DNA from: Oribacterium sp. NK2B42
GTDB taxonomy: Bacteria > Bacillota > Clostridia > Lachnospirales > Lachnospiraceae
Direction: 5' to 3'
Assembly: GCF_000424445.1 (NCBI RefSeq)
Contig: NZ_AUJX01000003.1
Location: 124,001 to 188,000 of the forward strand
DNA length: 64,000 bases
The notes beneath the pieces are model-generated. The model was not told the origin of the DNA. It searched no databases and was given only the letters and a program-made list of their open reading frames with translations. This document shows, piece by piece, positions 1-64,000 of the stretch. The first letter of the stretch is position 1. Each line of letters opens with the position of its first letter. The position numbers and the translations under genes were made by a program.

Positions 1-593
1 TGAAACAGTATATAGTAGATGCATTTACAAATAAGCCATTTTCAGGGAATCCGGCGGCAGTATACGTAATGGATAAGTGGCCTTCGGAAGAATTTATGAA
101 GAACCTGGCAATGGAGAATAATCTGAGTGAAACAGCGTTTATCGTGAAGGAAGAGCAGGGGTATCATCTCAGGTGGTTTACTCCGGGATCGGAGGTTGAA
201 CTTTGCGGACATGCAACACTGGCATCATCGTTTGTGATCCTGAACTATGCAGAGCCGGATAAAGATATCGTGGAATTTCATACGCTGAGCGGGAAACTGA
301 CAGTTAAGAAGAATGACAACCTGTATGAGATGGATTTCCCCACATATGAACAGAAGGAGATCCCTGTGACGGATGAAATGGAGAGTGCTTTTGGAGTTCG
401 TCCCGTCAAGGCTGTTCTGGGACCGGATCTTTTATGCATTTTTGATTCCGAAGAGGAGATCCGAAACATGAAACCTGATCAGAGTAAACTTGCTGATCTT
501 CCCGGGCGCGGGCAGGATGTAACGGCCAAAGGAAAGGATTCGGATTGCGTTTCCAGAAGTTTTTTCCCGAAGCTCCTTGTAGCTGAAGATTAG
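1..593 (+). pseudogene. PhzF-family isomerase, truncated at the C-terminus
   Basis: The reading frame is open from the window edge. Only the first base of the start codon is missing, and the product begins with the typical PhzF opening (KQYIVDAFTNKPFSGNPAAV). The first domain, with the CGHATLA stretch, is intact. About 197 residues in, the product stops at VAED, exactly where family members continue into the conserved PxTGSAHC motif and roughly 60 more residues. Part of the second half of the fold, which helps form the active site, is therefore missing. PhzF-like proteins are isomerases or epimerases of the diaminopimelate epimerase fold; the substrate is unknown. Most likely a decayed gene, the first of many remnants in this region. 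Confidence 0.8.
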
Positions 594-623
594 CTTCTAT
601 AGGATAAAAGGAGGACTTAAGCA

Positions 624-1187
624 ATGAAACAGGAAATCAAGACAACAGAAGCGATTTTCCCGATGCCGGTACTTATGATATCGACATTCAATGAGGACGG
701 CAGCGTGGATGTGATGAACGCAGCCTGGGGCACGATGCTCGACAGAGATAAAGTAGCCCTTAACCTTACAGAGACGCACAAGACGGTCCAGAATATCAAG
801 GCAAGAAAGGGCTTCGTAGTTCATATCGCTGATGCTAAGCATGTGGTTGAGGCTGACTATTTCGGTATTGCAAGCGGAAATACCGAAAAGGAGAAGTTTG
901 CAAAGAGTGGGATGACCTTTACAAAATCCGATCTTGTGGATGCTCCGGTGATCAATGAGTTTCCTATCGCAATGGAATGTGAGTTCATAGAGTATCAGAG
1001 CGATGATACTGGTCTAGGTGTTATCGGAAAGGTTTTAAGAACGTCTGTTGAGGAAGCCAACATGAAAGACGGCAAGGTGGATATTGATTCTATTGAAGCT
1101 ATCGCTTTTGATCCTTATACGCATGGATACTATAAGGTAAATGGAAGAGTTGGAGAGGCATTCAAGGATGGCCTTAGATTGAAGTAA
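624..1187 (+). CDS. Flavin reductase family protein
   Basis: A 187-residue protein of the flavin reductase-like FMN-binding split-barrel family. The N-terminus reads through MPVLMIST and an NAAWGT segment, followed by SGNTEKEKF, which match the FMN-binding part of the family. Such proteins bind FMN in the cytoplasm and reduce flavins or small electron acceptors with NAD(P)H; the real substrate cannot be told. A strong AAAGGAGGA site lies 5-15 bases before the ATG. It stands alone between the truncated PhzF and a terminator. A 19-codon C-terminal remnant of a close paralogue lies at 15438-15497, and a second intact member at 5559-6101. Confidence 0.85.
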   Translation: MKQEIKTTEAIFPMPVLMISTFNEDGSVDVMNAAWGTMLDRDKVALNLTETHKTVQNIKARKGFVVHIADAKHVVEADYFGIASGNTEKEKFAKSGMTFTKSDLVDAPVINEFPIAMECEFIEYQSDDTGLGVIGKVLRTSVEEANMKDGKVDIDSIEAIAFDPYTHGYYKVNGRVGEAFKDGLRLK

Positions 1188-1215
1188 CTCTTCACGCATC
1201 TTTACGGAATATAAC

Positions 1216-1242
1216 AGAGCTCACCTTCATCGGGTGAGCTCT
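1216..1242 (+). terminator. Hairpin terminator after the flavin reductase
   Basis: A perfect 10-base-pair stem (AGAGCTCACC with GGTGAGCTCT) around a 7-base loop lies 28 bases after the stop codon. The T-tract is weak (only a late TTT), so it is a likely but not ideal intrinsic terminator. Confidence 0.6.
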
Positions 1243-1282
1243 AAGCATTTATGATATATCAAGCCCTGCTTTATGTGCCTGA

Positions 1283-1609
1283 ATGTGCCGCAGTTTTCTA
1301 GGTATGTCGTATAGATGTCCGGCGAGGATACAAGCAGGTATTTTGCAGACAAAGCAATCTGGTAAGGCATATCAGGAATTTAGAAAAAAATATGGGAAGC
1401 ATGGACAAAAACTAAGAACAGAGGATGAAATTGCCAGGGAGAAACAAGAGGGCTTGTACAGGTTGTATCATCCAGGAGATGTGCTGGAATATAAAGAGAT
1501 AGAAGGCCGATATTTTGAAGAAAATAGGAAGCTTGACCAATATAGAGACGAGTGCAAGGACAGAGCTATTGATATGTTTAAAGAATGGTTTTGGGATCTT
1601 TGGGATTGA
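1283..1609 (+). CDS. Hypothetical charged protein, possibly a remnant
   Basis: I do not recognise this reading frame. From about residue 25 it is rich in Lys, Glu, Arg and Tyr and looks like a real helical protein (KAYQEFRKKYGKHGQ, EIEGRYFEENRKLDQYRD), ending in a Trp-rich tail (FKEWFWDLWD). The first 25 residues look unlike the rest, and no ribosome binding site precedes the ATG, so the true start may be lost and the gene cut at its 5' end. The next gene is an XRE-type regulator, so this may be the edge of a vanished mobile element. Confidence 0.4.
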   Translation: MCRSFLGMSYRCPARIQAGILQTKQSGKAYQEFRKKYGKHGQKLRTEDEIAREKQEGLYRLYHPGDVLEYKEIEGRYFEENRKLDQYRDECKDRAIDMFKEWFWDLWD

Positions 1610-1676
1610 TGAAAAGATTACATTAAGAGTAGGCATACGAGGGAAAATATTTATGGATTAAGGATATGAAAAAATA

Positions 1677-2009
1677 ATGGAGATCATTGAAATGAATAGA
1701 TTTCGGCAGAGACTGGGACTATTGGATTACACAGCATGCTGGGAAGAACCTGACAGGGTAAAGGGTCTTAATCTTGAAGCTACAAAGAATAGGGTGTGCG
1801 ATCTGATTAATTCAAAGGGATTAAAAGACAAGACTATTGCTGAAAAATTGGGTATTACTCCACAGGCAGTTAATAAATGGCGCCATAAAGGATCATTTTT
1901 TGTGATTGAAAACCTTTATGTTCTCAGCGGTCTCTTGGGTGTAAGTGTTGATAAACTTTTAGTTCCTGTAGCCGTAAAGAAATGGGAAGTACTGATTGAG
2001 AAAAGATGA
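1677..2009 (+). CDS. XRE-family helix-turn-helix DNA-binding protein
   Basis: A 110-residue protein with a Cro/C1-type HTH in the second half: the KTIAEKLGITPQAVNKWRHKG segment is a typical helix-turn-helix followed by a helix ending in SVDKLLVP. The N-terminal 30 residues are not recognisable. It probably binds DNA as a dimer; the target is unknown. The upstream AAGGA lies about 10 bases from the ATG, but an in-frame ATG at 1692 is also possible. The gene is followed at once by the long perfect inverted repeat at 2032-2098. Confidence 0.7.
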   Translation: MEIIEMNRFRQRLGLLDYTACWEEPDRVKGLNLEATKNRVCDLINSKGLKDKTIAEKLGITPQAVNKWRHKGSFFVIENLYVLSGLLGVSVDKLLVPVAVKKWEVLIEKR

Positions 2010-2031
2010 GAGATAAGAATAGAATACGTCC

Positions 2032-2098
2032 ATTTTTAAATGAAACAGTCTTAATCCCCCAGCTGAGCTGGGGGATTAAGACTGTTTCATTTAAAAAT
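2032..2098. repeat. Perfect 33-bp inverted repeat, probably a bidirectional terminator
   Basis: Two 33-base arms match perfectly around one central base (G at 2065). The arms carry ATTTTTAAATGAAACAGTC on the outside and AATCCCCCAGCT in the middle. The outer A/T runs would give a T-tract on both strands, as in a bidirectional intrinsic terminator. The length and perfect symmetry also recall a miniature mobile palindrome. It separates an XRE gene from two gene remnants. Confidence 0.7.
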
Positions 2099-2117
2099 TT
2101 GGGCAAGACCTCAGGTT

Positions 2118-2309
2118 GATTTTTACAGAATGTTCAGGGATGATCTCTTTTACCAGGTTGTTGGCCATACACCGGTAGAAGAGCCTCTTGACCTGGGAGG
2201 AATACTTACATTGGATCTTTTTTCAACATACTCAAATGGGGATCCGTATGGTAACCAGAAGATATACATTGTAGATACAGAAACGAGGAAATATATAGAA
2301 GCATTGTAA
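2118..2309 (+). pseudogene. Metallophosphoesterase, C-terminal remnant
   Basis: Sixty-three codons with no start encode YQVVGHTPVEEPLDLGG followed by DLFSTYSNGDPYGNQKIYIVDT, the C-terminal end of calcineurin-like phosphoesterases. The GHTP motif holds the late metal-binding His of that family. The catalytic N-terminal two thirds are absent, and the fragment begins right after the inverted repeat, so it is a dead remnant. Confidence 0.75.
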
Positions 2310-2373
2310 TTTAATTATGAAAGTTTATGAAAACTATATTGAATTATGAAGAATTATGAAAGGATGTCATGTT

Positions 2374-2657
2374 ATGAAAAAGAATAATCCATTTACTCTT
2401 ACTTTTGGAAAACAGCCAAATGAATATACAAGAAAATATGGTCCTCATTATCAAAGCAGGATAGAACAGTCATTCTTGCAATAAAAAAGGATGAGACCAA
2501 AGTCAGTGAAATATGTAAGAAGGTAGGCATGACATCTGCTGTTTTCTCAAGATACCGTGATAGACTGATAAAAAGAGGTATAATCATATCTTCGGGACAT
2601 GGTTATATTTCTTTGCTACTTCCTCGATTTGAGATTGTTGCTAAAACTTATGAATAA
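2374..2657 (+). pseudogene. ATP-binding protein (archaeal-type ATPase family), start and end joined by a deletion
   Basis: The ATG at 2374 opens with MKKNNPFTLTFGKQPNEY, the usual start of a family of about 400-residue ATPases. After some 35 codons it stops. A second frame from about 2460 to 2657 then gives the family's C-terminal winged-helix end (SAVFSRYRDRLIKRGII, then ISLLLPRFEIVAKTYE). The whole P-loop domain is missing and the two ends are out of frame, so the gene is broken by internal deletion. Confidence 0.7.
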
Positions 2658-2717
2658 GGTCTCCCAAACAAGGAAATAAAACTAGAAATGCCTAAGAATA
2701 TTAAGAAATAGCGGCCG

Positions 2718-3536
2718 ATGTTGAAAAATGAGATAATGGCAAAAAGCAGGCTTATAAAAGTGCTCCGGGTCCTGCTTTTGATTGATTCCGTTTGCGTATT
2801 CGTATTGATAGGGCTCAGCATTTTCATAATGAGCAGCCAGTACCATAATCCCCTGAAACCCGACAGAGCCATTTCTTCTTCTGAGGAGATTGCATCCGCT
2901 ATGCAGGAGACGGACAAAGCTGTTACTGTTTTTGAGGCAGAGGATCTTTATGTTTTCTGTCCCAACTACAGCAATATCACATTCGTTTCCGGAGAAAGAC
3001 CCTCCAAAAGTGACGAATCAATAAAGCTTTGCGTCGCAGCAGCGTTTCAGGCGACTTATAATCTCAGGTTTGAAGAAGACGAGGTCGTAGGCTGGCACTC
3101 CATAAACGGAAGGCTTGAGCGCGGAAAACCAGAAAAGAACCTGGGGGCCTTTACTTATATAGACGGAGAGGCACGCATCTGGAATGTGGACGAGGCGGAA
3201 GACGCCATCAAAAATGCGGCTGCTTCGGGCGGGACCGGATATCAGCAATTCATTGTCTTATATGATGGAGAACACGGCGGACACGACAGCGATGAGTTCA
3301 GATGTTACAGAGTACTGGCGATTCTTAATGATCAGATATGCATCATTGATTCAAAGACTCAAATGCATTACGGCAAATTTATTTCCGCACTGGAAAAACT
3401 GGGAGTAAGATATGCGCTTTACTGCGATATGGGAAGCGGATGGAATTACTCATGGTATAGGGATGTGGATGGAAAGGCCATCGATATCATAGGCTCACCT
3501 TGGCCTTTTTCTCACAACTGGCTAGTATTTGAGTGA
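2718..3536 (+). CDS. Membrane-anchored extracellular protein, possibly phosphodiester-glycosidase-like
   Basis: A 272-residue protein with one N-terminal membrane segment (about residues 15-38, VLRVLLLIDSVCVFVLIGLS) and an extracellular domain. The C-terminal part contains GGTGYQQFIVLYDGEHGG, YALYCDMGSGWNYSWYRD and the ending FSHNWLVFE. This pattern distantly recalls the DUF2233/phosphodiester glycosidase fold, but I cannot be sure and no function is claimed. An ATG at 2736 is an alternative start. Neither start has a clear ribosome binding site. Confidence 0.5.
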   Translation: MLKNEIMAKSRLIKVLRVLLLIDSVCVFVLIGLSIFIMSSQYHNPLKPDRAISSSEEIASAMQETDKAVTVFEAEDLYVFCPNYSNITFVSGERPSKSDESIKLCVAAAFQATYNLRFEEDEVVGWHSINGRLERGKPEKNLGAFTYIDGEARIWNVDEAEDAIKNAAASGGTGYQQFIVLYDGEHGGHDSDEFRCYRVLAILNDQICIIDSKTQMHYGKFISALEKLGVRYALYCDMGSGWNYSWYRDVDGKAIDIIGSPWPFSHNWLVFE

Positions 3537-3580
3537 AATTTCAGATTTTTTAACACCAGAAAACATTCCATTTTTGGTAA

Positions 3581-4156
3581 TTATGGAACCGTATGAAGAA
3601 AATACGGACACAGACAATCTTTGCCGGCAAGTTCATATTCATATTCATATTCCATATGCTCCCATTCTTTTCCTCTCCAGTAGTTCATGACGCAGATCCC
3701 GTCACTGTTTTTTACCAGAAGCTCTAATTCGTCAGAATAGCCCGTGTCATCGTACCAAAAAGGAATGCACAGAAGCATTTCTATATTCCGCGCTTTCGCA
3801 TATTGGTAGGCCCTTTGGACTTGCTCTGCAAAATCAGCCAAAATTTTCGAATTGTCTCCATCCGGCTTCCATTCCTCGCGTCCGTAAGGCTCTATATCAA
3901 AGATCACGCCCGAAAAGCCTTGTTTTCCACGTTTTAAGGCTCCATGCATTTCATTCAGATCCATCATCGGATCGCCACAAAGCAAATAGACATCATAATC
4001 GGAAAGCAGCTTTAAAGTAGCTTCCTCCCGGCCTTTGGGAATTTCCTGAAATATTGTTCCTATCGACAGCTTTGATAAATTTTGAAGGACTGAAAGATCG
4101 TCAGGGCTCCATGAAAACACAGCGGGTTGTGTTTTCGAAAGCTGAATTTGACTCAT
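3581..4156 (-). pseudogene. Putative glycoside hydrolase-like TIM-barrel protein, fragment
   Basis: The frame encodes part of a TIM-barrel protein with GVIFDIEPYGREEW, a strand ending in D-x-E as in glycosidase active sites, and later GICVMNYWRG. There is no signal peptide at the start and the family-typical end after YELAGK is replaced by unrelated residues, so both ends seem cut. Its 5' end overlaps the start of the next lipoprotein gene on the other strand, consistent with a rearrangement junction near 4130-4160. The substrate is not known. Confidence 0.5.
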
Positions 4157-4678
4157 ATACTGGTTTTGGTGATGCTTGCTATTTCCATTGTGGGACTCAC
4201 CGCATGTCAGACTAAGAATAATCAGATGGTACAGAGTCCCGAAGCTGTTTTAGGCGAAGAGACACAAGAAGGTGATGAAACACCTGCAGAAATGCCTGTT
4301 ACAGGCAATGCTTTGGATAGTGCTATACAGGATGATGAAGGAAACACAGATGAGGAAGCAGATTCATTAACGATGCGGAAGTTCTCTGATGATATCAAGC
4401 GTGCCGAAAGCGTCTGTCCATATGACGGCGGTATCCTCATTTCCAATTTTGGCGATTTTTCAAGAGGATATGTTTTATACAGGAAAAACGAAGATACACA
4501 GATGTTTATAGCTCCCGGCAAAGGACTGACCCAGCCTACCGGCATGGCAGTCGGAAATAGCATGCTTTTTGTATGTGACGGTGATGCGGTCAAGGTATAT
4601 GAGCTTGCGGATCCAGGGAATGAATATCGGGAAGTGCATATTGACACGATGTCAAAATGTATGTATAATTCATCTTGA
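4127..4678 (+). pseudogene. Lipoprotein with start of a beta-propeller, truncated
   Basis: The product begins with a lipoprotein signal (hydrophobic VLVMLAISIVG then the lipobox LTAC, Cys at about residue 27), an acidic linker, and the first part of what looks like a beta-propeller (GGILISNFGDFSRGYVLY, LTQPTGMAVGNSMLFVCDG). It runs into the TetR-controlled promoter at 4641 and stops there, so most of the propeller is missing. No ATG with a good ribosome binding site exists; TTG at 4127 is the best guess. Confidence 0.5.
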
Positions 4679-4689
4679 CACGAAGTCAG
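4641..4689 (+). promoter_or_regulatory. Promoter with two TetR-type operators
   Basis: A consensus promoter (TTGACA at 4641-4646, 17-base spacer, TATAAT at 4664-4669) lies before the TetR gene. The -35 box is the left half of a perfect operator TTGACA-CGA-TGTCAA (4641-4655). A second, imperfect copy TTGACA-CGA-AGTCAG (4675-4689) sits at the transcription start. The same 6-3-6 palindrome occurs at the second TetR locus (26333 and 27361), which supports autorepression by TetR. Confidence 0.8.
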
Positions 4690-4712
4690 AATACAAATTA
4701 CGGAGGGCAAAT

Positions 4713-5330
4713 ATGCCAAAAGGATCACCGGAAAGAACCGCAGCAAGAAAAGAAGAAATCATAAGTGCCTGCGAGAAGCTTTATCAGAGCATGAGTTTTA
4801 AGGATATTACGCTTAAAGAGATCGGAAACGAAACCTCTTTCTCAAGGCCTACGATATACAACTATTATCAGACAAAAGAAGAGATATTCCTGGCTCTTTT
4901 TGAAAGGGAGTATATCCGCTGGAACGAGGAACTTACGTCTATTCTTAAGGAAAACGAAAAGCTTGCAAAAGAACAGATCGCTGAGAAACTGGCGGCATCC
5001 ATTGCAAACAGACAGCAGCTGTTAAAGCTCCTTTCCATGAATAATTACGATATGGAGGCTAACAGCAGACCTGAGCTTCTGACATCCTTTAAGGTTGCCT
5101 ATGGGGATTCAATGAAGAATGTATGTATGATCCTCACAAAGTTCTGTCCGGAGAAGTCGGTTAAAGAAATTCAGGATTTCATTTATATATTCTTCCCTTT
5201 TATGTTTGGGATATATCCATACACTGCAGTAACGGATAAGCAGAGGGAAGCCATGAAACAGGCAAATGTGGACTATGTATACCAGTCCATTTTTGAGATA
5301 ACAAACAACTGTCTGCTGAAGCTTTTATAA
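4713..5330 (+). CDS. TetR-family transcriptional regulator
   Basis: A 205-residue repressor. The N-terminal HTH (ITLKEIGNETSFSRPTIYNYYQTKEEIFLALF, residues about 32-63) is typical of TetR proteins, and the helical C-terminal part would bind an effector. The ATG at 4713 follows ACGGAGGGC. The HTH is closely similar to that of the second TetR in the window (27425-28039; shared TSFSRP.IYNY.QTKEEIFL), and both genes carry the same operator. The downstream neighbours are an AKR remnant and a flavin reductase, so it probably controls a set of redox enzymes in response to a reactive or electrophilic compound (inference). Confidence 0.88.
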   Translation: MPKGSPERTAARKEEIISACEKLYQSMSFKDITLKEIGNETSFSRPTIYNYYQTKEEIFLALFEREYIRWNEELTSILKENEKLAKEQIAEKLAASIANRQQLLKLLSMNNYDMEANSRPELLTSFKVAYGDSMKNVCMILTKFCPEKSVKEIQDFIYIFFPFMFGIYPYTAVTDKQREAMKQANVDYVYQSIFEITNNCLLKLL

Positions 5331-5377
5331 AGAGAGGCGGACCGATACAAAACAACAAAGTTAAGGAGGACAACAGC

Positions 5378-5557
5378 GCATGGGCAATCGCAAAGGGTAC
5401 TCTTCCGATCATCGGAGTGACCAAGGAAAATCAGGTACTTGATGCAGTAAAGGCTGCAAATATCACACTTACAGATGAGGAAGTATCTTCACTTGAAAAA
5501 ACAGCAGACAGTTTGGAACTAAATGTAATTCGTTTTTGGGAAAAGGAGATGAAATAA
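5378..5557 (+). pseudogene. Aldo/keto reductase, C-terminal remnant
   Basis: Sixty codons without a start give AWAIAKGTLPIIGVTKENQV and the end LELNVIRFWEKEMK. This matches the last 60 residues of the intact AKR at 26406-27344 almost throughout (AWAIAKGALPIIGVTK, LELNLIRMWEKKME). The active-site part is missing. It ends 1 base before the next ATG, so it marks the former operon TetR-AKR-flavin reductase. Confidence 0.88.
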
Positions 5558-5558
5558 T

Positions 5559-6101
5559 ATGGCTAAGAAAAATATCGGAGCAACACTGGCATTATATCCA
5601 TGCCCTGTGATCGTGGTTGGAGCAATGGTAAATGATAAACCCACATGGACTCTAGTGGCACATGCAGGAACTGTGGCACACAGTCATCTGATGGTGTCAC
5701 TGGTACAGGCACACTATATCAATAAGGGTATCCGTGAAAATAAGAAGCTTTCCATAAATGTGGTAGATGAGTCATGGCTTGCGCATGCTGACAAGATGGG
5801 AACAATCAGCGGAAACAAAGAAGATAAGTCCGAAGCTTTTGCATGGACAATGGGAGAAAACGGAGCACCTCTTATTGATGAGGCTAAGGTTTCCATTGAA
5901 TGTGATGTTGATGGCAACTATGAACTGGAAAACTTCGACCACTTTATCTGCAAGATTCTTGCTACCTATGCTGATGAAGAAGTTTTAAATGAGCAAGGCA
6001 AAATCAATTACCACACCTTTAAACCGGTATTGTTTGAATTCCCGACCTATGAGTATTTCGTTACCGGAGAAAAGGTCGGAAACTGTGGAAAGATGAACTG
6101 A
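5559..6101 (+). CDS. Flavin reductase family protein
   Basis: A 180-residue FMN-binding split-barrel protein (ALYPCPVIVVGAMVNDKPTWTLVAHAGTV, then INVVDESWL and ISGNKEDKSEAF). It likely binds FMN and transfers electrons from NAD(P)H. The ribosome binding site AAAAGGAG lies inside the end of the AKR remnant. The first seven residues of a close paralogue (MKKNIGA) survive at 28062 after the second TetR gene, which suggests that the TetR-AKR-flavin reductase order was once present twice. Confidence 0.85.
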   Translation: MAKKNIGATLALYPCPVIVVGAMVNDKPTWTLVAHAGTVAHSHLMVSLVQAHYINKGIRENKKLSINVVDESWLAHADKMGTISGNKEDKSEAFAWTMGENGAPLIDEAKVSIECDVDGNYELENFDHFICKILATYADEEVLNEQGKINYHTFKPVLFEFPTYEYFVTGEKVGNCGKMN

Positions 6102-6166
6102 TTTTTCAAGTCTCTGGCCTGCAAAGGTCAGAGGCTTGTTATGCATAAGAAGAAAGGACAGAAAAA

Positions 6167-6646
6167 ATGGCAGGAAAAACATTGGTGGCTGTATTCTCAG
6201 CAAGCGGTGTAACTAAAAAAGTAGGAGAAGAGATAGCCAGTATCGCAGGTGCGGATCTCTTTGAAATTGTTCCAAAGGAAATATATACAGATGATGACCT
6301 TAACTGGATGAACAAGCAGAGCAGGAGCAGTGTTGAGATGAATGATCCCTCTGCGAGGCCTGAGATTTCGAGTACAGTATCAGACATGGCTTCCTACCAT
6401 AAGGTGATCATTGGATTTCCTATCTGGTGGGGACTGGCTCCGAGGATCATAGAGACCTTCCTTGAAAGCTATGATTTCAGCGGAAAGACAATCATTCCTT
6501 TCTGCACATCCGGAGGGAGCGGCGTAGGAAGAAGTGACGAAGAACTTCATAAGAATGTAAAGGGTGATGTGAAGTGGGAAAAAGGCACACAGATCAATCG
6601 CTCGGATGAAGCTGTGATTAAAAAGTGGCTTGATGAAGTACTTTAA
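6167..6646 (+). CDS. Flavodoxin
   Basis: A 159-residue flavodoxin of the PIWWG type. The FMN phosphate loop is FSASGVTKKVGEEIA (residues about 9-23); the flavin-contacting loops are GFPIWWGLAPRIIETFL and FCTSGGSGVG. These are cytoplasmic one-electron carriers or quinone-reductase-like proteins. It follows the flavin reductase by 65 bases and precedes the AKR fragment by 18 bases, so all may be one transcript. An externalised relative with a lipoprotein signal is encoded at 28569-29252. Confidence 0.9.
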   Translation: MAGKTLVAVFSASGVTKKVGEEIASIAGADLFEIVPKEIYTDDDLNWMNKQSRSSVEMNDPSARPEISSTVSDMASYHKVIIGFPIWWGLAPRIIETFLESYDFSGKTIIPFCTSGGSGVGRSDEELHKNVKGDVKWEKGTQINRSDEAVIKKWLDEVL

Positions 6647-6664
6647 ACGGAAAGGAGTCAGGCA

Positions 6665-7117
6665 ATGAAATATACAAAACTTGGAAATTCTGATTTGAAT
6701 GTATCCCGTATATGCATGGGTTGTATGGGATTTGGAGATGCGACGAGAGGACAGCACAGCTGGACGATTGACGAAGAGCATTCGAGAGAAATCATAAAGA
6801 AAGGTCTGGATCTTGGAGTTAATTTCTATGATACAGCTATAGCATATCAGAGTGGAACCAGTGAGCAGTACGTAGGACGTGCACTCAGAGATTTTGCAAA
6901 GCGTGAGGATGTGGTTGTTGCGACCAAGCTCCATCATATAGAAGGCGCAGCAAATGCTGTGGACATTGAACTTACGGATGATGAACTGAAATATCTCGAA
7001 GAACCATATGTACCTCATCCGCTTGCAGGTGTTATGGCGCAGAATAAGAGAACTGACACATCAAAGAAACATGTATGGTCTATAGGAGATCAGAAGATAG
7101 AGGGAGGTAAAGAGTAA
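6665..7117 (+). pseudogene. Aldo/keto reductase with an in-frame internal deletion
   Basis: The 150-residue product starts as a normal AKR: MKYTKLGNSDLNVSRICMG, the catalytic Asp and Tyr in NFYDTAIAYQSG, and the catalytic Lys in VVVATKLHH. It then jumps straight to the C-terminal end (IELTDDELKYLEEPYVPHPLAGVMAQNKR). About half the barrel, including the catalytic His and the NADPH-binding strands, is deleted without breaking the frame. It still has a good ribosome binding site (AAAGGAG) and its stop overlaps the next ATG by one base. A working reductase is unlikely; an expressed short protein is possible. Confidence 0.85.
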
Positions 7118-7872
7118 TGAGTGAGAAAATTGTACAGACAGCAGGAAGAGAGCAGCTTGGTGAGTTTGCACCCATGTTCTCGCACTTGAATGACGACATA
7201 CTATTTGGTGAAGTGTGGAATGAGGAAGCCATTGATGTAAAGACAAAATGCATCATTACGGTAGTGTCACTTATGGCATCCGGCATTACAGACTCATCGC
7301 TTTCATATCACCTTCAGAATGCGAAGACGCACGGAGTTACAAAGGAAGAAATTGCTGCAATTATAACTCATGCCACCATGTATGTAGGATGGCCGAAAGG
7401 TTGGGCAGTATTCCGTCTTGCAAAGGAAGTATGGAATGAAGAAGTGCCCGAACTGACAGAAAAAGACAGATATCAGAATTCGATATGTTTCTCTATAGGA
7501 GATCCGAACCCTTACGGACAGTTCTTTGTTGGACAAAGTTATCTTGCTCCTGTATCTACTGAGCAGGTATCTGTATTTAACGTAACTTTTGAGCCGGGAT
7601 GCCGTAATAACTGGCACATCCATCATGCAAAGAGCGGTGGTGGTCAGATGCTTATCTGCATTGGCGGAAGAGGATATTATCAGGAATGGGGTAAAGATGC
7701 GGTTGAGATGACACCCGGTAAAGTAATAAACATTCCTGCTGAAGTAAAACACTGGCACGGAGCAGCGCCGGATTCGTGGTTCTCTCATCTTGCAATTGAG
7801 GTCGCAGGTGAAGAGGCGAGCAATGAATGGCTGGAAGCTGTATCGGATGCAGACTATGGAAAATTATCATAA
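7117..7872 (+). CDS. Carboxymuconolactone decarboxylase-cupin fusion protein
   Basis: A 251-residue two-domain protein. Residues 1-115 are a CMD/AhpD-like helical domain (DVKTKCIITVVSLMASG, HLQNAKTHGVTKEEIAAIITHATMYVGWPKGW). Unlike AhpD it has no CxxC pair. Residues about 140-235 are a cupin barrel with metal-binding residues in NNWHIHHAKSGGGQML and PAEVKHWHGA. Such fusions are common in gut anaerobes beside AKRs and flavodoxins; the substrate is unknown. Its ATG overlaps the stop of the deleted AKR (TAATG), and AGGGAGGT is the ribosome binding site. Confidence 0.85.
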   Translation: MSEKIVQTAGREQLGEFAPMFSHLNDDILFGEVWNEEAIDVKTKCIITVVSLMASGITDSSLSYHLQNAKTHGVTKEEIAAIITHATMYVGWPKGWAVFRLAKEVWNEEVPELTEKDRYQNSICFSIGDPNPYGQFFVGQSYLAPVSTEQVSVFNVTFEPGCRNNWHIHHAKSGGGQMLICIGGRGYYQEWGKDAVEMTPGKVINIPAEVKHWHGAAPDSWFSHLAIEVAGEEASNEWLEAVSDADYGKLS

Positions 7873-7916
7873 ATCATAACAGGAGGAAGCGAAAGATGTA
7901 AGGTGGTGTGAACTAA

Positions 7917-8450
7917 ATGAAGATAACAATACTTATGGGAAGCCCCAACAAAAATGGCTCAACAAGTATTTTTGCAGATGAGTTTAAAAGGGGTGCAGAG
8001 GAGGCCGGTCATACCTGTGAAGTCATAGATGTGTGTCATGCCAATATTCATCCTTGCATTGGGTGTGTAGCCTGCGGATACGAAGGACCTTGCATTCAGA
8101 ATGATGATGTGGAGATGATAAAGGCAAAGCTTCTGTCATCAGATATGGTGGTGTTTGCAACACCACTATATTACTATGGCATGAGTGCGCAGTTGAAGGC
8201 TGTAGTGGATAGATTCTGCGCTTATAACAGCAGCTTAAACAGAAGGCATTTGAAATCGGCGCTTCTTACGGTGGCGTGGAATGCGGATGATTGGACCTTT
8301 GAAGCCTTGGAATCGCATTACAAAACTCTGGTACGTTATATCAACTTCGAGGATAAAGGCATGGTTTTAGGATATGGGTGCGGAAGTCCTGGGATGACGA
8401 AGAAAAGCAGATATCCGGAAGATGCATACAGGCTGGGAAGGAGTTTGTAA
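7917..8450 (+). CDS. NADPH-dependent FMN reductase / iron-sulfur flavoprotein-like protein
   Basis: A 177-residue flavodoxin-fold protein opening with ITILMGSPNKNGSTSIFADEF, the phosphate-binding loop of the NADPH-dependent FMN reductase family. Cysteines in HPCIGCVACGYEGPC are arranged as in iron-sulfur flavoproteins, and PLYYYGMSAQLKAVVDRFCAY is the flavin-contacting part. It probably binds FMN, perhaps with an Fe-S centre. It lies 3 bases before the DUF362 lipoprotein gene, so they are co-transcribed. Several relatives occur in the window (15719, 34143, and remnants at 14229 and 28081). Confidence 0.85.
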   Translation: MKITILMGSPNKNGSTSIFADEFKRGAEEAGHTCEVIDVCHANIHPCIGCVACGYEGPCIQNDDVEMIKAKLLSSDMVVFATPLYYYGMSAQLKAVVDRFCAYNSSLNRRHLKSALLTVAWNADDWTFEALESHYKTLVRYINFEDKGMVLGYGCGSPGMTKKSRYPEDAYRLGRSL

Positions 8451-8453
8451 ATA

Positions 8454-9548
8454 ATGAAGAATAAGGCGATGCTTGAATTCATTCTGCTTATAGTTACAAT
8501 GTTTACGCTGAGTGCCTGTGGAAATAGTGAAGACGCAGCTTCAACGGAGGTAATAAGTGATGAAGCTATGATTCAAAAAATAGCTGAAACAAAGCAACCT
8601 GAACAAATAGAGGATAATACAGGTGACCCAAATGTGACAAGGCAGGGTTCAGTAGAGGATACGGTTTCTGAAAATGTATCTAATTCCGTTGTGTATTTTA
8701 CATCAGATATATCCACAGAGGGACTTGTCAAGATATACGAACAGCTTGAATGGCAACCAACTGGCAATGTGGCAGTGAAGATATCGACAGGAGAACCGCC
8801 GTCCAGCAATTACTTAAGACCGGAGCTGATCGGTAATTTAGTGCAGCAGGTTGACGGGACAATCGTGGAGTGCAATACAGCTTACGGTGGTTCGCGTTCC
8901 AGTTCCGCTATGCACAGGCAGGTGGCAGAGGATCACGGATTTACCGCCATTGCGGACTTTGACCTGATGGATGAAGAGGGCGAAGTGGAGTGGTCCATGT
9001 CCGGAGGGAAGAGACTTGACAGGATCATCGTCGGAAGCCATGCAGAGAACTATACGGATTGGGTAATACTTTCTCACTTTAAGGGTCATGCCATGGCCGG
9101 ATTTGGTGGTGCAATCAAGAATGTCGGTATAGGCATATCCTCACCAAGTGGTAAAGTATATGTCCATACGGCAGGAACCAAGACAAGCGGAAGCATATGG
9201 TACAGCGATCAGGATGCATGGCTGGAAGCCCTGGCAGAGATGGTCAAGGGTTTTAATGATCATGTCGGAAGTGAGCATATTGTCTATATCAATGTTATGA
9301 ACAGACTCTCTGTAGATTGCGATTGTGATGGGAATCCTGCTGAGCCTGACATTCATGATATCGGCATCCTTGCAAGCTTTGATCCTGTTGCTTTGGATCA
9401 GGCCTGCGTTGATCTTATCTATCAGGCAGAGGGAAATGAAGCCCTTGTCAAACGTATGGAGTCACTGCACGGTGTTCATACACTGGAACATGCAGAAGAA
9501 ATCGGTCTGGGAAGCCGTACCTATGAACTGGTGAACATAGATGAATAA
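8454..9548 (+). CDS. DUF362 domain lipoprotein
   Basis: A 364-residue lipoprotein: hydrophobic signal and lipobox LSAC (Cys at residue 22), an acidic linker to about residue 75, then a DUF362 domain (VAVKISTGEPPSSNYLRPELIG, GHAMAGFGGAIKNVGIGISSP, GILASFDPVALDQACVDLIY). Cytoplasmic DUF362 proteins often carry ferredoxin motifs; here only a short C-x-C pair in VDCDCDGNP is seen and the protein should face outside. The role of the domain is not well established. It sits between an FMN reductase gene (3 bases upstream) and a permease gene (8-base overlap), suggesting one extracytoplasmic redox or metal-related unit. Confidence 0.82.
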   Translation: MKNKAMLEFILLIVTMFTLSACGNSEDAASTEVISDEAMIQKIAETKQPEQIEDNTGDPNVTRQGSVEDTVSENVSNSVVYFTSDISTEGLVKIYEQLEWQPTGNVAVKISTGEPPSSNYLRPELIGNLVQQVDGTIVECNTAYGGSRSSSAMHRQVAEDHGFTAIADFDLMDEEGEVEWSMSGGKRLDRIIVGSHAENYTDWVILSHFKGHAMAGFGGAIKNVGIGISSPSGKVYVHTAGTKTSGSIWYSDQDAWLEALAEMVKGFNDHVGSEHIVYINVMNRLSVDCDCDGNPAEPDIHDIGILASFDPVALDQACVDLIYQAEGNEALVKRMESLHGVHTLEHAEEIGLGSRTYELVNIDE

Positions 9549-10452
9549 TATTATGGCACTGATTCAAAGAGAATTTATCTATATATGGTACTATTTTGAA
9601 ATTCAGCTGCGACAGATCTTTTGGTACTGGATAATCGGAATGGCAATCGGATCACTGATATCCGTGTTTGCCAAAGACAAGATCCATGGAGCCTTTGCAG
9701 AACTTCAGGGAAAGAAACTTGGACTTCTTGGAATAATTCCCGCTTGTATTCTCGGAATCCTGTCACCGCTGTGTATGTATGGTACAATCCCTATCGCAGC
9801 TTCATTTCGAAAACAGGGTATGCGTGAGGATTGGCTTGCCGCATTTATGATGGCATCCATTCTTTTAAATCCTCAGCTTATTATATACAGCGCGGCTTTG
9901 GGCATGACGGCACTTGTTGTCCGAATTGTTACATGCTTTCTGTGCGGATGTTTTGCGGGTCTATTATTGTTCCTGTTTTACAGAGATAAAGACTTTTTTG
10001 ATTTTGAAGGATTTGAGGAACTTGCGAGTCACGATACGCATCCGAATCCGGTGATTCGTTATTTACTGAATTTTTGGAGAAATGTAAAGGCAACGGGAAT
10101 ATATTTTCTCATCGGAATACTGTTGTCAGCACTTTTTCAAAGATATGTTCCGCAGAATTTTATGGTAAATGTTTTTGGTGGAAATGAAGCCTGGGGCGTT
10201 CTTATGGCGGCCACCATAGGTGTGCCGCTCTATGCCTGCGGTGGCGGAACAATACCGCTTTTGCAGGCGTGGCTTATTGACGGAATGAGCATGGGAAGTG
10301 CTTCGGCATTTATGATTACGGGTCCGGCTACAAAAATCACTAACCTTGGCGCTTTAAAGATTGCAATAGGGTGGAAATGCTTCTTGTTATATATCCTGTT
10401 TGTTATGCTGTTTTCATTCACATCAGGACTAATCGTCAATATATTCATATAA
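9541..10452 (+). CDS. Permease of the UPF0718/COG0701 family
   Basis: A 303-residue integral membrane protein with about eight membrane segments in two repeated halves. The family signatures are visible: ILSPLCMYGTIPIAASFRKQG in the first half and GVPLYACGGGTIPLLQAWL plus GPATKITNLGALKIA in the second. Related permeases are linked to metal or arsenical export, with the Cys in ACGGG placed in the membrane; the substrate here is unknown. It overlaps the end of the DUF362 lipoprotein gene by 8 bases, so the two are translationally linked. Confidence 0.82.
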   Translation: MNNIMALIQREFIYIWYYFEIQLRQIFWYWIIGMAIGSLISVFAKDKIHGAFAELQGKKLGLLGIIPACILGILSPLCMYGTIPIAASFRKQGMREDWLAAFMMASILLNPQLIIYSAALGMTALVVRIVTCFLCGCFAGLLLFLFYRDKDFFDFEGFEELASHDTHPNPVIRYLLNFWRNVKATGIYFLIGILLSALFQRYVPQNFMVNVFGGNEAWGVLMAATIGVPLYACGGGTIPLLQAWLIDGMSMGSASAFMITGPATKITNLGALKIAIGWKCFLLYILFVMLFSFTSGLIVNIFI

Positions 10453-10490
10453 TCAGATAGCAGCACGACCAGTTAGGATCTTGTATTATG

Positions 10491-10544
10491 GTTATTTTCT
10501 TCCCTTGCAACTGCAAGAAAATATCTGAGATTTTCTATTTCCAT
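10491..10544 (-). pseudogene. LysR-family regulator, N-terminal remnant
   Basis: Read on the minus strand from 10544, eighteen codons give MEIENLRYFLAVAREENN, nearly identical to the start of the intact LysR at 32920-33792 (MEIKNLRYFLAVAREENM). The rest of the gene is gone. It is the left end of a duplicated block that continues into the intergenic region and the small ORF at 10666. Confidence 0.85.
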
Positions 10545-10589
10545 CAAAACCTCCATAAAGCTGACAATTTATATGTTATTCCAAATACG

Positions 10590-10603
10590 AATATCATGAT
10601 ATT
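10590..10603. promoter_or_regulatory. Probable LysR operator (copy 1)
   Basis: The palindrome AATATCATGATATT is kept base for base in both copies of the duplicated LysR intergenic block (here and at 33838-33851). It sits inside a wider pair of repeats (AATGAATA and TATTCATT in the second copy). LysR proteins bind such sites between their own gene and a divergent target. In this copy the LysR gene itself is a stub, so the site may now be read by the regulator encoded at 33 kb. Confidence 0.6.
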
Positions 10604-10665
10604 TATTTTATTCATTAGCGAAAACATGGTCAAGGATTTACTATGAAGTCAGAAGGAGAAAAAAG

Positions 10666-10881
10666 ATGGATACCAAAAAGATTCTTGAAGGCCTTACGGA
10701 CATGGGCTGTGATGAGAAAGAAATAAGCTTTATGAAAAAGATGTATGAAGAAGGGGATACAGATACGCTTCTTCGAGATCTTAGAAAATGCCGGTGCCAT
10801 CTTATGGATGAGCTTCATGACAGCCAGAAAAAAGTTGATAACATGGATTTTTTGATAAGACAGATTCAAAAAGAGAAATGA
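10666..10881 (+). CDS. Small helical protein, paralogue of the 33891 fragment
   Basis: A 71-residue charged protein, all helical by composition, with a Cys-rich centre (LLRDLRKCRCHLMDELHDSQKKVDNMDFLIRQI). Its second half resembles the C-terminal helix found after the HTH in some MerR-type or small regulatory proteins, but no DNA-binding domain is present. AGAAGGAGA precedes the ATG at the right distance. It lies 20 bases before the alpha/beta hydrolase gene. A paralogue that lost its start and stop codons is at 33891-34142. Function unknown. Confidence 0.65.
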   Translation: MDTKKILEGLTDMGCDEKEISFMKKMYEEGDTDTLLRDLRKCRCHLMDELHDSQKKVDNMDFLIRQIQKEK

Positions 10882-10901
10882 TTAAAACGGAGGAATGTAA
10901 A

Positions 10902-11903
10902 ATGATCAGAAAAGAAGAACTAAACCTTGTAAACGAGTGGGATAAGACCTTTAAGAAAAGTGATAAGGTTGACCACAGCAAAGTCACATTTGTAAACAGA
11001 TATGGAATCACTCTTGCAGCGGATATGTATGTTCCAAAGAATGCAGAAGACAAGCTTCCTGCAATTGCTGTATGCGGACCTTTTGGAGCAGTAAAGGAGC
11101 AGTGTTCCGGTCTCTATGCTCAGACAATGGCAGAGAGAGGTTTTTTGACGATAGCATTTGACCCTTCCTTTACAGGAGAGTCCGGTGGAAATGTAAGATA
11201 TATGGCATCCCCTGATATCAACACGGAAGATTTCATGGCTGCAGTAGATTTCCTTTCTTTAAATGAGAAGGTTGATCCTGACAGAATAGGAATCATTGGT
11301 ATCTGTGGTTGGGGAGGAATGGCTGTAAACACAGCAGCTCTTGATACAAGGATCAAAGCTACAGCTGCAATGACAATGTATGACATGACAAGAGTAAATG
11401 CCAAGGGATATTTTGACTCCGAGGACAGCGAGGAAGCAAGGTATCAGAAGAGGGCTGCCATGTGCGCTCAGAGACTTGAAGACCTTAAGGCAGGTGAGTA
11501 TAAGCTTGGCGGCGGTGTAGTAGATCCACTTCCAGAGAATGCACCTTTCTTTGTGAAAGACTATTATGATTACTACAAAACTGACAGAGGTTATCACAAG
11601 AGAAGCCTTAATTCTAATGGTGGCTGGAATGTAATCGGCTGTGAATCCTTTGTTAATCAGCCAATACTTAAATACAGCAACGAGATCAGAAGTGCAGTTT
11701 TACTTGTTCATGGAGAAAAGGCTCATTCATGTTATTTCTCAAAGGATGCGTATGCAGATATGATCAAAGACAGCAAGTATGCAGGTAACAAGGAACTAAT
11801 GATAATCCCTGATGCAGTACATACTGATCTATATGATGGCGGAGATAAGGATTATATTCCTTTTGACAAGCTGGAGAGCTTCTTTAAGGAGAACCTGAAA
11901 TAA
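10902..11903 (+). CDS. Alpha/beta hydrolase
   Basis: A 333-residue cytoplasmic protein of the alpha/beta hydrolase fold ([47 protein letters not shown]). The nucleophile elbow is unusual: [12 protein letters not shown] has Cys where Ser is usual (G-x-C-x-G), as in dienelactone hydrolases. The catalytic Asp/His region is [11 protein letters not shown] and DAVHTDLYD near the end. The start at 10902 is preferred over 10878 because ACGGAGGAATG lies just before it. Pieces of a second copy ([27 protein letters not shown]) survive at 14054-14151. The next gene overlaps by one base. Confidence 0.88.
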
Positions 11904-12493
11904 TGATAACGGTTGAAGAGATACTGGAATATCTTAATTCGGATAGAATAGAGGATATGACAGAGGAGATGCATGAATGTTCCATGAGGCAGAGTCAGGC
12001 GGCCATAAAGCAGACTATGGAATTAAATACCAAATATCATACACCGGAAGAAATAGTCAGGATCATGTCAGAGCTGACAGGTGAGGAAGTGGATGAAAGC
12101 TTCAGGCTGTTTCCACCTTTTTATACGGATTTTGGGAGAAATATCCATATCGGAAAAAATGTATTCATCAATTCCGGCTGTAACTTCCAGGATCAGGGTG
12201 GCATTTACATCGGAGATAATACCTTGATAGGGCATAGGGTCGTATTAGCAACTTTGGATCATGACTTGAATCCTTATGACAGGCATCTGATCTGCGCGCC
12301 TATACATATTGGAAACAGAGTATGGATTGGAGCAGGAGCCATTATCACCAGAGGAGTTACGATCGGTGACGGTGCTGTAATTGCAGCCGGAGCAGTTGTA
12401 ACTAAAGATGTAGAGGAAAACACAATTGTGGGAGGCGTTCCCGCAAAACTGATTAAGAAGATAGAAAATGTCGTGCCAATAGAAAAGAAATAA
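11903..12493 (+). CDS. Sugar O-acetyltransferase (left-handed beta-helix family)
   Basis: A 196-residue hexapeptide-repeat acetyltransferase of the maltose/galactoside type. The N-terminal helices (residues 1-60) are followed by the beta-helix with [21 protein letters not shown] (catalytic His near the end) and [26 protein letters not shown], then [11 protein letters not shown]. It should transfer acetyl from acetyl-CoA to a sugar. It overlaps the hydrolase stop (TAATG), so both are in one operon. A C-terminal remnant of a paralogue (VPAKVIKMLDPAEQKE) is at 31390-31452. Confidence 0.9.
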
Positions 12494-12505
12494 AGGATGT
12501 TTGAG

Positions 12506-13084
12506 ATGAAAATGATTTTGATAGTATTCTGCATGACAATCATGTTTTGTATGAGCGCCTGTTTAGGAAATACAATAAGCTCTGGTGATAATCAGAATGC
12601 AGTAACTGAAATATCAACATCAGAAAATGTTGAAACAGAAAGCTCAGAAGAGAATGTCATGTCGGAGGGGACTGCTATGTATCAGCTGGCAGAAAAAGAT
12701 GAATCAGTAGATGATGAAGCTATTGAAGATAGTACAATGATAATGAAGATTGGCGATACAAAAGTTAATGTGGAGTGGGAAGACAACCAGGCTGTAGAAA
12801 GACTGCGGGATATGGCTAAAGATGGTGATATTACCATTCAGATGTCAATGTATGGCGGTTTTGAACAGGTGGGTTCCATAGGACAGAGCTTGCCACGAGA
12901 TGATAAGCAGACAACAACATCATCAGGTGATATAGTTCTGTATTCAGGAAACCAGATGGTGGTGTTTTATGGTTCCAACAGTTGGTCATACACAAGGCTA
13001 GGTCATATATCTGATAAAGATGAAGCAGAGATGGCAGGTCTTCTTTCTAATGGTGATGTTACTATAACCATTAGCAGGGAATAA
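12506..13084 (+). CDS. Lipoprotein with a cyclophilin-like domain
   Basis: A 192-residue lipoprotein with lipobox MSAC (Cys about residue 18), an acidic, serine-rich linker, and a C-terminal domain of about 115 residues (MIMKIGDTKVNVEWEDNQAV, YGGFEQVGSIGQSLPRDD, GDIVLYSGNQMVVFYGSNSWSYTRLGHI) of the bacterial cyclophilin-like family. These domains have the cyclophilin fold; their role in such redox clusters is not established. ATG 12506 is chosen because AAAGGA lies 8-13 bases upstream. An internally deleted copy is at 34697-34826. Confidence 0.82.
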   Translation: MKMILIVFCMTIMFCMSACLGNTISSGDNQNAVTEISTSENVETESSEENVMSEGTAMYQLAEKDESVDDEAIEDSTMIMKIGDTKVNVEWEDNQAVERLRDMAKDGDITIQMSMYGGFEQVGSIGQSLPRDDKQTTTSSGDIVLYSGNQMVVFYGSNSWSYTRLGHISDKDEAEMAGLLSNGDVTITISRE

Positions 13085-13096
13085 GCGGATTTTAAG

Positions 13097-13116
13097 AAAT
13101 GTCTGCAAAATGTCCC
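13097..13116 (+). repeat. TGTCYGCA repeat element, copy 1
   Basis: The segment AATGTCTGCAAAATGTCC lies just after the cyclophilin-like lipoprotein gene. Similar tandem units occur at 18309-18346 and 34842-34871. Downstream (about 13257-13310) is a stretch shared with 18355-18410 that includes CTTGCCATGCTATAATATCTGA, a likely promoter. The rest of the 268-base gap before the next gene holds no other feature I can recognise. Confidence 0.55.
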
Positions 13117-13351
13117 CTTGCTGTCTGTTTTCAGGCTTTTTTGAGTGTGTTATATTTACAATAGACAAAGAAATGAGGAAAACAAAAAACACCTCACTTC
13201 CGAGTCCATTTCTTTTGCAAAAGAATATCGGCTGATTTAGCGTCAGCTCAAACCTGAGCAGATTTATCCTTATGTTTCTAACTTGCCATGCTATAATATC
13301 TGAAGGAAAATATGACGATGTAATTTTAAAAGGCATATTTGGAGAAAAGAG

Positions 13352-14008
13352 ATGTCGATTGCAAAAACGCAGACCTCCGAGAGCTTTCGATTAAGTGCGT
13401 TGCTTTCATTTTCGGGAGGATTACAAGACGCATATACTTATAACGTGAGGGATGGTGTATTCGCAAATGCCCAGACCGGTAATGTGGTACTGATGAGCCA
13501 GAACTTTATGCAGGGAGAGTGGGATAAGGGATTGCATTATATGCTTCCGCTCATATCATTTGCTGCAGGTATTTTTCTGGCTGAAAGGGTCGAGAGCAGG
13601 TTTAAGACATGCAGCAAGATCCATTGGAGACAGATCATACTTTTCATAGAGATCGCAATGCTTTTGGCGGTAGGATTTATGCCGTCAGGGTTAAATATGC
13701 TTGCAAATATCATGGTATCATTTTCATGTGCCATGCAGGTGCAGACTTTCAGAAAGGTTCATGGGTACGGATACGCCAGTACGATGTGTATCGGCAATCT
13801 GAGGAGCGGTACGGAAAGCCTGTCACAGTATTTCAGATCAAAAGAGAAGAGATCCTTGTATAAGGCATTGCATTTCTTTGGCATTATTCTTATCTTTGCC
13901 ATAGGAGCCGGCATCGGAGGGGTACTTTCCGCAAGGTTTGGTATTGGAACAATATGGATCTCACCGGCTATTCTTCTTGGGGTAGCCTTGATGATGATAA
14001 AAGAATGA
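13352..14008 (+). CDS. DUF1275 (YoaK-like) membrane protein
   Basis: A 218-residue membrane protein with about six hydrophobic segments. LSFSGGLQDAYTYNVRDGVFANAQTGNVVLM near the N-terminus is the DUF1275 signature. Members are small integral membrane proteins of unknown function, perhaps transporters. GGAGAAAAGAG precedes the ATG. The promoter region upstream is shared with that of the GNAT fragment at 18414. Confidence 0.85.
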   Translation: MSIAKTQTSESFRLSALLSFSGGLQDAYTYNVRDGVFANAQTGNVVLMSQNFMQGEWDKGLHYMLPLISFAAGIFLAERVESRFKTCSKIHWRQIILFIEIAMLLAVGFMPSGLNMLANIMVSFSCAMQVQTFRKVHGYGYASTMCIGNLRSGTESLSQYFRSKEKRSLYKALHFFGIILIFAIGAGIGGVLSARFGIGTIWISPAILLGVALMMIKE

Positions 14009-14011
14009 TAG

Positions 14012-14151
14012 ATGAGAAAAATGATTATTAGAAGATATACGGAAAATGACGTCATCGGGTGTGAGTCTTTCATAAAGATCTGTATGACGGTGGTGATAAG
14101 GATTATATTCAGTTTGATAAATTAGAGAAGTTCTTTACTGAGAACATGTAA
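14012..14151 (+). pseudogene. Composite remnant: GNAT start joined to alpha/beta hydrolase end
   Basis: MRKMIIRRYTEND repeats the start of the GNAT fragment at 18414. It is followed directly by VIGCESF and, in another frame, by [24 protein letters not shown], both found in the alpha/beta hydrolase encoded at 10902 ([29 protein letters not shown]). Two deletions have therefore joined pieces of two genes. Confidence 0.75.
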
Positions 14152-14228
14152 TTGCTTTTTGTATGGCGGATACCATCGTATACGGGGTATCTGCCATTAT
14201 ATTATGACTAAAGAAGGCGCCGGGAAGA

Positions 14229-14402
14229 CTGAAGAAAGTAGCCATGTTTTTGGCCTCCGGTGATCCCGATATGTATGACGGAGCCAAATTCTCTTATGAC
14301 GGAGACTTCCTCGGGTATCTTGGACTTGAGGATATGGGGATTTTTACGAATCATGACAAGGGAGTTATGGAAAAGATCAGTGAGATGGTACAGAGGATGT
14401 GA
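14229..14402 (+). pseudogene. FMN reductase-like flavoprotein, C-terminal remnant
   Basis: Fifty-seven codons give LKKVAMFLASGDPDMYDGAK, FLGYLGLEDMGIF and KISEMVQRM, the C-terminal end of a flavodoxin-fold NADPH-dependent reductase. The FMN-binding half is gone. It ends just before the next ATG, so it was probably the upstream gene of an operon with the AKR lipoprotein. Confidence 0.6.
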
Positions 14403-14406
14403 TGGG

Positions 14407-15429
14407 ATGAAAAGAGTATTTCTGGGTTTATTGCTTTTTGTCATGCTTTTTATTGTTTCAGCCTGTACGGGAAAGGATACTGACAGAGAAACAGAGCAAC
14501 TGACCGAAGACACTTCGACCAGTTTTGAATCAGACACAGCTATGCCGATAGAGGATGATGCGGAGGAAACAGAAAATCAGGAGACTGAAATGATAGATAT
14601 GGGTATATTTGATTTTGAAACAAAAAAAGTAATGCTTAACAGCGGATATGAAATGCCAATCATGGGGCTCGGAACGTATGCCCTTGATCATGATACCTGT
14701 GTAAGTTCAGTTAAGGCACTTCTCCAAAACGGCGGCAGACTGATCGATACGGCATATATGTATGGCAATGAGGACGCTGTGGGTGAAGGAGTCCGTCAGG
14801 CAATGGAAGAGTACGGTATTCCCCGCGAAGAAATATTTGTGATCACAAAGATATATCCAAGCCAGTTTGGTGATCCTGAAGCTGCTATAGACATGGCGCT
14901 TGAAAAACTTGATATAGGATACATCGACATGATGCTTTTACACCATCCCGGGAATGGGGATGTGGAAGCATACAAGACGATGGAAAGATATGTGGAAGAG
15001 GGAAAGATCAGGTCTCTTGGTTTGTCGAACTGGTATGTGGAAGAGCTGACGGATTTTCTGCCACAGATTACCATTACTCCGGCTCTTGTTCAAAAAGAGA
15101 TCCATCCATACTACCAGGAACAGGAAGTTGTTCCGTTCATTCAGGAGAAAGGTATTGTAGTTCAGTGCTGGTACCCTCTGGGAGGAAGAGGACATACATC
15201 AGAACTTCTCGGTGATGAGACTATAAAATCCATCGCAGAAGCTCACGGAGTATCATCTGCACAGGTCATTTTGCGTTGGGATCTGCAAAGAGGCATTGTG
15301 GTCATACCGGGATCAGGAAATCCGGATCATATAAAAGAGAACCTCGATCTGTTCGGGTTTGAACTGACAGAAGATGAAATGGAGATGATTTTCCTGTTGG
15401 ATCGGGACGAAAAGCATGATTGGTATTGA
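14407..15429 (+). CDS. Aldo/keto reductase with a lipoprotein signal
   Basis: A 340-residue protein that begins with a lipoprotein signal (KRVFLGLLLFVMLFIVSAC, lipobox Cys at residue 20) and an acidic linker of about 50 residues, then a complete AKR. Catalytic residues are visible: Asp and Tyr in RLIDTAYMYGNE, Lys in FVITKIYPSQ, His in MMLLHHPG. The cofactor-binding end is VVIPGSGNPDHIKENLDLF. AKRs use NADPH, which is not expected outside the cell, so an exported AKR is odd. The start at 14407 follows GTGATGGG; a longer frame upstream is not needed. Confidence 0.85.
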   Translation: MKRVFLGLLLFVMLFIVSACTGKDTDRETEQLTEDTSTSFESDTAMPIEDDAEETENQETEMIDMGIFDFETKKVMLNSGYEMPIMGLGTYALDHDTCVSSVKALLQNGGRLIDTAYMYGNEDAVGEGVRQAMEEYGIPREEIFVITKIYPSQFGDPEAAIDMALEKLDIGYIDMMLLHHPGNGDVEAYKTMERYVEEGKIRSLGLSNWYVEELTDFLPQITITPALVQKEIHPYYQEQEVVPFIQEKGIVVQCWYPLGGRGHTSELLGDETIKSIAEAHGVSSAQVILRWDLQRGIVVIPGSGNPDHIKENLDLFGFELTEDEMEMIFLLDRDEKHDWY

Positions 15430-15437
15430 CAGAAAAT

Positions 15438-15497
15438 TACTATAATGTAAGTGGCAGAGCAGTCGAAGCCTTTAAGGACGGATTGAAACTGAAATAA
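15438..15497 (+). pseudogene. Flavin reductase, C-terminal remnant
   Basis: Nineteen codons give YYNVSGRAVEAFKDGLKLK, nearly the same as the end of the flavin reductase at 624-1187 (YYKVNGRVGEAFKDGLRLK). Nothing else of the gene is left. Confidence 0.8.
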
Positions 15498-15520
15498 TAA
15501 TAAAGATCGGAGGAAAAACA

Positions 15521-15703
15521 ATGTTAGGTAATTTCAGCTACAAGAATGCAACAAAACTATATTTTGGGGATGACTCCCTTAAGTATCTGAATGATGAACT
15601 TCCCAAGTATGGAAAAAATGTTCAGCTGATCTATGGAGGCGGATCCATCAAGAAAAACGGTATATATGATGAGATCAGGCAGATTCTTAAAGATTCGCTT
15701 TAA
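15521..15703 (+). pseudogene. Iron-containing alcohol dehydrogenase, N-terminal remnant
   Basis: Sixty codons (MLGNFSYKNATKLYFGDDSL, KNVQLIYGGGSIKKNGIYDEI) match the first domain of butanol-dehydrogenase-like enzymes, which are about 390 residues long. It stops before the NAD-binding GGGS motif and the metal site. It keeps a strong ribosome binding site (GGAGG). The intact enzyme at 35116 is a different, less similar member of the family. Confidence 0.82.
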
Positions 15704-15718
15704 ACGGAGGACGAACGA

Positions 15719-16345
15719 ATGAATAAAGTGCTCATCTTAAACGGGAGCCCACATCAACACGGTTGTACAGCGACTGCACTTGATGAAATGATCAAAGTGT
15801 TTGAAGAGGAAGGAGTCGGGACAGAACTGATCCAGGTAGGAACAAAAGATATCAGAGGCTGTATTTCCTGTAACAAATGCAGCGAAACCGGAAAGTGTGT
15901 GTTTGATGATCTCGTAAATGAAGTCGCACCCAAGCTTGAAGAAGCGGATGGTCTGGTTGTGGGAAGTCCGGTATACTATGGATCTCCAAATGGAAATATC
16001 ATTTCCTTCATGGACAGGTTGTTCTACAGCACACATTTTTCAAAGCATATGAAGGTAGGAGCCGCAGTAGTAAGCTGCAGAAGAGGAGGCAATACGGCAA
16101 GCTTTGATGTATTGAACAAATACTTTACCATCAGCGGTATGCCGGTGGCGTCTTCAACTTATTGGAATCAGGTACATGGATTTACTGCGGATGATGTCAA
16201 AAAAGATCTGGAAGGACTTCAGACCATGAGAAACCTTGCACGGAATATGAGCTTTATGATCAAGGCGTTTTCTGATGCCAAGGTGAAATACGGTTATCCG
16301 GAAGTTGAGAGAGGATGCTTCACCAGCTTCCCGGATGGCAAGTGA
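15719..16345 (+). CDS. Flavodoxin-fold NAD(P)H-dependent oxidoreductase
   Basis: A 208-residue protein of the NADPH-dependent FMN reductase / iron-sulfur flavoprotein family: VLILNGSPHQHGCTATALDEM (phosphate loop), GCISCNKCSETGKCVFDD (four Cys, possibly Fe-S), and GSPVYYGSPNGNIISFMDRLF (flavin contact). ACGGAGGACG is the ribosome binding site. It faces the Rrf2 regulator gene downstream, with a regulated promoter between them. The physiological acceptor is unknown. Confidence 0.87.
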   Translation: MNKVLILNGSPHQHGCTATALDEMIKVFEEEGVGTELIQVGTKDIRGCISCNKCSETGKCVFDDLVNEVAPKLEEADGLVVGSPVYYGSPNGNIISFMDRLFYSTHFSKHMKVGAAVVSCRRGGNTASFDVLNKYFTISGMPVASSTYWNQVHGFTADDVKKDLEGLQTMRNLARNMSFMIKAFSDAKVKYGYPEVERGCFTSFPDGK

Positions 16346-16421
16346 TCGGCGGTATAAAAAAATGGTTGGAAAGAATAACATGGCAGAATCAGAACGGAAA
16401 GTTCTAACATGGTGAAGATGA

Positions 16422-16459
16422 TTGTAACTGTTGAAATTACAACAAGCCTGCGTTAGAAT
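16422..16459 (+). promoter_or_regulatory. Promoter with operator before the Rrf2 gene
   Basis: TTGAAA (16431-16436), a 17-base spacer and TAGAAT (16454-16459) form a good promoter. The palindrome TTGTAA-N9-TTACAA (16422-16442) covers the -35 box, a typical repressor placement, and is probably the Rrf2 autoregulatory site (inference). Confidence 0.6.
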
Positions 16460-16472
16460 GAGAACATAGAGA

Positions 16473-16509
16473 CGTACCGTGTCCCGTGTACACAGGATAG
16501 TATGGTACG
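16473..16509 (+). promoter_or_regulatory. Nested palindrome in the Rrf2 leader
   Basis: CGTACC (16473-16478) and GGTACG (16504-16509) flank an inner palindrome GTGTACAC (16486-16493). This lies between the promoter and the start codon, where a second operator or an RNA hairpin could act. Confidence 0.45.
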
Positions 16510-16531
16510 GATCGGAAATGGAGACATAATA

Positions 16532-16972
16532 ATGCAGATTTCGAGCAGATTTACGGTGGCATTACATATCTTTGCCTGTGTTGATACATTTAAGGATCAA
16601 TATAAGGTGACCAGTGACTTTCTGGCATCGAGCATCAATACTAATCCCGTCATAATCAGAAAGATACTCACGCAGCTAAAGAATGCCGGACTGATCAATG
16701 TAGCCAGGGGAACCGGCGGAATCGAACTGACAAGAGATTTATCAGAGATAACCTTCTTTGACGTATATGAAGCGATCGAACCTGTGGAAGACGGCGACCT
16801 GTTCCGATTTCATGAAGCACCAAATCCAGACTGTCCGGTTGGAAGGAACATTCATGCGCTTCTGGATGATAAGCTAAAGGCGATCCAGAATGCGATGGAA
16901 GCGGAAATGAAGAAGTACACGCTTCTGGATCTACGGACAGGGATGAAGGAACTTCTGGCTAAAGAAGCTTAA
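16532..16972 (+). CDS. Rrf2-family transcriptional regulator
   Basis: A 146-residue protein starting MQISSRFTVALHIFA, with the winged HTH in YKVTSDFLASSINTNPVIIRKILTQLKNAGLI and the wing VARGTGGIELTRDL. Only one Cys is present in the usual sensor region (NPDCPVG), so it is not the three-Cys Fe-S type but nearer to YwnA-like members. The start at 16532 has GGAG nine bases upstream. It is probably autoregulated through the palindromes just upstream and may control the neighbouring oxidoreductase genes. Confidence 0.87.
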   Translation: MQISSRFTVALHIFACVDTFKDQYKVTSDFLASSINTNPVIIRKILTQLKNAGLINVARGTGGIELTRDLSEITFFDVYEAIEPVEDGDLFRFHEAPNPDCPVGRNIHALLDDKLKAIQNAMEAEMKKYTLLDLRTGMKELLAKEA

Positions 16973-16975
16973 GAG

Positions 16976-17008
16976 AAGGGACTCCGGTAAACAGCCGGGG
17001 TCCCTTTT
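16976..17008 (+). terminator. Terminator of the Rrf2 gene
   Basis: A 12-base-pair stem (AAGGGACTCCGG with CCGGGGTCCCTT, one G-T pair) and a T4 tail follow the stop codon by 4 bases. Confidence 0.8.
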
Positions 17009-17023
17009 AAGAAGGAGAAGAGG

Positions 17024-17163
17024 ATGGAGACAAAGGACTATTTTAACTATGTAGTTCATGAGATACACAGGACAATCGTGGCGACAGTAGATGATGAAGG
17101 CCTTCCGGTCACTGCGGAAATTGTATGACGGCCTGTCCGGTGGGAGCGGTGGTTAGGAGATGA
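17024..17163 (+). pseudogene. Pyridoxamine phosphate oxidase-like/ferredoxin protein, deleted
   Basis: A strong AAGGAGAAGAGG site and ATG open a frame with METKDYFNYVVHEIHRTIVA and VDDEGLPVT, the start of a split-barrel flavoprotein with a ferredoxin tail. After 34 codons the frame stops, and an adjacent frame gives CMTACPVGAVV, a piece of a 4Fe-4S ferredoxin motif. The middle of the gene is deleted. Its end overlaps the sirtuin gene start region. Confidence 0.65.
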
Positions 17164-17168
17164 TCGAC

Positions 17169-18332
17169 ATGAAGAATATAACGCAGGAAGAACGCCTGGA
17201 TTATCTGGTTGAAGCGTTTAAGACGGATTCCGGGGAATATAAGGATATCGAAACGCCAAAGGATGCGGAAGGTAAAAGGAGGATCCTCAGATCGCTCATG
17301 AACATCCGAATGCCGCGGAATATTTCGTCTGATGTGCTGCGGGTTCAGGATGAATATCTGAAAGGACGCAGTGAAGAGAAAGGAATGAATGCCGTGAGAT
17401 ATTTTAGTAGAAGTATGTCCTATGGGAAGGGAAGCAAAGAAGAGCAGATAAGCCGACTGAAAAAAGAGATTAATGAAGCCGATGCAATTATTATTGGTGC
17501 AGGGGCAGGTTTATCCACATCTGCAGGATTTACATACAGCGGAGAGCGCTTTCAGAAGTACTTTTTCGATTTTGAAGAGCAGTATGGCTTTCATGACATG
17601 TATTCCGGTGGATTTTATGTGATGCGGTTAGACCCTGAAACTTCATGGGCCTACTGGGCGAGAAATATTTATATCAACCGCTATATGGGAGCACCAAAGC
17701 CTGTATATGATATGCTGCTGGAGTTGGTTAAAGAAAAAGATTATTTTGTGATTACAACTAATGTTGATCATCAGTTCCAAAGGTCTGGCTTTGATAAGAA
17801 AAGACTGTTCTATACTCAGGGAGATTATGGCCTGTTCCAAAGTATCAATCCGAGGGTCAGGAATACCTATGACAATGAAGATTGGGTTATGAAGGCGATG
17901 GAAGCCCAAGGTTTTATTTTGGATGAAACCGGCGTTTTTCAACTTCCAGAGGATGGAAAAATCAGTATGAGGATACCAACTAAACTGATTCCTAAGTGCC
18001 CTGATGATGGAAGCAATGTTGCCATGAATCTGAGAGCGGATGATTCATTTGTGGAAGATGATGGATGGTATAGGGCATCCGCAGCATATTCTGATTTCAT
18101 CAGAAGACATGAAAATCTGCATGTTCTTTATCTTGAACTTGGAGTTGGAGCCAACACTCCTGTTATAATAAAGTATCCTTTCTGGCAGATGACATTGGTA
18201 AATGAGAAGGCTGTTTATGCCTGCTTAAATTATGGTGAAGCATTCTGTCCGGAAGAAATTGAAGATAGAAGCATATGTATTGATGGTGATATTGGGGATG
18301 TTTTAAGTAATGTCTGCAAAATGTCCGCATAA
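17169..18332 (+). CDS. Class M sirtuin fused to the N-terminal region of a macrodomain hydrolase
   Basis: A 387-residue protein. Residues 1-72 (ITQEERLDYLVEAFKTDSGE, RILRSLMNIRMPRNISSDVL, RVQDEYLKGRSEEKG) match the N-terminal helical part of bacterial protein-ADP-ribose hydrolases, which normally precedes a macrodomain. The macrodomain is absent. Residues 73-380 are a class M sirtuin: NAD loop GAGAGLSTSAGF (110-121), TTNVDHQF (196-203), and QGDYGLFQ, where Gln 217 stands in the place of the canonical catalytic His, as is known for this class. SirTM enzymes ADP-ribosylate lipoylated GcvH-like proteins in redox response. The tail SNVCKMSA comes from the TGTCYGCA repeat. Start 17169 has AGGAG 9 bases upstream; 17160 is possible. 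Confidence 0.8.
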   Translation: MKNITQEERLDYLVEAFKTDSGEYKDIETPKDAEGKRRILRSLMNIRMPRNISSDVLRVQDEYLKGRSEEKGMNAVRYFSRSMSYGKGSKEEQISRLKKEINEADAIIIGAGAGLSTSAGFTYSGERFQKYFFDFEEQYGFHDMYSGGFYVMRLDPETSWAYWARNIYINRYMGAPKPVYDMLLELVKEKDYFVITTNVDHQFQRSGFDKKRLFYTQGDYGLFQSINPRVRNTYDNEDWVMKAMEAQGFILDETGVFQLPEDGKISMRIPTKLIPKCPDDGSNVAMNLRADDSFVEDDGWYRASAAYSDFIRRHENLHVLYLELGVGANTPVIIKYPFWQMTLVNEKAVYACLNYGEAFCPEEIEDRSICIDGDIGDVLSNVCKMSA

Positions 18333-18346
18333 TGTCTGCAAAATGT
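18309..18346 (+). repeat. TGTCYGCA repeat element, copy 2
   Basis: Three tandem units TGTCYGCAWAA run across the end of the sirtuin gene, which reads through the first two. A promoter-like stretch shared with 13257-13310 follows (18355-18410, with CTTGCCATGCTATAATGTC) and leads to the GNAT fragment. Confidence 0.6.
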
Positions 18347-18413
18347 TTTGCGTGGGCAGATTTATCCTGATGTTTCTGCTTGCCATGCTATAATGTCTGA
18401 AGGAAAATGAGAG

Positions 18414-18599
18414 ATGAGGAAAATGATTATTAGAAGATATACGGAAAATGATTTGCCGGAGATTATCAGAATTTGGAACGAAGTTGTGGAAGAAGGAATC
18501 GCTTTTCCGCAGGAGGAACTATTGAATTCGAAAAGCGGAGCAGAGGTTTTTGCGGCACAGAGTTATACGGCTGTTGCTATTATTTTATGGGCGGGGTAA
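18414..18599 (+). pseudogene. GNAT acetyltransferase, N-terminal remnant
   Basis: Sixty-one codons (MIIRRYTENDLPEIIRIWNE, VVEEGIAFPQEE, FAAQSYTAVA) are the start of a GNAT-family protein of about 160 residues. The acetyl-CoA binding motif is missing, and the frame is cut just before the ATG of the ACT-domain gene. The first 13 codons also occur at 14012. Confidence 0.78.
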
Positions 18600-18601
18600 A
18601 T

Positions 18602-18967
18602 ATGGAACTTAAGAGAATTCCTTATGGACTGACTGTTTGTAAAGTGGCAGATATTTCTGCTGTTGATATGGATTCGGACTTTTACTTTTTGGGGAAGACT
18701 GATGAAGAAATTTCCTTGGTCTGCAGGACTGAGGATACTCCCTCGCTCACGACAGAACGTGATGATGGATGGAGAGGATTTCGAATCCAGGGAATACTTG
18801 ATTTTTCACTGATCGGAATATTATCAAAGTTGTCATGGATACTTGCAGAACATGAGATAGGTATTTTTGCTGTATCAACATATAATACGGATTATATTTT
18901 GGTGAAAGAAGAAAACTTTGAGCGTGCATTAGGCGTGTTGAGTGGGGAAGGATATTCTGTAATGTAA
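18602..18967 (+). CDS. ACT-domain protein
   Basis: A 121-residue protein with two ACT-like halves: LKRIPYGLTVCKVADIS opens the first and FRIQGILDFSLIGILSKLSW, IFAVSTYNTDYILVKEENFERAL form the second, as in the small CASTOR-like ACT family (formerly DUF). Members probably bind amino acids; the role is unknown. No ribosome binding site is evident because the deleted GNAT gene runs right up to the ATG, so expression now depends on the upstream frame. Confidence 0.82.
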   Translation: MELKRIPYGLTVCKVADISAVDMDSDFYFLGKTDEEISLVCRTEDTPSLTTERDDGWRGFRIQGILDFSLIGILSKLSWILAEHEIGIFAVSTYNTDYILVKEENFERALGVLSGEGYSVM

Positions 18968-18974
18968 ATCTTAT

Positions 18975-19169
18975 ATGTATAAGTACCCCTTCAAGGAACA
19001 GATGCTGACCTATGCTCAGAGACCCGATACGACAGCCTGTGCTTCGCTGGAACTTTGGAATGAGAAGATGAACTGCCGGGTCAACAAGGGCGCACAGGGC
19101 ATCACACTCATTGATGAGGATGGTGTGCACCGGTCAGGGCTGAAATATGTCATGGATTATCTCCCGTAG
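18975..19169 (+). pseudogene. Integrative-element helicase/methylase-like protein, N-terminal remnant
   Basis: YPFKEQMLTYAQRPDTTACA, LWNEKMNCRVNKGAQGITLI and LKYVMD match the conserved N-terminal region of very large proteins carried by integrative conjugative elements of Firmicutes. Only 64 codons are left. This is the clearest trace of a conjugative element in the window. Confidence 0.7.
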
Positions 19170-19185
19170 AATCATTGAAAAGAAA

Positions 19186-19208
19186 GGCCTGCGGGAAAGC
19201 CGCAGGCC
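19186..19208. terminator. Bidirectional terminator between convergent genes
   Basis: A 9-base-pair stem (GGCCTGCGG with CCGCAGGCC) has a T-rich tail on the minus strand and TTTTAA on the plus strand. It ends the hsp20 gene and the remnant at 18975. Confidence 0.8.
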
Positions 19209-19218
19209 CATTTTAACA

Positions 19219-19668
19219 TCATCCTTCGATGAGTATCTGTTTCTTTTCGGGAAGCCTCTCTTTGTCCTTCTTAGGAAGGATAAGATTCAAAACACCATGC
19301 TTGAAGCTTGCCTTGATATCTTCCTCGGTGATGTTCTCACCGACATAGAAGCTTCTCTGCATTGATCCGGAGTAACGCTCCTGTCTGATAAGTTTGCCCT
19401 TCTTATCCTTTTCGTCATTATCCAGACCTTTGTTTGCACTGACAATGAGATATCCATTGTTCAGCTCCAGACTGATCTCTTCTTTCTTGAAGCCGGGCAG
19501 GTCGATATCTACTTCGTAGTGATCGTCATGCTCACGAACATCGGTCTTCATCATCCTGTCGGCATGCCTGCCGTACAGCTTTCTTTCGGTTCTGTCCAGA
19601 TCTCTGAAATCCGGGAATGCGAACCAGTCGTCAAATAAATCTTCTCCAAAAATACTAGGTCTTAACAT
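19219..19668 (-). CDS. hsp20: Hsp20/alpha-crystallin small heat-shock protein
   Basis: A 149-residue chaperone: MLRPSIFGEDLFDDWFAFPDF at the start, then the alpha-crystallin domain (DHYEVDIDLPGFKKEEISLEL, YLIVSAN, FYVGENITEEDIKASFKHGVL) with the GVLNLILPK end. It holds unfolding proteins as ATP-independent oligomers in the cytoplasm. The start at 19668 is fixed by AAAAGGAGG about 8 bases upstream. The promoter upstream contains a perfect CIRCE element, so HrcA control is expected. Nearby genes are unrelated. Confidence 0.93.
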   Translation of the reverse strand: MLRPSIFGEDLFDDWFAFPDFRDLDRTERKLYGRHADRMMKTDVREHDDHYEVDIDLPGFKKEEISLELNNGYLIVSANKGLDNDEKDKKGKLIRQERYSGSMQRSFYVGENITEEDIKASFKHGVLNLILPKKDKERLPEKKQILIEG

Positions 19669-19784
19669 AATGCTTACCTCCTTTTCACTCAATACTGTTA
19701 ATAGCTACTGAGCAAGGGGAAGGAGGGATTAGATCATTGGAACATCCCGTTCTTTTGGTCTTCTCTGTTCCTCTGTTCGATTAT

Positions 19785-19826
19785 GTTATAACGCTAAGAT
19801 TAGCACTCGTCAAGAGGGAGTGCTAA
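19785..19826 (-). promoter_or_regulatory. hsp20 promoter with CIRCE operator (HrcA site)
   Basis: The perfect CIRCE inverted repeat TTAGCACTC-N9-GAGTGCTAA lies at 19800-19826. On the minus strand the promoter is TTGACG (19813-19808), 17-base spacer, TATAAC (19790-19785), so the -35 region lies inside the CIRCE. HrcA repression lifted by heat or misfolded protein is the known mode. Confidence 0.93.
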
Positions 19827-19845
19827 CAATATTTGTGAAATATTT

Positions 19846-20262
19846 GTGAACTGTCTATACCGCGTGAGCAAAATGCACATATACATGGCCATACGAAATT
19901 CGGTAAAAAATCCCCTTGCATCATGTATCGAAAATGTGATATTGAATGGTTATATCGTGAAGATGACTCTGGTACTTGGCGTGACCAGCTTTCTGCCACA
20001 GATATCTCTTGTCGCCGCAATGGCTGCGATCAACAACATGATCCGAAAATATGGCGCTCTGGATGAGATCTTCGGGCAGGAGCAGTATGCGCAGATTCCT
20101 CTGGCGGTGGTCGGCATCGTCATGAAATTATTCCAGATCGTGATCTCCATTGTGGTCGGTATGGCTGCCGGATGTATCCCGGTTGTGGGATATAACATGT
20201 GTGCAGGACTAAAAGACAGGGTAAAGAAGCTATTTACAACAGTGCTTATAGCCGAGAATTGA
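19846..20262 (+). pseudogene. MATE-family efflux protein, internal fragment
   Basis: The frame holds about three membrane segments from the middle of a MATE transporter (VTSFLPQISLVAAMAAINNMI, IPLAVVGIVMKLFQIVISIV, VGMAAGCIPVVGYNMCAG, RVKKLFTTVL). MATE proteins are about 450 residues with 12 segments, so both ends are missing, and the first 40 codons are unrelated. It begins right after the hsp20 promoter. Confidence 0.75.
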
Positions 20263-20283
20263 TGGGAATGTAGGTACTATAAG

Positions 20284-20757
20284 ATGATAAATGAGAGCGT
20301 TAAGAACTGGCTTGTCGAGAGAGGCTTTGCGGACAGGCTGACGGAGCATGGAGATACCATAGATACGGTAGAACATGCGGCACAGCAGATCGGATGCAGC
20401 AAAGCGGAGATTGCTAAAACGCTGTCTTTCATAGTGGAAGATAAGCCCGTGATCGTTGTTATGGCAGGGGATGGTCGTGTGAACAGCTCTAAGTTTAAGG
20501 CGCAGTTTCACACAAAACCTCACATGATCCCGAGAGAGCAGGTCGAGGAACTGACAGGATTTCAGCCGGGCGGTGTGTGCCCCTTTGGAGTGCCGGCAGG
20601 TATCCCTATATGGTTGGATGTATCCATGAAGAGATTTGAGTATGTCCATCCCGCAGGTGGGAATGAGTTCACATCCGTGAAGCTGTCTCCCGACGAACTG
20701 GAAAAGGCTACGGATTCTATCGGCTGGTGTGATGTTTGCAAAGGATGGGAGGAGTGA
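20284..20757 (+). CDS. YbaK/EbsC-type Cys-tRNA(Pro)/aminoacyl-tRNA deacylase
   Basis: A 157-residue protein of the YbaK/ProX editing family: EHAAQQIGCSKAEIAKTLSFIV, PVIVVMAGDGRVNSSKFK and GGVCPFGVPAGIPIWLDVSM cover the conserved pocket, including the GGVCPFG motif. These proteins hydrolyse mischarged tRNA such as Cys-tRNA(Pro) in the cytoplasm. Full length. The ribosome binding site is weak (no GGAGG), and the gene follows a MATE fragment, so its promoter may have changed. Confidence 0.88.
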   Translation: MINESVKNWLVERGFADRLTEHGDTIDTVEHAAQQIGCSKAEIAKTLSFIVEDKPVIVVMAGDGRVNSSKFKAQFHTKPHMIPREQVEELTGFQPGGVCPFGVPAGIPIWLDVSMKRFEYVHPAGGNEFTSVKLSPDELEKATDSIGWCDVCKGWEE

Positions 20758-20811
20758 TCAGATGCAATACGAATGTAAAAGCTATGATGCTTCTATGAAC
20801 TGACACATCAT

Positions 20812-21060
20812 TTGAACACTTTGCCGGAGATCGGAGTAGGGATAAAGAATTCCCCGTTCTATGGGGCATTCTATGAAAATGCAATTACGGAATCAAGAAG
20901 GTTTCCGGAGTTTTACAGGGCAGCAGCCGAAAAGCATGGATGCATCTTCTTCAATGCAGCAGAATATATTTATCCTTCGGAAGTTGATTCGCTTCACCTG
21001 ACTCCGGAGGGACATAGTGTATTGGCAGAAAAACTATGCGAGGTGATAAAGAATGTCTGA
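20812..21060 (+). pseudogene. SGNH/GDSL hydrolase, C-terminal remnant
   Basis: The frame encodes NSPFYGAFYENAI, FPEFYRAAAEKHGCIFFNAA and DSLHLTPEGHSVLAEKL, the C-terminal half of an SGNH esterase with the Asp-x-x-His pair but no nucleophile Ser block. The first codon listed (TTG) is not a real start. It overlaps the next gene by 8 bases. Confidence 0.78.
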
Positions 21061-21463
21061 TCTGTCGAGATTTTTAAAAGCGCAGGAAACAGATTATAAA
21101 AGAGCCTTGTCTGAAATCCGTTCGAGTCATAAGAGGTCGCATTGGATCTGGTATATTTTTCCTCAGATCGCAGGACTTGGTTTTAGTTCTACAGCTCAGT
21201 ATTATGCAATCAAGGATCGCCAGGAAGCAGAAGAATACCTAAAGAATGATCTGTTACGGGATCGGCTGGTAGAAATCAGCGCGGCTCTTTTGCAGCTTGA
21301 GTCAAATGATGCAGGTGAGGTTATGGGATATCCAGATTACTTGAAGCTTCGTTCATCCATGACACTGTTTCATGAGGTGGCACCAGAGACAGAAGTTTTT
21401 CAGAAGGTACTGGATAAGTTTTTTGAAGGAAAACCAGATCAGAGGACGATAGAGTTGCTCTGA
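21053..21463 (+). CDS. DUF1810 family protein
   Basis: A 136-residue protein matching the DUF1810 family over its whole length: LSRFLKAQETDYKRALSEI, KRSHWIWYIFPQIAGLGFS, YYAIKDRQEAEEYL and the end DKFFEGKPDQRTIELL. The family is common in bacteria but its function is unknown. The ATG overlaps the SGNH remnant, and a GAGGTGATAAAG ribosome binding site lies inside it. Confidence 0.9.
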   Translation: MSDLSRFLKAQETDYKRALSEIRSSHKRSHWIWYIFPQIAGLGFSSTAQYYAIKDRQEAEEYLKNDLLRDRLVEISAALLQLESNDAGEVMGYPDYLKLRSSMTLFHEVAPETEVFQKVLDKFFEGKPDQRTIELL

Positions 21464-21530
21464 ATGCTAAGATACAGCGAAATACTATATTATGGGTTAA
21501 ACCCTGACGAATGAAGAAGGAGATGAGCTT

Positions 21531-21629
21531 ATGAATACTTTTATTTGCTATGAGCGTTGCACAACCTGCAAGAAGGCACAGAAGTGGTTGGATATCAAGG
21601 GCGTGGAGTGGGAGGAAACGGTTTTATGA
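21531..21629 (+). pseudogene. ArsC/Spx-family protein, N-terminal remnant
   Basis: Thirty-two codons (MNTFICYERCTTCKKAQKWL, DIKGVEWEETVL) are the start of the ArsC/Spx thioredoxin-like family, with the C-x-x-C pair. The frame stops where the next gene's ATG begins (ATGA overlap), about 80 residues short. Confidence 0.78.
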
Positions 21630-22273
21630 GAACAAGAGAGGAAGCACTTAGCTACGGGCTTTCATTTCCAGATACTTATCAGGACGCGCCGTTTCATGAT
21701 GAAAACTGGCAGCTTGTAAGGTATAAGGGGAATAAGAAAGCTTTCCTTTGGACATATGAGAGAGATGGATTTATAAATCTTAACGTAAAAGTGGAACCGG
21801 ATAAGGCGTTTTTCTGGCGTGATATTTATGAATCAGTCACACCGGGATATCACCAGAATAAGGAACATTGGAATACGATTATTTTGGATGGGAGTATTCC
21901 GGATAAAGATATCGAATGTATGATTGCGGAAAGCTATGATCTGATCTCAGATAACCCGACAAAGAGAATCTATGAGGTGGTAAAGAAGATTCCGAAGGGG
22001 AAGGTTGCAACCTATGGACAGGTAGCTGAGCTTGCCGGTGATAAAAGGATGGCAAGAGCAGTCGGAAATGCACTCCACAAAAATCCCGATCCGGATAACA
22101 TACCTTGCTTTCGTGTGGTCAACGCTAAGGGAGAGCTTGCCGGGGAATTTGCTTTCGGAGGTGCCGGAAAACAGGCTAAACTTCTTGAAGCTGATGGTAT
22201 CGAGGTGACGGATGGCAGGGTGGTTCTTGGGAAGTATCAATGGAAACTTTTGGACACGATGTCCAGAAGTTGA
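21626..22273 (+). CDS. YjbR (MmcQ)-methylguanine-DNA methyltransferase fusion protein
   Basis: A 215-residue fusion. Residues 1-115 are a MmcQ/YjbR double-wing domain (EALSYGLSFPDTYQDAPFHD, NWQLVRYKGNKKAFLWTYER, VTPGYHQNKEHWNTIIL). Residues about 120-215 are the DNA-binding/alkyl-acceptor domain of O6-alkylguanine transferases (YEVVKKIPKGKVATYGQVAELAG, RAVGNALHKNP). The acceptor motif reads IPCFRVV, so the Cys is kept but the usual His of PCHRV is Phe. It may repair or only bind alkylated DNA. The start overlaps the ArsC remnant stop. Confidence 0.85.
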   Translation: MRTREEALSYGLSFPDTYQDAPFHDENWQLVRYKGNKKAFLWTYERDGFINLNVKVEPDKAFFWRDIYESVTPGYHQNKEHWNTIILDGSIPDKDIECMIAESYDLISDNPTKRIYEVVKKIPKGKVATYGQVAELAGDKRMARAVGNALHKNPDPDNIPCFRVVNAKGELAGEFAFGGAGKQAKLLEADGIEVTDGRVVLGKYQWKLLDTMSRS

Positions 22274-22294
22274 CCGTGTGAGGGTTAATGTATA

Positions 22295-22393
22295 GCATTT
22301 AAGGCAGGCGATACGGTATTCATAGTGGAATCGAACCGCTTTATCCGTGAAGGGATTAAGCATATTAAAGGCAGAATAATAAGGGGCAGTGAG
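22295..22393 (+). pseudogene. Unrecognised remnant read in frame into the DUF1349 gene
   Basis: Thirty-three open codons (AFKAGDTVFIVESNRFIREG) lead without a stop into the next gene. The sequence looks like a small beta-barrel piece of another protein. No start codon with a ribosome binding site is seen. Confidence 0.35.
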
Positions 22394-22990
22394 ATGATTG
22401 AAAAAATGAAATGGCTCAGGGAGCCGGAGGATTATAAAATCACAGAAAAGTGCATTGATGTAACAACGATGCCGCACACAGATTTGTGGCAGAGAACCTA
22501 CTATCATTTTAGGAATGACAATGCTCCTGTTTTGCAGATGGAAACAGATGATAAATTCTTCTCCTTTATGGTAAAGACAGACTTTACCGACAGCCATCAT
22601 CGTTTTGATCAGTGTGGAATTGTCATGTATCTTGATTCAGAGAACTGGCTCAAGGCTTCTGTTGAGTATGAAAATGAAAAGTTTCAGCATCTTGGCTCTG
22701 TTGTTACAAACCATGGTTATTCCGATTGGGCAACTACGGCTATTCCAGCTGATGTAAAACAGATGTGGTATAGATTTAGCAGGAGAGAAGATGATTACTG
22801 TATTGAGTGTTCCTACGATGGAAAAGATTATTCTCAAATGAGAGTCTGCCATATGTGGGAAGGAGCCGGAACGATTTCATTTGGTATCTATGCGTGCAGT
22901 CCGGAAGATTCCAGCTTCAAGGCTGTGTTTACAGATATGCAAATAACAGAGTGCGTCTGGAAGGCTCATGATGGTCAGCAGCCGGACTAA
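22394..22990 (+). CDS. DUF1349 (concanavalin-like) protein
   Basis: A 198-residue protein of the DUF1349 family, a beta-sandwich fold like that of regulatory or sugar-binding lectins: MKWLREPEDYKITEKCIDV, DLWQRTYYHFRNDNAPVLQM, DQCGIVMYLDSENWLKASVE, and a tail with FGIYACSPEDSSFKAVFTDM. Cytoplasmic, no signal peptide. Function unknown; relatives are often found near sugar-related or GNAT genes. ATG 22394 follows GGGGCAGTGAG. Confidence 0.85.
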   Translation: MIEKMKWLREPEDYKITEKCIDVTTMPHTDLWQRTYYHFRNDNAPVLQMETDDKFFSFMVKTDFTDSHHRFDQCGIVMYLDSENWLKASVEYENEKFQHLGSVVTNHGYSDWATTAIPADVKQMWYRFSRREDDYCIECSYDGKDYSQMRVCHMWEGAGTISFGIYACSPEDSSFKAVFTDMQITECVWKAHDGQQPD

Positions 22991-23116
22991 TGATGTGTGG
23001 GATTATAGCGGGAGGTATTTTGATGGCATCTATAAGAGATGATGTATCCAAGTACATATGTCATTTTTGGAGACATTTCTTAGGAATCTCCTTACGGGGG
23101 AGCATAACGAGCTTAA

Positions 23117-23488
23117 AAACAGGTACATGCATACAAGGATCAGGATGCGATACATGTCTTTTGTTATAACGATTCCGGGAGAGTTGCAGGGTGCCTCAGG
23201 GTATTCTGGAAAGACCATGATGAAGCTTCCGGCCATGATGAAGCATCCGGCATAGCTCAGATAGGAAGAGTTGTTACCCTGGAACATGGCAAAGGCATCG
23301 GAGGACAGATCCTCCATGAAGGTGTAAGGGTAGCAACTGAGCAGTTTAAGGCTAAGAAGATATACTTGGAAGCTCAGGAATATGCCATAGGTTATTATGC
23401 GAAAGAAGGCTTTGAAGTTGTGTCAGAGCCGTTCATAGAGGATGGGATTCCGCATGTAAAGATGGAGAAAGTCATAGAAAAAAGCTGA
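23117..23488 (+). pseudogene. ElaA-like GNAT acetyltransferase without a start
   Basis: From about 23117 one frame gives YKDQDAIHVFCYNDSGRVAG, CLRVFWKDHDEASG, QIGRVVTLEHGKGIGGQILH (the acetyl-CoA loop) and YYAKEGFEVVSEPFIEDGIP, an ElaA-type GNAT lacking about the first 40 residues. A stop at 23114 precedes it, and 22994-23116 holds short unrelated frames (one starts MCGIIAGG). A 15-base direct repeat (CATGATGAAGCWTCC) occurs near 23216. Confidence 0.7.
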
Positions 23489-23492
23489 GGGA

Positions 23493-24119
23493 CTAGCCTT
23501 CAGCTTTTTCAATAACCATATCTGATAAAGCAAACGGAACAATTTCATCCGGATTTGATGTAGGGCTTATCCATTCATCTATTCTTTCTTTTGGTAGCAT
23601 GAGTGGCATTCTGTCATGGATTTTAGAGAGCTCCGTTGTAGGTTCTTTTGTGAGGACCACAAAGACAGGATAGCCGTCTTCGATACGGTAAAGACCACAG
23701 AGCCAGGTCACAGTGCAGCCTCTTGGCTGTATGGCATACTTATCACCGGTTTTTACCTTGCCATCTACGCTTATGAAATGCTCCCACTCAAAGTAGTAAG
23801 AAGCAGGGATGATACATCTGTGTGATTTCCAGGCATCCTTGAAGGTGGGCTTTTCCATAGCGGATTCAACTCTGGCATTAAAGAGACTACGTTTACCATC
23901 TCTTGCAAGAAAGCCCCACTGCATCGGGAACACACTTTTTGCTCCTTTGGCATTTGGAGCAATCACAGGAACTATATCTGTTGGACGTACTTCTCCATCT
24001 GTGATCAGAGGCCTTGCGTGGGTATCTATAAATTTACTTGTTAGAGATGAACGTAAAGCAATCTCAAATATATCTTTTAACTCCGGGAGATCCTTCTCCA
24101 GTGCATATCTGGTACACAT
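23493..24119 (-). CDS. SOS-response-associated peptidase (SRAP/YedK/HMCES family)
   Basis: A 208-residue protein beginning Met-Cys; Cys2 is the conserved residue that links to abasic sites in single-stranded DNA. The other family residues are visible: FNARVESAMEKPTFKDAW (Asn and Glu), CIIPASYYFEW (Glu) and IHDRMPLML (His). It shields and may process abasic DNA lesions. It lies 12 bases downstream of a small ORF (24132-24389) and in the same direction as the LexA-like repressor, as in damage-inducible cassettes. Confidence 0.92.
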   Translation of the reverse strand: MCTRYALEKDLPELKDIFEIALRSSLTSKFIDTHARPLITDGEVRPTDIVPVIAPNAKGAKSVFPMQWGFLARDGKRSLFNARVESAMEKPTFKDAWKSHRCIIPASYYFEWEHFISVDGKVKTGDKYAIQPRGCTVTWLCGLYRIEDGYPVFVVLTKEPTTELSKIHDRMPLMLPKERIDEWISPTSNPDEIVPFALSDMVIEKAEG

Positions 24120-24131
24120 ATTGTTTTACTC

Positions 24132-24389
24132 CTATGGGGATTCATCTATCTCTTCATAGCCATTATCGGCAAAGTAATCTTCATTTAGTTGCTCGGATTT
24201 AGCAAGTTCATCGCTAAAGCCTTTAAGAGCATCAAAAGGACTGAATATCTTGGCTCGTCTTCCAATGTCCATTGCAGGATGCTTTATGGAAAAGCTGTCA
24301 GTCTTGTCATGCTTTGGTTTACCTTTTAAAAATACATCCCTGTATCTGAAATTGGAAGGTATTTCTATCACAGAACTTTCGCTATTCAT
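24132..24389 (-). CDS. Small protein of a damage-inducible cassette
   Basis: An 85-residue protein with DSFSIKHPAMDIGRRAKIFSPFDALKGFSDELAKS. This segment is typical of short proteins next to Y-family polymerase or SRAP genes in Firmicutes mobile elements, related to YolD-like proteins. The function is unknown; a link to translesion synthesis is inferred from neighbours. GGAGGAATCAGATG is a strong start. No polymerase gene follows. Confidence 0.7.
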   Translation of the reverse strand: MNSESSVIEIPSNFRYRDVFLKGKPKHDKTDSFSIKHPAMDIGRRAKIFSPFDALKGFSDELAKSEQLNEDYFADNGYEEIDESP

Positions 24390-24410
24390 CTGATTCCTCC
24401 GTTTTTTAAT

Positions 24411-24450
24411 AGACCGGAGGCTGTGCTTTATGCTCTGTGTCCTCCGATCT
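24411..24450. terminator. Hairpin upstream of the damage cassette genes
   Basis: AGACCGGAGG (24411-24420) can pair with CCTCCGATCT (24441-24450) with one mismatch. Read on the minus strand it is followed by T-rich DNA near the 24389 start, so it may end the transcript of the upstream XRE gene. The segment 24451-24587 shows nothing else clear. Confidence 0.45.
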
Positions 24451-24587
24451 GTTTATTTCTCTCTATAGTCGTTGCACCCTCAAGAAGATTTGCCTTAAGC
24501 GGGTCAAGTCCTCTTGCCACACACTATACAGATGCATAGAAGCTTTTCATATCAATAGCGATATAGGTTCGCTGACTTTTGTTCATA

Positions 24588-24845
24588 TTATTTTTTTGAA
24601 TATTCCTCAAAAGAGGCAAGATGAATCTCTTTTGCCAAAGGAAAGACATCCGGTATCATACGGTTAAAGTATGCTGCTATCCGGTATACCATATCCAGTG
24701 ACGGATTCTGCTCGCCGTTTTCAATTTTACTGATTGTGCGCCTGCTGATATCAAGGTCAGCAGCCATTCTGTCCTGGCTGATACCCAGGTCTCTGCGAAG
24801 TTCATAAACACGGTTTGAATAGATTAAATCTTTCAAGATGTTCAC
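24588..24845 (-). CDS. Small XRE-type regulator
   Basis: An 85-residue protein with an N-terminal HTH: NRVYELRRDLGISQDRMAAD, LDISRRTISKIENGEQNPSL, then DMVYRIAAYFNRMIPDVFPL. It resembles the small Cro-like regulators beside phage or element repressors. A GAGGGGTGAAC site precedes the ATG. A half-site CAGACTA (about 24865) upstream matches the operator of the larger repressor at 25647, so that repressor may control it. Confidence 0.85.
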   Translation of the reverse strand: MNILKDLIYSNRVYELRRDLGISQDRMAADLDISRRTISKIENGEQNPSLDMVYRIAAYFNRMIPDVFPLAKEIHLASFEEYSKK

Positions 24846-24916
24846 CCCTCTCTTATAAAAATACAGACTATTTCACAAGTATCATTGTAAATAAAGGAGT
24901 GTCCTATAATTTGGAC

Positions 24917-25618
24917 TTAATCTGTGGCGAGTCTTCCAAATATCTTAAAGGTGCTGTATTCGCCTACTTTAATGGGCTTATACTTTGCGTTAAGTGATAC
25001 AAGGAAGGTGCCGGTTTCCTTTTTTACAAATTTTTTGAAGTAGGTAAGTCCGTCAAGGAAGAATAGTCCCAAGTCCCCGGATTCAAGGCAGTCTGTCTGT
25101 TCAATCCATACAAGCTGTTCATCCTTAAATCTTGGCTCCATACTGTCACCATCAAGATGTACTCCAAAGGAAGCCTTTCTTGGTACATGGTCAAAGATCT
25201 CTATCTCATCAAAGTTCTCATCATCAAGGAAATTACCGGTTCCTGCTGATGCAGAGGTAAGAGCAATCTTCATTATGCGTCCTTCCATAGGGATAATCTT
25301 TGATGACCTCTTATCGAATTTTCCTGAAACTTCCAGGAGATCAATATAGTCGTAGACTTTAATGATTCCGTCATCATTGAGATTTCTGAAAGGATCATTT
25401 GGATTTTCCCCAATAAACTCCGTATAGATATCGTTGATCTCAAGTATCTGGCATAGTGCAAGGAACTGATTTGCAGTTGGCATGTTTATACCTTTTTCCC
25501 AGGCACTTATGGCAGCATTACCTACATGGATGTCGAATCGTCCAAGCTCTTTTGCCACATCGATCTGAGATAAGCCTTTATTTTTTCTGTTCTGTGCAAT
25601 GACCTGTCCGATGTTCAT
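24917..25618 (-). CDS. LexA/CI-like repressor (XRE HTH plus S24 peptidase domain)
   Basis: A 233-residue repressor. Residues 1-60 are an XRE HTH (IAQNRKNKGLSQIDVAKELG, AAISAWEKGINMPTANQFL). The C-terminal half is an S24 self-cleaving domain: the probable cleavage site Ala-Gly in TSASAGTGNFL, the Ser in LDGDSMEPRF, and the Lys in DGLTYFKKFVKK. DNA damage should trigger self-cleavage through RecA. A perfect 17-base palindrome lies 29 bases before its start, fitting autorepression. The neighbours (small XRE gene, YolD-like ORF, SRAP) form a damage-inducible unit. Confidence 0.88.
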   Translation of the reverse strand: MNIGQVIAQNRKNKGLSQIDVAKELGRFDIHVGNAAISAWEKGINMPTANQFLALCQILEINDIYTEFIGENPNDPFRNLNDDGIIKVYDYIDLLEVSGKFDKRSSKIIPMEGRIMKIALTSASAGTGNFLDDENFDEIEIFDHVPRKASFGVHLDGDSMEPRFKDEQLVWIEQTDCLESGDLGLFFLDGLTYFKKFVKKETGTFLVSLNAKYKPIKVGEYSTFKIFGRLATD

Positions 25619-25646
25619 AGTGTTTTCCTCATTTCTGTCTTAAGTG

Positions 25647-25663
25647 CAGACTAAATTAGTCTG
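25647..25663. promoter_or_regulatory. Palindromic operator of the S24 repressor
   Basis: CAGACTAA-A-TTAGTCTG is a perfect 17-base palindrome 29 bases before the repressor start. The half CAGACTA recurs before the small XRE gene at about 24865. Confidence 0.7.
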
Positions 25664-25770
25664 TGGTTGATTTTATATTTGGAATATACCATAGTAAAAA
25701 ACTAACATCAATGGATAATTGAAAATTGTGATATATAGTCCCGTAGGAATTTATATTTTGTTGATTTATA

Positions 25771-25917
25771 GTTGACTATGTCGGGAGGACATAGGCGCGG
25801 ATATCCGCGCATAACAATGACAATTAAACGAGGGCATCATGATATGGGGGTATAGCCCACCGCGGACGCATGATAAGAAATCAGTTAAAGGCTGAGTCTT
25901 ATTGTGCGTCCTTTTTT
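25771..25917 (+). ncRNA. Structured RNA-like segment with terminator
   Basis: The gap between the divergent repressor and the XRE gene holds three ordered structures: a perfect 16-base palindrome GCGCGGATATCCGCGC (25795-25810), a stretch with ATCATG/CATGAT and GGG/CCC pairing (about 25837-25873), and an intrinsic terminator with stem GGACGCA/TGCGTCC (25864-25911) and T6 (25912-25917). The terminator stem overlaps the preceding helix, as in an attenuator or riboswitch. I do not recognise the class. A short stable RNA or a leader of the XRE gene would both fit. Confidence 0.4.
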
Positions 25918-25959
25918 CTTTGTTCCTTTTTCTGGTTTTGGCCCGGAAAGAGGGAGAAG

Positions 25960-26289
25960 ATGAAGAACATTATCAATGAAACAACACTGGGACAGAGAAT
26001 CAAGGCAGCAAGGATCAGAAAGGGTTATACCCAGGAACAGCTTGCAGAAGTGATGTGTATTCCTAAGTCCACGATATCTGCTTATGAGAACGACAAGGTG
26101 GATATTAAGGGGAGTGTGCTTGTGGAGCTGTCAGAGCACCTTGATACCACACCGAATTATCTGTTGGGGGTTGAGGGAAATTCAGATGATAGTTTTATCT
26201 TAAAGGCAGAGCAGCTCCTTCGCCAGATTAAAGATGATAGGACAAAGGAAATACTGCTGGCCCAGATAAATGCGTTGGTAATCTTATGA
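25960..26289 (+). CDS. XRE-family transcriptional regulator
   Basis: A 109-residue protein with a clear HTH (TTLGQRIKAARIRKGYTQEQ, LAEVMCIPKSTISAYENDKV), then a dimerisation helix region (LDTTPNYLLGVEGNSDD, EQLLRQIKDDRTKEILLAQI). The start at 25960 follows AGAGGGAGAAG. It lies downstream of the structured segment and its terminator, which may limit its expression. Confidence 0.85.
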   Translation: MKNIINETTLGQRIKAARIRKGYTQEQLAEVMCIPKSTISAYENDKVDIKGSVLVELSEHLDTTPNYLLGVEGNSDDSFILKAEQLLRQIKDDRTKEILLAQINALVIL

Positions 26290-26332
26290 ATTTGGAAAAT
26301 CTCTTTTATAAAAAAGATATGTAAAAAAAGAG

Positions 26333-26387
26333 TTGACACTGTGTCAAATCAGTGATATTATCCAAACATCAACTGACACAATGTCAA
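26333..26387 (+). promoter_or_regulatory. TetR-regulated promoter of the AKR gene
   Basis: TTGACA (26333-26338), 17-base spacer, TATTAT (26356-26361) form the promoter. The perfect operator TTGACA-CTG-TGTCAA (26333-26347) covers the -35 box, and a second site CTGACA-CAA-TGTCAA (26373-26387) lies downstream at about the transcription start. Same architecture as at 4641. Confidence 0.82.
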
Positions 26388-26405
26388 CAGAAAGGAGAAC
26401 TTAAA

Positions 26406-27344
26406 ATGGTAAAAGCATTACCGAAAATTGTACTTGGCGCATGGGCCTGGGGTAACGATGGAACCTTTGGTGGAAATTTAACAGCAGATTCGCTTAAGCC
26501 TATATTTGATGCAGCAATGAAGGCTGGGCTTAACCTCTGGGATACAGCTTATGTTTATGGGATGGGAACATCAGAAAAGACACTTGGAAGTTTTATAAAA
26601 GATCTCCCAAGAGATTCATATATCATTTCAGACAAACTGACTCCTCAGTGTGCGAATTACACTTCCAAAACTCCGGTTGAGGACATGTTAACGACTGAAT
26701 ATGAAATACTTGGTATCAACAACATGGATATTTACTGGGTGCATAACCCTGTTGATGCTCCAAAGTGGATTACAGAAGTTGCAAAGTATTTCGAAGGAAA
26801 AGAAAACGTACCTGTGATTGGTGTTTCAAATCACAATCTTACCGAGATAAAAGAGGCAGATAAAATCCTAAAAGAGCACGGTCTTAAACTTGGCGCTGTA
26901 CAGAATCATTACAGCTTACTCAACAGATCCTCAGAGGATTCAGGTATTGTTGATTACTGCAAAGAAAATGGCATTCAGTTCTGGGCATACATGGTTCTGG
27001 AACAAGGAGCTCTTTCAGGAAAATATGATACAAAGAACCCTATGCCTGCAGGATCGGGAAGAGCAGAAACTTACAATCCGGTACTTGATAAACTTGAGAT
27101 CATGAACGCGAAGCTTAAGGAAGTAGCAGATAATTACAATGTAGCTCCGGCACAGATTCCAGTTGCATGGGCGATTGCAAAAGGGGCATTACCTATCATC
27201 GGTGTTACAAAGGTCAGCCATGTTGAGGATGCTGTGAAAGCCTGCAATGTAGAGCTTACCCAGGATGAAATAAAGGTACTTGAGAATACAGCAGATAGTC
27301 TGGAACTGAATCTTATCCGCATGTGGGAGAAGAAGATGGAATAA
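26406..27344 (+). CDS. Aldo/keto reductase
   Basis: A 312-residue complete AKR of the group with KIVLGAWAWGNDGTFGG at the start. Catalytic residues: Asp and Tyr in LWDTAYVYGMG, Lys in YIISDKLTP, His in MDIYWVHNP. The C-terminal part AWAIAKGALPIIGVTKVSHV binds the cofactor phosphate. It should reduce aldehydes or ketones with NADPH in the cytoplasm. The start at 26406 follows AAAGGAGAAC. Under TetR control by its promoter, and followed by the TetR gene itself, which has a third copy of the operator. Confidence 0.92.
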   Translation: MVKALPKIVLGAWAWGNDGTFGGNLTADSLKPIFDAAMKAGLNLWDTAYVYGMGTSEKTLGSFIKDLPRDSYIISDKLTPQCANYTSKTPVEDMLTTEYEILGINNMDIYWVHNPVDAPKWITEVAKYFEGKENVPVIGVSNHNLTEIKEADKILKEHGLKLGAVQNHYSLLNRSSEDSGIVDYCKENGIQFWAYMVLEQGALSGKYDTKNPMPAGSGRAETYNPVLDKLEIMNAKLKEVADNYNVAPAQIPVAWAIAKGALPIIGVTKVSHVEDAVKACNVELTQDEIKVLENTADSLELNLIRMWEKKME

Positions 27345-27360
27345 TTTTATTATCCTGCAA

Positions 27361-27389
27361 TTGACTGTGTGTCAACCAGGCGATATTAT
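27361..27389 (+). promoter_or_regulatory. TetR-type operator and promoter before the second TetR gene
   Basis: TTGACT-GTG-TGTCAA (27361-27375) overlaps a -35 box, with TATTAT at 27384-27389 after a 17-base spacer. A degenerate second site (TTGATA-CAC-AGTTTA) follows at 27397-27411. Confidence 0.72.
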
Positions 27390-27424
27390 AAAAGTATTGA
27401 TACACAGTTTAAGGAGTAAAAATC

Positions 27425-28039
27425 ATGGCAGTAGAAAATAAAGAAACAATTGACAAAAGAAGAGAGGAAATAATGGATGCCTGTGAGAAGCTTTATGAAA
27501 CAATGGGCTTTCAGAGCATTAACATAAAGGTTATCAGTACAGAGACCAGTTTTTCCAGACCTTCTATATACAATTATTTTCAGACTAAGGAAGAAATCTT
27601 TTTAGGACTTTTGACCCGTGAATATATGAAGTGGAATGAAGCTCTTAAAAGCATTATCAGAAGAAAAGCTGATATGGATAAAGATACCTTGGCGAGAGCA
27701 ATAGCAAAATCTATGGAGGAACGTAAGACACTTCTGAAAATTTCTGCCATGAATCTGTATGAGATAGAGGAAAACAGCAGGGCTGAGCTCCTTGTAGAAT
27801 ACAAGAAAGTTTTTAAGAATTCCGTAGAGCTGTTTGATGAATGCCTGAAAAAACATCTGGGTGTGTCGGAAGAGAAAATCGCACAGATAAGATATGCATT
27901 CTTTCCTTATATGTACGGGATATATCCATACTCATATCCTACAGATAAGCAGATATCAGCAATGGATGAGGTAAAACTCTCTCATATGGATGTGACAATT
28001 TATGAAATGACTTATCAGTTTTTAAAGCTGATCTTATGA
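27425..28039 (+). CDS. TetR-family transcriptional regulator
   Basis: A 204-residue paralogue of the regulator at 4713. HTH: INIKVISTETSFSRPSIYNY, FQTKEEIFLGLLTREYMKWN. The C-terminal part is helical and ends PTDKQISAMDEVKLSHMDVT. It probably represses both its own gene and the AKR through TTGACA-N3-TGTCAA sites. Because the recognition helix region is nearly the same as in the 4713 protein, the two regulators may bind each other's operators. Confidence 0.88.
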   Translation: MAVENKETIDKRREEIMDACEKLYETMGFQSINIKVISTETSFSRPSIYNYFQTKEEIFLGLLTREYMKWNEALKSIIRRKADMDKDTLARAIAKSMEERKTLLKISAMNLYEIEENSRAELLVEYKKVFKNSVELFDECLKKHLGVSEEKIAQIRYAFFPYMYGIYPYSYPTDKQISAMDEVKLSHMDVTIYEMTYQFLKLIL

Positions 28040-28061
28040 TTGAAGAAAGAAGGAACTTAAA

Positions 28062-28212
28062 ATGAAGAAGAATATTGGAGCTTAAGACGATTTTTGTCCA
28101 TCTTGGAAATACTGTAAAGAAAACAATATTTGGAGAAGGCGTCTGGCAAAAAGGCGAAGTGGTGAGTACCAAGGTAATGGCTGAAGCATATGAAACCGGT
28201 AAAAATCTGTGA
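28062..28212 (+). pseudogene. Remnants: flavin reductase start and flavoprotein end
   Basis: MKKNIGA followed by a stop is the first seven codons of a flavin reductase like the one at 5559 (MAKKNIGA). From 28081 another frame gives FVHLGNTVKKTIFGEGVWQK and GEVVSTKVMAEAYETGKNL, the C-terminal end of a flavodoxin-fold reductase. A deletion has joined the two genes. Confidence 0.72.
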
Positions 28213-28222
28213 TTGGAGGTCT

Positions 28223-28555
28223 ATGATGAGCATTACAGTTAATTTACGTTATAAAGGAACAGATGGTGCTGCAAAAAGATTTGCAGAGGAAATGACAAAA
28301 AGCGGAACGGTTGAAAAAATACGAAATGAGGCAGGAAATCTTAAGTATGAGTATTATCAGTCTTTGGATGACCCTGAGACAATTCTTCTGATAGACAGTT
28401 GGGAAGATCAGGAGTCTATTGATATCCATCATGCTTCACCTATGATGCAGACTATCATGGAGCTTCGCGAAAAATATGATCTTCATATGACTGTAGAAAG
28501 GTATGTCTCTGACAACAGTATGCCGGATAAGGATAAAGATTTCATAAGAAAATAA
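28223..28555 (+). CDS. Antibiotic biosynthesis monooxygenase-like (ABM) dimeric ferredoxin-fold protein
   Basis: A 110-residue protein of the putative quinol monooxygenase/ABM family: ITVNLRYKGTDGAAKRFAEE, AGNLKYEYYQSLDDPETILL, IDSWEDQESIDIHHASPMM (the conserved W-x-D/E and H positions). Members oxidise quinol-like or polyketide substrates, or act as small-molecule binders. GGAGGT lies 4 bases before the first of two ATGs (28223, 28226). It belongs to the redox cluster. Confidence 0.83.
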   Translation: MMSITVNLRYKGTDGAAKRFAEEMTKSGTVEKIRNEAGNLKYEYYQSLDDPETILLIDSWEDQESIDIHHASPMMQTIMELREKYDLHMTVERYVSDNSMPDKDKDFIRK

Positions 28556-28568
28556 GAAAGGGTGCCTG

Positions 28569-29252
28569 ATGAAGAAAATAATTTCAATGCTACTTATCTC
28601 AGCATTTACTGTATTAGGGCTTGTTGGATGTGCTGAAGTATCATCGGATAAAGAAACTGTAAATACGCCTACGACAGAAATAAGTGTAGCAGAGACTTCC
28701 GGTGTCAACGATGAAATAGAAACAAGTGATATAAAGGACACAGTGGATGAAAGCTCTGATAAAAAAATGCTGGTAATATATTTTTCTGCTACAGGAACAA
28801 CGAAGGGAATCGCTGAAAAGATTGCATCAGTTACAGGAGCAGATCTATATGAGATCAAGCCTAAAGAACCATATACTGATGAGGACTTAAATTATAATGA
28901 CGATGGCAGTCGTGCCACGAAAGAGCAAAATAATAAGGATGTAAGACCTGAATATGAAGATATCGAGTTGGATATCGAGAATGATTATTCTACTATCTTC
29001 CTTGGTTATCCTATTTGGTGGGGCGAAGAGCCACGAATCATTGACACCTTTGTAGAAAGTTATAATTTCGATGGGAAAACAATCATACCATTCTGCACCT
29101 CGGGAAGCAGTAGTATTGAGAAGAGCAGTTCCAATATTTCAGAAAAAAACGGGACAGGAAACTGGCTATCCGGCAACAGATTTAGCGGAAGTGCTACAGA
29201 TGATGAGATAAAGAACTGGTTAACAGGATTAAAATTATTAGCAAAGGATTAA
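28569..29252 (+). CDS. Flavodoxin with a lipoprotein signal
   Basis: A 227-residue protein: signal with lipobox LVGC (Cys 21), an acidic linker to about residue 65, then a complete flavodoxin domain (MLVIYFSATGTTKGIAEKIA, GYPIWWGEEPRIIDTFVESY, IPFCTSGSSSIEKS). The domain is close to the cytoplasmic flavodoxin at 6167. The signal would anchor it on the outer face of the membrane, where it could take electrons from a membrane donor and pass them to extracellular acceptors (inference). GAAAGGGTG is the ribosome binding site. Confidence 0.88.
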   Translation: MKKIISMLLISAFTVLGLVGCAEVSSDKETVNTPTTEISVAETSGVNDEIETSDIKDTVDESSDKKMLVIYFSATGTTKGIAEKIASVTGADLYEIKPKEPYTDEDLNYNDDGSRATKEQNNKDVRPEYEDIELDIENDYSTIFLGYPIWWGEEPRIIDTFVESYNFDGKTIIPFCTSGSSSIEKSSSNISEKNGTGNWLSGNRFSGSATDDEIKNWLTGLKLLAKD

Positions 29253-29260
29253 GGTGAACA

Positions 29261-29737
29261 ATGTTTAGAAAGATGAGAAGATTTAAGCAACAGATTACAG
29301 ATGAACAGTGCATTGAGGTGTTGAAAAATTCAAAGAGAGGAGTACTGTCCCTGATTGGCGAGGATGGTTATCCGTATGGCTTACCGATTAACCAGTGGTA
29401 TTGTGAAGAAGATGGGAAAATCTATTTTCATGGGGCTAAGGAAGGTCACAAGATTGATGCAATTAAGGCATGTGATAAAGTAAGCTTCTGTACATGGGAT
29501 GAAGGCTATCGGAAAGAAGGCGATTGGGCTTTAAACATTAACAGCGTAATTGTATTTGGCAGAATCAAGTTTGTAGAGGATGAGGATACAGCAATAAAGA
29601 TATGTACTCATCTCACAAAGAAGTTCACGGATGATGAAGAGTATTTACAAAAGGAATTGAAAAATGCTCTGCCGAGAGTACAGTGCCTTGAACTCATTCC
29701 TGAGCATATGACAGGGAAGCTGGTTAATGAATCATAA
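29261..29737 (+). CDS. Pyridoxamine 5'-phosphate oxidase-like (NimA-type) flavoprotein
   Basis: A 158-residue split-barrel FMN-binding protein: MRRFKQQITDEQCIEVLKNS, RGVLSLIGEDGYPYGLPIN, IYFHGAKEGHKIDAIKACDK (the His/heme-flavin-contacting K), VSFCTW. This subgroup includes nitroimidazole-resistance proteins and bilirubin/heme-related reductases. It follows the lipoprotein flavodoxin by 8 bases and precedes a convergent LysR gene. Confidence 0.87.
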   Translation: MFRKMRRFKQQITDEQCIEVLKNSKRGVLSLIGEDGYPYGLPINQWYCEEDGKIYFHGAKEGHKIDAIKACDKVSFCTWDEGYRKEGDWALNINSVIVFGRIKFVEDEDTAIKICTHLTKKFTDDEEYLQKELKNALPRVQCLELIPEHMTGKLVNES

Positions 29738-29825
29738 ATAATAGAGCAAGCAGACTTTGATGTATAGTAAAATATAGAAATCTTTATTATGTTAAAATGA
29801 TTATTACGTTCAGTCTATTTATCTT

Positions 29826-30713
29826 TTACAGAGGAAATGCGACCGCTTCGTTGTATAACTTCTGTAATACTTTAATAAAAGCATCAAGGCTATGACGTTG
29901 ATCCGCTTTATGAGTGCAGAGGACGCATGAAAAAGTATCATCGCAGTCATAAGGAATCCAGGCAAACTGTCCGCTGTGATCATTAAGAAAACCGGGAGCA
30001 AGGCAGATCCCTTTATGAGAAGCGACATTGGTAAGTGTGGTGTCATGGTCAGGGCTGTTAAAGTATTCAATTTTACCAGATGAGATGAGCTTTTGCTGAA
30101 CTGAGCGGAGAAGTGCCGGCGAACCACCACCGACCATAAGAGTGCGACCGTATATATCTTCATCAGTAATGAGATTTTTAGCCGCCAGAGGATCGTTCTT
30201 GTCACAAATTAAGTAGATATGACTTTTGAACAGCTTGTGGACTATAGTACCTGCAAGCTGTTTTGTTTGTTCTTCCAAAGCGAAAACGATATCAGATTCA
30301 TTTTTTAAAAAGCTGTCGATGCCATTTTCGTATTGGAATAGGGGAGTTATCTGAACTCCTGTCTCATTCTTTTCAAAGTCCTTAATTGCTTCAGGAAGAA
30401 AGTAAAGAGCCTGTCTTACCATAAGGCTGATAGTAATATTATCCTGGTATTTTGCACTGAAGTTCTGTCCCTGTTCAATGGCGCGTTTCATTTCTTCGCG
30501 CATGTTGGCAAGATATGTTACAAATTGCTGCCCGGCAGGTGTAAGGGACGCACCTTTCCCGTTTCTTGCAAATATTTCAAAGCCGACTTCCTCTTCAAGC
30601 AGCTTTATCTGATATGAAAATGTAGGCTGGCTTACAAACATATTTTCAGCAGCTCTGGAAAAACTTTCGGTACGGGCCAGTTCTATACAATAATCTATCT
30701 GTTTTGTTGTCAT
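29826..30713 (-). CDS. LysR-family transcriptional regulator
   Basis: A 295-residue LTTR: winged HTH at residues 1-60 (TKQIDYCIELARTESFSRAA, ENMFVSQPTFSYQIKLLEEE, VGFEIFARNGKGASLTPAGQ), then a periplasmic-binding-like effector domain. It is divergent from the flavodoxin at 30863 and probably activates it; the intergenic region has an interrupted palindrome (30746-30769). Full length. Confidence 0.92.
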   Translation of the reverse strand: MTTKQIDYCIELARTESFSRAAENMFVSQPTFSYQIKLLEEEVGFEIFARNGKGASLTPAGQQFVTYLANMREEMKRAIEQGQNFSAKYQDNITISLMVRQALYFLPEAIKDFEKNETGVQITPLFQYENGIDSFLKNESDIVFALEEQTKQLAGTIVHKLFKSHIYLICDKNDPLAAKNLITDEDIYGRTLMVGGGSPALLRSVQQKLISSGKIEYFNSPDHDTTLTNVASHKGICLAPGFLNDHSGQFAWIPYDCDDTFSCVLCTHKADQRHSLDAFIKVLQKLYNEAVAFPL

Positions 30714-30745
30714 AACGTACTCTTGATATTTAAAAATTAAATCAA

Positions 30746-30769
30746 CTATCGGATGTTTCTATTGGATAG
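30746..30769. promoter_or_regulatory. Candidate LysR-binding site
   Basis: CTATC (30746-30750) and GATAG (30765-30769) form an interrupted palindrome between the divergent LysR and flavodoxin genes, with further A/T-rich repeats before it. Position fits an LTTR site. Confidence 0.5.
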
Positions 30770-30862
30770 TATAAAGCAGACGTGAGATAATGTAAACAAC
30801 AAAGGACAAAACTAATTAACATAAGCAGTTATCTATAGAAATGTTAAATGGAGGGAATTCAA

Positions 30863-31384
30863 ATGGGAAAAACATTAATTGCATTCTTTTCAAGAGCAGA
30901 TGAGAACTATTTCGGCGGTGCAATGAGATATGTAAAGGTTGGTAACACTGAAATCGTTGTTAATCAGATGAATGAACTGATTGATGCAGATACATTCAAA
31001 ATAGAGATGAAGGATCCATATTCACCTGTTTACATGACCTGCATAGATGAAGCCAAGAAAGATTTAAGAGATAATGCCAGACCAGAACTTACAAACTATT
31101 TAGATAGCATTGATAAGTATGACACTATCGTCCTTGGATACCCAAATTACTGGGGAACATTTCCAATGGCTGTAGCGACATTCTTAGAAAGATACGATTT
31201 TGCCGGTAAAACAATTCTTCCTCTTTGTACGAATGAAGGAAGTGGAATGGGATCCAGCGAACGAGATTTGAAAAAATATGCAAAGGGCGCAGATGTAAGA
31301 CAAGGTCTTGCAATTACCGGAAGCCAGGCAGCAAAAGCAAAGGCTGTAGTTGAAAAATGGTTTGAAGCAAACGGATTGATATAA
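30863..31384 (+). CDS. Flavodoxin
   Basis: A 173-residue flavodoxin: KTLIAFFSRADENYFGGAMR (phosphate loop with an unusual insertion for the GGAMRYV type), VLGYPNYWGTFPMAVATFLE, LPLCTNEGSGMGSSERDLKK. The family includes NAD(P)H:quinone-type flavoproteins. ATG 30863 follows GGAGGGAATTC. Divergent from LysR at 29826 and followed by an acetyltransferase remnant. Confidence 0.9.
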   Translation: MGKTLIAFFSRADENYFGGAMRYVKVGNTEIVVNQMNELIDADTFKIEMKDPYSPVYMTCIDEAKKDLRDNARPELTNYLDSIDKYDTIVLGYPNYWGTFPMAVATFLERYDFAGKTILPLCTNEGSGMGSSERDLKKYAKGADVRQGLAITGSQAAKAKAVVEKWFEANGLI

Positions 31385-31389
31385 GAAAA

Positions 31390-31452
31390 GTTGGAGGAAG
31401 AGTACCTGCTAAGGTGATTAAGATGCTTGATCCGGCAGAACAGAAGGAATAA
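31390..31452 (+). pseudogene. Sugar O-acetyltransferase, C-terminal remnant
   Basis: Twenty codons (VGGRVPAKVIKMLDPAEQKE) match the end of hexapeptide acetyltransferases such as the one at 11903 ([12 protein letters not shown]). It is followed 4 bases later by the next ATG, so the operon order was kept when the gene was lost. Confidence 0.75.
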
Positions 31453-31456
31453 ATAT

Positions 31457-31825
31457 ATGGATGAAAAAGCAAAAATTTCAGAACTTTATAAAGACTACTG
31501 GGACTATATGGTAGAGAAAGATATTGAAGGTCTCAGAAGACTTATGTCCGCAGATTACTGTCTTTATCATATGACAGGAGTAAGCCAGTCTGCTGATGAG
31601 TTTCTGCAGGGATTAGATAATGGTACCTTCAATTACTATTCAGCTGATCATGATGACATTGTAGTAAGTGTTCGTGGTGATGAGGCAACCATGACAGGTA
31701 AAAGCAGAGTAGTTGCTGCAGTCTACGGTGGAAGTAAAGGATGCTGGAGATTACAGGGAGACTTTACTCTTAGAAAAGAAAATGGAAGCTGGAAATTTAC
31801 AAGTTCTAGAGCATCAACATACTAA
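31457..31825 (+). CDS. SnoaL/NTF2-like protein (DUF4440 type)
   Basis: A 122-residue cone-shaped alpha+beta barrel protein: ISELYKDYWDYMVEKDIEGL, RRLMSADYCLYHMTGVSQSA, VVSVRGDEATMTGKSRVVAA and FTLRKENGSWKFTSSRASTY. NTF2-like proteins may be isomerases, hydratases or binding proteins; no catalytic pair can be named here. It is 12 bases before an AKR gene and probably acts on the same kind of substrate. The start at 31457 lacks a strong ribosome binding site since the acetyltransferase end precedes it (AGAAGGAATAA). Confidence 0.83.
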   Translation: MDEKAKISELYKDYWDYMVEKDIEGLRRLMSADYCLYHMTGVSQSADEFLQGLDNGTFNYYSADHDDIVVSVRGDEATMTGKSRVVAAVYGGSKGCWRLQGDFTLRKENGSWKFTSSRASTY

Positions 31826-31837
31826 GGAGGATTTATA

Positions 31838-32686
31838 ATGGAAAACATCGTATTAAATAACAAATTAGAGTGCCCGGTAGTAGGAATCGGAACATTTATG
31901 CTTGCACCTGCTGATGCAGAAAATAGCGTGAGAGAAGCTCTTAAGATAGGCTACAGACTTGTAGATACAGCTAATGCATATGTAAATGAGCGTGCTGTAG
32001 GTCGAGGAATCAAGGAAAGCGGAGTAGATAGAAAGGAAGTATTTTTATCGACAAAACTCTGGCCATCAGAGTATGAGAATGAAAATGCTGTAAATGAAAC
32101 ATTAGAGCGCCTTAGTGTGGATTATGTTGATCTTCTTTATATACATCAACCTGCTGGGAATTGGCTTGCAGGATATAGACAGCTTGAAAAAGCTTATAAG
32201 GAAGGCAAGGCTAAATCTATCGGAATTTCAAATTTTGAAGGAAAGTACATTGAAGAGCTTGAGACTAAATGGGAAGTAGTACCTCAGTTTATTCAGGTGG
32301 AAGCGCACCCATACTTTACTCAGACAGAGCTTCGTAAGACTTTGGATAAATACGACATCAAACTCATGAGCTGGTATCCTCTTGGCCATGGTGACAAGTC
32401 TCTTATCAATGAGCCTGTATTTGCAGAGCTTGGTGAAAAATATGGCAAGTCTCCAGCGCAGATTATCCTTCGCTGGCATACACAGATGGGATTTGTAGTT
32501 ATTCCAGGTAGTAAAAATGTGGATCACATCAAGGATAATTTAGATATTCTCGACTTTAAACTTACAGATGAAGAAATGGCAGAAATTGCAAAGCTTGATA
32601 AGAATGAGAGATATTATCACAGAACTGAAGAACAGCTTATTCAGTTTGCAGGTTGGAAACCTGATTTTGAAAAATTAGGTATGTGA
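31838..32686 (+). CDS. Aldo/keto reductase
   Basis: A 282-residue complete AKR (prostaglandin F synthase/2,5-diketogluconate reductase type). Catalytic residues: Asp and Tyr in RLVDTANAYVNE, Lys in VFLSTKLWPS, His in LLYIHQPAG. Cofactor-binding end: VVIPGSKNVDHIKDNLDIL. It reduces carbonyl compounds with NADPH in the cytoplasm. AAGGAGGATTT precedes the ATG. It closely resembles the barrel of the lipoprotein AKR at 14407. Confidence 0.92.
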   Translation: MENIVLNNKLECPVVGIGTFMLAPADAENSVREALKIGYRLVDTANAYVNERAVGRGIKESGVDRKEVFLSTKLWPSEYENENAVNETLERLSVDYVDLLYIHQPAGNWLAGYRQLEKAYKEGKAKSIGISNFEGKYIEELETKWEVVPQFIQVEAHPYFTQTELRKTLDKYDIKLMSWYPLGHGDKSLINEPVFAELGEKYGKSPAQIILRWHTQMGFVVIPGSKNVDHIKDNLDILDFKLTDEEMAEIAKLDKNERYYHRTEEQLIQFAGWKPDFEKLGM

Positions 32687-32919
32687 CCGGCATTGACTCG
32701 TTTTGTCTCGTATCGACTTTTTTTAAAGATTATTCGATATGATGTATCCCGGATCATGGTCAGTGCCATGACATGAGCTGGTGTTTCTCCGGATCTCCTT
32801 GCAGCTGCTGAGGTGCAGGTATGGATTGATGTGGCTACAGATTTGTTACGTGACGTATAAGATTAGAGCACTATACTATAGAAGGTCATAGCTTTATTAT
32901 GTTGTGATCTTCTTGATAA
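32687..32919. other. Gap with a short unrecognised frame
   Basis: One plus-strand frame reads LLAAAEVQVWIDVATDLLRDV before a stop (about 32798-32862), which looks like a coding remnant, but I do not recognise it. No promoter or terminator is clear. Confidence 0.25.
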
Positions 32920-33792
32920 TTACTTGAAAGTCTTTGTTATCTGCTCCAGAAACTTTTCAGCAATAGGCGTAAAGGTCTGATACTTATTCCAAATGAGATA
33001 TAGCTCTGATTTCAGTTCCGGTGAAAGAGGCTTAAATACCATGTCAGTTCCTTCGGTATTTATCAGATTTTTGAATGTAAGAAGTATTCCAAGGTTTTCC
33101 CTTGCAAATACAGAGCCGTTATAGGAAAGTCTAAAAGAGCCTTCAAGTTTAAGCTCATTAAATCTGTCTTTGGCCCATGCTTTGATTTCATTGTTCCAAC
33201 TCTGTTCTGAGACAAACAGAGGCTGCCCTATCAGGTCAGAGACATGGATGGAATTTTTCTTTGCAAGGAGATGGGATGAAGATATGATTGCTCCCCACAC
33301 ATCAGCTTCCGGGAATTTCACATATTCGTATTTGTTGCTATCAGGAGTTTCACATAGTACAGCAAAGTCTAAAATGCCCTTATCAAGCTTTTCAGTAACC
33401 TGCTCAGTATCTCCGCTGGTTATATGATAGGTGAAATTAGGGTATTTTTCTTTTAATTTATAAATCTCTCTGGCAAGGTATCTGATCTGATAGCTTTCTG
33501 CCAGTCCAAAAAATATATCCCCACCTGTTATATCATCCAGAGAGTTAAATTCCTGTTCTATCTTATCTGACATGGCCACAAGATCCTGGGCGCGGTCACG
33601 AAGAAGCATTCCCTCATCAGTAAGTGAAATACTGAAGCTGTGCCTGACAAATAACTTTTTTCCAAGTTCTTCTTCTAATGCTTTTAATGCCTTTGAAAGA
33701 GTAGGCTGCGATACATGAAGCCGCTCAGCAGCTTTTGACATATTTTCCTCCCTTGCGACTGCAAGGAAGTATCTGAGATTTTTTATCTCCAT
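32920..33792 (-). CDS. LysR-family transcriptional regulator
   Basis: A 290-residue LTTR with HTH NLRYFLAVAREENMSKAAER, LHVSQPTLSKALKALEEELG, then an effector domain (GDIFFGLAESYQIRYLAREI). The start at 33792 is preferred over 33804 because GGAGG lies 6 bases before it. Its first 18 codons and the whole upstream region occur a second time at 10491-10665, with the rest of that copy deleted. It is divergent from a small-ORF remnant and an FMN reductase gene, its probable target. Confidence 0.92.
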   Translation of the reverse strand: MEIKNLRYFLAVAREENMSKAAERLHVSQPTLSKALKALEEELGKKLFVRHSFSISLTDEGMLLRDRAQDLVAMSDKIEQEFNSLDDITGGDIFFGLAESYQIRYLAREIYKLKEKYPNFTYHITSGDTEQVTEKLDKGILDFAVLCETPDSNKYEYVKFPEADVWGAIISSSHLLAKKNSIHVSDLIGQPLFVSEQSWNNEIKAWAKDRFNELKLEGSFRLSYNGSVFARENLGILLTFKNLINTEGTDMVFKPLSPELKSELYLIWNKYQTFTPIAEKFLEQITKTFK

Positions 33793-33837
33793 GAAGTCCT
33801 CCATAAAGCTGACTATTTATGTGTTATTCCAAAAATG

Positions 33838-33851
33838 AATATCATGATATT
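33838..33851. promoter_or_regulatory. Probable LysR operator (copy 2)
   Basis: AATATCATGATATT, conserved with 10590-10603, flanked by AATGAATA and TATTCATT. It lies 46 bases upstream of the LysR start and before the divergent FMN reductase operon. Confidence 0.6.
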
Positions 33852-33890
33852 TATTTTATTCATTAGCGAAAACCAGGTCAAGGTTTTAAT

Positions 33891-34142
33891 ATGAAAACCG
33901 GAAGGAGAAATAAGATAGATACAGTAAAGAATCTTGAAAACCTTTCAGATATGGGCTGTGGCGATAAACAAATATGCTTCATGAAGAAAATGTATAAAGA
34001 AGGTGATACTGATATGCTTTTACGAGATCTTATGAAATGCCGTTGTCACCTTATGGATGAGTTTCATGACAGCCAGAAAAAAGTTGATAATATGGATTTT
34101 TTGATAAGGCAGATACATAAAAGAAATAAAGGATGGGAAAAT
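33891..34142 (+). pseudogene. Small helical protein paralogue, start lost and fused to the next gene
   Basis: The frame repeats the small protein at 10666 (LENLSDMGCGDKQICFMKKM, LRDLMKCRCHLMDEFHDSQK). The start codon that is ATG there (ATGGATACC) is ATA here (ATAGATACA), and the stop is also lost, so the frame runs on into the FMN reductase ATG at 34143. Translation from an upstream ATG at 33891 would make a fusion protein. Confidence 0.7.
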
Positions 34143-34685
34143 ATGAGCAAAGTGTTAGTAATTTCTACAAGTCTTCGTGCAAAGAGTAATTCCGACATAC
34201 TTACGGAAAAGCTTATAGAGGGAGCAAAAGCTTCAGGTCATGATGTGGAATATATAGGCCTGAAAGGGAAAAATATCGGTTTTTGTATAGGTTGTCTTGC
34301 CTGTCAGAATACCCAGAAATGTGTCATTAAGGATGATGCTGCTGAGATTGCAGAAAAAGTAAAGAATGCAGATACTCTTGTATTTGCAACTCCGATTTAT
34401 TATTACGAGATGAGCGGTCAGATGAAAACTCTTTTGGACAGGCTCAATCCGCTGTATCCTTCAGACTATAAGTTTAGGAATGTATATATGCTCTCTGTTG
34501 CGGCTGAGGATGAAGAGTTTGTGCCTAAAAAGGCTGAAAGCGGACTTCAGGGATGGGTTGACTGTTTTGAAAGGGCAGAATTCTCCGGTTCCTTATTCTG
34601 CGGAGGCATAGGCGATATGGGTGAGGCATCGAAAAAAACTGAAGAATTAAACGAAGCCTTCGAATTTGGTAAAGCTCTAAAATAA
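34143..34685 (+). CDS. NADPH-dependent FMN reductase-like flavoprotein
   Basis: A 180-residue flavodoxin-fold protein: KVLVISTSLRAKSNSDILTE (phosphate loop), GFCIGCLACQNTQKCVIKDD (Cys cluster), ATPIYYYEMSGQMKTLLDRL (flavin contact) and a C-terminal EAFEFGKALK. Probably an FMN-dependent, perhaps Fe-S-containing, reductase. ATG 34143 is preceded by AAAGGATGGG. Divergent from the LysR at 32920 and likely activated by it. Confidence 0.87.
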   Translation: MSKVLVISTSLRAKSNSDILTEKLIEGAKASGHDVEYIGLKGKNIGFCIGCLACQNTQKCVIKDDAAEIAEKVKNADTLVFATPIYYYEMSGQMKTLLDRLNPLYPSDYKFRNVYMLSVAAEDEEFVPKKAESGLQGWVDCFERAEFSGSLFCGGIGDMGEASKKTEELNEAFEFGKALK

Positions 34686-34696
34686 AGGAAGTTGCG

Positions 34697-34826
34697 ATGA
34701 AAACGAAAATGATTTTTCTGGCATTCTGTATATACAAGACTTGGACATATATCTGATAAGAATACGGAAGATATGACTGATCTTCTTTCCAATGGAGATG
34801 TTACTATAACCATTAGCATTGAATAA
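34697..34826 (+). pseudogene. Cyclophilin-like lipoprotein, internally deleted
   Basis: MKTKMIFLAFCI is the start of a lipoprotein signal like that of 12506. In another frame RLGHISDKNTEDMTDLLSNG and DVTITISIE repeat the end of that protein (RLGHISDKDEAEMAGLLSNG, DVTITISRE). About 140 codons between them are missing. Confidence 0.85.
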
Positions 34827-34841
34827 AACGGGCTTTTTTGA

Positions 34842-34871
34842 AAATGTCCGCATAACGTCTGCGAAATGTCC
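34842..34871 (+). repeat. TGTCYGCA repeat element, copy 3
   Basis: Three tandem units (AATGTCCGCATAACGTCTGCG, AAATGTCC) follow the lipoprotein remnant, as in copy 1 after the intact lipoprotein gene at 13084. A TATAAT-like box at 34911 follows. Confidence 0.55.
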
Positions 34872-34922
34872 AAATATCATTTACCGATTTAAGATTAAAG
34901 CATAAAGCGTTATAATGGGATG

Positions 34923-34960
34923 AGGATGTCATTTTGATCTGACATTCACATCCTGTTTTT
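34923..34960 (+). terminator. Terminator before the alcohol dehydrogenase leader
   Basis: AGGATGT (34923-34929) pairs with ACATCCT (34948-34954), with an inner GTCA/TGAC pair, followed by T5. It separates the lipoprotein remnant from the ADH gene. Confidence 0.6.
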
Positions 34961-35001
34961 ATGTTTGCCAACTATTTTGATCCTTGGAGTCCCGTGGTTT
35001 A

Positions 35002-35031
35002 GAGTCGATCAGAACTGCAGCTGTATGTCAG
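35002..35031 (+). repeat. Repeated leader motif, copy A
   Basis: GAGTCGATCAGAACTGCAGC followed by TGTATGTCAGA is the most diverged copy of a leader motif that also occurs at 44081, 51309, 51367 and 61302. It lies 85 bases before the ADH start. Confidence 0.5.
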
Positions 35032-35115
35032 ATTTAAAGGTTGCAAAACAAGCGATCATAGATGAACGGGTAAACCCCAAAAGGAATTTTTTTTTGTGTG
35101 AAAGGAGATGCTACA

Positions 35116-36288
35116 ATGAACAATTTCAGATTTTATGCTCCGACAGAGGTGGTATTCGGAAAAGATGCGGAAAAAGGAACCGGAGAAACTGCAAGGAAAT
35201 ACGGAAGTAAAGCACTACTGGTTTTTGGAAAGAACAGTGTAAGGAAAAGCGGACTTCTGGACAGGGTTGAAAAATCCCTGACGGAAGCGGGAATGGAATA
35301 CAAAGAATACGGGGGTGCAAAGCCAAACCCAACACTTTCTCACGCAGAGGAAGGTGTCAGGGAAGCTGTAGCCTTTGGTGCTGATATGGTTATCGCTGTA
35401 GGAGGCGGAAGCGCCATAGATACGGCAAAGGCTATCGCTCACGGTACAGCAAATCCTGAATATAAGCTTTGGGACATCTGGACAAAAAAGGTTCCCCTTG
35501 AAAAGTCATTACCTGTCGGTGCTGTATTGACCATAGCTGCGGCAGGAAGCGAGATGAGTGATTCAGCAGTTCTTACCAATGAGGAGCTGGGTAAAAAGGC
35601 TGGCATTAACACTGATTTCAACAGATGCCGGTTTGCCATCATGGATCCGGCTCTTGCCGCAACCCTTCCCAAAAAACAGATAGCAGCCGGAATTGTGGAT
35701 ATAATGATGCATACCATGGAGCGCTATTTTATTCCGGATATCAAGGCAGACCTCACAGATGAAATAGCAGAGGGACTTATACGGACAGTGGTCAGTAACG
35801 GTGCTAAGGTTATGGAATATCCAGCCGATTTTGATGCTATGAGTGAGATTTTCTGGGCTTCCAGCCTTTCTCACAATAATCTTACGGAGTGCGGAAGAGG
35901 CAAGGATTTCTCGGTACATAAGATCGGTCATGCATTATCCGCAAAGTATGACGTTACACACGGCGCATCACTCTCTGCAGTGTGGGGAACCTGGGCAAGG
36001 GAACTTTATGAAGGAGCATTACCGAGATTCGCAAGATTTGCCAGAAAAGTCTGGGGAGTAACCGAAACCGATGACCTGAAGGCTGCGGAGGAAGGCATTG
36101 AGAAAACAGAAAACTTCTTCAGATCCATAAATATGCCGGTAAGTCTCACAGAGCTTGGAGTTAAACCTACAGAGCAGGATTTCAGGGAACTTGCCATGGA
36201 TGCCACCATGAATGATACCATGAAGCTCTCAAGGATACGTCCGTTGGACCGAGAAGCGGTTGAAAAGATATATAGGGCTGCAATGTGA
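35116..36288 (+). CDS. Iron-containing alcohol dehydrogenase
   Basis: A 390-residue enzyme of the butanol dehydrogenase-like (BDH) family. NAD(P) site: IAVGGGSAIDTAKAIAHGTA. Metal ligands: Asp and His in AAGIVDIMMHTMERYF, His in GKDFSVHKIGHALSAKYDVT and THGASLSAVWGTW. It reduces aldehydes to alcohols with NAD(P)H and Fe2+ (or Zn2+), a fermentative role. The start at 35116 follows GAAAGGAGATG. The gene is followed directly by an acyl-CoA synthetase fragment. Confidence 0.93.
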   Translation: MNNFRFYAPTEVVFGKDAEKGTGETARKYGSKALLVFGKNSVRKSGLLDRVEKSLTEAGMEYKEYGGAKPNPTLSHAEEGVREAVAFGADMVIAVGGGSAIDTAKAIAHGTANPEYKLWDIWTKKVPLEKSLPVGAVLTIAAAGSEMSDSAVLTNEELGKKAGINTDFNRCRFAIMDPALAATLPKKQIAAGIVDIMMHTMERYFIPDIKADLTDEIAEGLIRTVVSNGAKVMEYPADFDAMSEIFWASSLSHNNLTECGRGKDFSVHKIGHALSAKYDVTHGASLSAVWGTWARELYEGALPRFARFARKVWGVTETDDLKAAEEGIEKTENFFRSINMPVSLTELGVKPTEQDFRELAMDATMNDTMKLSRIRPLDREAVEKIYRAAM

Positions 36289-36292
36289 GATC

Positions 36293-36958
36293 ATGACCCA
36301 GGCCGGAAATAAGCTTTCCAATGAAATTCAGAAATATTTAGGCGATTATGCAGAAAAATACGGTAAGAGATTTGTGGTAATATACGGTCTTTGCGAAACT
36401 ACGTGCCATATCGCATATCTTCCAACTGAGAATTGTCTTGAAAAACCAGGTTCAGTCGGGATACCTATTCCGGGAGGGAAAATATACCTCGCAGACGATG
36501 AAGGGAACGAGATCAAAGAACCGGACCGGGATGGACAGGTCATCTATGAGGGCCCCAATGTCACAATGGGATATGCATTATCAGGAGAGGACCTTTGCAA
36601 GGATGATGAATGGCATGGAAAAGTACAAACCGGAGACATGGCGCGAAGAGATTCTGACGGATACTACTATATAACCGGAAGGATAAAACGGTACATAAAG
36701 ATAGCCGGAAACCGGATAAGCCTTGATGAAATCGATGAAAATATCATGAAAGCACTTCACATCTTCAGCGTAAGCTCCGGGATCGATGATGACCTCGTTG
36801 TATTTGTTAACGGAGAGGATGAAAAAACGGCAGTTTCACAGTTTGTAAAGAAAGCATTGCCGGTAGCCAGAACCTGCTTAAGGGTAAAACAGATTGACGA
36901 GTTTCCCAGAAATGAAGCAGGGAAGATAATGTACGGGGAGCTGAAGAAGCTGTTATAG
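36293..36958 (+). pseudogene. AMP-dependent acyl-CoA synthetase/ligase, C-terminal fragment
   Basis: About 221 codons encode the second half of an AMP-binding enzyme: MTQAGNKLSNEIQKYLGDYA, VIYGLCETTCHIAYLP (the A5-like motif), GQVIYEGPNVTMGYA, GDMARRDSDGYYYITGRIKR (A7/A8) and a C-terminal lid. The P-loop half is missing. It starts 4 bases after the ADH stop; a deletion probably joined the two genes. Confidence 0.85.
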
Positions 36959-37227
36959 CCCTCTTAGCTCAGCCAATGGGATAAATCTTTTTACGATCTC
37001 AAGAAATCTTACCATGTCATCATTTGATGGTGCGGTAAGATTTTTATTTGGCACAGTATCCCTTTCGGTAAACTGCTGGAGATAGTAGCGGGAAGCTCCT
37101 TTGATCATCTCACCGATTGCCGTAAAGTCTTCGTCGGAATGAAATTCTTTCACTACTGTAGTCCTGAATTCATACGGGATGCCTGAATTCATAATCCCGT
37201 CTTTGACAGCTTTTTGAAGAGAAAAGT
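36953..37227 (-). pseudogene. Radical SAM anaerobic ribonucleotide reductase activator-like, C-terminal fragment
   Basis: On the minus strand LQKAVKDGIMNSGIPYEFRT, VVKEFHSDEDFTAIGEMIKG and FLEIVKRFIPLAELRG match the end of a NrdG2/PflA-like radical SAM protein. The CxxxCxxC cluster and the rest of the enzyme are missing. Its stop overlaps the acyl-CoA ligase fragment by 6 bases. Confidence 0.78.
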
Positions 37228-37266
37228 CCTGCGATCCGCTCTGTGAGCGGGTTTCAGGACTTTTAT
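37222..37266 (+). terminator. Strong intrinsic terminator
   Basis: AAAGTCCTG (37223-37231) pairs with CAGGACTTT (37255-37263), with an inner stem of CCGCT/AGCGG, followed by T-rich sequence. It insulates the region from the operon that starts downstream. Confidence 0.8.
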
Positions 37267-37322
37267 AAATTTTACAGATGCACGTTACGCATCTCTGATA
37301 CTTGGCTTAATGTCAAAAAGGA

Positions 37323-37345
37323 AGCCCGACCTCCGGTCGGCCTTT
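37323..37345. terminator. Second hairpin downstream of the remnants
   Basis: AGCCCGACCTCCGGTCGGCC forms a short GC-rich stem with a TTTG tail. With the terminator at 37222 it insulates the next promoter from read-through. The region 37350-37460 shows only A/T-rich DNA and the direct repeat ATGCTAGA (37407, 37482). Confidence 0.5.
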
Positions 37346-37461
37346 GAATTAGTAGTTGGATACCTTTTATCAGACTAAGGGTAAGTGCTAAAATCGGATT
37401 ATAAACACGAAATGCTAGAAAAAAACAGGAAAACCAGCCTGCCTAAACCAGAAATCCGGTT

Positions 37462-37483
37462 TACATGGCATGTTTTTTGCAAT
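37462..37483 (+). promoter_or_regulatory. Sigma-54 type (-24/-12) promoter
   Basis: TGGCATGTTTTTTGCA (37466-37481) fits the sigma-54 consensus TGGCACG-N4-TTGCA: GG (37467-37468) and GC (37479-37480) are exactly 10 bases apart. The start of transcription should be near 37491, giving a leader of about 160 bases before the GTPase gene at 37650. An inverted repeat AAACC/GGTTT (37445-37462) lies just upstream. Sigma-54 needs an enhancer-binding protein, which is not seen nearby. Confidence 0.75.
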
Positions 37484-37649
37484 GCTAGATAATCAGACAC
37501 ATTATGAAGGCTATGTTCGGAAATATATTCGGAAGGAATACAGGATGGTTATTGAATATTATATCCGATTTATTATAAAATAAAAATAGATTTTTCAAAG
37601 AATGGTGCTATGAAAACAGTTATCATAAATCAAAGCACAGGAGGTCGGA

Positions 37650-38813
37650 ATGGTGAAAGGAAATGTACTTGTCATAGGTAATTCCGGAGTAGGTAAATCC
37701 ACCTTGATCAATGCTGTATTGGGGAAGGATGCCGAAAAGAAAGCTGTCACCGGAAAAGGCATCAGGGGTACAACCCTTGATCTCGAGATTTATGAAAATG
37801 AAGGAATATCCTTCCGACTTATAGATACCATAGGTTTTGAGCCTGGATTTTTCAAAGAATTGAAAGCAATCAATGCAGTTAAAAAATGGTCAAAAGAATC
37901 TACCAAGGCCGGAAAAGAAGATTCCCGCATTAATGTTATATGGTTTTGCGTTGACGGAACTTCTTCAAAACTGTTTCCGGAAGCTATAGATTCAATGATG
38001 AATGCCACAAACCTGTGGAAAAATGTTCCCATAGTAGTTGTTATAACCAAATCCTATTCTGAGCCTGAACGCGAAGATAACAAGCAGATGATAAGGGATG
38101 CTTTTGCGGCAAGAAAGAAGTATGTCGACAGACTGAATGACATCATCCCTGTTGTTGCGGAGCCCTATACCCTGAGAGAGGGCATCTATGCTCCTCCCGA
38201 AGGCATCACGGAGCTTATAGAGCTTACAAACAGGCTTCTGCCTGAAGGTTTCAAAGCTGCCGAACAGGATGTCAAAAACTATAACCTGCTTCGTAAACGT
38301 GCACTTTCACAAACTGTTGTCAGCGTTGCAACATTAGCAGGAATCACTGTTGGCGGTGTGACTCTTCCCTTTGCCGATGCCATGATCCTTACACCAACTG
38401 AAACACTGGAGATAGAATCCATTGCCAAAATATGGGACATCAAAAAAAATGATCAATCAAAGGCTCTTTTGGACACAATAGTTGATGTGGGCACAGTGGG
38501 TGCAGCCGGAAAGCTGCTTGCCGGAAGTCTGAAATCCATTCCTGTGATAAATGTCGGGGCGGCAGTTGTTAATGCTTTTATAGCCGGCAGCATTGTTTTT
38601 GCCCTGGGAGAAGGTGCTTCCTATATATTTGAACAGATATATATGGGTAAGAAATCTTTGTCTGATGTAGAGTGGGTTAAAAATATTCTGGAAGAGAAGA
38701 TGACTAAATCCATCCTGGAGGACATCACAAAGGCGTTAAAGAATCTTCCGGAAAATGCTGATAAAAAACAGATTCTGGATCTGATCTTGAAAGTGTTTGG
38801 AAAAAGAAAATAG
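37650..38813 (+). CDS. Membrane-associated GTPase with DUF697-like C-terminus
   Basis: A 387-residue GTPase. G1 is VIGNSGVGKSTLINAVLG (residues 7-24), G2 a Thr in RGTTLDLE, G3 IDTIGFEPG, G4 VVVITKSYSE. Residues about 215-345 contain two hydrophobic helical stretches, VVSVATLAGITVGGVTLPFA and INVGAAVVNAFIAGSIVFAL, and an ILTPTETLEIESIAKIW segment, as in DUF697 proteins such as YcjF. It probably associates with the membrane and cycles between nucleotide states. The start follows ACAGGAGGTCGG. First gene of the sigma-54 type operon; the next gene is 12 bases away. Confidence 0.87.
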   Translation: MVKGNVLVIGNSGVGKSTLINAVLGKDAEKKAVTGKGIRGTTLDLEIYENEGISFRLIDTIGFEPGFFKELKAINAVKKWSKESTKAGKEDSRINVIWFCVDGTSSKLFPEAIDSMMNATNLWKNVPIVVVITKSYSEPEREDNKQMIRDAFAARKKYVDRLNDIIPVVAEPYTLREGIYAPPEGITELIELTNRLLPEGFKAAEQDVKNYNLLRKRALSQTVVSVATLAGITVGGVTLPFADAMILTPTETLEIESIAKIWDIKKNDQSKALLDTIVDVGTVGAAGKLLAGSLKSIPVINVGAAVVNAFIAGSIVFALGEGASYIFEQIYMGKKSLSDVEWVKNILEEKMTKSILEDITKALKNLPENADKKQILDLILKVFGKRK

Positions 38814-38825
38814 GAGGACAACATT

Positions 38826-40244
38826 ATGAGTATGTTTTGTGAAAACTGCGGTGCGAAGCTGGCAGACGATGCCAAATTCTGCGAGGAATGCGGAGCAAAA
38901 ATACTTCCTGCATCACAGGTTCCACCCCCATCAGGACAGGAACAGGGGACATATTTTAACCAAAATCAACAGTCCGGAAATATTGGATCTTTTTATAATC
39001 AAGGCGGTGTTCAGAATTATAATCACCAACAGCCCGGATCATTCAACAATTATGGCCCTTACAGTGGTCAGAACCAGGGTTACATGAATTCCGAACAGCA
39101 ACCGGGCCAATATAATAACCAAAACGGTTCACAGTACCAGGGTTACATGAATCCTAAACAGCAACCGGGCCAATATAATAACCAAAACGGTTCACAGTAC
39201 CAGGGTTATATGAATCCTGAACAGCAGCCGGGTCAATATACCGGTCAGGACGTTGGTCAGAACCGGGGTTATGCGCCTGCCCCCGGAAATCCAAAAAAAT
39301 CCGGCCTTCCAAAGGTGGCAATAATAGGTGGTGTGGCATTAATAGTTGTTGCAGCAGTAGGCGCCTTCCTTATATTTGGGAAACTCAAAGGCGAAAAAGA
39401 TGAGGATGAGAATGTCACAATCGAAACATCCATGAGCCCGGACCAGACGATATATCCAACAACACAAATCCTAGAAAGTGAGTCTTACGAAACACAGACT
39501 ACCACCGGAACAGATATAAAGTCCGCAAGAGAACAGGCAGCGGAACTGGATGCCTCGAAAGGGAATGATTACTTCGCTAATACGACAGAGTCTGACGATG
39601 GCTATCAATATTCGAAAAACCAAGATAACAGCTCTTCGGATACCATCAGTACCGACATGATCGGACAAAAGGCAAAAGACATTGCCGACAATCTGGAAAA
39701 TAATTCAGGCAGCAGTAATAGCAGCAGTAATGAGGAGGAGTTTCTTCCATCCACTTTTGCGAAAAAAGGTAAAAGAGATATACTCCAGGACGGTACAGTC
39801 ATGTACATGAATTCTGTCGGTGACTATATGGCAAATGTCTGGGTACAAGACAGTGACAATGGTAAATATTATTACACAGGACCTGACGGCTGCATGATCA
39901 AGGACAACTACAGTGCTGACGGTTACTGGTGCGGTTCTGACGGAGAATGGGATAAGAGCGTTAAACAGCGTAATGAAGATCCCGAGCCTAAGACCGGTAC
40001 ATATGTAGGTTTTGTTGCTACCTGGAAGGTAAAGATAACAAAAGACAGTAAATACGGAACTGCCACACATACTTATACAGAATTCGGAGGCACACCGCAG
40101 GTATATGATTTGACGCCTGTTGGACACGGAGTATATATCGCTGAAAATGAATACGGTACGATTGCTTATATGTCTGTAACTAATAACGGCAAGACACTTA
40201 TAGTTTCTGAGGCAGGTATCACAGAAGAATGTACTTTGAAGTAA
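38826..40244 (+). CDS. Zinc-ribbon, Gln/Asn-rich single-pass membrane protein
   Basis: A 472-residue protein: an N-terminal zinc ribbon (Cys 5, 8, 19 and 22 in CENCGAKL and CEECGAKI), a Gln/Asn/Gly/Tyr-rich region (residues 30-150) with three 21-residue repeats, a membrane segment at about 164-186 (VAIIGGVALIVVAAVGAFLI), and an outer part. The outer part holds a Ser/Asp-rich stalk, a stretch like a choline/cell-wall-binding repeat (YMANVWVQDSDNGKYYYTGP) and a beta-rich end (TGTYVGFVATWKVKITKDSK). The zinc ribbon should be in the cytoplasm. The start follows AGGAGGACAAC. Function unknown; partner of the GTPase and the next gene by operon position. Confidence 0.72.
   Translation: MSMFCENCGAKLADDAKFCEECGAKILPASQVPPPSGQEQGTYFNQNQQSGNIGSFYNQGGVQNYNHQQPGSFNNYGPYSGQNQGYMNSEQQPGQYNNQNGSQYQGYMNPKQQPGQYNNQNGSQYQGYMNPEQQPGQYTGQDVGQNRGYAPAPGNPKKSGLPKVAIIGGVALIVVAAVGAFLIFGKLKGEKDEDENVTIETSMSPDQTIYPTTQILESESYETQTTTGTDIKSAREQAAELDASKGNDYFANTTESDDGYQYSKNQDNSSSDTISTDMIGQKAKDIADNLENNSGSSNSSSNEEEFLPSTFAKKGKRDILQDGTVMYMNSVGDYMANVWVQDSDNGKYYYTGPDGCMIKDNYSADGYWCGSDGEWDKSVKQRNEDPEPKTGTYVGFVATWKVKITKDSKYGTATHTYTEFGGTPQVYDLTPVGHGVYIAENEYGTIAYMSVTNNGKTLIVSEAGITEECTLK
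39078..39266 (+). repeat. Three tandem 63-bp repeats inside the zinc-ribbon gene
   Basis: GGTTACATGAATCC starts at 39078, 39141 and 39204 (third copy ATATG), a 63-base period coding for 21 residues (YMNPEQQPGQYNNQNGSQYQ G-type). The high identity suggests recent slippage or expansion, so the copy number may vary between strains. Confidence 0.85.
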
Positions 40245-40275
40245 TATCCATCTGTCGGCATTTCTTGGGATAGAT

Positions 40276-40301
40276 CGCCCGGCAGGATTCTTCCCCGGGC
40301 G
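40276..40301 (+). other. Intergenic hairpin between the two zinc-ribbon genes
   Basis: CGCCCGG (40276-40282) pairs with CCGGGCG (40295-40301). No T-tract follows, so it is more likely a stabiliser or processing element than a terminator. It ends 5 bases before the GGGAGGAAG ribosome binding site. Confidence 0.5.
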
Positions 40302-40317
40302 TGAAGGGAGGAAGTGA

Positions 40318-43300
40318 ATGGCTCGTTTTTGCAGGTATTGTGGAACAGAACTATCTGATAATGCAGTCTTTTGTAAGAACTGCGGAAGTCAGGTTCCTAA
40401 AGCAGAACAACAAAAGATACAACCTTTCGGTGATGATCAGGGGGCGGCAAAGCCAGCCCCCGTTTTCTGCCGCTATTGCGGCGGTGCTGTTACCAACGGT
40501 GCACCATTCTGCAAAAACTGCGGAGCAAGTCTGAAAGACGGAGGCGCAGGGCAGCAGGACATCCGGCAGCAAGCGACCGTTCAAAACAGGCCCAATCCAC
40601 AAAATCCCAACCAATACCGGGCACAGATGAATAATCAGCCTCAGGTGCAAAGGCCTCAGGATTATGGGCAGTATAACCGGAACGCAGGGCAGCAGAGTAA
40701 TACTCTATATTCCAATGGTCCTCGTCGTCGAAATCCTTTGAAGCCTTTGATTGCTGCAGTTCTCGTGCTGGCACTTTTTGTGTCCTTCGTTTACCCGGGT
40801 TTCGTCCGTACACGTTTGTTTGGGAGCGGCTCAGACAAGGAAACCGGAGGCTTGATACTGACTCCTCCGGAGAAGGATCCCGACAAACGAAACACAGGAA
40901 ATAACAGCAACGGTAACCTAAAGATAGAATATGATCTCCCCACAGAAGAAGAACTGGAAGCGGAATACGCAGAGATCGATGCGGCTTTAGAAAACGGAAC
41001 TCTATTTGCAGATGATCTAAGCATTGAAAGTGATCCGCACCCGGAGTACAAATGGCTCTATAGCAGTGAAGATGGCTGGAATGTGTCGGATGACAGCGAA
41101 AAGGCACCGAAGCAGCAGCCGAAGATACTCCCTAAAGGAACCAGTAAAGCCTTCCGTATGGAAACTCCCTACGGCGTTACTGTCTCTGCCGAGGAGAATG
41201 AACTTGATAAGGACAGGACATTTACACTGGAACCCGTAAGCGGAGAGCAGATTGAACAACTCGAAGAAGTGTTTGTCAAAGACATAGAAGGACCGGGAAT
41301 GATTATGGATGCCTGGGAACTGGATGCGGGACTTGAAGACGATGAAGCTTTTTCCGGACATTTTACATTGGAACTTGACCTGGATAAAATGGGCGTAACT
41401 AAAGATGAATATCCATTTCTTCGTTTTTACAGAGTGGATGGTTCCGGCATCTGGTATGAGTACGCAAGTCAGATTGAAGGTAACAAAGCAGTTATCAATT
41501 CAAACCAGAACAGTTTCTTTATATCTGCGTTGGTAACTGGCGGTGTGATTCTTGCTGCCACAGCCATAATAGACGGGATTTATCATTATAGTGGAGGAGC
41601 ATATCTGAATCCGTTTACCGGAACTTTCCCGATTTATTATAAAGATACTGCGGTTATGACGATCATGTTGGACCGCGAACAGTTTAAAGACATCCTGCTG
41701 TTAGGCAATACAACTTACTATAATGATCTAAAAGACCAGGCTAAGTTGGATGCGATTAAAGAGACTCTGAAAAAACATAATTTATCAGACAAAAACATAA
41801 AAACCTCAGTGGATTTTTCCAATTATGTCGTAAAACTTAGAAATAATCCGGAAACTGAAGCTGAATCCACAAAGATCAATTCCACTTTTAAAAGTATCTA
41901 TAAAAAGCTGCTAAATGATAAAGTAGAAAACGATCCTGATTATGTACGCGTTAAGGCTAATCTCAAAGCATATAATGATGCTGTTAAAGCAGGAGAGACT
42001 CCTCCGGAAATTGAACAGGTTGAAAAGGTTTGTGAACACGCTGTCAGGGCTTGGGCATGGCTGACAGAAGTCCTGAAAGTAAAATTGCCTTCATGGTACA
42101 AATTACGAATCGAACTTAGCGGAGAAGAACGAACTTCCTACGGAGTGACACTAAGTCCTTATCTGGGTCACCCATATATTGTCATTTTTATGGGTATGTT
42201 GGGAAGCGGAACCAGCCTTACCTATGACAGGCTTCTATGCACTCTCTGTCATGAGATGTTTCATATCAGTCAGAGAAAATACGCCTGGGATACCATGGCA
42301 AATTATAAGTTTGATGAAATGTCAGCTCAGGATGTAGAGGGGATGGCATGTGACTACTTTAAAACCAAGAAAATCATTGTTTCCAATAAGGATCAGATAC
42401 TAACCAATCTGACCGATGCATGGTATTTTGCACTACCTTTAAATGATTTCAGTACAACCTATCCGGAAGGAAAGATTTCTGTTTCAGGATCAAAGAAGGC
42501 AGACGCCTCATACCCGGTTGCACCCTTCCTTACTTTTCTGCGCTCAAAGTACGTAAAACCTGAAAAGACCTACTCCGAGATAATGAACTCCTATGGAGAA
42601 ACATGGAAACGCGGAAAAGTAACCTATATCATGAAAACCGCATTCGGACTGAGTGACGATGAGAAGGATCTGACTCAGGCATACAGGTTATTTGCCAAAA
42701 GGAATCAGACAAGATTTTATTTGGAAGCATTGAAACCAAACATAAACACAGTCTTTTCACCAATAGTAGAATTAAATGGTAAAAAAGAAATAAATCTTTG
42801 GAACAAGAATTATACCATCAGAGTACGAAGGGTACAGCCGAAAAACCTTGTGAAAGCAGGAGATGAGTATGCCCTGGCACTGAAATATCATGATAATTAT
42901 GCCTATGTGATGCCTGATTTTGATATTGAACCCCTGAATATGAGACGCGACAGAGAATATAAGATATACAGTGACGGAATTTTTATTGAACCCAGGAAAG
43001 CATCCGGGAAAGAAACCGTTTATCTGATGGAAGTAGACGGTGGAACAGGACCTGTGATGGGGGATAAGATCTGGAACAGTAAATCTAGCGTATATACACT
43101 TTATCTGATGGTGAAGCCGGAGCAGCCTGAGGTCGAGAAAAAAGGAAATGTACTTGAACTGAAGTTTCCGGACTTAGGTGAGGAGCCTGAAAAAGAAATA
43201 ATTGACAGTTATGTTGTAACACTCCGTACCGGAAAGACCGACGTCCTGCAGCAACAGTTTACAAAAAAAGCTATCAAGGACGCAGATGGGAAGCCGCTTA

Positions 43301-44052
43301 CACTAGATATTTCCAAGCTTAAAATAAAAGGCAATGAGCTGACTGATGAAGAACGAAAGAATCTGGTAGTGATCATCCAGGAATGTGTGGAGAACACATA
43401 TAAATCTGGGAAGCCGTGTCTTGGTCCCGAATCGGATCCTGTTCCTCTGGAGAATGACATTTACGGCACCTGGGAATTTGTTTCAGATATTCAGGAATAC
43501 AGCTCACCTCTCCTTGGCGGTATGGTGGACCTTCAGAACAAGACCATCAGCCGTCAGAACCTTGGTCCGGACGCTCCTCAGGAAGCAAAGCAGCAGGTTA
43601 AGGACTTTACGGATCAGTATTATCAGAAACAGAATGAGATCTCCAATTCTGTATCAAAGGGCAAGATGATCGTCCGTCCGACTATAGAGCTTGATGTGGC
43701 AGAAGTTTCCCTTAAGTTCCCGGAAGCACCGGAAGAGCTTTATAAGGGTACCTATAACCGGAAGACGATGCAGCTGACCCTGGAACGGAAAAATACTCTG
43801 TATTCATTTACCGGAGCAGATAAGGAATATAATGCCCTGCAAAATGATTATCACAAGAAGATCGAAAGTGGAACCTATGACCTTAAGGATTTCGGACTTG
43901 CACCGGGTATGGTGCTTCAGATCGCATCAGAACCTGACAAGAAAAATCCGTCGAAAACCATCATGACCTTCACCGGCGATTTGGATGTAAACAACCAGCT
44001 CGTCAAACTTAAATCAAAGCTAAGCGGCACCAAGCTTTCAGACGAGTATTGA
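40318..44052 (+). CDS. Giant double zinc-ribbon membrane protein with a metallopeptidase-like HExxH motif
   Basis: A 1244-residue protein, the largest of the operon. Two zinc ribbons (Cys 5, 8, 19, 22 and Cys 51, 54, 65, 68) and a Gln/Asn-rich linker precede a membrane segment at about 142-163 (LIAAVLVLALFVSFVYPGFV). The remaining ~1080 residues should lie outside. A middle domain carries LCHEMFHISQRKYAW: His 645, Glu 646 and His 649, with Glu 674 in DVEGMACDYF as a probable third zinc ligand, a gluzincin pattern. Later parts look like repeated beta-sandwich domains. The start follows GGGAGGAAG. Function not known; peptidase activity is inference. Confidence 0.75.
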   Translation: MARFCRYCGTELSDNAVFCKNCGSQVPKAEQQKIQPFGDDQGAAKPAPVFCRYCGGAVTNGAPFCKNCGASLKDGGAGQQDIRQQATVQNRPNPQNPNQYRAQMNNQPQVQRPQDYGQYNRNAGQQSNTLYSNGPRRRNPLKPLIAAVLVLALFVSFVYPGFVRTRLFGSGSDKETGGLILTPPEKDPDKRNTGNNSNGNLKIEYDLPTEEELEAEYAEIDAALENGTLFADDLSIESDPHPEYKWLYSSEDGWNVSDDSEKAPKQQPKILPKGTSKAFRMETPYGVTVSAEENELDKDRTFTLEPVSGEQIEQLEEVFVKDIEGPGMIMDAWELDAGLEDDEAFSGHFTLELDLDKMGVTKDEYPFLRFYRVDGSGIWYEYASQIEGNKAVINSNQNSFFISALVTGGVILAATAIIDGIYHYSGGAYLNPFTGTFPIYYKDTAVMTIMLDREQFKDILLLGNTTYYNDLKDQAKLDAIKETLKKHNLSDKNIKTSVDFSNYVVKLRNNPETEAESTKINSTFKSIYKKLLNDKVENDPDYVRVKANLKAYNDAVKAGETPPEIEQVEKVCEHAVRAWAWLTEVLKVKLPSWYKLRIELSGEERTSYGVTLSPYLGHPYIVIFMGMLGSGTSLTYDRLLCTLCHEMFHISQRKYAWDTMANYKFDEMSAQDVEGMACDYFKTKKIIVSNKDQILTNLTDAWYFALPLNDFSTTYPEGKISVSGSKKADASYPVAPFLTFLRSKYVKPEKTYSEIMNSYGETWKRGKVTYIMKTAFGLSDDEKDLTQAYRLFAKRNQTRFYLEALKPNINTVFSPIVELNGKKEINLWNKNYTIRVRRVQPKNLVKAGDEYALALKYHDNYAYVMPDFDIEPLNMRRDREYKIYSDGIFIEPRKASGKETVYLMEVDGGTGPVMGDKIWNSKSSVYTLYLMVKPEQPEVEKKGNVLELKFPDLGEEPEKEIIDSYVVTLRTGKTDVLQQQFTKKAIKDADGKPLTLDISKLKIKGNELTDEERKNLVVIIQECVENTYKSGKPCLGPESDPVPLENDIYGTWEFVSDIQEYSSPLLGGMVDLQNKTISRQNLGPDAPQEAKQQVKDFTDQYYQKQNEISNSVSKGKMIVRPTIELDVAEVSLKFPEAPEELYKGTYNRKTMQLTLERKNTLYSFTGADKEYNALQNDYHKKIESGTYDLKDFGLAPGMVLQIASEPDKKNPSKTIMTFTGDLDVNNQLVKLKSKLSGTKLSDEY

Positions 44053-44080
44053 TATTTATTAAAACTGCAAGAGTAATTCG

Positions 44081-44140
44081 GGAGCCAATTAGATCTGCAT
44101 CTGTATGTCAGAAACATACGTAGAAAAACATGCATTTATA
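44081..44140 (+). repeat. Repeated leader motif, copy B
   Basis: GGAGCCAATTAGATCTGCAT, TGTATGTCAGA, then AAAAACATGCATTTATAGAG up to the GGAGG of the lipoprotein gene. GTATGT/ACATAC can pair around CAGAA. The same elements, in order, occur at 51367. Confidence 0.6.
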
Positions 44141-44154
44141 GAGGAGGTATTACA

Positions 44155-45495
44155 ATGATCAAAACCGACTACAAATGTAAACATAGAAGAATTGCCCTTA
44201 TGACAGTGATCATAACCGCTGCGTTTTCTATTTCTGCCTGCAACGGCAAAAAAGACAACACAGGTTCAGACACCGGCAATGTAAACGGCTCTGACGCTTT
44301 CGGAGTATCCGGTAATGTCTCCGGCGGCGCATCCTCAAACGGTCCGGAAGGAAAAGATGATGTAGAAAAGTCAATCCGGAGTATGGCCGCTGAATACGGA
44401 GTAGATATGCCTGAAGGCATCGTGTCCCTTGCCGATCCCAACGAAATCTATGAGTCCGACAATATGATACAAATGAAGAATAACGATCTTTTCATCGCCA
44501 TGAAAACAGCTTCGGACTGGGTGGATTCGGAGGCAGGGCTCTCCTCCGGAAAGAAATATATTTCTGTACCACTTGAGCTAAACGATTACGGCTTCGGAAC
44601 AACCAGGACAATTCCGGATGCATCTCATTTTTATATCATTGAAGCAAAGGACGGAAACGGTACGATACTAAATCTCGGTGCGCAGGGTCTGAGACCAAAG
44701 ACCGACATGCCAGTTTCTGAGATCAAATCAGACCCGGAGCAGTACTATACTTCGGAAAAACCTTATGATGCACCAAATGCCAACGTAGGCATGAATCTCT
44801 GGCTGCTTTATGAAGTACCGGCTGACACAAAGGAGATCACTGTGGCCTGCTGGATCAATGACGAGTTTTCAAAGCCTTTTGATGCAGCTTTCCGTCTTAA
44901 GGTTAAGGAGAAGCAGGTCTCTCAGAATTTTGAGAACCAGTCCAGGGAGGAGATTCTTAAGGCAGTACAAACAGAGGAACGTCCCGTTCTTTCAGAAAAG
45001 TCCGACGGAAACATTAACAAAGGCAGCAAGTCCTCCGGCAAAGCCACCCTGAATGATTTCGGCTGGTATTTCGAGGATGACTTCCCAATCGACGGCAATG
45101 TCCTCACTGAGCTTCAGGATCTGGGCGGAAAATGGAAAGGAATCATCAACGTCGTCACACCAAAGGAAGAAGGAGACCAGTGCAGAATGCTTGTTGGTGA
45201 TGTTGAAGTCCAGTATATGGGATACAAAGTGACAGTCCTTATGACTCCGAGGGAACGCTACGAATTCATGGTAAACAACCCGGAGGACATGATCACACTT
45301 GAAACAAAGCAGGATATAGGTGCTATGGTCATGGAGGGCGACTGGAATGACGAGGCCGGCTATATCGATGCCGAAACCGAAGGCGGCCTGGGCGTAGTGA
45401 TCTACGATTTTGTAGAGGCAGGCGGCGTCCGGTATGCAATGGGAAAAGTATTTAACTCAGATAACGAGATCGGAGAGATTGCTATGTTCCGCTGA
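44155..45495 (+). CDS. Lipoprotein of unknown function
   Basis: A 446-residue lipoprotein: a charged N-terminus, hydrophobic IALMTVIITAAF, lipobox SISAC (Cys about 29), then a Ser/Gly/Asn-rich linker. Two beta-rich domains follow: ISVPLELNDYGFGTTRTIPD with LWLLYEVPADTKEITVACWI, and FGWYFEDDFPIDGNVLTELQ with YKVTVLMTPRERYEFMVNNP. I do not recognise either. The gene is fourth in the sigma-54 type operon, though its own leader motif may give extra control. AGAGGAGGTATT is the ribosome binding site. It lies 13 bases before the next gene. Confidence 0.7.
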   Translation: MIKTDYKCKHRRIALMTVIITAAFSISACNGKKDNTGSDTGNVNGSDAFGVSGNVSGGASSNGPEGKDDVEKSIRSMAAEYGVDMPEGIVSLADPNEIYESDNMIQMKNNDLFIAMKTASDWVDSEAGLSSGKKYISVPLELNDYGFGTTRTIPDASHFYIIEAKDGNGTILNLGAQGLRPKTDMPVSEIKSDPEQYYTSEKPYDAPNANVGMNLWLLYEVPADTKEITVACWINDEFSKPFDAAFRLKVKEKQVSQNFENQSREEILKAVQTEERPVLSEKSDGNINKGSKSSGKATLNDFGWYFEDDFPIDGNVLTELQDLGGKWKGIINVVTPKEEGDQCRMLVGDVEVQYMGYKVTVLMTPRERYEFMVNNPEDMITLETKQDIGAMVMEGDWNDEAGYIDAETEGGLGVVIYDFVEAGGVRYAMGKVFNSDNEIGEIAMFR

Positions 45496-45508
45496 GGGAG
45501 GAAGATGT

Positions 45509-46411
45509 ATGGAATATAACCAGAATAACGGAGCTAATGTTAAACCAAAATCCAAGTTACCTGTAGCGCTGATACTCGGACTCGGCATGATCGTTTTTGT
45601 CGCAGTGGTTTTTGCGGTGGTTTTTCATTCAATGTTTGATGACAGCGATATGAAGCCCTTTGGCGGTGCAAAAGTCAAAGAGCAGAAGATATGGGAAACC
45701 GACGGCCTGATCGTGTCTGCCATAGAGCTTGGATATATGGACGGTGACAGGAAGGAACAGCCTGCACTGTTTCTGAAGATAAATAACGGTACATCACAGG
45801 ATCTTGTACTTCGGTGCGATGCACTTTCGGTAAACAATACTGCCATGCATACAGCATTGGCAGCAGAAGCAGCTGCAGGAAATGTGGTTGATACAGCCCT
45901 GCCTCTGGATCGCAGAAGCCTTTACGATCTTCAGATAAGAACTGTGGGGGAGATAGTGGCAAAGCTCTCGGCCTGTGAAAAAGGTTCCGGTAATGTCCTC
46001 TATTCTTCAGGTCCTCTAACCATCAAAACCAGTAAGGCGAAAAAGGCAGATGAACCGAAGTATCCCTACTCGGTAAACACTTTTTACGAAAAGGACGGTA
46101 TCAAGCTGGCAACCACAAGCCTTTTCCCGGCTTACACCGATGCCAGCAGTGCAGTGGGATTTTATGTGAAAAACAGCACAGACCGTGATATCCTGATCAG
46201 CCAGAAGGAAGCCGCAGTAAACGGTACACCTTATCAAAGAACCGGAAGCTTCGTATTTCCTTCAGGAACTGAGGGAACCTTCTATCTCGAACTGGACTGG
46301 GCAGAGCTGGAGGCTGTACTTCCCATGAAGGAACTGACCGGCACAGTTGAAATAAGCTATGCTGAGGATGACGGAAAAATCGCTGAAGCGAAATTCAGCT
46401 TCATACCGTAA
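45509..46411 (+). CDS. Single-pass membrane protein with an extracellular beta-sandwich
   Basis: A 300-residue protein with a short basic N-terminus, a membrane segment at about 17-42 (LPVALILGLGMIVFVAVVFA) and an outer region of two Ig-like/DUF4352-like halves (VSAIELGYMDGDRKEQPALF, LKINNGTSQDLVLRCDALSV; YEKDGIKLATTSLFPAYTDA, VGFYVKNSTDRDILISQKEA). No catalytic motif. The ATG at 45509 follows GAGGGAGGAAG. Function unknown; a surface partner of its neighbours. Confidence 0.7.
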   Translation: MEYNQNNGANVKPKSKLPVALILGLGMIVFVAVVFAVVFHSMFDDSDMKPFGGAKVKEQKIWETDGLIVSAIELGYMDGDRKEQPALFLKINNGTSQDLVLRCDALSVNNTAMHTALAAEAAAGNVVDTALPLDRRSLYDLQIRTVGEIVAKLSACEKGSGNVLYSSGPLTIKTSKAKKADEPKYPYSVNTFYEKDGIKLATTSLFPAYTDASSAVGFYVKNSTDRDILISQKEAAVNGTPYQRTGSFVFPSGTEGTFYLELDWAELEAVLPMKELTGTVEISYAEDDGKIAEAKFSFIP

Positions 46412-46431
46412 AAAATTCAAAAACAACTAAA

Positions 46432-46527
46432 AGCCCCTACTATCCGCCGGGTCATCCACCGGTGCCGGTTCTTGACGGCGAGAACCGTCACCTGTGGATG
46501 ACCCGGCAGGCAACAGGTGCCGGGGCT
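46432..46527 (+). other. Large multi-branched intergenic hairpin
   Basis: Nested arms: AGCCCC/GGGGCT (46432-46437, 46522-46527), GCCGGGTCATCCAC/GTGGATGACCCGGC (46446-46459, 46494-46507, 14 pairs), GGTG/CACC (46461-46464, 46489-46492) and GGTTCT/AGAACC (46467-46472, 46481-46486). No T-tract follows. It stands between two operon genes, so it may block or time read-through, or protect the upstream mRNA from decay. Confidence 0.7.
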
Positions 46528-46553
46528 GACAATGACATAAAGGGAGGAAATAT

Positions 46554-47801
46554 ATGGACAGAACCGGAGGCGGCGGAAGCCGGCAAAGAAATACGACAAG
46601 CGGATCAAGCCGTGTATCCACTAGAGGCAGCGGGCTGGGTCTCGGAGGACCGGTTGGTAATTCCGGCGGTTACAGCGGAAGACCCGGACTTGGTAACAGA
46701 GGAGGCAATAGTGGCTGTGGCTGCGGTGGATGCGGCTGCGTGCCGGTGATGATCTTTGCGGTTATCATCATCGTTGCAATGATATATAATGGCGGATCCC
46801 AACTTATCTCCACTGTACTTCATACAGCAGCGAACAAGGTGGAGGACGGAAGCGTAAAGGATGGTATCGATACAGGTATAGATGCCATACAGCAGGCAGT
46901 GCAGGGCATTGGTAACGGTTCCGGAGAAAACAACAGCGGGAAAGCAGGACTTGTCTCCGGCAGCAGTCCGGTAGATGCACTGCAGTCTGCGAAAAATCTG
47001 CTGACCAATTCTTATCAGAACGGAAGTCTGCTTCCTCTTTCCGGAGGCAACGGTTTTCTTCCGAGTCTCGCTGCCGGGACAGCTTTGTCTCAGGCCGCAG
47101 GAGGCATCACCAATGGCAGCAGCAATGCAAGCTACGCTGATCCTGAAGGAAAAGCCATTGATGAATCGCACCTTGTATGGTCCCGTAACAAAAAAGGACA
47201 GCAGGTGCTTATCCTGACAGATGAAGAATGGGATGCGGTAGAGTATGTGAAACTCAATGTGTTTGTTGATACCGGAAGTGCATTCATCGACCTAGGTCTA
47301 GATAATCTCTATGATTTTGACGATGACCTTAACCTTATAGGCGAATACGACGATACCTGGCTGTCCCTCGACAAGCATGTTGTGGCCTATTATCAACTGG
47401 ACGGCTGGCACGAAGGCAGCAGATACCAGTCCCGTGGATATATCCCGGCTTTTATAAATGGTAAGCATGCAAACATCGTTCTGCAATTCGACAACACGAA
47501 CCCGGACGGAAAGATCCTGGGAATAAAGCCTCTGCCTGACAGCCCCGGGGGAGACCTTTCCTCAGAAGAAATGTGCAGCGGACTGGAGCCTCTGAACGAG
47601 GGAGATCTCATAGAGCCCATCTGTGACATTTATTCCTATGAAGGTGACTTTATAGACAACTATTTCCTGGGTGATGGCTTTGAAATTGGAGCCAAACCTC
47701 TGATCGCCAACATTGCCCTTGAAGAAGGAACTGTCACCAGTGTGGCATACCGACTGACGGATTATGATGGCCATCACTACTGGACACCGCTCATCGAATA
47801 A
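46554..47801 (+). CDS. Gly-rich membrane protein with a clostripain C-terminal-like domain
   Basis: A 415-residue protein. Residues 1-50 are Gly/Ser/Arg-rich, then CGCGGCGCVP (four Cys just before the membrane), a membrane segment at about 60-76 (VMIFAVIIIVAMIY) and a stalk. From about residue 210 the outer domain (VLILTDEEWDAVEYVKLNVF, IDLGLDNLYDFDDDLNLIGE, WLSLDKHVVAYYQLDGW, GYIPAFINGKHANIVLQFDN) resembles the C-terminal domain of clostripain-family (C11) proteins, but no caspase-like protease domain is present. Last gene of the operon; GGGAGGAAAT precedes the ATG and a strong terminator follows. Confidence 0.72.
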   Translation: MDRTGGGGSRQRNTTSGSSRVSTRGSGLGLGGPVGNSGGYSGRPGLGNRGGNSGCGCGGCGCVPVMIFAVIIIVAMIYNGGSQLISTVLHTAANKVEDGSVKDGIDTGIDAIQQAVQGIGNGSGENNSGKAGLVSGSSPVDALQSAKNLLTNSYQNGSLLPLSGGNGFLPSLAAGTALSQAAGGITNGSSNASYADPEGKAIDESHLVWSRNKKGQQVLILTDEEWDAVEYVKLNVFVDTGSAFIDLGLDNLYDFDDDLNLIGEYDDTWLSLDKHVVAYYQLDGWHEGSRYQSRGYIPAFINGKHANIVLQFDNTNPDGKILGIKPLPDSPGGDLSSEEMCSGLEPLNEGDLIEPICDIYSYEGDFIDNYFLGDGFEIGAKPLIANIALEEGTVTSVAYRLTDYDGHHYWTPLIE

Positions 47802-47823
47802 AAAAATTATTATTTCTATTAAG

Positions 47824-47860
47824 AATAACGGGTATCTTTTTCGATACCTGTTATTTTTTT
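47824..47860 (+). terminator. Terminator of the zinc-ribbon/GTPase operon
   Basis: AATAACGGGTATC (47824-47836) pairs with GATACCTGTTATT (47843-47855), with a T7 tail. It ends the region-2 operon. Confidence 0.88.
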
Positions 47861-47924
47861 AGGTGTTAATGCCGATATAAAACTCACCATTTGTATGTAA
47901 ATCTTCAAAAGCAATTTTTATATA

Positions 47925-48074
47925 CAGCAGGTAATAGACGGAATCGATCAGATCTCTTCTGTTGTACAGACAAACTCAGCTACTGCAGAACAAAGTGCAG
48001 CAGCCAGCCTGGAGCTTTACACTCAGGCAGAAAGACTGGATGATCTTGTATCAAAGTTCCAGTTAAAGAATTAA
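47925..48074 (+). pseudogene. Methyl-accepting chemotaxis protein, C-terminal remnant
   Basis: Forty-nine codons give QVIDGIDQISSVVQTNSATA, EQSAAASLELYTQAERLDDL and VSKFQLKN, the end of the signalling domain of an MCP. The rest of the receptor is missing and no start codon is present. Confidence 0.88.
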
Positions 48075-48082
48075 GCTTCTTT

Positions 48083-48126
48083 CAAAATCCGTGTTTGATC
48101 CGATATTGTTTCAAACACGGATTTTG
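48083..48126. terminator. 16-bp stem terminator
   Basis: CAAAATCCGTGTTTGA (48083-48098) pairs perfectly with TCAAACACGGATTTTG (48111-48126). The outer A4/T4 give short T-tracts on both strands. It separates the MCP remnant from the GGDEF gene. Confidence 0.78.
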
Positions 48127-48148
48127 ATAAGCTATGGAGGCGGTTTTT

Positions 48149-49198
48149 ATGTTTCTGAATATGAAAAGAGCAAAACTCCTGGCCTTAGGGATGGCAATAT
48201 GTTTTTTACTTATACATATTTTGATGTTCAATGTATTTTTACAATGCAACGTCGTCCCTATGGCAAGATTCAATATATTCAGCATAGCTTTTTATCTGTC
48301 AATGCTTTTCGTTGTACATAAAGGCTGGCTTCCTTTTTATACCTATGCTGTTTATACGGAAGTTGCGGCGCACATGACCCTGGCTGTGATTCTTACAGGC
48401 TGGGAAAGCGGATTCCAGGTTACATTGATCGGTATGAACGTACTAGCTTTTTATGCTGAATATACCGGTCGTGTACTGAAGCTTAAGTTTTTGCCCGTAC
48501 TTCCTTTAAGCATAGTTGGTATGTTCCTGTACCTCTGGTCATGTGTATACCTGCATTATCACCCTGCTCCTTATGCTTTGCCCGAAATAGCTGAATTACG
48601 GTTATCGCTCCTGTGGGGAATCATAGTCTTTGTAGTCTGTATTTTTATATTGCAGCTAATGGTCATAATAGCCCATACATCACAGGAAAAGCTTGGATAT
48701 CAGCTATCACATGATCAACTGACCGGTTTGCCAAACAGATATTATCTTTCAAAGAAATTTGAAACACTGCGAAAGAATGATAAAACCTATTGGATTGCCA
48801 TCAGCGACATAGATGATTTCAAAAAGATAAACGATAACTATGGGCATGATTGTGGTGACTATATTCTCAAAACAGTTGGAGAAATTTTATCTTCAAAAGG
48901 AGTTAAATGCAGCCGCTGGGGTGGAGAAGAATACATGTTTGCAGAAGAACAATCGGAAACCATACCGGATGAGTTTTCATTTTTGGATAGTTTAAGGCGA
49001 GACATAGCTTCATATCCATTTATTTACGATGGAAAGAATATCGGTGTCACCATGACCTTTGGTCTGGCTCTTTCCTCAGGAAGAGATGATATAGAAGCTG
49101 TTATCCGTGATGCCGATGCAAAACTCTATGAAGGAAAACATCGCGGCAAAAACATAGTAGTGGATGCAAACAATTCTCTTGAAGAACAGAAGTCTTAA
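48149..49198 (+). CDS. Membrane GGDEF-domain protein (diguanylate cyclase)
   Basis: A 349-residue protein. The N-terminal ~175 residues have about six membrane segments (a MASE-like sensor). The C-terminal GGDEF domain shows DQLTGLPNRYYLSKKFE, SDIDDFKKINDNYGHDCGDY and RWGGEEYMFAEE. The signature is GGEEY, close to the active GGEEF. No EAL domain. It should make cyclic di-GMP from two GTP. The start at 48149 follows GGAGGCGG; 48134 is too far upstream. Confidence 0.88.
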   Translation: MFLNMKRAKLLALGMAICFLLIHILMFNVFLQCNVVPMARFNIFSIAFYLSMLFVVHKGWLPFYTYAVYTEVAAHMTLAVILTGWESGFQVTLIGMNVLAFYAEYTGRVLKLKFLPVLPLSIVGMFLYLWSCVYLHYHPAPYALPEIAELRLSLLWGIIVFVVCIFILQLMVIIAHTSQEKLGYQLSHDQLTGLPNRYYLSKKFETLRKNDKTYWIAISDIDDFKKINDNYGHDCGDYILKTVGEILSSKGVKCSRWGGEEYMFAEEQSETIPDEFSFLDSLRRDIASYPFIYDGKNIGVTMTFGLALSSGRDDIEAVIRDADAKLYEGKHRGKNIVVDANNSLEEQKS

Positions 49199-49256
49199 AA
49201 AACCTCTTGCAAAGGAATATTTATTATGTTAATATTCCATCCAGAAAACAGAAACG

Positions 49257-49284
49257 ACGTGTTACTGGTAAAGCAGGCAAGATC
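49257..49284 (+). promoter_or_regulatory. LicT/BglG-type RNA antiterminator (RAT)
   Basis: GTGTTACTGGTAAAGCAGGC followed by AAGATC matches the LicT RAT consensus GGATTGTTACTGnnnnnGCAGGCAAAACC in sequence and spacing. It lies just before an overlapping intrinsic terminator, upstream of the beta-glucoside PTS gene. The LicT-type protein at 52872 is its probable reader. Confidence 0.88.
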
Positions 49285-49287
49285 GAG

Positions 49288-49334
49288 TTAATCAATCCGA
49301 AGTCTCTTCGGGTTTATTGATTCGGTCTTTTTTT
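49288..49334 (+). terminator. Conditional terminator of the beta-glucoside operon
   Basis: AATCAAT and ATTGATT with an inner CCGAAG/CTTCGG stem, followed by T7 (49328-49334). It is used when the RAT is not bound and stops transcription before the PTS gene at 49381. Confidence 0.82.
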
Positions 49335-49380
49335 GCGTTTAAATGCCTTATCAGAGCACGCAAAATACAAGGAGGCTATT

Positions 49381-51306
49381 ATGGATTACAAGAGAATTGC
49401 AGCCGATATAATTGAAAATGTCGGCGGAAAAGACAATGTGAAAAACCTTACACATTGTTTCACACGACTTCGTTTTGTTCTAAAGGACAACAGCAAAGCG
49501 AATAAGGAAATCGTTGAGCAGCTTGAAGGAGTTATCCAGGTTGTGGTTGCCGGAGGACAGTTCCAGGTTGTCTGCGGACAAAAGGTTGAGAAAATCTTCA
49601 ACGAGGCCATCAAGATGGTAGGAGAACTTGAAGGAGAGACTGACGCTCAGGAAAATGTTAATATGGGAAACCTTATCCTTCAGAAGATTTCCGAAATTTT
49701 CACACCTATCGTACCTGCAATCGCTGCCTCAGGTCTTATAAAGGGTCTTTTATCAGCTTGTTCAAAGCTGCCTCAGTTTGCAGGATTCACATCAACAGAT
49801 ACATATACAATTCTTACCTGTGCATCAAACGTTATTTTCTACTTCATGCCCATATTCCTTGCTTACACAGCGGCAAAGGCATTAAAATGTAACCAGGTTA
49901 TAGCAATGGTGCTTGGCGGATTCCTTTGCCACCCCACAATTGAAGGCATCATGACAAAGGTTGATGAGTCCGGTGTACTTACAAACACCACCATCTTTGG
50001 TCTTCCGGTCATCAAAAAGGCATTTACCATAGGTGAGTCGACGAAGGTCTTCAGTTACGTTGAGTCTGTAGTACCTATCATCCTTTGTGTGATTGCCCTC
50101 AGCTTCCTTGAGAAATGGCTGAAGAAGGTTATTCCTGAGATCCTTCAGATCATCCTTATCCCGGGAATCTGCCTTATCGTAATGGTTCCTGTAGCCCTTG
50201 TAGTTCTCGGACCTGTGGGAATCTATGTAGGTTACGTAATTCAGTGGTTATACAGCTCACTTTATGCTTTCAGCCCGCTTCTCGGTGGTATCGTTGTCGG
50301 CGGTCTCTGGGGTGTATGCGTTATCTTCGGTGCTCACAGAGCCCTTCTTCCCATCGGTCTCAACGACGTTGCTATCAGTGGTACAAACACACTTATGTGC
50401 TTTGCAGGTGCTGCTAACTTCGCACAGGCAGGTGCCGCACTCGGTGTAATGCTTAAGTCAAAGAATCCTGAGACAAAGCAGGTTGCTGCTGCAGGTTCAC
50501 TTTCTGCATGGCTTGTTGGTGTAACCGAGCCAGCTATCTACGGTGTAAACTTAAGACTTAAGAAGCCTATGGTATGTGCAGTTATCGCCGGCGCTCTCGG
50601 TGGTGCCGTAATGGGTATCGGACATGCAGTTAATACAGGTTTCGCAAACAATGGTATCCTTACCATCACAACATATTATGGCGAGGGCACAAGCTTCGCT
50701 CAGTTCATGGCTTACCTTATCGGTATCGCAGTTGCATTCTTCGGTGCAGCAGCTCTTACATATGTAGTTGGTTTTGAGGAGACAGCACCAAAGGCTTCTG
50801 CAGTAACAAAAGATGAGAATAAGAATTACGTTGAAGTCACAGAAGCTTCAGCAGATATCAAGGTTTCTGCTCCTGTAGAAGGAACTGCAATGAATGTTAC
50901 CGAATCTTCAGATGATGTATTTTCATCAGAGGCTCTCGGAAAGGGTATCGCAATCGTTCCTTCAAAGGGTGAGATCGTAGCTCCGGAAGATTGTGAGCTT
51001 ACAGTTCTTTATCCTACATTACATGCCATCGGACTCAGACTTGAAAGCGGAGTTGAGCTTCTTATCCACATAGGCATTAACACTGTAGAACTTAACGGTG
51101 AAGGCTTTGAGAAGTTCGCAGAGCAGGGCAGCCACCTTAAGAAGGGTGACAAGATCGTTGCATTTGACATTGAAAAGATCAAATCAAAGGGATATGACCC
51201 TACAGTTATGGCTATCGTTTCAAATACCGGGAATTATGCGGGAGTATCACCGGCTGTTAAGGGCCGAATTTATGTAGGACAGGATGCATTTTACATTAAG
51301 AAATGA
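49381..51306 (+). CDS. bglF: PTS beta-glucoside transporter EIIBCA
   Basis: A 641-residue PTS permease in the order EIIB-EIIC-EIIA. EIIB (residues 1-90) has the phosphorylated Cys 26 in KNLTHCFTRLRF. EIIC (about 110-460) has about ten membrane segments (FTPIVPAIAASGLIKGLLSA, GITEPAIYGVNLRL-type VTEPAIYGVNLRLKKP). EIIA (about 505-641) has the phosphorylated His in GVELLIHIGINTVELNGEGF. It takes up and phosphorylates beta-glucosides, which the following GH1 enzyme cleaves. The ATG follows CAAGGAGGC. Expression depends on LicT at the RAT. Confidence 0.92.
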   Translation: MDYKRIAADIIENVGGKDNVKNLTHCFTRLRFVLKDNSKANKEIVEQLEGVIQVVVAGGQFQVVCGQKVEKIFNEAIKMVGELEGETDAQENVNMGNLILQKISEIFTPIVPAIAASGLIKGLLSACSKLPQFAGFTSTDTYTILTCASNVIFYFMPIFLAYTAAKALKCNQVIAMVLGGFLCHPTIEGIMTKVDESGVLTNTTIFGLPVIKKAFTIGESTKVFSYVESVVPIILCVIALSFLEKWLKKVIPEILQIILIPGICLIVMVPVALVVLGPVGIYVGYVIQWLYSSLYAFSPLLGGIVVGGLWGVCVIFGAHRALLPIGLNDVAISGTNTLMCFAGAANFAQAGAALGVMLKSKNPETKQVAAAGSLSAWLVGVTEPAIYGVNLRLKKPMVCAVIAGALGGAVMGIGHAVNTGFANNGILTITTYYGEGTSFAQFMAYLIGIAVAFFGAAALTYVVGFEETAPKASAVTKDENKNYVEVTEASADIKVSAPVEGTAMNVTESSDDVFSSEALGKGIAIVPSKGEIVAPEDCELTVLYPTLHAIGLRLESGVELLIHIGINTVELNGEGFEKFAEQGSHLKKGDKIVAFDIEKIKSKGYDPTVMAIVSNTGNYAGVSPAVKGRIYVGQDAFYIKK

Positions 51307-51308
51307 AC

Positions 51309-51425
51309 CAATCCGATCTGCATCTGAATTTAAGATATAAATGGCTAAAAACATGCATTTCTAAAGGAGCCGATTAGATCTGTATCTGTATGTCAGAGAT
51401 AAACGGTAAAAAACTCACGTTTATA
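51309..51425 (+). repeat. Repeated leader motif, copies C1 and C2
   Basis: Two tandem copies lie between the PTS and GH1 genes. C1 (51309-51360) has CCAATCCGATCTGCATCTG and AAAAACATGCATTTCTAAAG. C2 (51367-51425) has CCGATTAGATCTGTATCTG, TATGTCAGAG and AAACTCACGTTTATAGAG. They run into the GH1 ribosome binding site GAGGAGGA. Confidence 0.65.
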
Positions 51426-51441
51426 GAGGAGGACTAAGTTA

Positions 51442-52857
51442 ATGAATAACTCTTTTCCTGAAAATTTCCTCTGGGGAGCAGCTTCGTCTGCTTTCCAGAT
51501 TGAAGGCGGATGGGATGAGGACGGAAAAGGCATGACCGTTGCCGACTTCAATTCCTTTAAACGTTCCGACAAACAGGCTGACAGCAAGGTGGCAAGTGAT
51601 TTCTATCATCATTGGAAAGAAGACATTGCTCTTATGAAGGAAATGGGACTTAAGGTTTACCGTTTCTCTATTTCCTGGGCGAGAATCATTCCCGATGGTG
51701 ACGGAGAGATAAATCAGAAGGGTATAGATTTTTATAATAATGTCATAAACGAGCTTCTCGCCAATGGCATCATGCCCCTTATAACGCTGTATCACTTTGA
51801 TCTTCCTTATGCTCTCGTTGAAAAGTACAACGGCTGGGAGTCAAGGGACTGTGCTTATGCATTTGAGCGTTATGCAAAGGTCTGCTATAAGGAATTTGGT
51901 GACAGGGTTAAACATTGGCTGGTTCATAATGAACAAAACCTCATGATCCGTGTTGATGAGCGAATGAATATCACAGAACCTGATCCATGGAAGGCAGACA
52001 AGCAGCGTGCACAGATGGACTATCACATGTTCCTGGCTCATGCGCTTGCGGTAAATGCATGCCATGAGCTGGTGGAGGGCGGAAAGATCGGTCCTGCGGT
52101 TTCTTCAACCTGCACATATCCTCTTACAAATAAGCCTGAGGATGTGTGGGCTGCAAAGATGAATGATTTCTTTAAGACCGAGTACTGCCTTGATATGCAT
52201 TATTACGGAAGGTACCCAGGATACTATATGCGATATCTTAAAGAGAGAAACATTGTCCCTGAAATGAAAGAGGGTGATGAAGAGCTCCTTAAGAGTGCAA
52301 AGATGGATTTCATTGCTCTTAATTATTACAGAACCCTCTGTGCAAGCTATCTTCCGGCGGATGAAGAGCATCCTGTGGGGATGAGAGTGTACCGCGGTAA
52401 TGAGGTAGATTTCGATCAGTACGGTTATTGCCGTGATGAGAAGAATACAAACCTCGAGTCAAGTGAATACGGTGCTCAGATAGACCCCATGGGACTCAGG
52501 ATCGTTCTTAATAATTATTATTCAAAATACCATTTACCGCTTATAATAACTGAAAACGGACTTGGCACTCCCGATAAGCTGACAGAGGATGGTCACATTC
52601 ATGATAATTACCGTATCGATTATCTGAGAGGACATCTTGAGGCTATGGCACTTGCCATCGAGGACGGAGTTGACTTAAGGGGATACTGCCCATGGTCGGT
52701 AGTAGATCTTTTAAGTTCACACCAGGGTTTCAGAAAGCGTTATGGTTTCGTTTACATCAATCGTGAAGACATGGATTTAAAGGATCTTTCGCGTATACCA
52801 AAAGACAGCTTCTACTGGTATAAGAAGGTTATATCCAGCAACGGAGCAGAGCGATAG
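51442..52857 (+). CDS. 6-phospho-beta-glucosidase, glycoside hydrolase family 1
   Basis: A 471-residue GH1 enzyme, full length. N-terminus FPENFLWGAASSAFQIEGGW is diagnostic. The acid/base Glu lies in KHWLVHNEQNLMIRVDE (NEQ rather than the common NEP), the nucleophile Glu in PLIITENGLGTPDKL. It hydrolyses phospho-beta-glucosides delivered by the PTS above. AGAGGAGGACTAAG precedes the ATG. The LicT-type gene follows after 14 bases. Confidence 0.93.
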   Translation: MNNSFPENFLWGAASSAFQIEGGWDEDGKGMTVADFNSFKRSDKQADSKVASDFYHHWKEDIALMKEMGLKVYRFSISWARIIPDGDGEINQKGIDFYNNVINELLANGIMPLITLYHFDLPYALVEKYNGWESRDCAYAFERYAKVCYKEFGDRVKHWLVHNEQNLMIRVDERMNITEPDPWKADKQRAQMDYHMFLAHALAVNACHELVEGGKIGPAVSSTCTYPLTNKPEDVWAAKMNDFFKTEYCLDMHYYGRYPGYYMRYLKERNIVPEMKEGDEELLKSAKMDFIALNYYRTLCASYLPADEEHPVGMRVYRGNEVDFDQYGYCRDEKNTNLESSEYGAQIDPMGLRIVLNNYYSKYHLPLIITENGLGTPDKLTEDGHIHDNYRIDYLRGHLEAMALAIEDGVDLRGYCPWSVVDLLSSHQGFRKRYGFVYINREDMDLKDLSRIPKDSFYWYKKVISSNGAER

Positions 52858-52871
52858 GGGACAGCAGAACT

Positions 52872-53705
52872 ATGAGAATAGTAAAGGTGCTCAACAATTC
52901 TCTGATACTGGCCATCGATGATGAGGGCAATGAAAATATCCTTATGGGAAAGGGAATTGGATTTCATAAGGCTGCAGGCTATGAATTGAATCGGGATGAA
53001 GTGGAGAAGGTCTTTGTACTGAAGGACAGATCTATTTCAAGAAATATCATCAAGCTTGCGGCAGATACTGACAGCGTGTATTTTGAGATCAGTAAGAGTG
53101 TGATCGATTATGCCAAGAAAACACATCATATGGAACTGATGGATCACATTTATCTCTCACTGACAGATCACATTGCATATGCTGTCAGACGCTGTAAAGA
53201 CGGAATTCTGTTTGAGAATTTTTATTCACAGGATATGAAGTATTTTAATCCCAATGAATATGACGTCGGAAGATGCGCTCTTATGATAGTCGAGCACGCA
53301 ACCGGAGTAATCCTGCCGGAGGATGAAGCCGGAAACATTGCCTACCATTTCATCAATGCTCAGGTTAATCATCCCTATAATGAGAAAAACCGGAGGATCA
53401 CCAGGATCACCGAAGGTGTTTTAGATATTGTAAAGTACTATTATCACATGGTTTATAACGAGGAGGACATAAGTTATTCCCGTTATCTTACTCATGTCCG
53501 TCTGTTTGTTCAGAGGTTAATGTCTGACAACCAGCTTCCCGAAAATGTTTCAAGCCTTCTGTATGAAAACGTCGCCGCGGCCTGCGAGTCGGAATTCGCC
53601 TGCGTGGATGCCGTACAGGACTACATCTACAAGGAAACCGGAAAAACCATGACAGGGCAGGAGAAGCTTTATCTTGCTGTCCATATAAACAGAATAAGAA
53701 ATTAA
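52872..53705 (+). CDS. licT: BglG/LicT-family transcriptional antiterminator
   Basis: A 277-residue RNA-binding regulator: the CAT domain at residues 1-55 (RIVKVLNNSLILAIDDEGNE, NILMGKGIGFHKAAGYEL), then PRD1 (about 65-165) and PRD2 (about 170-277) with conserved His in HIYLSLTDHIAYAVRR and HVRLFVQRL, targets of PTS phosphorylation. It binds the RAT at 49257 to prevent termination when inducer is present. Third gene of the operon, so a positive feedback loop is built in. Confidence 0.93.
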   Translation: MRIVKVLNNSLILAIDDEGNENILMGKGIGFHKAAGYELNRDEVEKVFVLKDRSISRNIIKLAADTDSVYFEISKSVIDYAKKTHHMELMDHIYLSLTDHIAYAVRRCKDGILFENFYSQDMKYFNPNEYDVGRCALMIVEHATGVILPEDEAGNIAYHFINAQVNHPYNEKNRRITRITEGVLDIVKYYYHMVYNEEDISYSRYLTHVRLFVQRLMSDNQLPENVSSLLYENVAAACESEFACVDAVQDYIYKETGKTMTGQEKLYLAVHINRIRN

Positions 53706-53713
53706 TATTCTTT

Positions 53714-53751
53714 ACCGGAAACAGTTCTCGCAAAAGAGAGCTATTTCCGGT
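53714..53751 (+). terminator. Terminator of the beta-glucoside operon
   Basis: ACCGGAAA (53714-53721) pairs with TTTCCGGT (53744-53751), with an inner CTC/GAG pair and a T-rich tail. Confidence 0.82.
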
Positions 53752-53870
53752 TTATTTATAATGCAAGTACTTCTCATTTTGTGGTAAAATCATTTCATAC
53801 ATCCATCGGTGATAAAAATACTTTTCGCCATAGATTTAAGAACGTGAATAAATAAAAAGGAGAAAACACC

Positions 53871-54542
53871 ATGATTTACTACATCAAGGAAATGGAAGAA
53901 GATTTTCTTAATGACTTCATCTACTGGTCTGACAGCCATGGACAGTTTGAGAAGGATGGCAAGGATCTGAGTTATGATGAGCTTCCTAAGGATCTGCAGA
54001 GCGTGTATTCAGAAATCTGGGAAGAAAACAAAGATGGTTTAAGCTGCTGCCTTGCAGAGTTTAAAGGAGAGTATGGCATAGCCCTTGTGGCAGAGTACAG
54101 CCGTTCTTCCCAGGCCAGAGATCTCGAAATGGCAAAAAGAGTTGCTAAAACCCTTGAGGAAAAGAAGACTCCCGCAAAATCTGTAGTCATCCTTGCTTAT
54201 GACTTGGGTAAAGTTTCCGATAATGGGGAGCCTTCAACCGTTGTAATCCTTTTCCTGCCTTCAAGTGTTTCAAAGAAGACCTTTAATACCAATGCCAAGA
54301 TTTTTGGAGATATGGCATACAAAGCAGAGAAGCAGACCCTTTATAAAGAGTATAAGGTTCCTTTTGTATGTGAATTGTATGGAAGAATCGTTGTAAAGGC
54401 CAAGAATCAGGAAGAAGCAAAGCAACTTGCAGCCAAGGAGATTTCCGACATGTCGGAAGACGATATCTGGAAGAATACAACACTTCTTCGTAACACCATC
54501 AAGGTTGATGAAAGAAGTAAAGTGCTGGAGCAGAAGGACTGA
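53871..54542 (+). CDS. Hypothetical protein, possibly with a DpnD/PcfM-like C-terminal part
   Basis: A 223-residue cytoplasmic protein. Residues 1-150 contain YDELPKDLQSVYSEIWEENK, LAYDLGKVSDNGEPSTVVIL and FLPSSVSKKTFNTNAKIFGD; I do not recognise a family. The last ~65 residues (YKVPFVCELYGRIVVKAKNQ, EEAKQLAAKEISDMSEDDIW) follow the strand-helix pattern of the small DpnD/PcfM domain, which is a weak match. AAAAAGGAGAAAAC precedes the ATG. It stands alone between two terminator regions. Confidence 0.6.
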   Translation: MIYYIKEMEEDFLNDFIYWSDSHGQFEKDGKDLSYDELPKDLQSVYSEIWEENKDGLSCCLAEFKGEYGIALVAEYSRSSQARDLEMAKRVAKTLEEKKTPAKSVVILAYDLGKVSDNGEPSTVVILFLPSSVSKKTFNTNAKIFGDMAYKAEKQTLYKEYKVPFVCELYGRIVVKAKNQEEAKQLAAKEISDMSEDDIWKNTTLLRNTIKVDERSKVLEQKD

Positions 54543-54689
54543 AAAAAAGCTCTGCCGGTGATTTTATGATTTCAGACGGATTATAAATCACAACACCTGT
54601 CAGGCGAGCATGAAAAATCCGCTTTTATTTTAAAATATTCATATGCTAAAATGCCTTCAGCAAAATGAAGATTCAAGGAGACTAACACA

Positions 54690-55214
54690 ATGGATTTAAT
54701 ACCAAGTTTTTCAGTTGATCATACACTGATCATTCCCGGTATTTTTGTAAGCAGAGTTGATGTGCTGGGAGATAAAAAGATAACCACCTATGATGTGAGA
54801 GTAACAAGGCCTAACAGGGAGCCGGCAGTAGATGTGGCTGCAATGCATAGCCTTGAGCATATTATCGCAACATATCTAAGAAACGATCCGGACTGGAAGG
54901 ATGAAGTTGTTTATTGGGGACCCATGGGTTGTCTCACCGGTTTTTATCTTATCTTGAAGGGAAACCGTGCACCTAAGGAAATCCATGATCTTCTTCTCAG
55001 AGCCTTCAGATCTGTGGCCGATGCAGACAGTGTTCCCGGTTCCAATGAAGAAAACTGTGGGAACTACCTCATGCACAATCTCTGGCTTGCAAAGTGGTAT
55101 GCCGAAAAGTTTGCAGATTATCTCGAGGAAAACAAAGATAATCAGGCAATTTTTGAGTATCCGAAGACCGAGAGACTGATAACCGATGACGGTCGTCAGT
55201 TCTTTGATTCATAA
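54690..55214 (+). CDS. luxS: S-ribosylhomocysteine lyase LuxS
   Basis: A 174-residue enzyme matching LuxS throughout. VDHTLIIPGIFVSRVDVLGD is the start of the fold. The metal ligands are the two His in AAMHSLEHIIATYLRND and the Cys in NEENCGNYLMHNLWLAKWYA, which is followed by the family's C-terminal region. It cleaves S-ribosylhomocysteine to homocysteine and DPD, the autoinducer-2 precursor, in the activated methyl cycle. AAGGAGAC precedes the ATG. The long hairpin at 55261 follows. Confidence 0.95.
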   Translation: MDLIPSFSVDHTLIIPGIFVSRVDVLGDKKITTYDVRVTRPNREPAVDVAAMHSLEHIIATYLRNDPDWKDEVVYWGPMGCLTGFYLILKGNRAPKEIHDLLLRAFRSVADADSVPGSNEENCGNYLMHNLWLAKWYAEKFADYLEENKDNQAIFEYPKTERLITDDGRQFFDS

Positions 55215-55260
55215 TAGAATACTTTACAGACTGTATTCGCTCTCAGTAAATGTGTAAAAG

Positions 55261-55324
55261 TTCAGCCGGTGTACCATGGGAGGGGTGTAGTGACACACTA
55301 TTCCCCCATGGTTCACCGGCTGAA
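55261..55324 (+). other. Long two-part hairpin after luxS, no T-tract
   Basis: TTCAGCCGGTG (55261-55271) pairs with CACCGGCTGAA (55314-55324), and ACCATGGG (55273-55280) with CCCATGGT (55305-55312). The loop is small. No run of T follows, so it may be an mRNA-stabilising end or a rho-independent-like structure with an unusual tail. Confidence 0.65.
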
Positions 55325-55458
55325 TTGCTGTGCCCATGTACAATTTACGCTGTCGCTAAAGGTATATTTTTTGCTCACAAACCCTCTTTAATTGTATAAT
55401 CAGAGAGTGGATTCGTCCCTGGTGGATTTTTTATATTAATCGAAAGGTGGCTGACACT

Positions 55459-57177
55459 TTGCTTAAGTTTCTGAAAAAACATTTGTGGATCGGTCTTATT
55501 GGCTCGCTGTTTATGGTGTGTGAGGTACTGATCGATCTGATACAGCCCAGGATGATGGCTCAAATCGTGGATAACGGTATACTCAAAGGAAATACAGCTC
55601 TGGTATGGAGCGTTGGCATACGAATGATTTTTATAGTATTTCTGGGAGGCTGCTGCGGTATCCTCTCCGGAGTGTTCGTTAACATTTGCTCACAGCATTT
55701 CGGAAATGACCTCAGGAAAGCTTTGTTCGACCGCATCATGAACTTTTCCTTCGAGCAGATCGACGACTTTACAGTGGGAAGTCTCATCACCCGCACAACC
55801 TCGGACGTAACCCAGGTGCAGACCATGGTTTCCCAGCTCATCCGCGGCGCTGTACGATGCATGATGTTTTTCTTTGCCGGAAGTTCATTCCTGCTTACTC
55901 TCAACGTAGCCTTCAGCCGCGTTTTAATGCTTACCATTCCGATAATATTGATGGAAATCGCCTTTGTAGTGTGGAAGAGTGGTCCTCTGTTTACACATTT
56001 GCAGACCCGTCTTGACCGTGTGAACTCTGTCATCGGTGAAAATGTTGCCAGCGAGCGTGTAGTGAAAGCCTTCGTACAGGAACAAAGTGAAATAGAAAAG
56101 TTCGATAAGTGTAATCTCGATCTTGTCAACACCCGGTTTGAAGTACAGATCCTGATCAGCTGGATGCGTCCGGTCATGAACATTGTTTTAAATGCAGCCA
56201 CCGTAGCCATAATCTATATAGGTGGTATGGAGGTTGCGGCGAGCAGAATGGAAATAGGAAGCCTGATGGCGGCCATAACCTATTTAAGTCAGATTCTGAG
56301 CGGTATGATGATGATGGCGATGATCTTCCAGACCATCACCCTGGGGCTTGCCTCCGCAAAGCGTCTCAAGGAGGTTCTTGCTTCCGTACCTGTTATTCAG
56401 GATGGCAGCGCAGCAGCAATCGAAAAGCGCGGCGGCAGCATTGAGTTTGAAAATGTTTCCTTCAATTACCCCGGTCACCATCATGAGGTATTAAAAGACA
56501 TCAGTTTCACCGTGGCTCCGGGTCAGACTCTGGCCATCATCGGCGCCACCGGCAGCGGTAAAAGTACTCTGGTTTCTCTTATAGCGCGTTTTTACGATGT
56601 CACAGACGGAAGTGTACTGGTGGACGGAGAGGATGTAAAGAATTTTTCTCTGCATGAATTAAGAGACCGTATCTCCTTTGTACTGCAAAAAAGTGAACTG
56701 TTTACAGGCACCATACGAAAGAACATTATGATCGCCAATCCCGGGGCAGACGAAGATGAGATGGTCAAAGCTGCCCGGGCAGCTCAGGCTGATGAATTCA
56801 TTTTACATCAGCCTGATAAATATGATACCACCGTAGCCGAGGCCGGCATGAGTCTTTCAGGCGGGCAGAAACAGCGCATTGCTATTTCCCGTGCACTCTT
56901 GAAACCGGCAGAGATACTTATATTGGATGACTCCACCAGCGCCCTGGATCTGGGTACCGAAGCCCGATTATTTAAAGCTCTGGACGAGGGTTATGAGAAA
57001 TTAACCAAGATCATCATCGCCCAACGCATTGCAACTGTTATGCGTGCGGATCGTATCGCGGTTATGGATAAGGGTCGAATCGTAGGCATTGGCAGCCATA
57101 ACGAGCTCATGGAAAACTGTGACGTTTATCGCGAAATCTATGATTCCCAGCTTCGGAAGGGAGGTGTGAAGGCATGA
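55459..57177 (+). CDS. ABC exporter half-transporter A (degenerate catalytic site)
   Basis: A 572-residue type IV ABC transporter half: a six-segment membrane domain (FLKKHLWIGLIGSLFMVCEV at the start) and an ATPase domain. Walker A GATGSGKST, signature LSGGQKQR, Walker B ILILDDSTSALD, where the catalytic Glu is Asp. In heterodimeric exporters one ATPase site is degenerate like this. Start codon: TTG at 55459 fits AAAGGTGG 8 bases upstream; GTG at 55447 is a weaker choice. The next gene overlaps by 4 bases (ATGA), so the two subunits form a pair. The substrate is unknown. Confidence 0.9.
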   Translation: MLKFLKKHLWIGLIGSLFMVCEVLIDLIQPRMMAQIVDNGILKGNTALVWSVGIRMIFIVFLGGCCGILSGVFVNICSQHFGNDLRKALFDRIMNFSFEQIDDFTVGSLITRTTSDVTQVQTMVSQLIRGAVRCMMFFFAGSSFLLTLNVAFSRVLMLTIPIILMEIAFVVWKSGPLFTHLQTRLDRVNSVIGENVASERVVKAFVQEQSEIEKFDKCNLDLVNTRFEVQILISWMRPVMNIVLNAATVAIIYIGGMEVAASRMEIGSLMAAITYLSQILSGMMMMAMIFQTITLGLASAKRLKEVLASVPVIQDGSAAAIEKRGGSIEFENVSFNYPGHHHEVLKDISFTVAPGQTLAIIGATGSGKSTLVSLIARFYDVTDGSVLVDGEDVKNFSLHELRDRISFVLQKSELFTGTIRKNIMIANPGADEDEMVKAARAAQADEFILHQPDKYDTTVAEAGMSLSGGQKQRIAISRALLKPAEILILDDSTSALDLGTEARLFKALDEGYEKLTKIIIAQRIATVMRADRIAVMDKGRIVGIGSHNELMENCDVYREIYDSQLRKGGVKA

Positions 57178-59066
57178 GTCAACAACCGAATGCAAATGCA
57201 GGTTCCTTGCAGATTCTTTCGATGAGTTCAGCGCAGAGTGGCTCCGGGAATTGGAAATCCGTCTCAACCACACCTCAGCCTTCCCTTGGACGTCGTGGCA
57301 TGAGAGGCAACCTTGGAGCCCCTCTGGAGAAGGCCAAGGATCGAAAAGGCACTCTGAAGCGTCTTCTAAATTACTTTAAGAACGAATGGATGTACGTGAT
57401 ACTACTGTGTATCACCATCATCCTTGGAGTATGCATGGGCGTTATGGCTCCACGCTTTCAGGCCGAAGCCATTGACCACATAAAAAGTTCCGAGCTTGGG
57501 TTCCTCAAAAGGATACTCATCCTCATGCTTGCTGCATATGTGATCTACGGACTGAGCACTCTTTTACAGGGTTTTCTAAGCGCGAAGCTTAGCCAAAGAG
57601 TTATATTCAGACTGCGGGGAGACTTGTTTAGAAAGATCACAAACCTGCCGATCTCATACATTGACACCCATTCCCATGGCGACATTATGAGCCGCATGAC
57701 CAATGACGCAGAGAACATCGCTAACATTGTTTCTTCATCTCTCAGCAGCCTGCTTTCGGGTATGCTTATGCTCATCGGCACCATCGCCATGATGCTTTCC
57801 TACAGTCCGCTTTTGACGCTGCTCAGCTGTTCTACGGTAATGCTTACAGTGGTGTTTACAACAAACATTACGAAGTACATGCGTAAATATTTCGTCAAAA
57901 GACAGGAATTACTTGGAAAGCTTAACGGAACAGTGGAAGAGATGGTGACCAACACCCGCACTGTAACTGCCTATAACCGTCAGGCAGCAGAAGTTCAGGG
58001 ATTTTCCGAGACGGCAGACGAGCTGACGAAAACCGGAATCATCGCCGAGATCATCGGCGGTTCCATGGGTCCCATCATGAACATGCTGAGCAATGTCTCC
58101 TTCGTGGTGGTAGCGGTATTCGGCGCACGATTTGCCCTGAGCGGTGACATTTCCATCGGAGTTATCTCTGCATTTATCATCTATGCAAAGCAGTTCTCCC
58201 GCCCCATAAACGAACTCGCTCAGCTCTACGGTCAGATCCAGACGGCCCTTGCAGGTGGTGAACGTATCTTCCAGATACTGGACGAGAAGGAAGAAGATAA
58301 GAGTGGCGGAGAGATCGTAAAGCCTATTAAGGGCGTAATAGAGTTTAGAAATGTCACCTTCTCATATGTACCGGGGAAACCTGTCATCAGGAATTTTTCA
58401 TTACAGGTATGCTCCGGAAAGAAGATTGCGCTGGTAGGCTCCACCGGCAGCGGAAAGACAACAATTATAAACCTGCTGATGCGTTTTTATCACGTTGATT
58501 CAGGTGAGATACTTCTGGACGGAAAGAGCATTTACGATATCTCCACAGATGAGCTGAGAGATGCCATCGGAATCGTTTTGCAGGATACGGTGCTCTTTAC
58601 AGACACTATTCGCAATAACCTTTGCTATTCATCCAGGGACATCACAGAGGAAGAACTGGAAGCAGCTGCCGCTTCCAGTCACTGTGACGATCTGATCGCG
58701 AATCTCACAGACGGTTATGATACCGTGCTGGAATCCTCCGGTGCAAATCTCAGTCAGGGACAGAGGCAGTTACTAACTATATGCCGCGCCTTCCTCTCTA
58801 AACCCAGCATTCTGATTCTGGACGAGGCTACCTCCTCTGTGGACACCAGAACCGAAATGTGCATTCAGGATGCCATGACGGAACTTATGAATCAGCGTAC
58901 CAGCCTGATTATCGCCCACCGTCTTTCTACCATCCAGGACGCAGACGAGATCATCGTTATGGATCATGGAGAGATCGTGGAGAGCGGAAATCATGAGGAA
59001 TTACTTGCTAAGAAGGGCAGATATCATGACCTTTATATGACACAGTTCGCGGGACAGGAGACATAA
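57174..59066 (+). CDS. ABC exporter half-transporter B (canonical catalytic site)
   Basis: A 630-residue half-transporter with an unusual N-terminal extension of about 60 residues rich in Ser, Gln and Pro (NANAGSLQILSMSSAQSGSG), then six membrane segments and an ATPase domain. Walker A VGSTGSGKTTIINLLMR, Walker B ILILDEATSSVD with the catalytic Glu, signature LSQGQRQL. With the upstream gene it makes a heterodimer, of the type that exports drugs, peptides or lipids. Expression is coupled by the 4-base overlap. Confidence 0.92.
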   Translation: MSQQPNANAGSLQILSMSSAQSGSGNWKSVSTTPQPSLGRRGMRGNLGAPLEKAKDRKGTLKRLLNYFKNEWMYVILLCITIILGVCMGVMAPRFQAEAIDHIKSSELGFLKRILILMLAAYVIYGLSTLLQGFLSAKLSQRVIFRLRGDLFRKITNLPISYIDTHSHGDIMSRMTNDAENIANIVSSSLSSLLSGMLMLIGTIAMMLSYSPLLTLLSCSTVMLTVVFTTNITKYMRKYFVKRQELLGKLNGTVEEMVTNTRTVTAYNRQAAEVQGFSETADELTKTGIIAEIIGGSMGPIMNMLSNVSFVVVAVFGARFALSGDISIGVISAFIIYAKQFSRPINELAQLYGQIQTALAGGERIFQILDEKEEDKSGGEIVKPIKGVIEFRNVTFSYVPGKPVIRNFSLQVCSGKKIALVGSTGSGKTTIINLLMRFYHVDSGEILLDGKSIYDISTDELRDAIGIVLQDTVLFTDTIRNNLCYSSRDITEEELEAAAASSHCDDLIANLTDGYDTVLESSGANLSQGQRQLLTICRAFLSKPSILILDEATSSVDTRTEMCIQDAMTELMNQRTSLIIAHRLSTIQDADEIIVMDHGEIVESGNHEELLAKKGRYHDLYMTQFAGQET

Positions 59067-59143
59067 TAAAGCCACGTAAATCCCACAATTGAAAATAGTA
59101 AGCAAAAAAAGTATGTAAATCATTGTATTTTGAAAGGAGCCTT

Positions 59144-61123
59144 ATGAAATCAAAGAGTTTATTAGCACTTAGTATGACCGCCTGTGTCATAGCAACAGGA
59201 TGTAATTCAACATCTGTCCCTGAATCAACTTCCACAGAAGCAATAACCCGGCCTGAGATGGCACTGGAAGATACCAACACCACCGATAATACAGAAAACA
59301 CTCAGGAAAAGGAATCCGACATCTTAATAACAGACGCTTCACAGTATGTTTCATCCATTGAAAACAGCAACATAGATCCGGCTTTATATCTCGACTACTC
59401 AGCCGGTATCGAAGCAGGCGTCTACAAGTGGATTCTCAGTGAGGATGAAAATTACTATATCCTTGCAGCCCTCGATGAAAAGGGTGAACCCATCGAAGCA
59501 GTACAGAAAGCAATAAATGTTGGCGCCAATAATCAGGAGTCTATCGACCTCGCAGGAGGAGATAAAAAAGGTGACGATGCCGGACAAAGACAAGGCGGTG
59601 GCGGTCAGAATCAGGGCGGCGGCGTGCAGGGTGGTATGCCCGGCGGCATGATGGCAATGATGAACCGGGGCAATGTATATCAGGGCGTTTACATTAACTC
59701 AAACATCACTAACACTGAGTACCAGACCATGGCAATCTATGTTCCCAAAGACTATATGGAAACAGATAGTGATGGTAATGTTACAGGCATTAATCATGAG
59801 GCGAAGATAGGAAACTATACAGCTGACACAGCTCCAGTTGTATATCTGAATGAAATGGGCGGCTGGCGCTCAAGCTCTCCAAAGGCAGCCGATACGTCGT
59901 TTCTTGAAGAGGGCATGATCTATGTTTCCGCAGGAGGACGCAGCAGGGATGCGGTGGATGAGAACGGAAACATTACCGGAAAATCGCCTACACAGATGGT
60001 GGACCTTAAGTCCGGTCTCATCGAGCTTAGGGCAAACACCGACGTCATCCCGGGAAATATGACAAAGATCATCTCCACCGGTACTTCAGGCGGCGGACAG
60101 ATGAGTTCAATACTTGGTGCTTCCGGAAATATGGCGGTTTACTATCCGTACATGTATGAGGCAGGAGTTCTGGGAGTCACAAAGAATGCTGACGGAAACT
60201 ACTACAGTGTCTTCGATGACAGCGTTTATGCCGCTCAGCTTTACTGTCCGATTGCAGACCTTGAAAATGCCGATATCGCTTATGCCTGGTGGTGGGTTAA
60301 CCTTGCAGATAAGGGTGGTGTATATAACGGCTCCATCACTGATTTCGAGAAGCGGCTTCAGGAGCTGGAGGCTTCGGCCTTTGTTGAATACATTAACGGC
60401 CTTAACCTCAGGGATTCAGAGGGTAATGCCTTAACCCTGACAGGTCTTCGTGAAGGAAGCTACTATGACGCTATACTTCAGAATATTTCCGATGCTTTAA
60501 ATGCTGCAGTCACAAACGGAGACATTAATCCTGATGAAGCCTACAAAAACTATTCAGACTGGCTTGTGAAGAATGATGATGAAACATGGCAGGTTACAGA
60601 TCTCGATGGATTTATGATAGGTACTGGTCTTGTTAATAAACGCAACAAGGCAATTCCGGGATTTGATAACATGGATAAGTCAGCGGAAGGTGATGCCTTC
60701 GGTACAGATACAGATCAGGTAGTTCATTTCTCCAAGAGCGTAGCTCAAATCCTTTCAGATAATTATGAGGAGCTTTCTTCTCTTAAGGGTTTTGACAAGG
60801 AAGCTGTTGATGATTACATTGATGAGGTTCTGAACAGTGAAAAATCCGCTCTCATAGAGGAGCAGACAAATCTCCTTAATGCAACAGAAATCCTTCTGGC
60901 AAACAATGGTCATAATGCCGCTAACTTTGCTCACTACTGGAGAGACCGAAGCGGAACCGCAGACCAGCATACTTCCTTCTCGATAGGCTATAATATCCTC
61001 CTGGCAGCACAGCTTAGAGGCGCAACCGTAGATTATCATCTGGTTTGGGATATGCAGCATGGCAACAACGAGGGTACATCAACCGGAACCATGATTGATT
61101 GGATCAATGAGATCTGCTCTTAA
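59144..61123 (+). CDS. Secreted tannase/esterase-like alpha/beta-hydrolase lipoprotein
   Basis: A 659-residue lipoprotein: signal and lipobox IATGC (Cys 21, then NSTSVPESTSTEA), a Thr/Asn-rich linker, a Gly-rich loop (QGGGGQNQGGGVQGGMPGGM, residues about 150-170) and an alpha/beta hydrolase. The nucleophile elbow is STGTSGGGQMSSILGAS, and the C-terminal YHLVWDMQHGNNEGTS supplies Asp and His. The overall layout, including WRSSSPKAADTSFL, resembles subtype A tannases of Clostridia and feruloyl esterases. It likely cuts plant phenolic esters outside the cell. GAAAGGAGCC precedes the ATG. Confidence 0.8.
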   Translation: MKSKSLLALSMTACVIATGCNSTSVPESTSTEAITRPEMALEDTNTTDNTENTQEKESDILITDASQYVSSIENSNIDPALYLDYSAGIEAGVYKWILSEDENYYILAALDEKGEPIEAVQKAINVGANNQESIDLAGGDKKGDDAGQRQGGGGQNQGGGVQGGMPGGMMAMMNRGNVYQGVYINSNITNTEYQTMAIYVPKDYMETDSDGNVTGINHEAKIGNYTADTAPVVYLNEMGGWRSSSPKAADTSFLEEGMIYVSAGGRSRDAVDENGNITGKSPTQMVDLKSGLIELRANTDVIPGNMTKIISTGTSGGGQMSSILGASGNMAVYYPYMYEAGVLGVTKNADGNYYSVFDDSVYAAQLYCPIADLENADIAYAWWWVNLADKGGVYNGSITDFEKRLQELEASAFVEYINGLNLRDSEGNALTLTGLREGSYYDAILQNISDALNAAVTNGDINPDEAYKNYSDWLVKNDDETWQVTDLDGFMIGTGLVNKRNKAIPGFDNMDKSAEGDAFGTDTDQVVHFSKSVAQILSDNYEELSSLKGFDKEAVDDYIDEVLNSEKSALIEEQTNLLNATEILLANNGHNAANFAHYWRDRSGTADQHTSFSIGYNILLAAQLRGATVDYHLVWDMQHGNNEGTSTGTMIDWINEICS

Positions 61124-61163
61124 TATATAAATCAAATTTCAAATGACTGATTTTTTGACTGCT

Positions 61164-61199
61164 ACAGGGACAGTTCTTTCGAGAACTGTCCCTGTTTTT
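61164..61199 (+). terminator. Strong intrinsic terminator
   Basis: A perfect 14-base stem (ACAGGGACAGTTCT with AGAACTGTCCCTGT), a TTCG loop and T4. It ends the esterase gene. Confidence 0.92.
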
Positions 61200-61284
61200 A
61201 TAAGAGCATTTCCATTTGGATATTTTATGGGCATTTATATCTATTTTGTATCCTTTTACGGTTGTATTTATATTGCAGAAATGT

Positions 61285-61330
61285 TATAATCTATACATGA
61301 AAGCCACTCCGATTAACATCTGTATTTCAG
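61285..61330 (+). promoter_or_regulatory. Promoter and repeated leader motif, copy D
   Basis: A TATAAT box at 61285-61290 precedes CCGATTAACATCTG and TATTTCAGA (61309-61330), a copy of the leader motif seen at 44081 and 51367. The rest of the gap (61200-61432) shows nothing else clear. Confidence 0.55.
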
Positions 61331-61432
61331 AATCAAACTTAATATAATACACATTCATAAATAAGGTACGGTTTTCACTAATACCTAAGGCAAACATGTG
61401 TATTTCCCACCTTGAATACGAAAGAGGATTTT

Positions 61433-62221
61433 ATGACTATTGAAGAAATGAAACAGAAAAAGACCGAAAAGGGTTATACCAATGAGATGTTATCAAAACT
61501 GTCCGGTGTACCTTTGGGTACTGTTCAGAAGATTATGAGCGGAGAAACTACCGCACCAAGAAAATTCACCATAGATGCACTTTCAAAGGTTCTTGATGAA
61601 GGATCCGTTGACTATACGAAATCAACCACATCAGGAAAAGGCGGTGTGTCTGAAACTGCTGTTGCATATTCTGCTGATGGAGGGAAAAAGAAATACACCA
61701 TTGATGATTACTATGCAATACCTGATGACAGAAGAGTAGAACTTATAGATGGAGTTATTTATGATATGGGCGCTCCGTCCCTGACACATCAGAGAATACT
61801 TGGAGATCTACACATCTTATTCAGAGAATGTGCAGCAAAGCACAATATGCCTTGTGAAGTATATCTTTCCCCTTGTGATGTAAGATTGGATAAAGATAAT
61901 TACACCATGGTTCAGCCGGATCTTCTGGTTATCTGCGGAGAATATGACGAGAATGGCATCCGATACGAGGGTGCACCTGAACTTGTTATCGAAATATTAT
62001 CCCCTTCATCCAGAAGTAAAGACATGTTGCTAAAGCTCTACAAATACCATAATGCGGGAGTGAAAGAGTACTGGATCGTAGACCCCAAGCATAGAATAGT
62101 TTATGTTCATCAGTTTTCCGATGAAGACTATGCCCCGAAGCAATATGCATTTGATGCTGAAATACCGGTAGGAATATCAGGAGGAAAGTGTAGCATCGAT
62201 TTTTCAAAAGTGAGAGCGTGA
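61433..62221 (+). CDS. HTH-Uma2 endonuclease-like fusion protein
   Basis: A 262-residue fusion. Residues 1-55 are an XRE-like HTH (YTNEMLSKLSGVPLGTVQKI, MSGETTAPRKFTIDALSKVL). Residues about 85-262 are a Uma2-type restriction-endonuclease fold: EYDDYYAIPDDRRVELIDGV-type start (YTIDDYYAIPDDRRVELIDG), VQPDLLVIC and APELVIEILSPSSRSKD hold the PD-(D/E)xK residues (Asp, Glu-x-x). Uma2 proteins occur widely, often near mobile elements; their targets are mostly unknown. AAAGAGGAT precedes the ATG. Confidence 0.86.
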   Translation: MTIEEMKQKKTEKGYTNEMLSKLSGVPLGTVQKIMSGETTAPRKFTIDALSKVLDEGSVDYTKSTTSGKGGVSETAVAYSADGGKKKYTIDDYYAIPDDRRVELIDGVIYDMGAPSLTHQRILGDLHILFRECAAKHNMPCEVYLSPCDVRLDKDNYTMVQPDLLVICGEYDENGIRYEGAPELVIEILSPSSRSKDMLLKLYKYHNAGVKEYWIVDPKHRIVYVHQFSDEDYAPKQYAFDAEIPVGISGGKCSIDFSKVRA

Positions 62222-62244
62222 TAAAAAGACCTACAAATCAGTAA

Positions 62245-62273
62245 ATGTAAAAAATGTAAAAAATGTAAAAAAT
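62245..62273 (+). repeat. Tandem nonamer repeat
   Basis: Three copies of TGTAAAAAA in a row follow the Uma2 stop, then TGTTTATA. A simple-sequence stretch, possibly part of the promoter region for the next gene. Confidence 0.7.
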
Positions 62274-62306
62274 GTTTATATAATGTCCAATTTTTGTCGA
62301 ATAAAA

Positions 62307-62330
62307 TTGTCATACAATGTATGCTGACAA
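62307..62330 (+). promoter_or_regulatory. Palindromic site before the HAD phosphatase gene
   Basis: TTGTCA (62307-62312) and TGACAA (62325-62330) enclose CATAC/GTATG, making an imperfect 24-base palindrome about 60 bases before the start codon. It may be an operator or overlap the promoter. Confidence 0.45.
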
Positions 62331-62391
62331 AAACGTTCCCTGTATTTATAATTATTTAGGAACAAAGTCAAAATTTGGAGGTTGAGACAAT

Positions 62392-63780
62392 ATGAAAAAA
62401 CTGATTTCACTGATGCTAGCACTGGCATTGCCTTTAAGCATCACTGCATGTAATTCCACATCTATTCCTGCATCAACTACAGCAGCTGCGGTAGAAGAAA
62501 CCACGGCGGCTGAATCAGTAGAATCTTCTGAGGAAGAAACTACAGAAGCAACTACAACAGCAGAGGAAACCACCAAGGCTGAAACTACCAAAACTGAAGA
62601 AACAACTAAAGCCGAAGAAACAACCACTGCAGCAGCAATAACTGTAGAAGAAACAAAAGCTGCTGAAGAAACAACAGAAGCTGAATCTGCTTCAGAAGAG
62701 AATAAAATTATTGATTTCACAGAAAAGAAAGCCGAGAAGACCACCACACTTCCTGAATGGGATCCTTCATCCAAGGCTATGCAGTCTCTTGTAGAATTTG
62801 TATCCGCATCCGTAGATGAAAACAGCAAGAGTTATATCCCAGTTAAGGATCGTATCGCAGTATTTGATATGGACGGAACACTTACCTGCGAGACCTTCTT
62901 CACCTACTATGATACCTGTATGTTCATAAGCTATTGTCTCGAGGATCATCCTGAGAAGGTTAGTGATGATCTGAAGCAGGCAGCATTGGAACTGAAGCCG
63001 GGTTATACAGCAGGAGAGGCACTTGCCAGAAAATTTGCCAAGGCCTATGCCGGCATGACTGTCAAGGAGCTCTATGACTATGCTGTAGAGTTCGGACAGA
63101 AGAAAACACCAAGCTTTAACAACATGAGATATCTGGACGGTTTCTATCTGCCTATGGTAGAAGTTGTTAAGTATCTCTATGATAATGACTACACCATTTA
63201 TGTTGTCAGCGGAACAGAGCGCACAACCACAAGAGCAATCGTTGCCAACTCACCTATAAGTGAGTATGTATCTCCAAGCCATGTCATTGGTACAGAATTT
63301 GAAGTTAAGGTTAAGGGCAATGAAGAAGTTCCTTCCAACATGGATTTCAAGTACAAGAACGGTGATGAACTTGTATTGACGGGCGGCTTCATCCAGAAGA
63401 ACCTCAATGCCAACAAAACCATCTGGATTGAGAGAGAAATCGGACAGTATCCGGTACTTGCTTTCGGAAACAGCGGAAGTGATACCAGTATGATGAATTA
63501 CGCACTGGATGAGAGAAATCCTTATCCGGCACAGGCTTATATGGTTGTTGCTGATGATGACGTGAGAGAATGGGGAACCCAGAAATGGGATGAGAAATCA
63601 GCAGATTATGAGAAGCAGGGTTATATTCCTATTTCCATGAGGAATGATTTCGTTAATATCTATCCTGAAGGCATCACAAGAGCCGATGTGCAGTATCATG
63701 AGCCTGAAGTCAATGCCTCAGTAACAGAGACTGCAGCGACTTCAGCCGAAACTACCGCTGAAACTCAGAAGGCAGCATAA
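62392..63780 (+). CDS. Secreted HAD-superfamily phosphatase lipoprotein
   Basis: A 462-residue lipoprotein. The signal ends in lipobox SITAC (Cys 20, then NSTSIPASTT, as in the esterase at 59144). A Thr/Glu-rich low-complexity linker (residues 30-115, ETTKAETTKTEETTKAEETT) leads to a HAD domain: DxDGT motif in RIAVFDMDGTLTCETFFTYY, motif II in IYVVSGTERTTTRAIV, and the late Asp in LAFGNSGSDTSMMNYAL. The domain should hydrolyse phosphate esters outside the cell. Its C-terminus (SVTETAATSAETTAETQKAA) is again Thr/Ala-rich. TTGGAGGTTGAG precedes the ATG. Confidence 0.87.
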   Translation: MKKLISLMLALALPLSITACNSTSIPASTTAAAVEETTAAESVESSEEETTEATTTAEETTKAETTKTEETTKAEETTTAAAITVEETKAAEETTEAESASEENKIIDFTEKKAEKTTTLPEWDPSSKAMQSLVEFVSASVDENSKSYIPVKDRIAVFDMDGTLTCETFFTYYDTCMFISYCLEDHPEKVSDDLKQAALELKPGYTAGEALARKFAKAYAGMTVKELYDYAVEFGQKKTPSFNNMRYLDGFYLPMVEVVKYLYDNDYTIYVVSGTERTTTRAIVANSPISEYVSPSHVIGTEFEVKVKGNEEVPSNMDFKYKNGDELVLTGGFIQKNLNANKTIWIEREIGQYPVLAFGNSGSDTSMMNYALDERNPYPAQAYMVVADDDVREWGTQKWDEKSADYEKQGYIPISMRNDFVNIYPEGITRADVQYHEPEVNASVTETAATSAETTAETQKAA

Positions 63781-63804
63781 CAGCAAAATAGTCCACAAAA
63801 ATTT

Positions 63805-63839
63805 ACGGGAGAAATTCACACTGAATTTCTCCCGTTTTT
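63805..63839. terminator. Terminator between convergent genes
   Basis: ACGGGAGAAATTC (63805-63817) pairs with GAATTTCTCCCGT (63823-63835), followed by T5 on the plus strand. Confidence 0.88.
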
Positions 63840-63841
63840 CT

Positions 63842-64000
63842 TTAGTGATTTATACAGAATCCCAGAACCAGGCATATCAGCAATGCGGCAATGTGAACCT
63901 TCCTGTACATATAGAGTATAGCGATGGTCTCACGGAAGAAAGCGCCGGGCCAAAAATACCATTTTGATTCACTTCCTATAACCTGAACTTCCATGCCTTC
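63842..64000 (-). CDS. Membrane protein, C-terminal end only (partial)
   Basis: Fifty-two codons on the minus strand end at 63842 and continue beyond the window. The visible product, EVQVIGSESKWYFWPGAFFR, ETIAILYMYRKVHIAALLIC and LVLGFCINH, contains a membrane segment at the very end. The gene is not recognisable from this piece. Confidence 0.6.
   Translation of the reverse strand, partial: EGMEVQVIGSESKWYFWPGAFFRETIAILYMYRKVHIAALLICLVLGFCINH

Follow-up and report, generated by a model that had tools for sequence, protein, structure and literature searches.

How has a class M sirtuin (SirTM) of Oribacterium sp. NK2B42 come to be joined in frame to the first part of a macrodomain protein, and has it been left as a writer without an eraser? 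SirTM and Zn-macrodomain (Zn-macro) proteins are known as independent pairs, in extended operons with GcvH-L and LplA2, and as fungal fusions (in the accessible parts of PMC11490716 and PMC4518038). An earlier note on this DNA had proposed that about 72 N-terminal residues of a macrodomain protein run straight into the sirtuin, either by an in-frame deletion or as a writer that lacks its eraser. The window analysed is the whole stretch of 64,000 nucleotides, C2:124001-188000 in the contig numbering of this genome. Its features are summarized in Table 1.

Table 1. Features of the fused locus, in positions of the window
Feature	Position	Strand	Basis or remark
Putative Rrf2 operator TGTAACTGTTGAAATTACA, inverted repeat TGTAAC-N7-ATTACA	16423..16441	+	Upstream of Rrf2
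Rrf2-family regulator, 146 aa	16532..16972	+	Comparison with C6; families scanned on the C6 copy
Flavin/4Fe-4S gene remnant, 34-codon frameshifted 5' end	17024..17128	+	Read from the C6 alignment
Ferredoxin-like 3' tail of the flavin/4Fe-4S gene (HCGNCMTACPVGAVVRR)	17110..17163	+	Out of frame with the gene start
Fused gene, 390 aa	17160..18332	+	Zn-macro leader (1 to ~75) plus SirTM (~72 to 390)
Leader part, three-helix bundle of Zn-macro proteins	17160..17386	+	Locus comparison
Junction, 12 bp AGAGAAAGGAAT, common to the L027 leader and the G481 SirTM start	17375..17386	+	Exact word match
SirTM part	17375..18305	+	91.3% identical to G481 overall
Catalytic region, TTNVDH (N201) to QGD (Q220, Gln replacing His)	17754..17825	+	SirTM alignment, 5a3a match

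The fused gene is an uninterrupted open reading frame of 390 codons, with an ATG at 17160, a stop codon ending at 18332, and an AGGAG kept ahead of the ATG. The ATG at 17169, taken as the start in the earlier note, is the second in frame. Residues 1-116 are 64% identical to the Zn-macro protein encoded on contig C6 of the same genome. In sequence searches of the PDB, residues 9-89 match residues 5-81 of the Zn-macro protein 8rsi (E = 7e-10), residues 96-383 match the Streptococcus pyogenes SirTM (SpySirTM; 5a3a, E = 6e-46), and residues 85-382 match the sirtuin half of fungal Mfs1 (8rsn). Residues 8-84 also match positions 3-79 of 265 in the NCBIfam model NF003163, 'protein-ADP-ribose hydrolase' (E = 5e-10), where a match to the leader alone stays below the full-length cut-off of 272 bits. 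No Pfam family, Macro included, exceeded its cut-off on the fused protein, whose residues past the leader are SirTM, and none matched the C6 SirTM at E = 0.001. Chance matching is no concern, given the strength of both matches and the presence in the genome of a separate, intact pair of genes that the two halves also match. The frame is confirmed as a SirTM with some 72-75 residues of a Zn-macro leader in front, and the proposed similarity of its first 72 residues to macrodomain proteins is borne out by 8rsi. Short direct repeats with 11 bp spacing (TAATGTCTGCAAAATGT) at 18308-18346 overlap the end and stop codon of the gene.

A search of the whole genome gave five macrodomains, all above cut-off. 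None lies within the window, as had been stated from the sequence; the one on this contig, at C2:105431, is outside it. One, at C6:20842, lies in a 271-codon frame. The operon on C6 (loci L003 and L006) encodes an Rrf2 regulator of 146 aa, a PNPOx-like/4Fe-4S protein of 206 aa, a Zn-macro protein of 270 aa and a SirTM of 342 aa, and the genes for the last two overlap. The gene order of the window is that of C6 in reduced form. The Rrf2 gene and the start of the gene that follows it are 92% identical between the two, positions 17110-17386 are 89.5% identical, and the sirtuin 80.8-81.5%. The description of a writer without its eraser holds for the fused locus, from which the macrodomain is gone, but not for the genome, where the intact Zn-macro protein of the second operon could act as an eraser in trans. 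A third, fragmentary macro leader of ~31 residues lies in a 104-codon frame on contig C19 (L010:1504-1593).

The earlier note had also pointed to the absence of GcvH-L and LplA2. In the whole genome there was one GCV_H match, in a frame of 427 aa, which scored 20.7 bits against a cut-off of 22.2, and no LplA-B_cat match to a lipoate ligase at E = 0.001. The operon is therefore not of the extended type. That absence stands, but the C6 pair has neither partner beside it either, so it says little about the fused gene.

Upstream of the fused gene, the Rrf2 regulator differs from that of C6 at three of 146 residues; the family matches of the C6 copy include the redox-sensing HypR, below cut-off. 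The inverted repeat ahead of it is likely to be the Rrf2 operator. The loose pattern TGTAA..TTACA, scored without a chance control, precedes Rrf2 in 24 of 41 loci including the window and C6, and is absent in 17, some of which have little upstream sequence. The flavin/ferredoxin gene has lost ~481 bp relative to C6, and its start meets a stop after 34 codons. The joint within this remnant carries CACTGC, or CACTGCGG when the front of L027 is compared with the tail of C6. Over 154 bases (16888-17041) the window is identical to C6, inside a stretch that is otherwise ~90% identical, which suggests a recent exchange or gene conversion between the paralogous operons. Two short open reading frames lie beside the operon. 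The product of that at 15521-15703, 60 aa long, matches the N-terminal part of iron-containing alcohol dehydrogenases; that at 18414-18599 encodes a 61-aa piece that gave no Pfam match and that we take to resemble the start of an acetyltransferase.

The two parts of the gene come from different lineages. We compared them with the best 80 of 563 confirmed related loci (L-numbers), taken from named genomes. Positions 17110-17386 are nearest to L027, from an uncultured Clostridia MAG, with 96.8% identity over 277 bases against 89.5% for C6. In a tree of leaders the window falls in one clade with L027 and C6 (SH-aLRT = 100). Yet the SirTM of L027 is only 75% identical to the sirtuin of the window. 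The sirtuin start is instead closest to genome G481 (locus L149), with 97.3% identity over 17375-17740 (356 of 366 bases), while the leader of G481 is 75% identical to that of the window. In G481 leader, macrodomain and sirtuin are all present at full length, but its sirtuin gene contains a run of 10 N, at which the aligned frame changes, and may not be intact. After 17740 its identity to the window is 77-95% by stretch. Over the whole SirTM part G481 is the nearest of five compared, at 91.3%, followed by L012 at 82.1% and C6 at 80.8%.

Sites that distinguish C6-type from Butyrivibrio-type sirtuins reveal a mosaic. All 14 in 17377-17500 are Butyrivibrio-type and none is C6-type; in 17800-18100 there are 33 C6-type and 10 Butyrivibrio-type, and from 18100 onwards 12 Butyrivibrio-type and three C6-type. 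In a whole-gene SirTM tree that did not include G481, the window clusters with C6, L014 and L027 (SH-aLRT = 100). We read this placement as probable averaging over a mosaic gene, and it speaks against a simple Butyrivibrio origin of the sirtuin. We considered that the mixture was made at the fusion, and rejected this: G481 shares part of it, and C6 is a closer match than G481 in only two patches of the window, ~17741-17880 and, by a single base, 17967-18046. Because part of the mosaic is already present in G481, it is a weaker guide to how the fusion came about.

At the joint the two lineages share a 12 bp word. AGAGAAAGGAAT occurs once in L027, within the leader, once in G481, at the sirtuin start, and once in the window, exactly at the joint. 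It is also present in the sirtuin starts of L019 and L020, and is absent from the scanned C6, L012, L014 and L122 loci. When two 100-base stretches were shuffled, a match of at least 12 arose in one of 2000 trials. The longest word common to leader end and SirTM start within a single locus is 8 bp in L027, 8 bp in C6, and 11 bp in G481, the last elsewhere, away from the joint. The placement of the 12-mer, its rarity in shuffles and the shorter words within L027 and C6 lead us to favor recombination between lineages at microhomology. Compared with C6, 625 bp are missing at this second joint, a loss that takes in the entire macrodomain and ~25 residues at the N-terminus of the sirtuin. Since 625 mod 3 = 1, which is the offset of the two overlapping C6 frames, the sirtuin falls into the frame of the leader.

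A plain deletion within a C6-like operon fails as the whole story. The leader is nearer to L027, and the start of the sirtuin was found nearer first to the Butyrivibrio type and then to G481. The in-frame deletion proposed earlier is right in that the macrodomain is gone and the frame kept, but it leaves unexplained the joining of two operon lineages at 12 bp.

We sought the fusion in other genomes, using genus, family and order samples that overlap. No intact fusion was found elsewhere among 17 genomes of the genus, its own included (seven with a match), nor among the matches listed for 299 genomes of the family (148 with a match); a family search of 397 genomes at E = 1e-33 gave one match, the NK2B42 genome itself. 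An 87-base query across the joint matched 10 of 392 genomes of the order at E = 1e-8, with at most two candidates scored per genome. Among the matches listed, only that in NK2B42 extends across the joint; the match in G481 is to the sirtuin side, with 98% identity. A conserved fusion carried by all other strains, which the earlier note had considered as a designed protein, was thus not seen in the genus, family and order genomes searched. The plasmid collection gave no match of at least 60% identity, and the viral collection gave two partial loci. One of these, L137:364-1585, has leader, macro and SirTM; its macro gene carries an in-frame internal deletion, and stop codons around a second gap interrupt its SirTM frame.

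Among the best 80 of the 563 related loci, 58 have the macro gene immediately upstream of the sirtuin, and 68 have a macrodomain match in the stretch read (both strands, E = 1e-4). Seven of the 12 without a match have at least 1.5 kb of upstream sequence. Just one other leader::SirTM joint occurs in this set. L043:4001-5017 has an independent joint, where 24 residues of macro leader are in the same frame as the SirTM but a stop codon stands between them; further upstream this locus also has a separate pair of leader and macro. In L033:1-1450, Rrf2 and SirTM are kept, the sirtuin being open over the stretch read, while the macro gene and most of the flavin gene have been lost by other deletions. 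The macro genes of L082:1566-2000 (Oribacterium sp. WCC10, NZ_FOPH01000029.1), L086:1272-1700 and L133:1471-1900 are cut at nearly the same place, after CIDK/CIDN, and all have tails with SITQV, those of L082 and L086 being identical in different genomes. These truncations perhaps reflect a shared insertion. Four loci with truncated macro genes gave no Rfam match.

We also considered whether writers without any eraser form a wider pattern. Erasers were sought in 10 genomes from an earlier plus-strand table, with L027 and L014 as controls; the set includes L043, with a macro gene ~1.5 kb upstream, and L045, which has a macro match, and omits L050, L057 and L091, which are cut near contig ends. 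Nine of the 10 genomes matched the C6 Zn-macro protein at 48-78% identity, with partial matches in those of L051 and L077, and the MAG of L033 has just a weak match of 34%. Genomes without an eraser are rare in this small sample, and the wider pattern was rejected.

Taken together, we think it probable, at roughly two chances in three, that the fused gene is a young recombinant of two SirTM/Zn-macro lineages and probably an active writer, with its eraser supplied in trans. The front, comprising Rrf2, the start of the flavin/ferredoxin gene and the macro leader, would come from an operon of the L027/C6 type, and the sirtuin start, with probably most of the sirtuin, from one of the G481 type. 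The parts would have met at the 12 bp identity, with loss of the macrodomain and of the sirtuin's own first residues, leaving one open frame. Because the sirtuin has C6-type patches in places where G481 does not, we infer that incoming homologous DNA used one homologous arm and one microhomology joint, a pathway that we take to be homology-facilitated illegitimate recombination. The high identity of G481 over the whole sirtuin strengthens the G481 origin and weakens the inferred pathway a little. The leader would then have been carried along as an orphan three-helix tail, the fused gene would be under the same Rrf2-type control as the intact C6 pair, and the C6 Zn-macro protein would erase in trans. 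Counting against this explanation, no genome was found in which the two direct parents occur together, and the match to each parent is inexact; furthermore short common words are not rare here, as that inside G481 illustrates.

Might the gene instead be a dead copy in a decaying operon, with a frame that is open merely for want of time since the fusion? In favor of this, the flavin/ferredoxin gene is disrupted, no macrodomain is left, short gene fragments occur close by, the comparable joint of L043 is interrupted by a stop codon, and the fusion is unseen in the other genomes searched. Against that, all 390 codons are open, Rrf2 and the operator-like site are intact, and the catalytic residues are conserved. 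The replacement of His by Gln, given as residue 217 in the earlier note, is found at Q220 in the 390-aa numbering and aligns with Q137 of SpySirTM; the Q220-G221 (QG) motif is invariant among 78 aligned SirTMs. N201 and R292 align with SpySirTM N118 and R192, and GVGANTP at 328-334 is the class motif GVGx[NT]TP. Mutation of N118, Q137 or R192 dramatically decreased the activity of SpySirTM (accessible text of PMC4518038). Just one of 124 near-invariant SirTM columns is changed in the fused protein (A209S), and the median of the 78 sequences is also one, in a count that omits L023, L031, L043 and L071, which have stop codons, and any sequence shorter than 280 residues.

Codon changes point the same way. 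Those specific to the window, in a set without G481, are 30.5 synonymous against 22.5 non-synonymous, most of which may predate the fusion. As a rule of thumb, a ratio of about 1:3 is expected where there is no selection. For pairs with the window sirtuin dN/dS is 0.05-0.10, likewise without G481, figures that are indicative only since dS exceeds 1 in all six pairs. Most of the history behind these values predates the fusion, and divergence since the joint is so small that selection after it is hardly measurable. An AlphaFold model of the fused protein (mean pLDDT = 77.8) has SirTM 5a3a as its best PDB match (E = 1.2e-22), in a loose overlay with rmsd = 6.1. On the evidence of sequence and model, the fused protein most likely retains the SirTM fold and the ability to transfer ADP-ribose from NAD+ to a target other than GcvH-L, and its expression and activity are plausible. 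We therefore regard a dead copy as doubtful, while giving it serious weight.

A second alternative is an origin in two steps, in which a hybrid operon with an L027-type front and a G481-type sirtuin formed first, and the macrodomain was then lost by slippage between 12 bp repeats. The in-frame deletion would then be right, but as the second step. This would account for the position of the joint exactly on the 12-mer; moreover a comparable deletion, at a repeat of 6-8 bp, accounts for the loss of the adjacent upstream flavin/ferredoxin gene, and this operon carries deletions in several of the related loci. Yet it needs one step more, none of nine sequences scanned contains the 12-mer twice, and the internal words of L027 and C6 are shorter. 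We consider it unlikely, a little more so than a dead copy.

It is improbable that the fusion is useful, the leader giving the writer a new contact or new regulation. The leader sequence is kept, differing from L027 by five synonymous and two non-synonymous changes, and natural macrodomain-SirTM fusions exist in fungi. The three-helix bundle is required in Zn-macro proteins, where its deletion leads to loss of zinc coordination (accessible text of PMC11490716). That role requires the macrodomain that is missing here, however, and the fusion is intact in just one of the genomes searched. Nor does the model place the leader with confidence: its three helices (9-24, 36-47 and 56-69) have block pLDDT values of 43-69, the leader having been modelled without alignment support from an alignment of sirtuin rows only. 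To our knowledge the bundle has no function on its own, and we therefore treat the leader as vestigial. In one improbable version it would dock the extra SirTM onto the usual contact of the Zn-macro leader; the same signal would then be written by two enzymes, one without a built-in eraser, and erased by one.

An assembly artefact joining two operon copies is scarcely credible: the assembly is in 95 contigs and a paralogous copy is present, but the leader side is not the C6 copy, the assembly has no third copy of the leader beyond the 31-residue fragment, the junction lies within a 229-kb contig, and a 12 bp overlap is far below usual assembler word lengths.

The preferred reading, a recombinant of two lineages, can be set beside the known systems. 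Like SpySirTM, the fused protein has the sirtuin core and keeps the N, Q and R positions and the class motif. It differs in that the Zn-macro leader replaces the sirtuin's own N-terminus, with no macrodomain gene beside it and with no GcvH above cut-off or LplA in the genome. The usual linkage of SirTM to a Zn-macrodomain gene is reduced in the window to the leader alone, with the intact partner in trans on C6, and we read this as secondary loss because 58 of the 80 related loci keep the macro gene immediately upstream. The leader resembles that of 8rsi, but the catalytic macrodomain with its zinc-binding loop is wholly absent. As in fungal Mfs1, Zn-macro material stands ahead of SirTM in a single chain. 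Mfs1 keeps its macrodomain, whereas only the leader is left here, so the fused protein is a look-alike of Mfs1 and not a member of that type. Unlike the extended operons, the fused locus has neither GcvH-L nor LplA2 beside it. The C6 operon has the same order, the same kind of operator-like site and a near-identical Rrf2, but its macro and SirTM genes are separate and overlapping, and its sirtuin is more distant than that of G481.

In the part of the SirTM/Zn-macro literature surveyed, we found no report of a leader-only fusion or of a SirTM operon with Rrf2 and flavin/ferredoxin genes. This is one recombinant gene, seen in one genome, and its weight is correspondingly modest. It offers a base-resolution view of a SirTM/Zn-macro operon reshuffled between lineages, in which the eraser drops out and the writer stays open. 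The genome further points to a SirTM system without GcvH-L and LplA2, associated with a regulator of the Rrf2 family and a flavin/ferredoxin protein.
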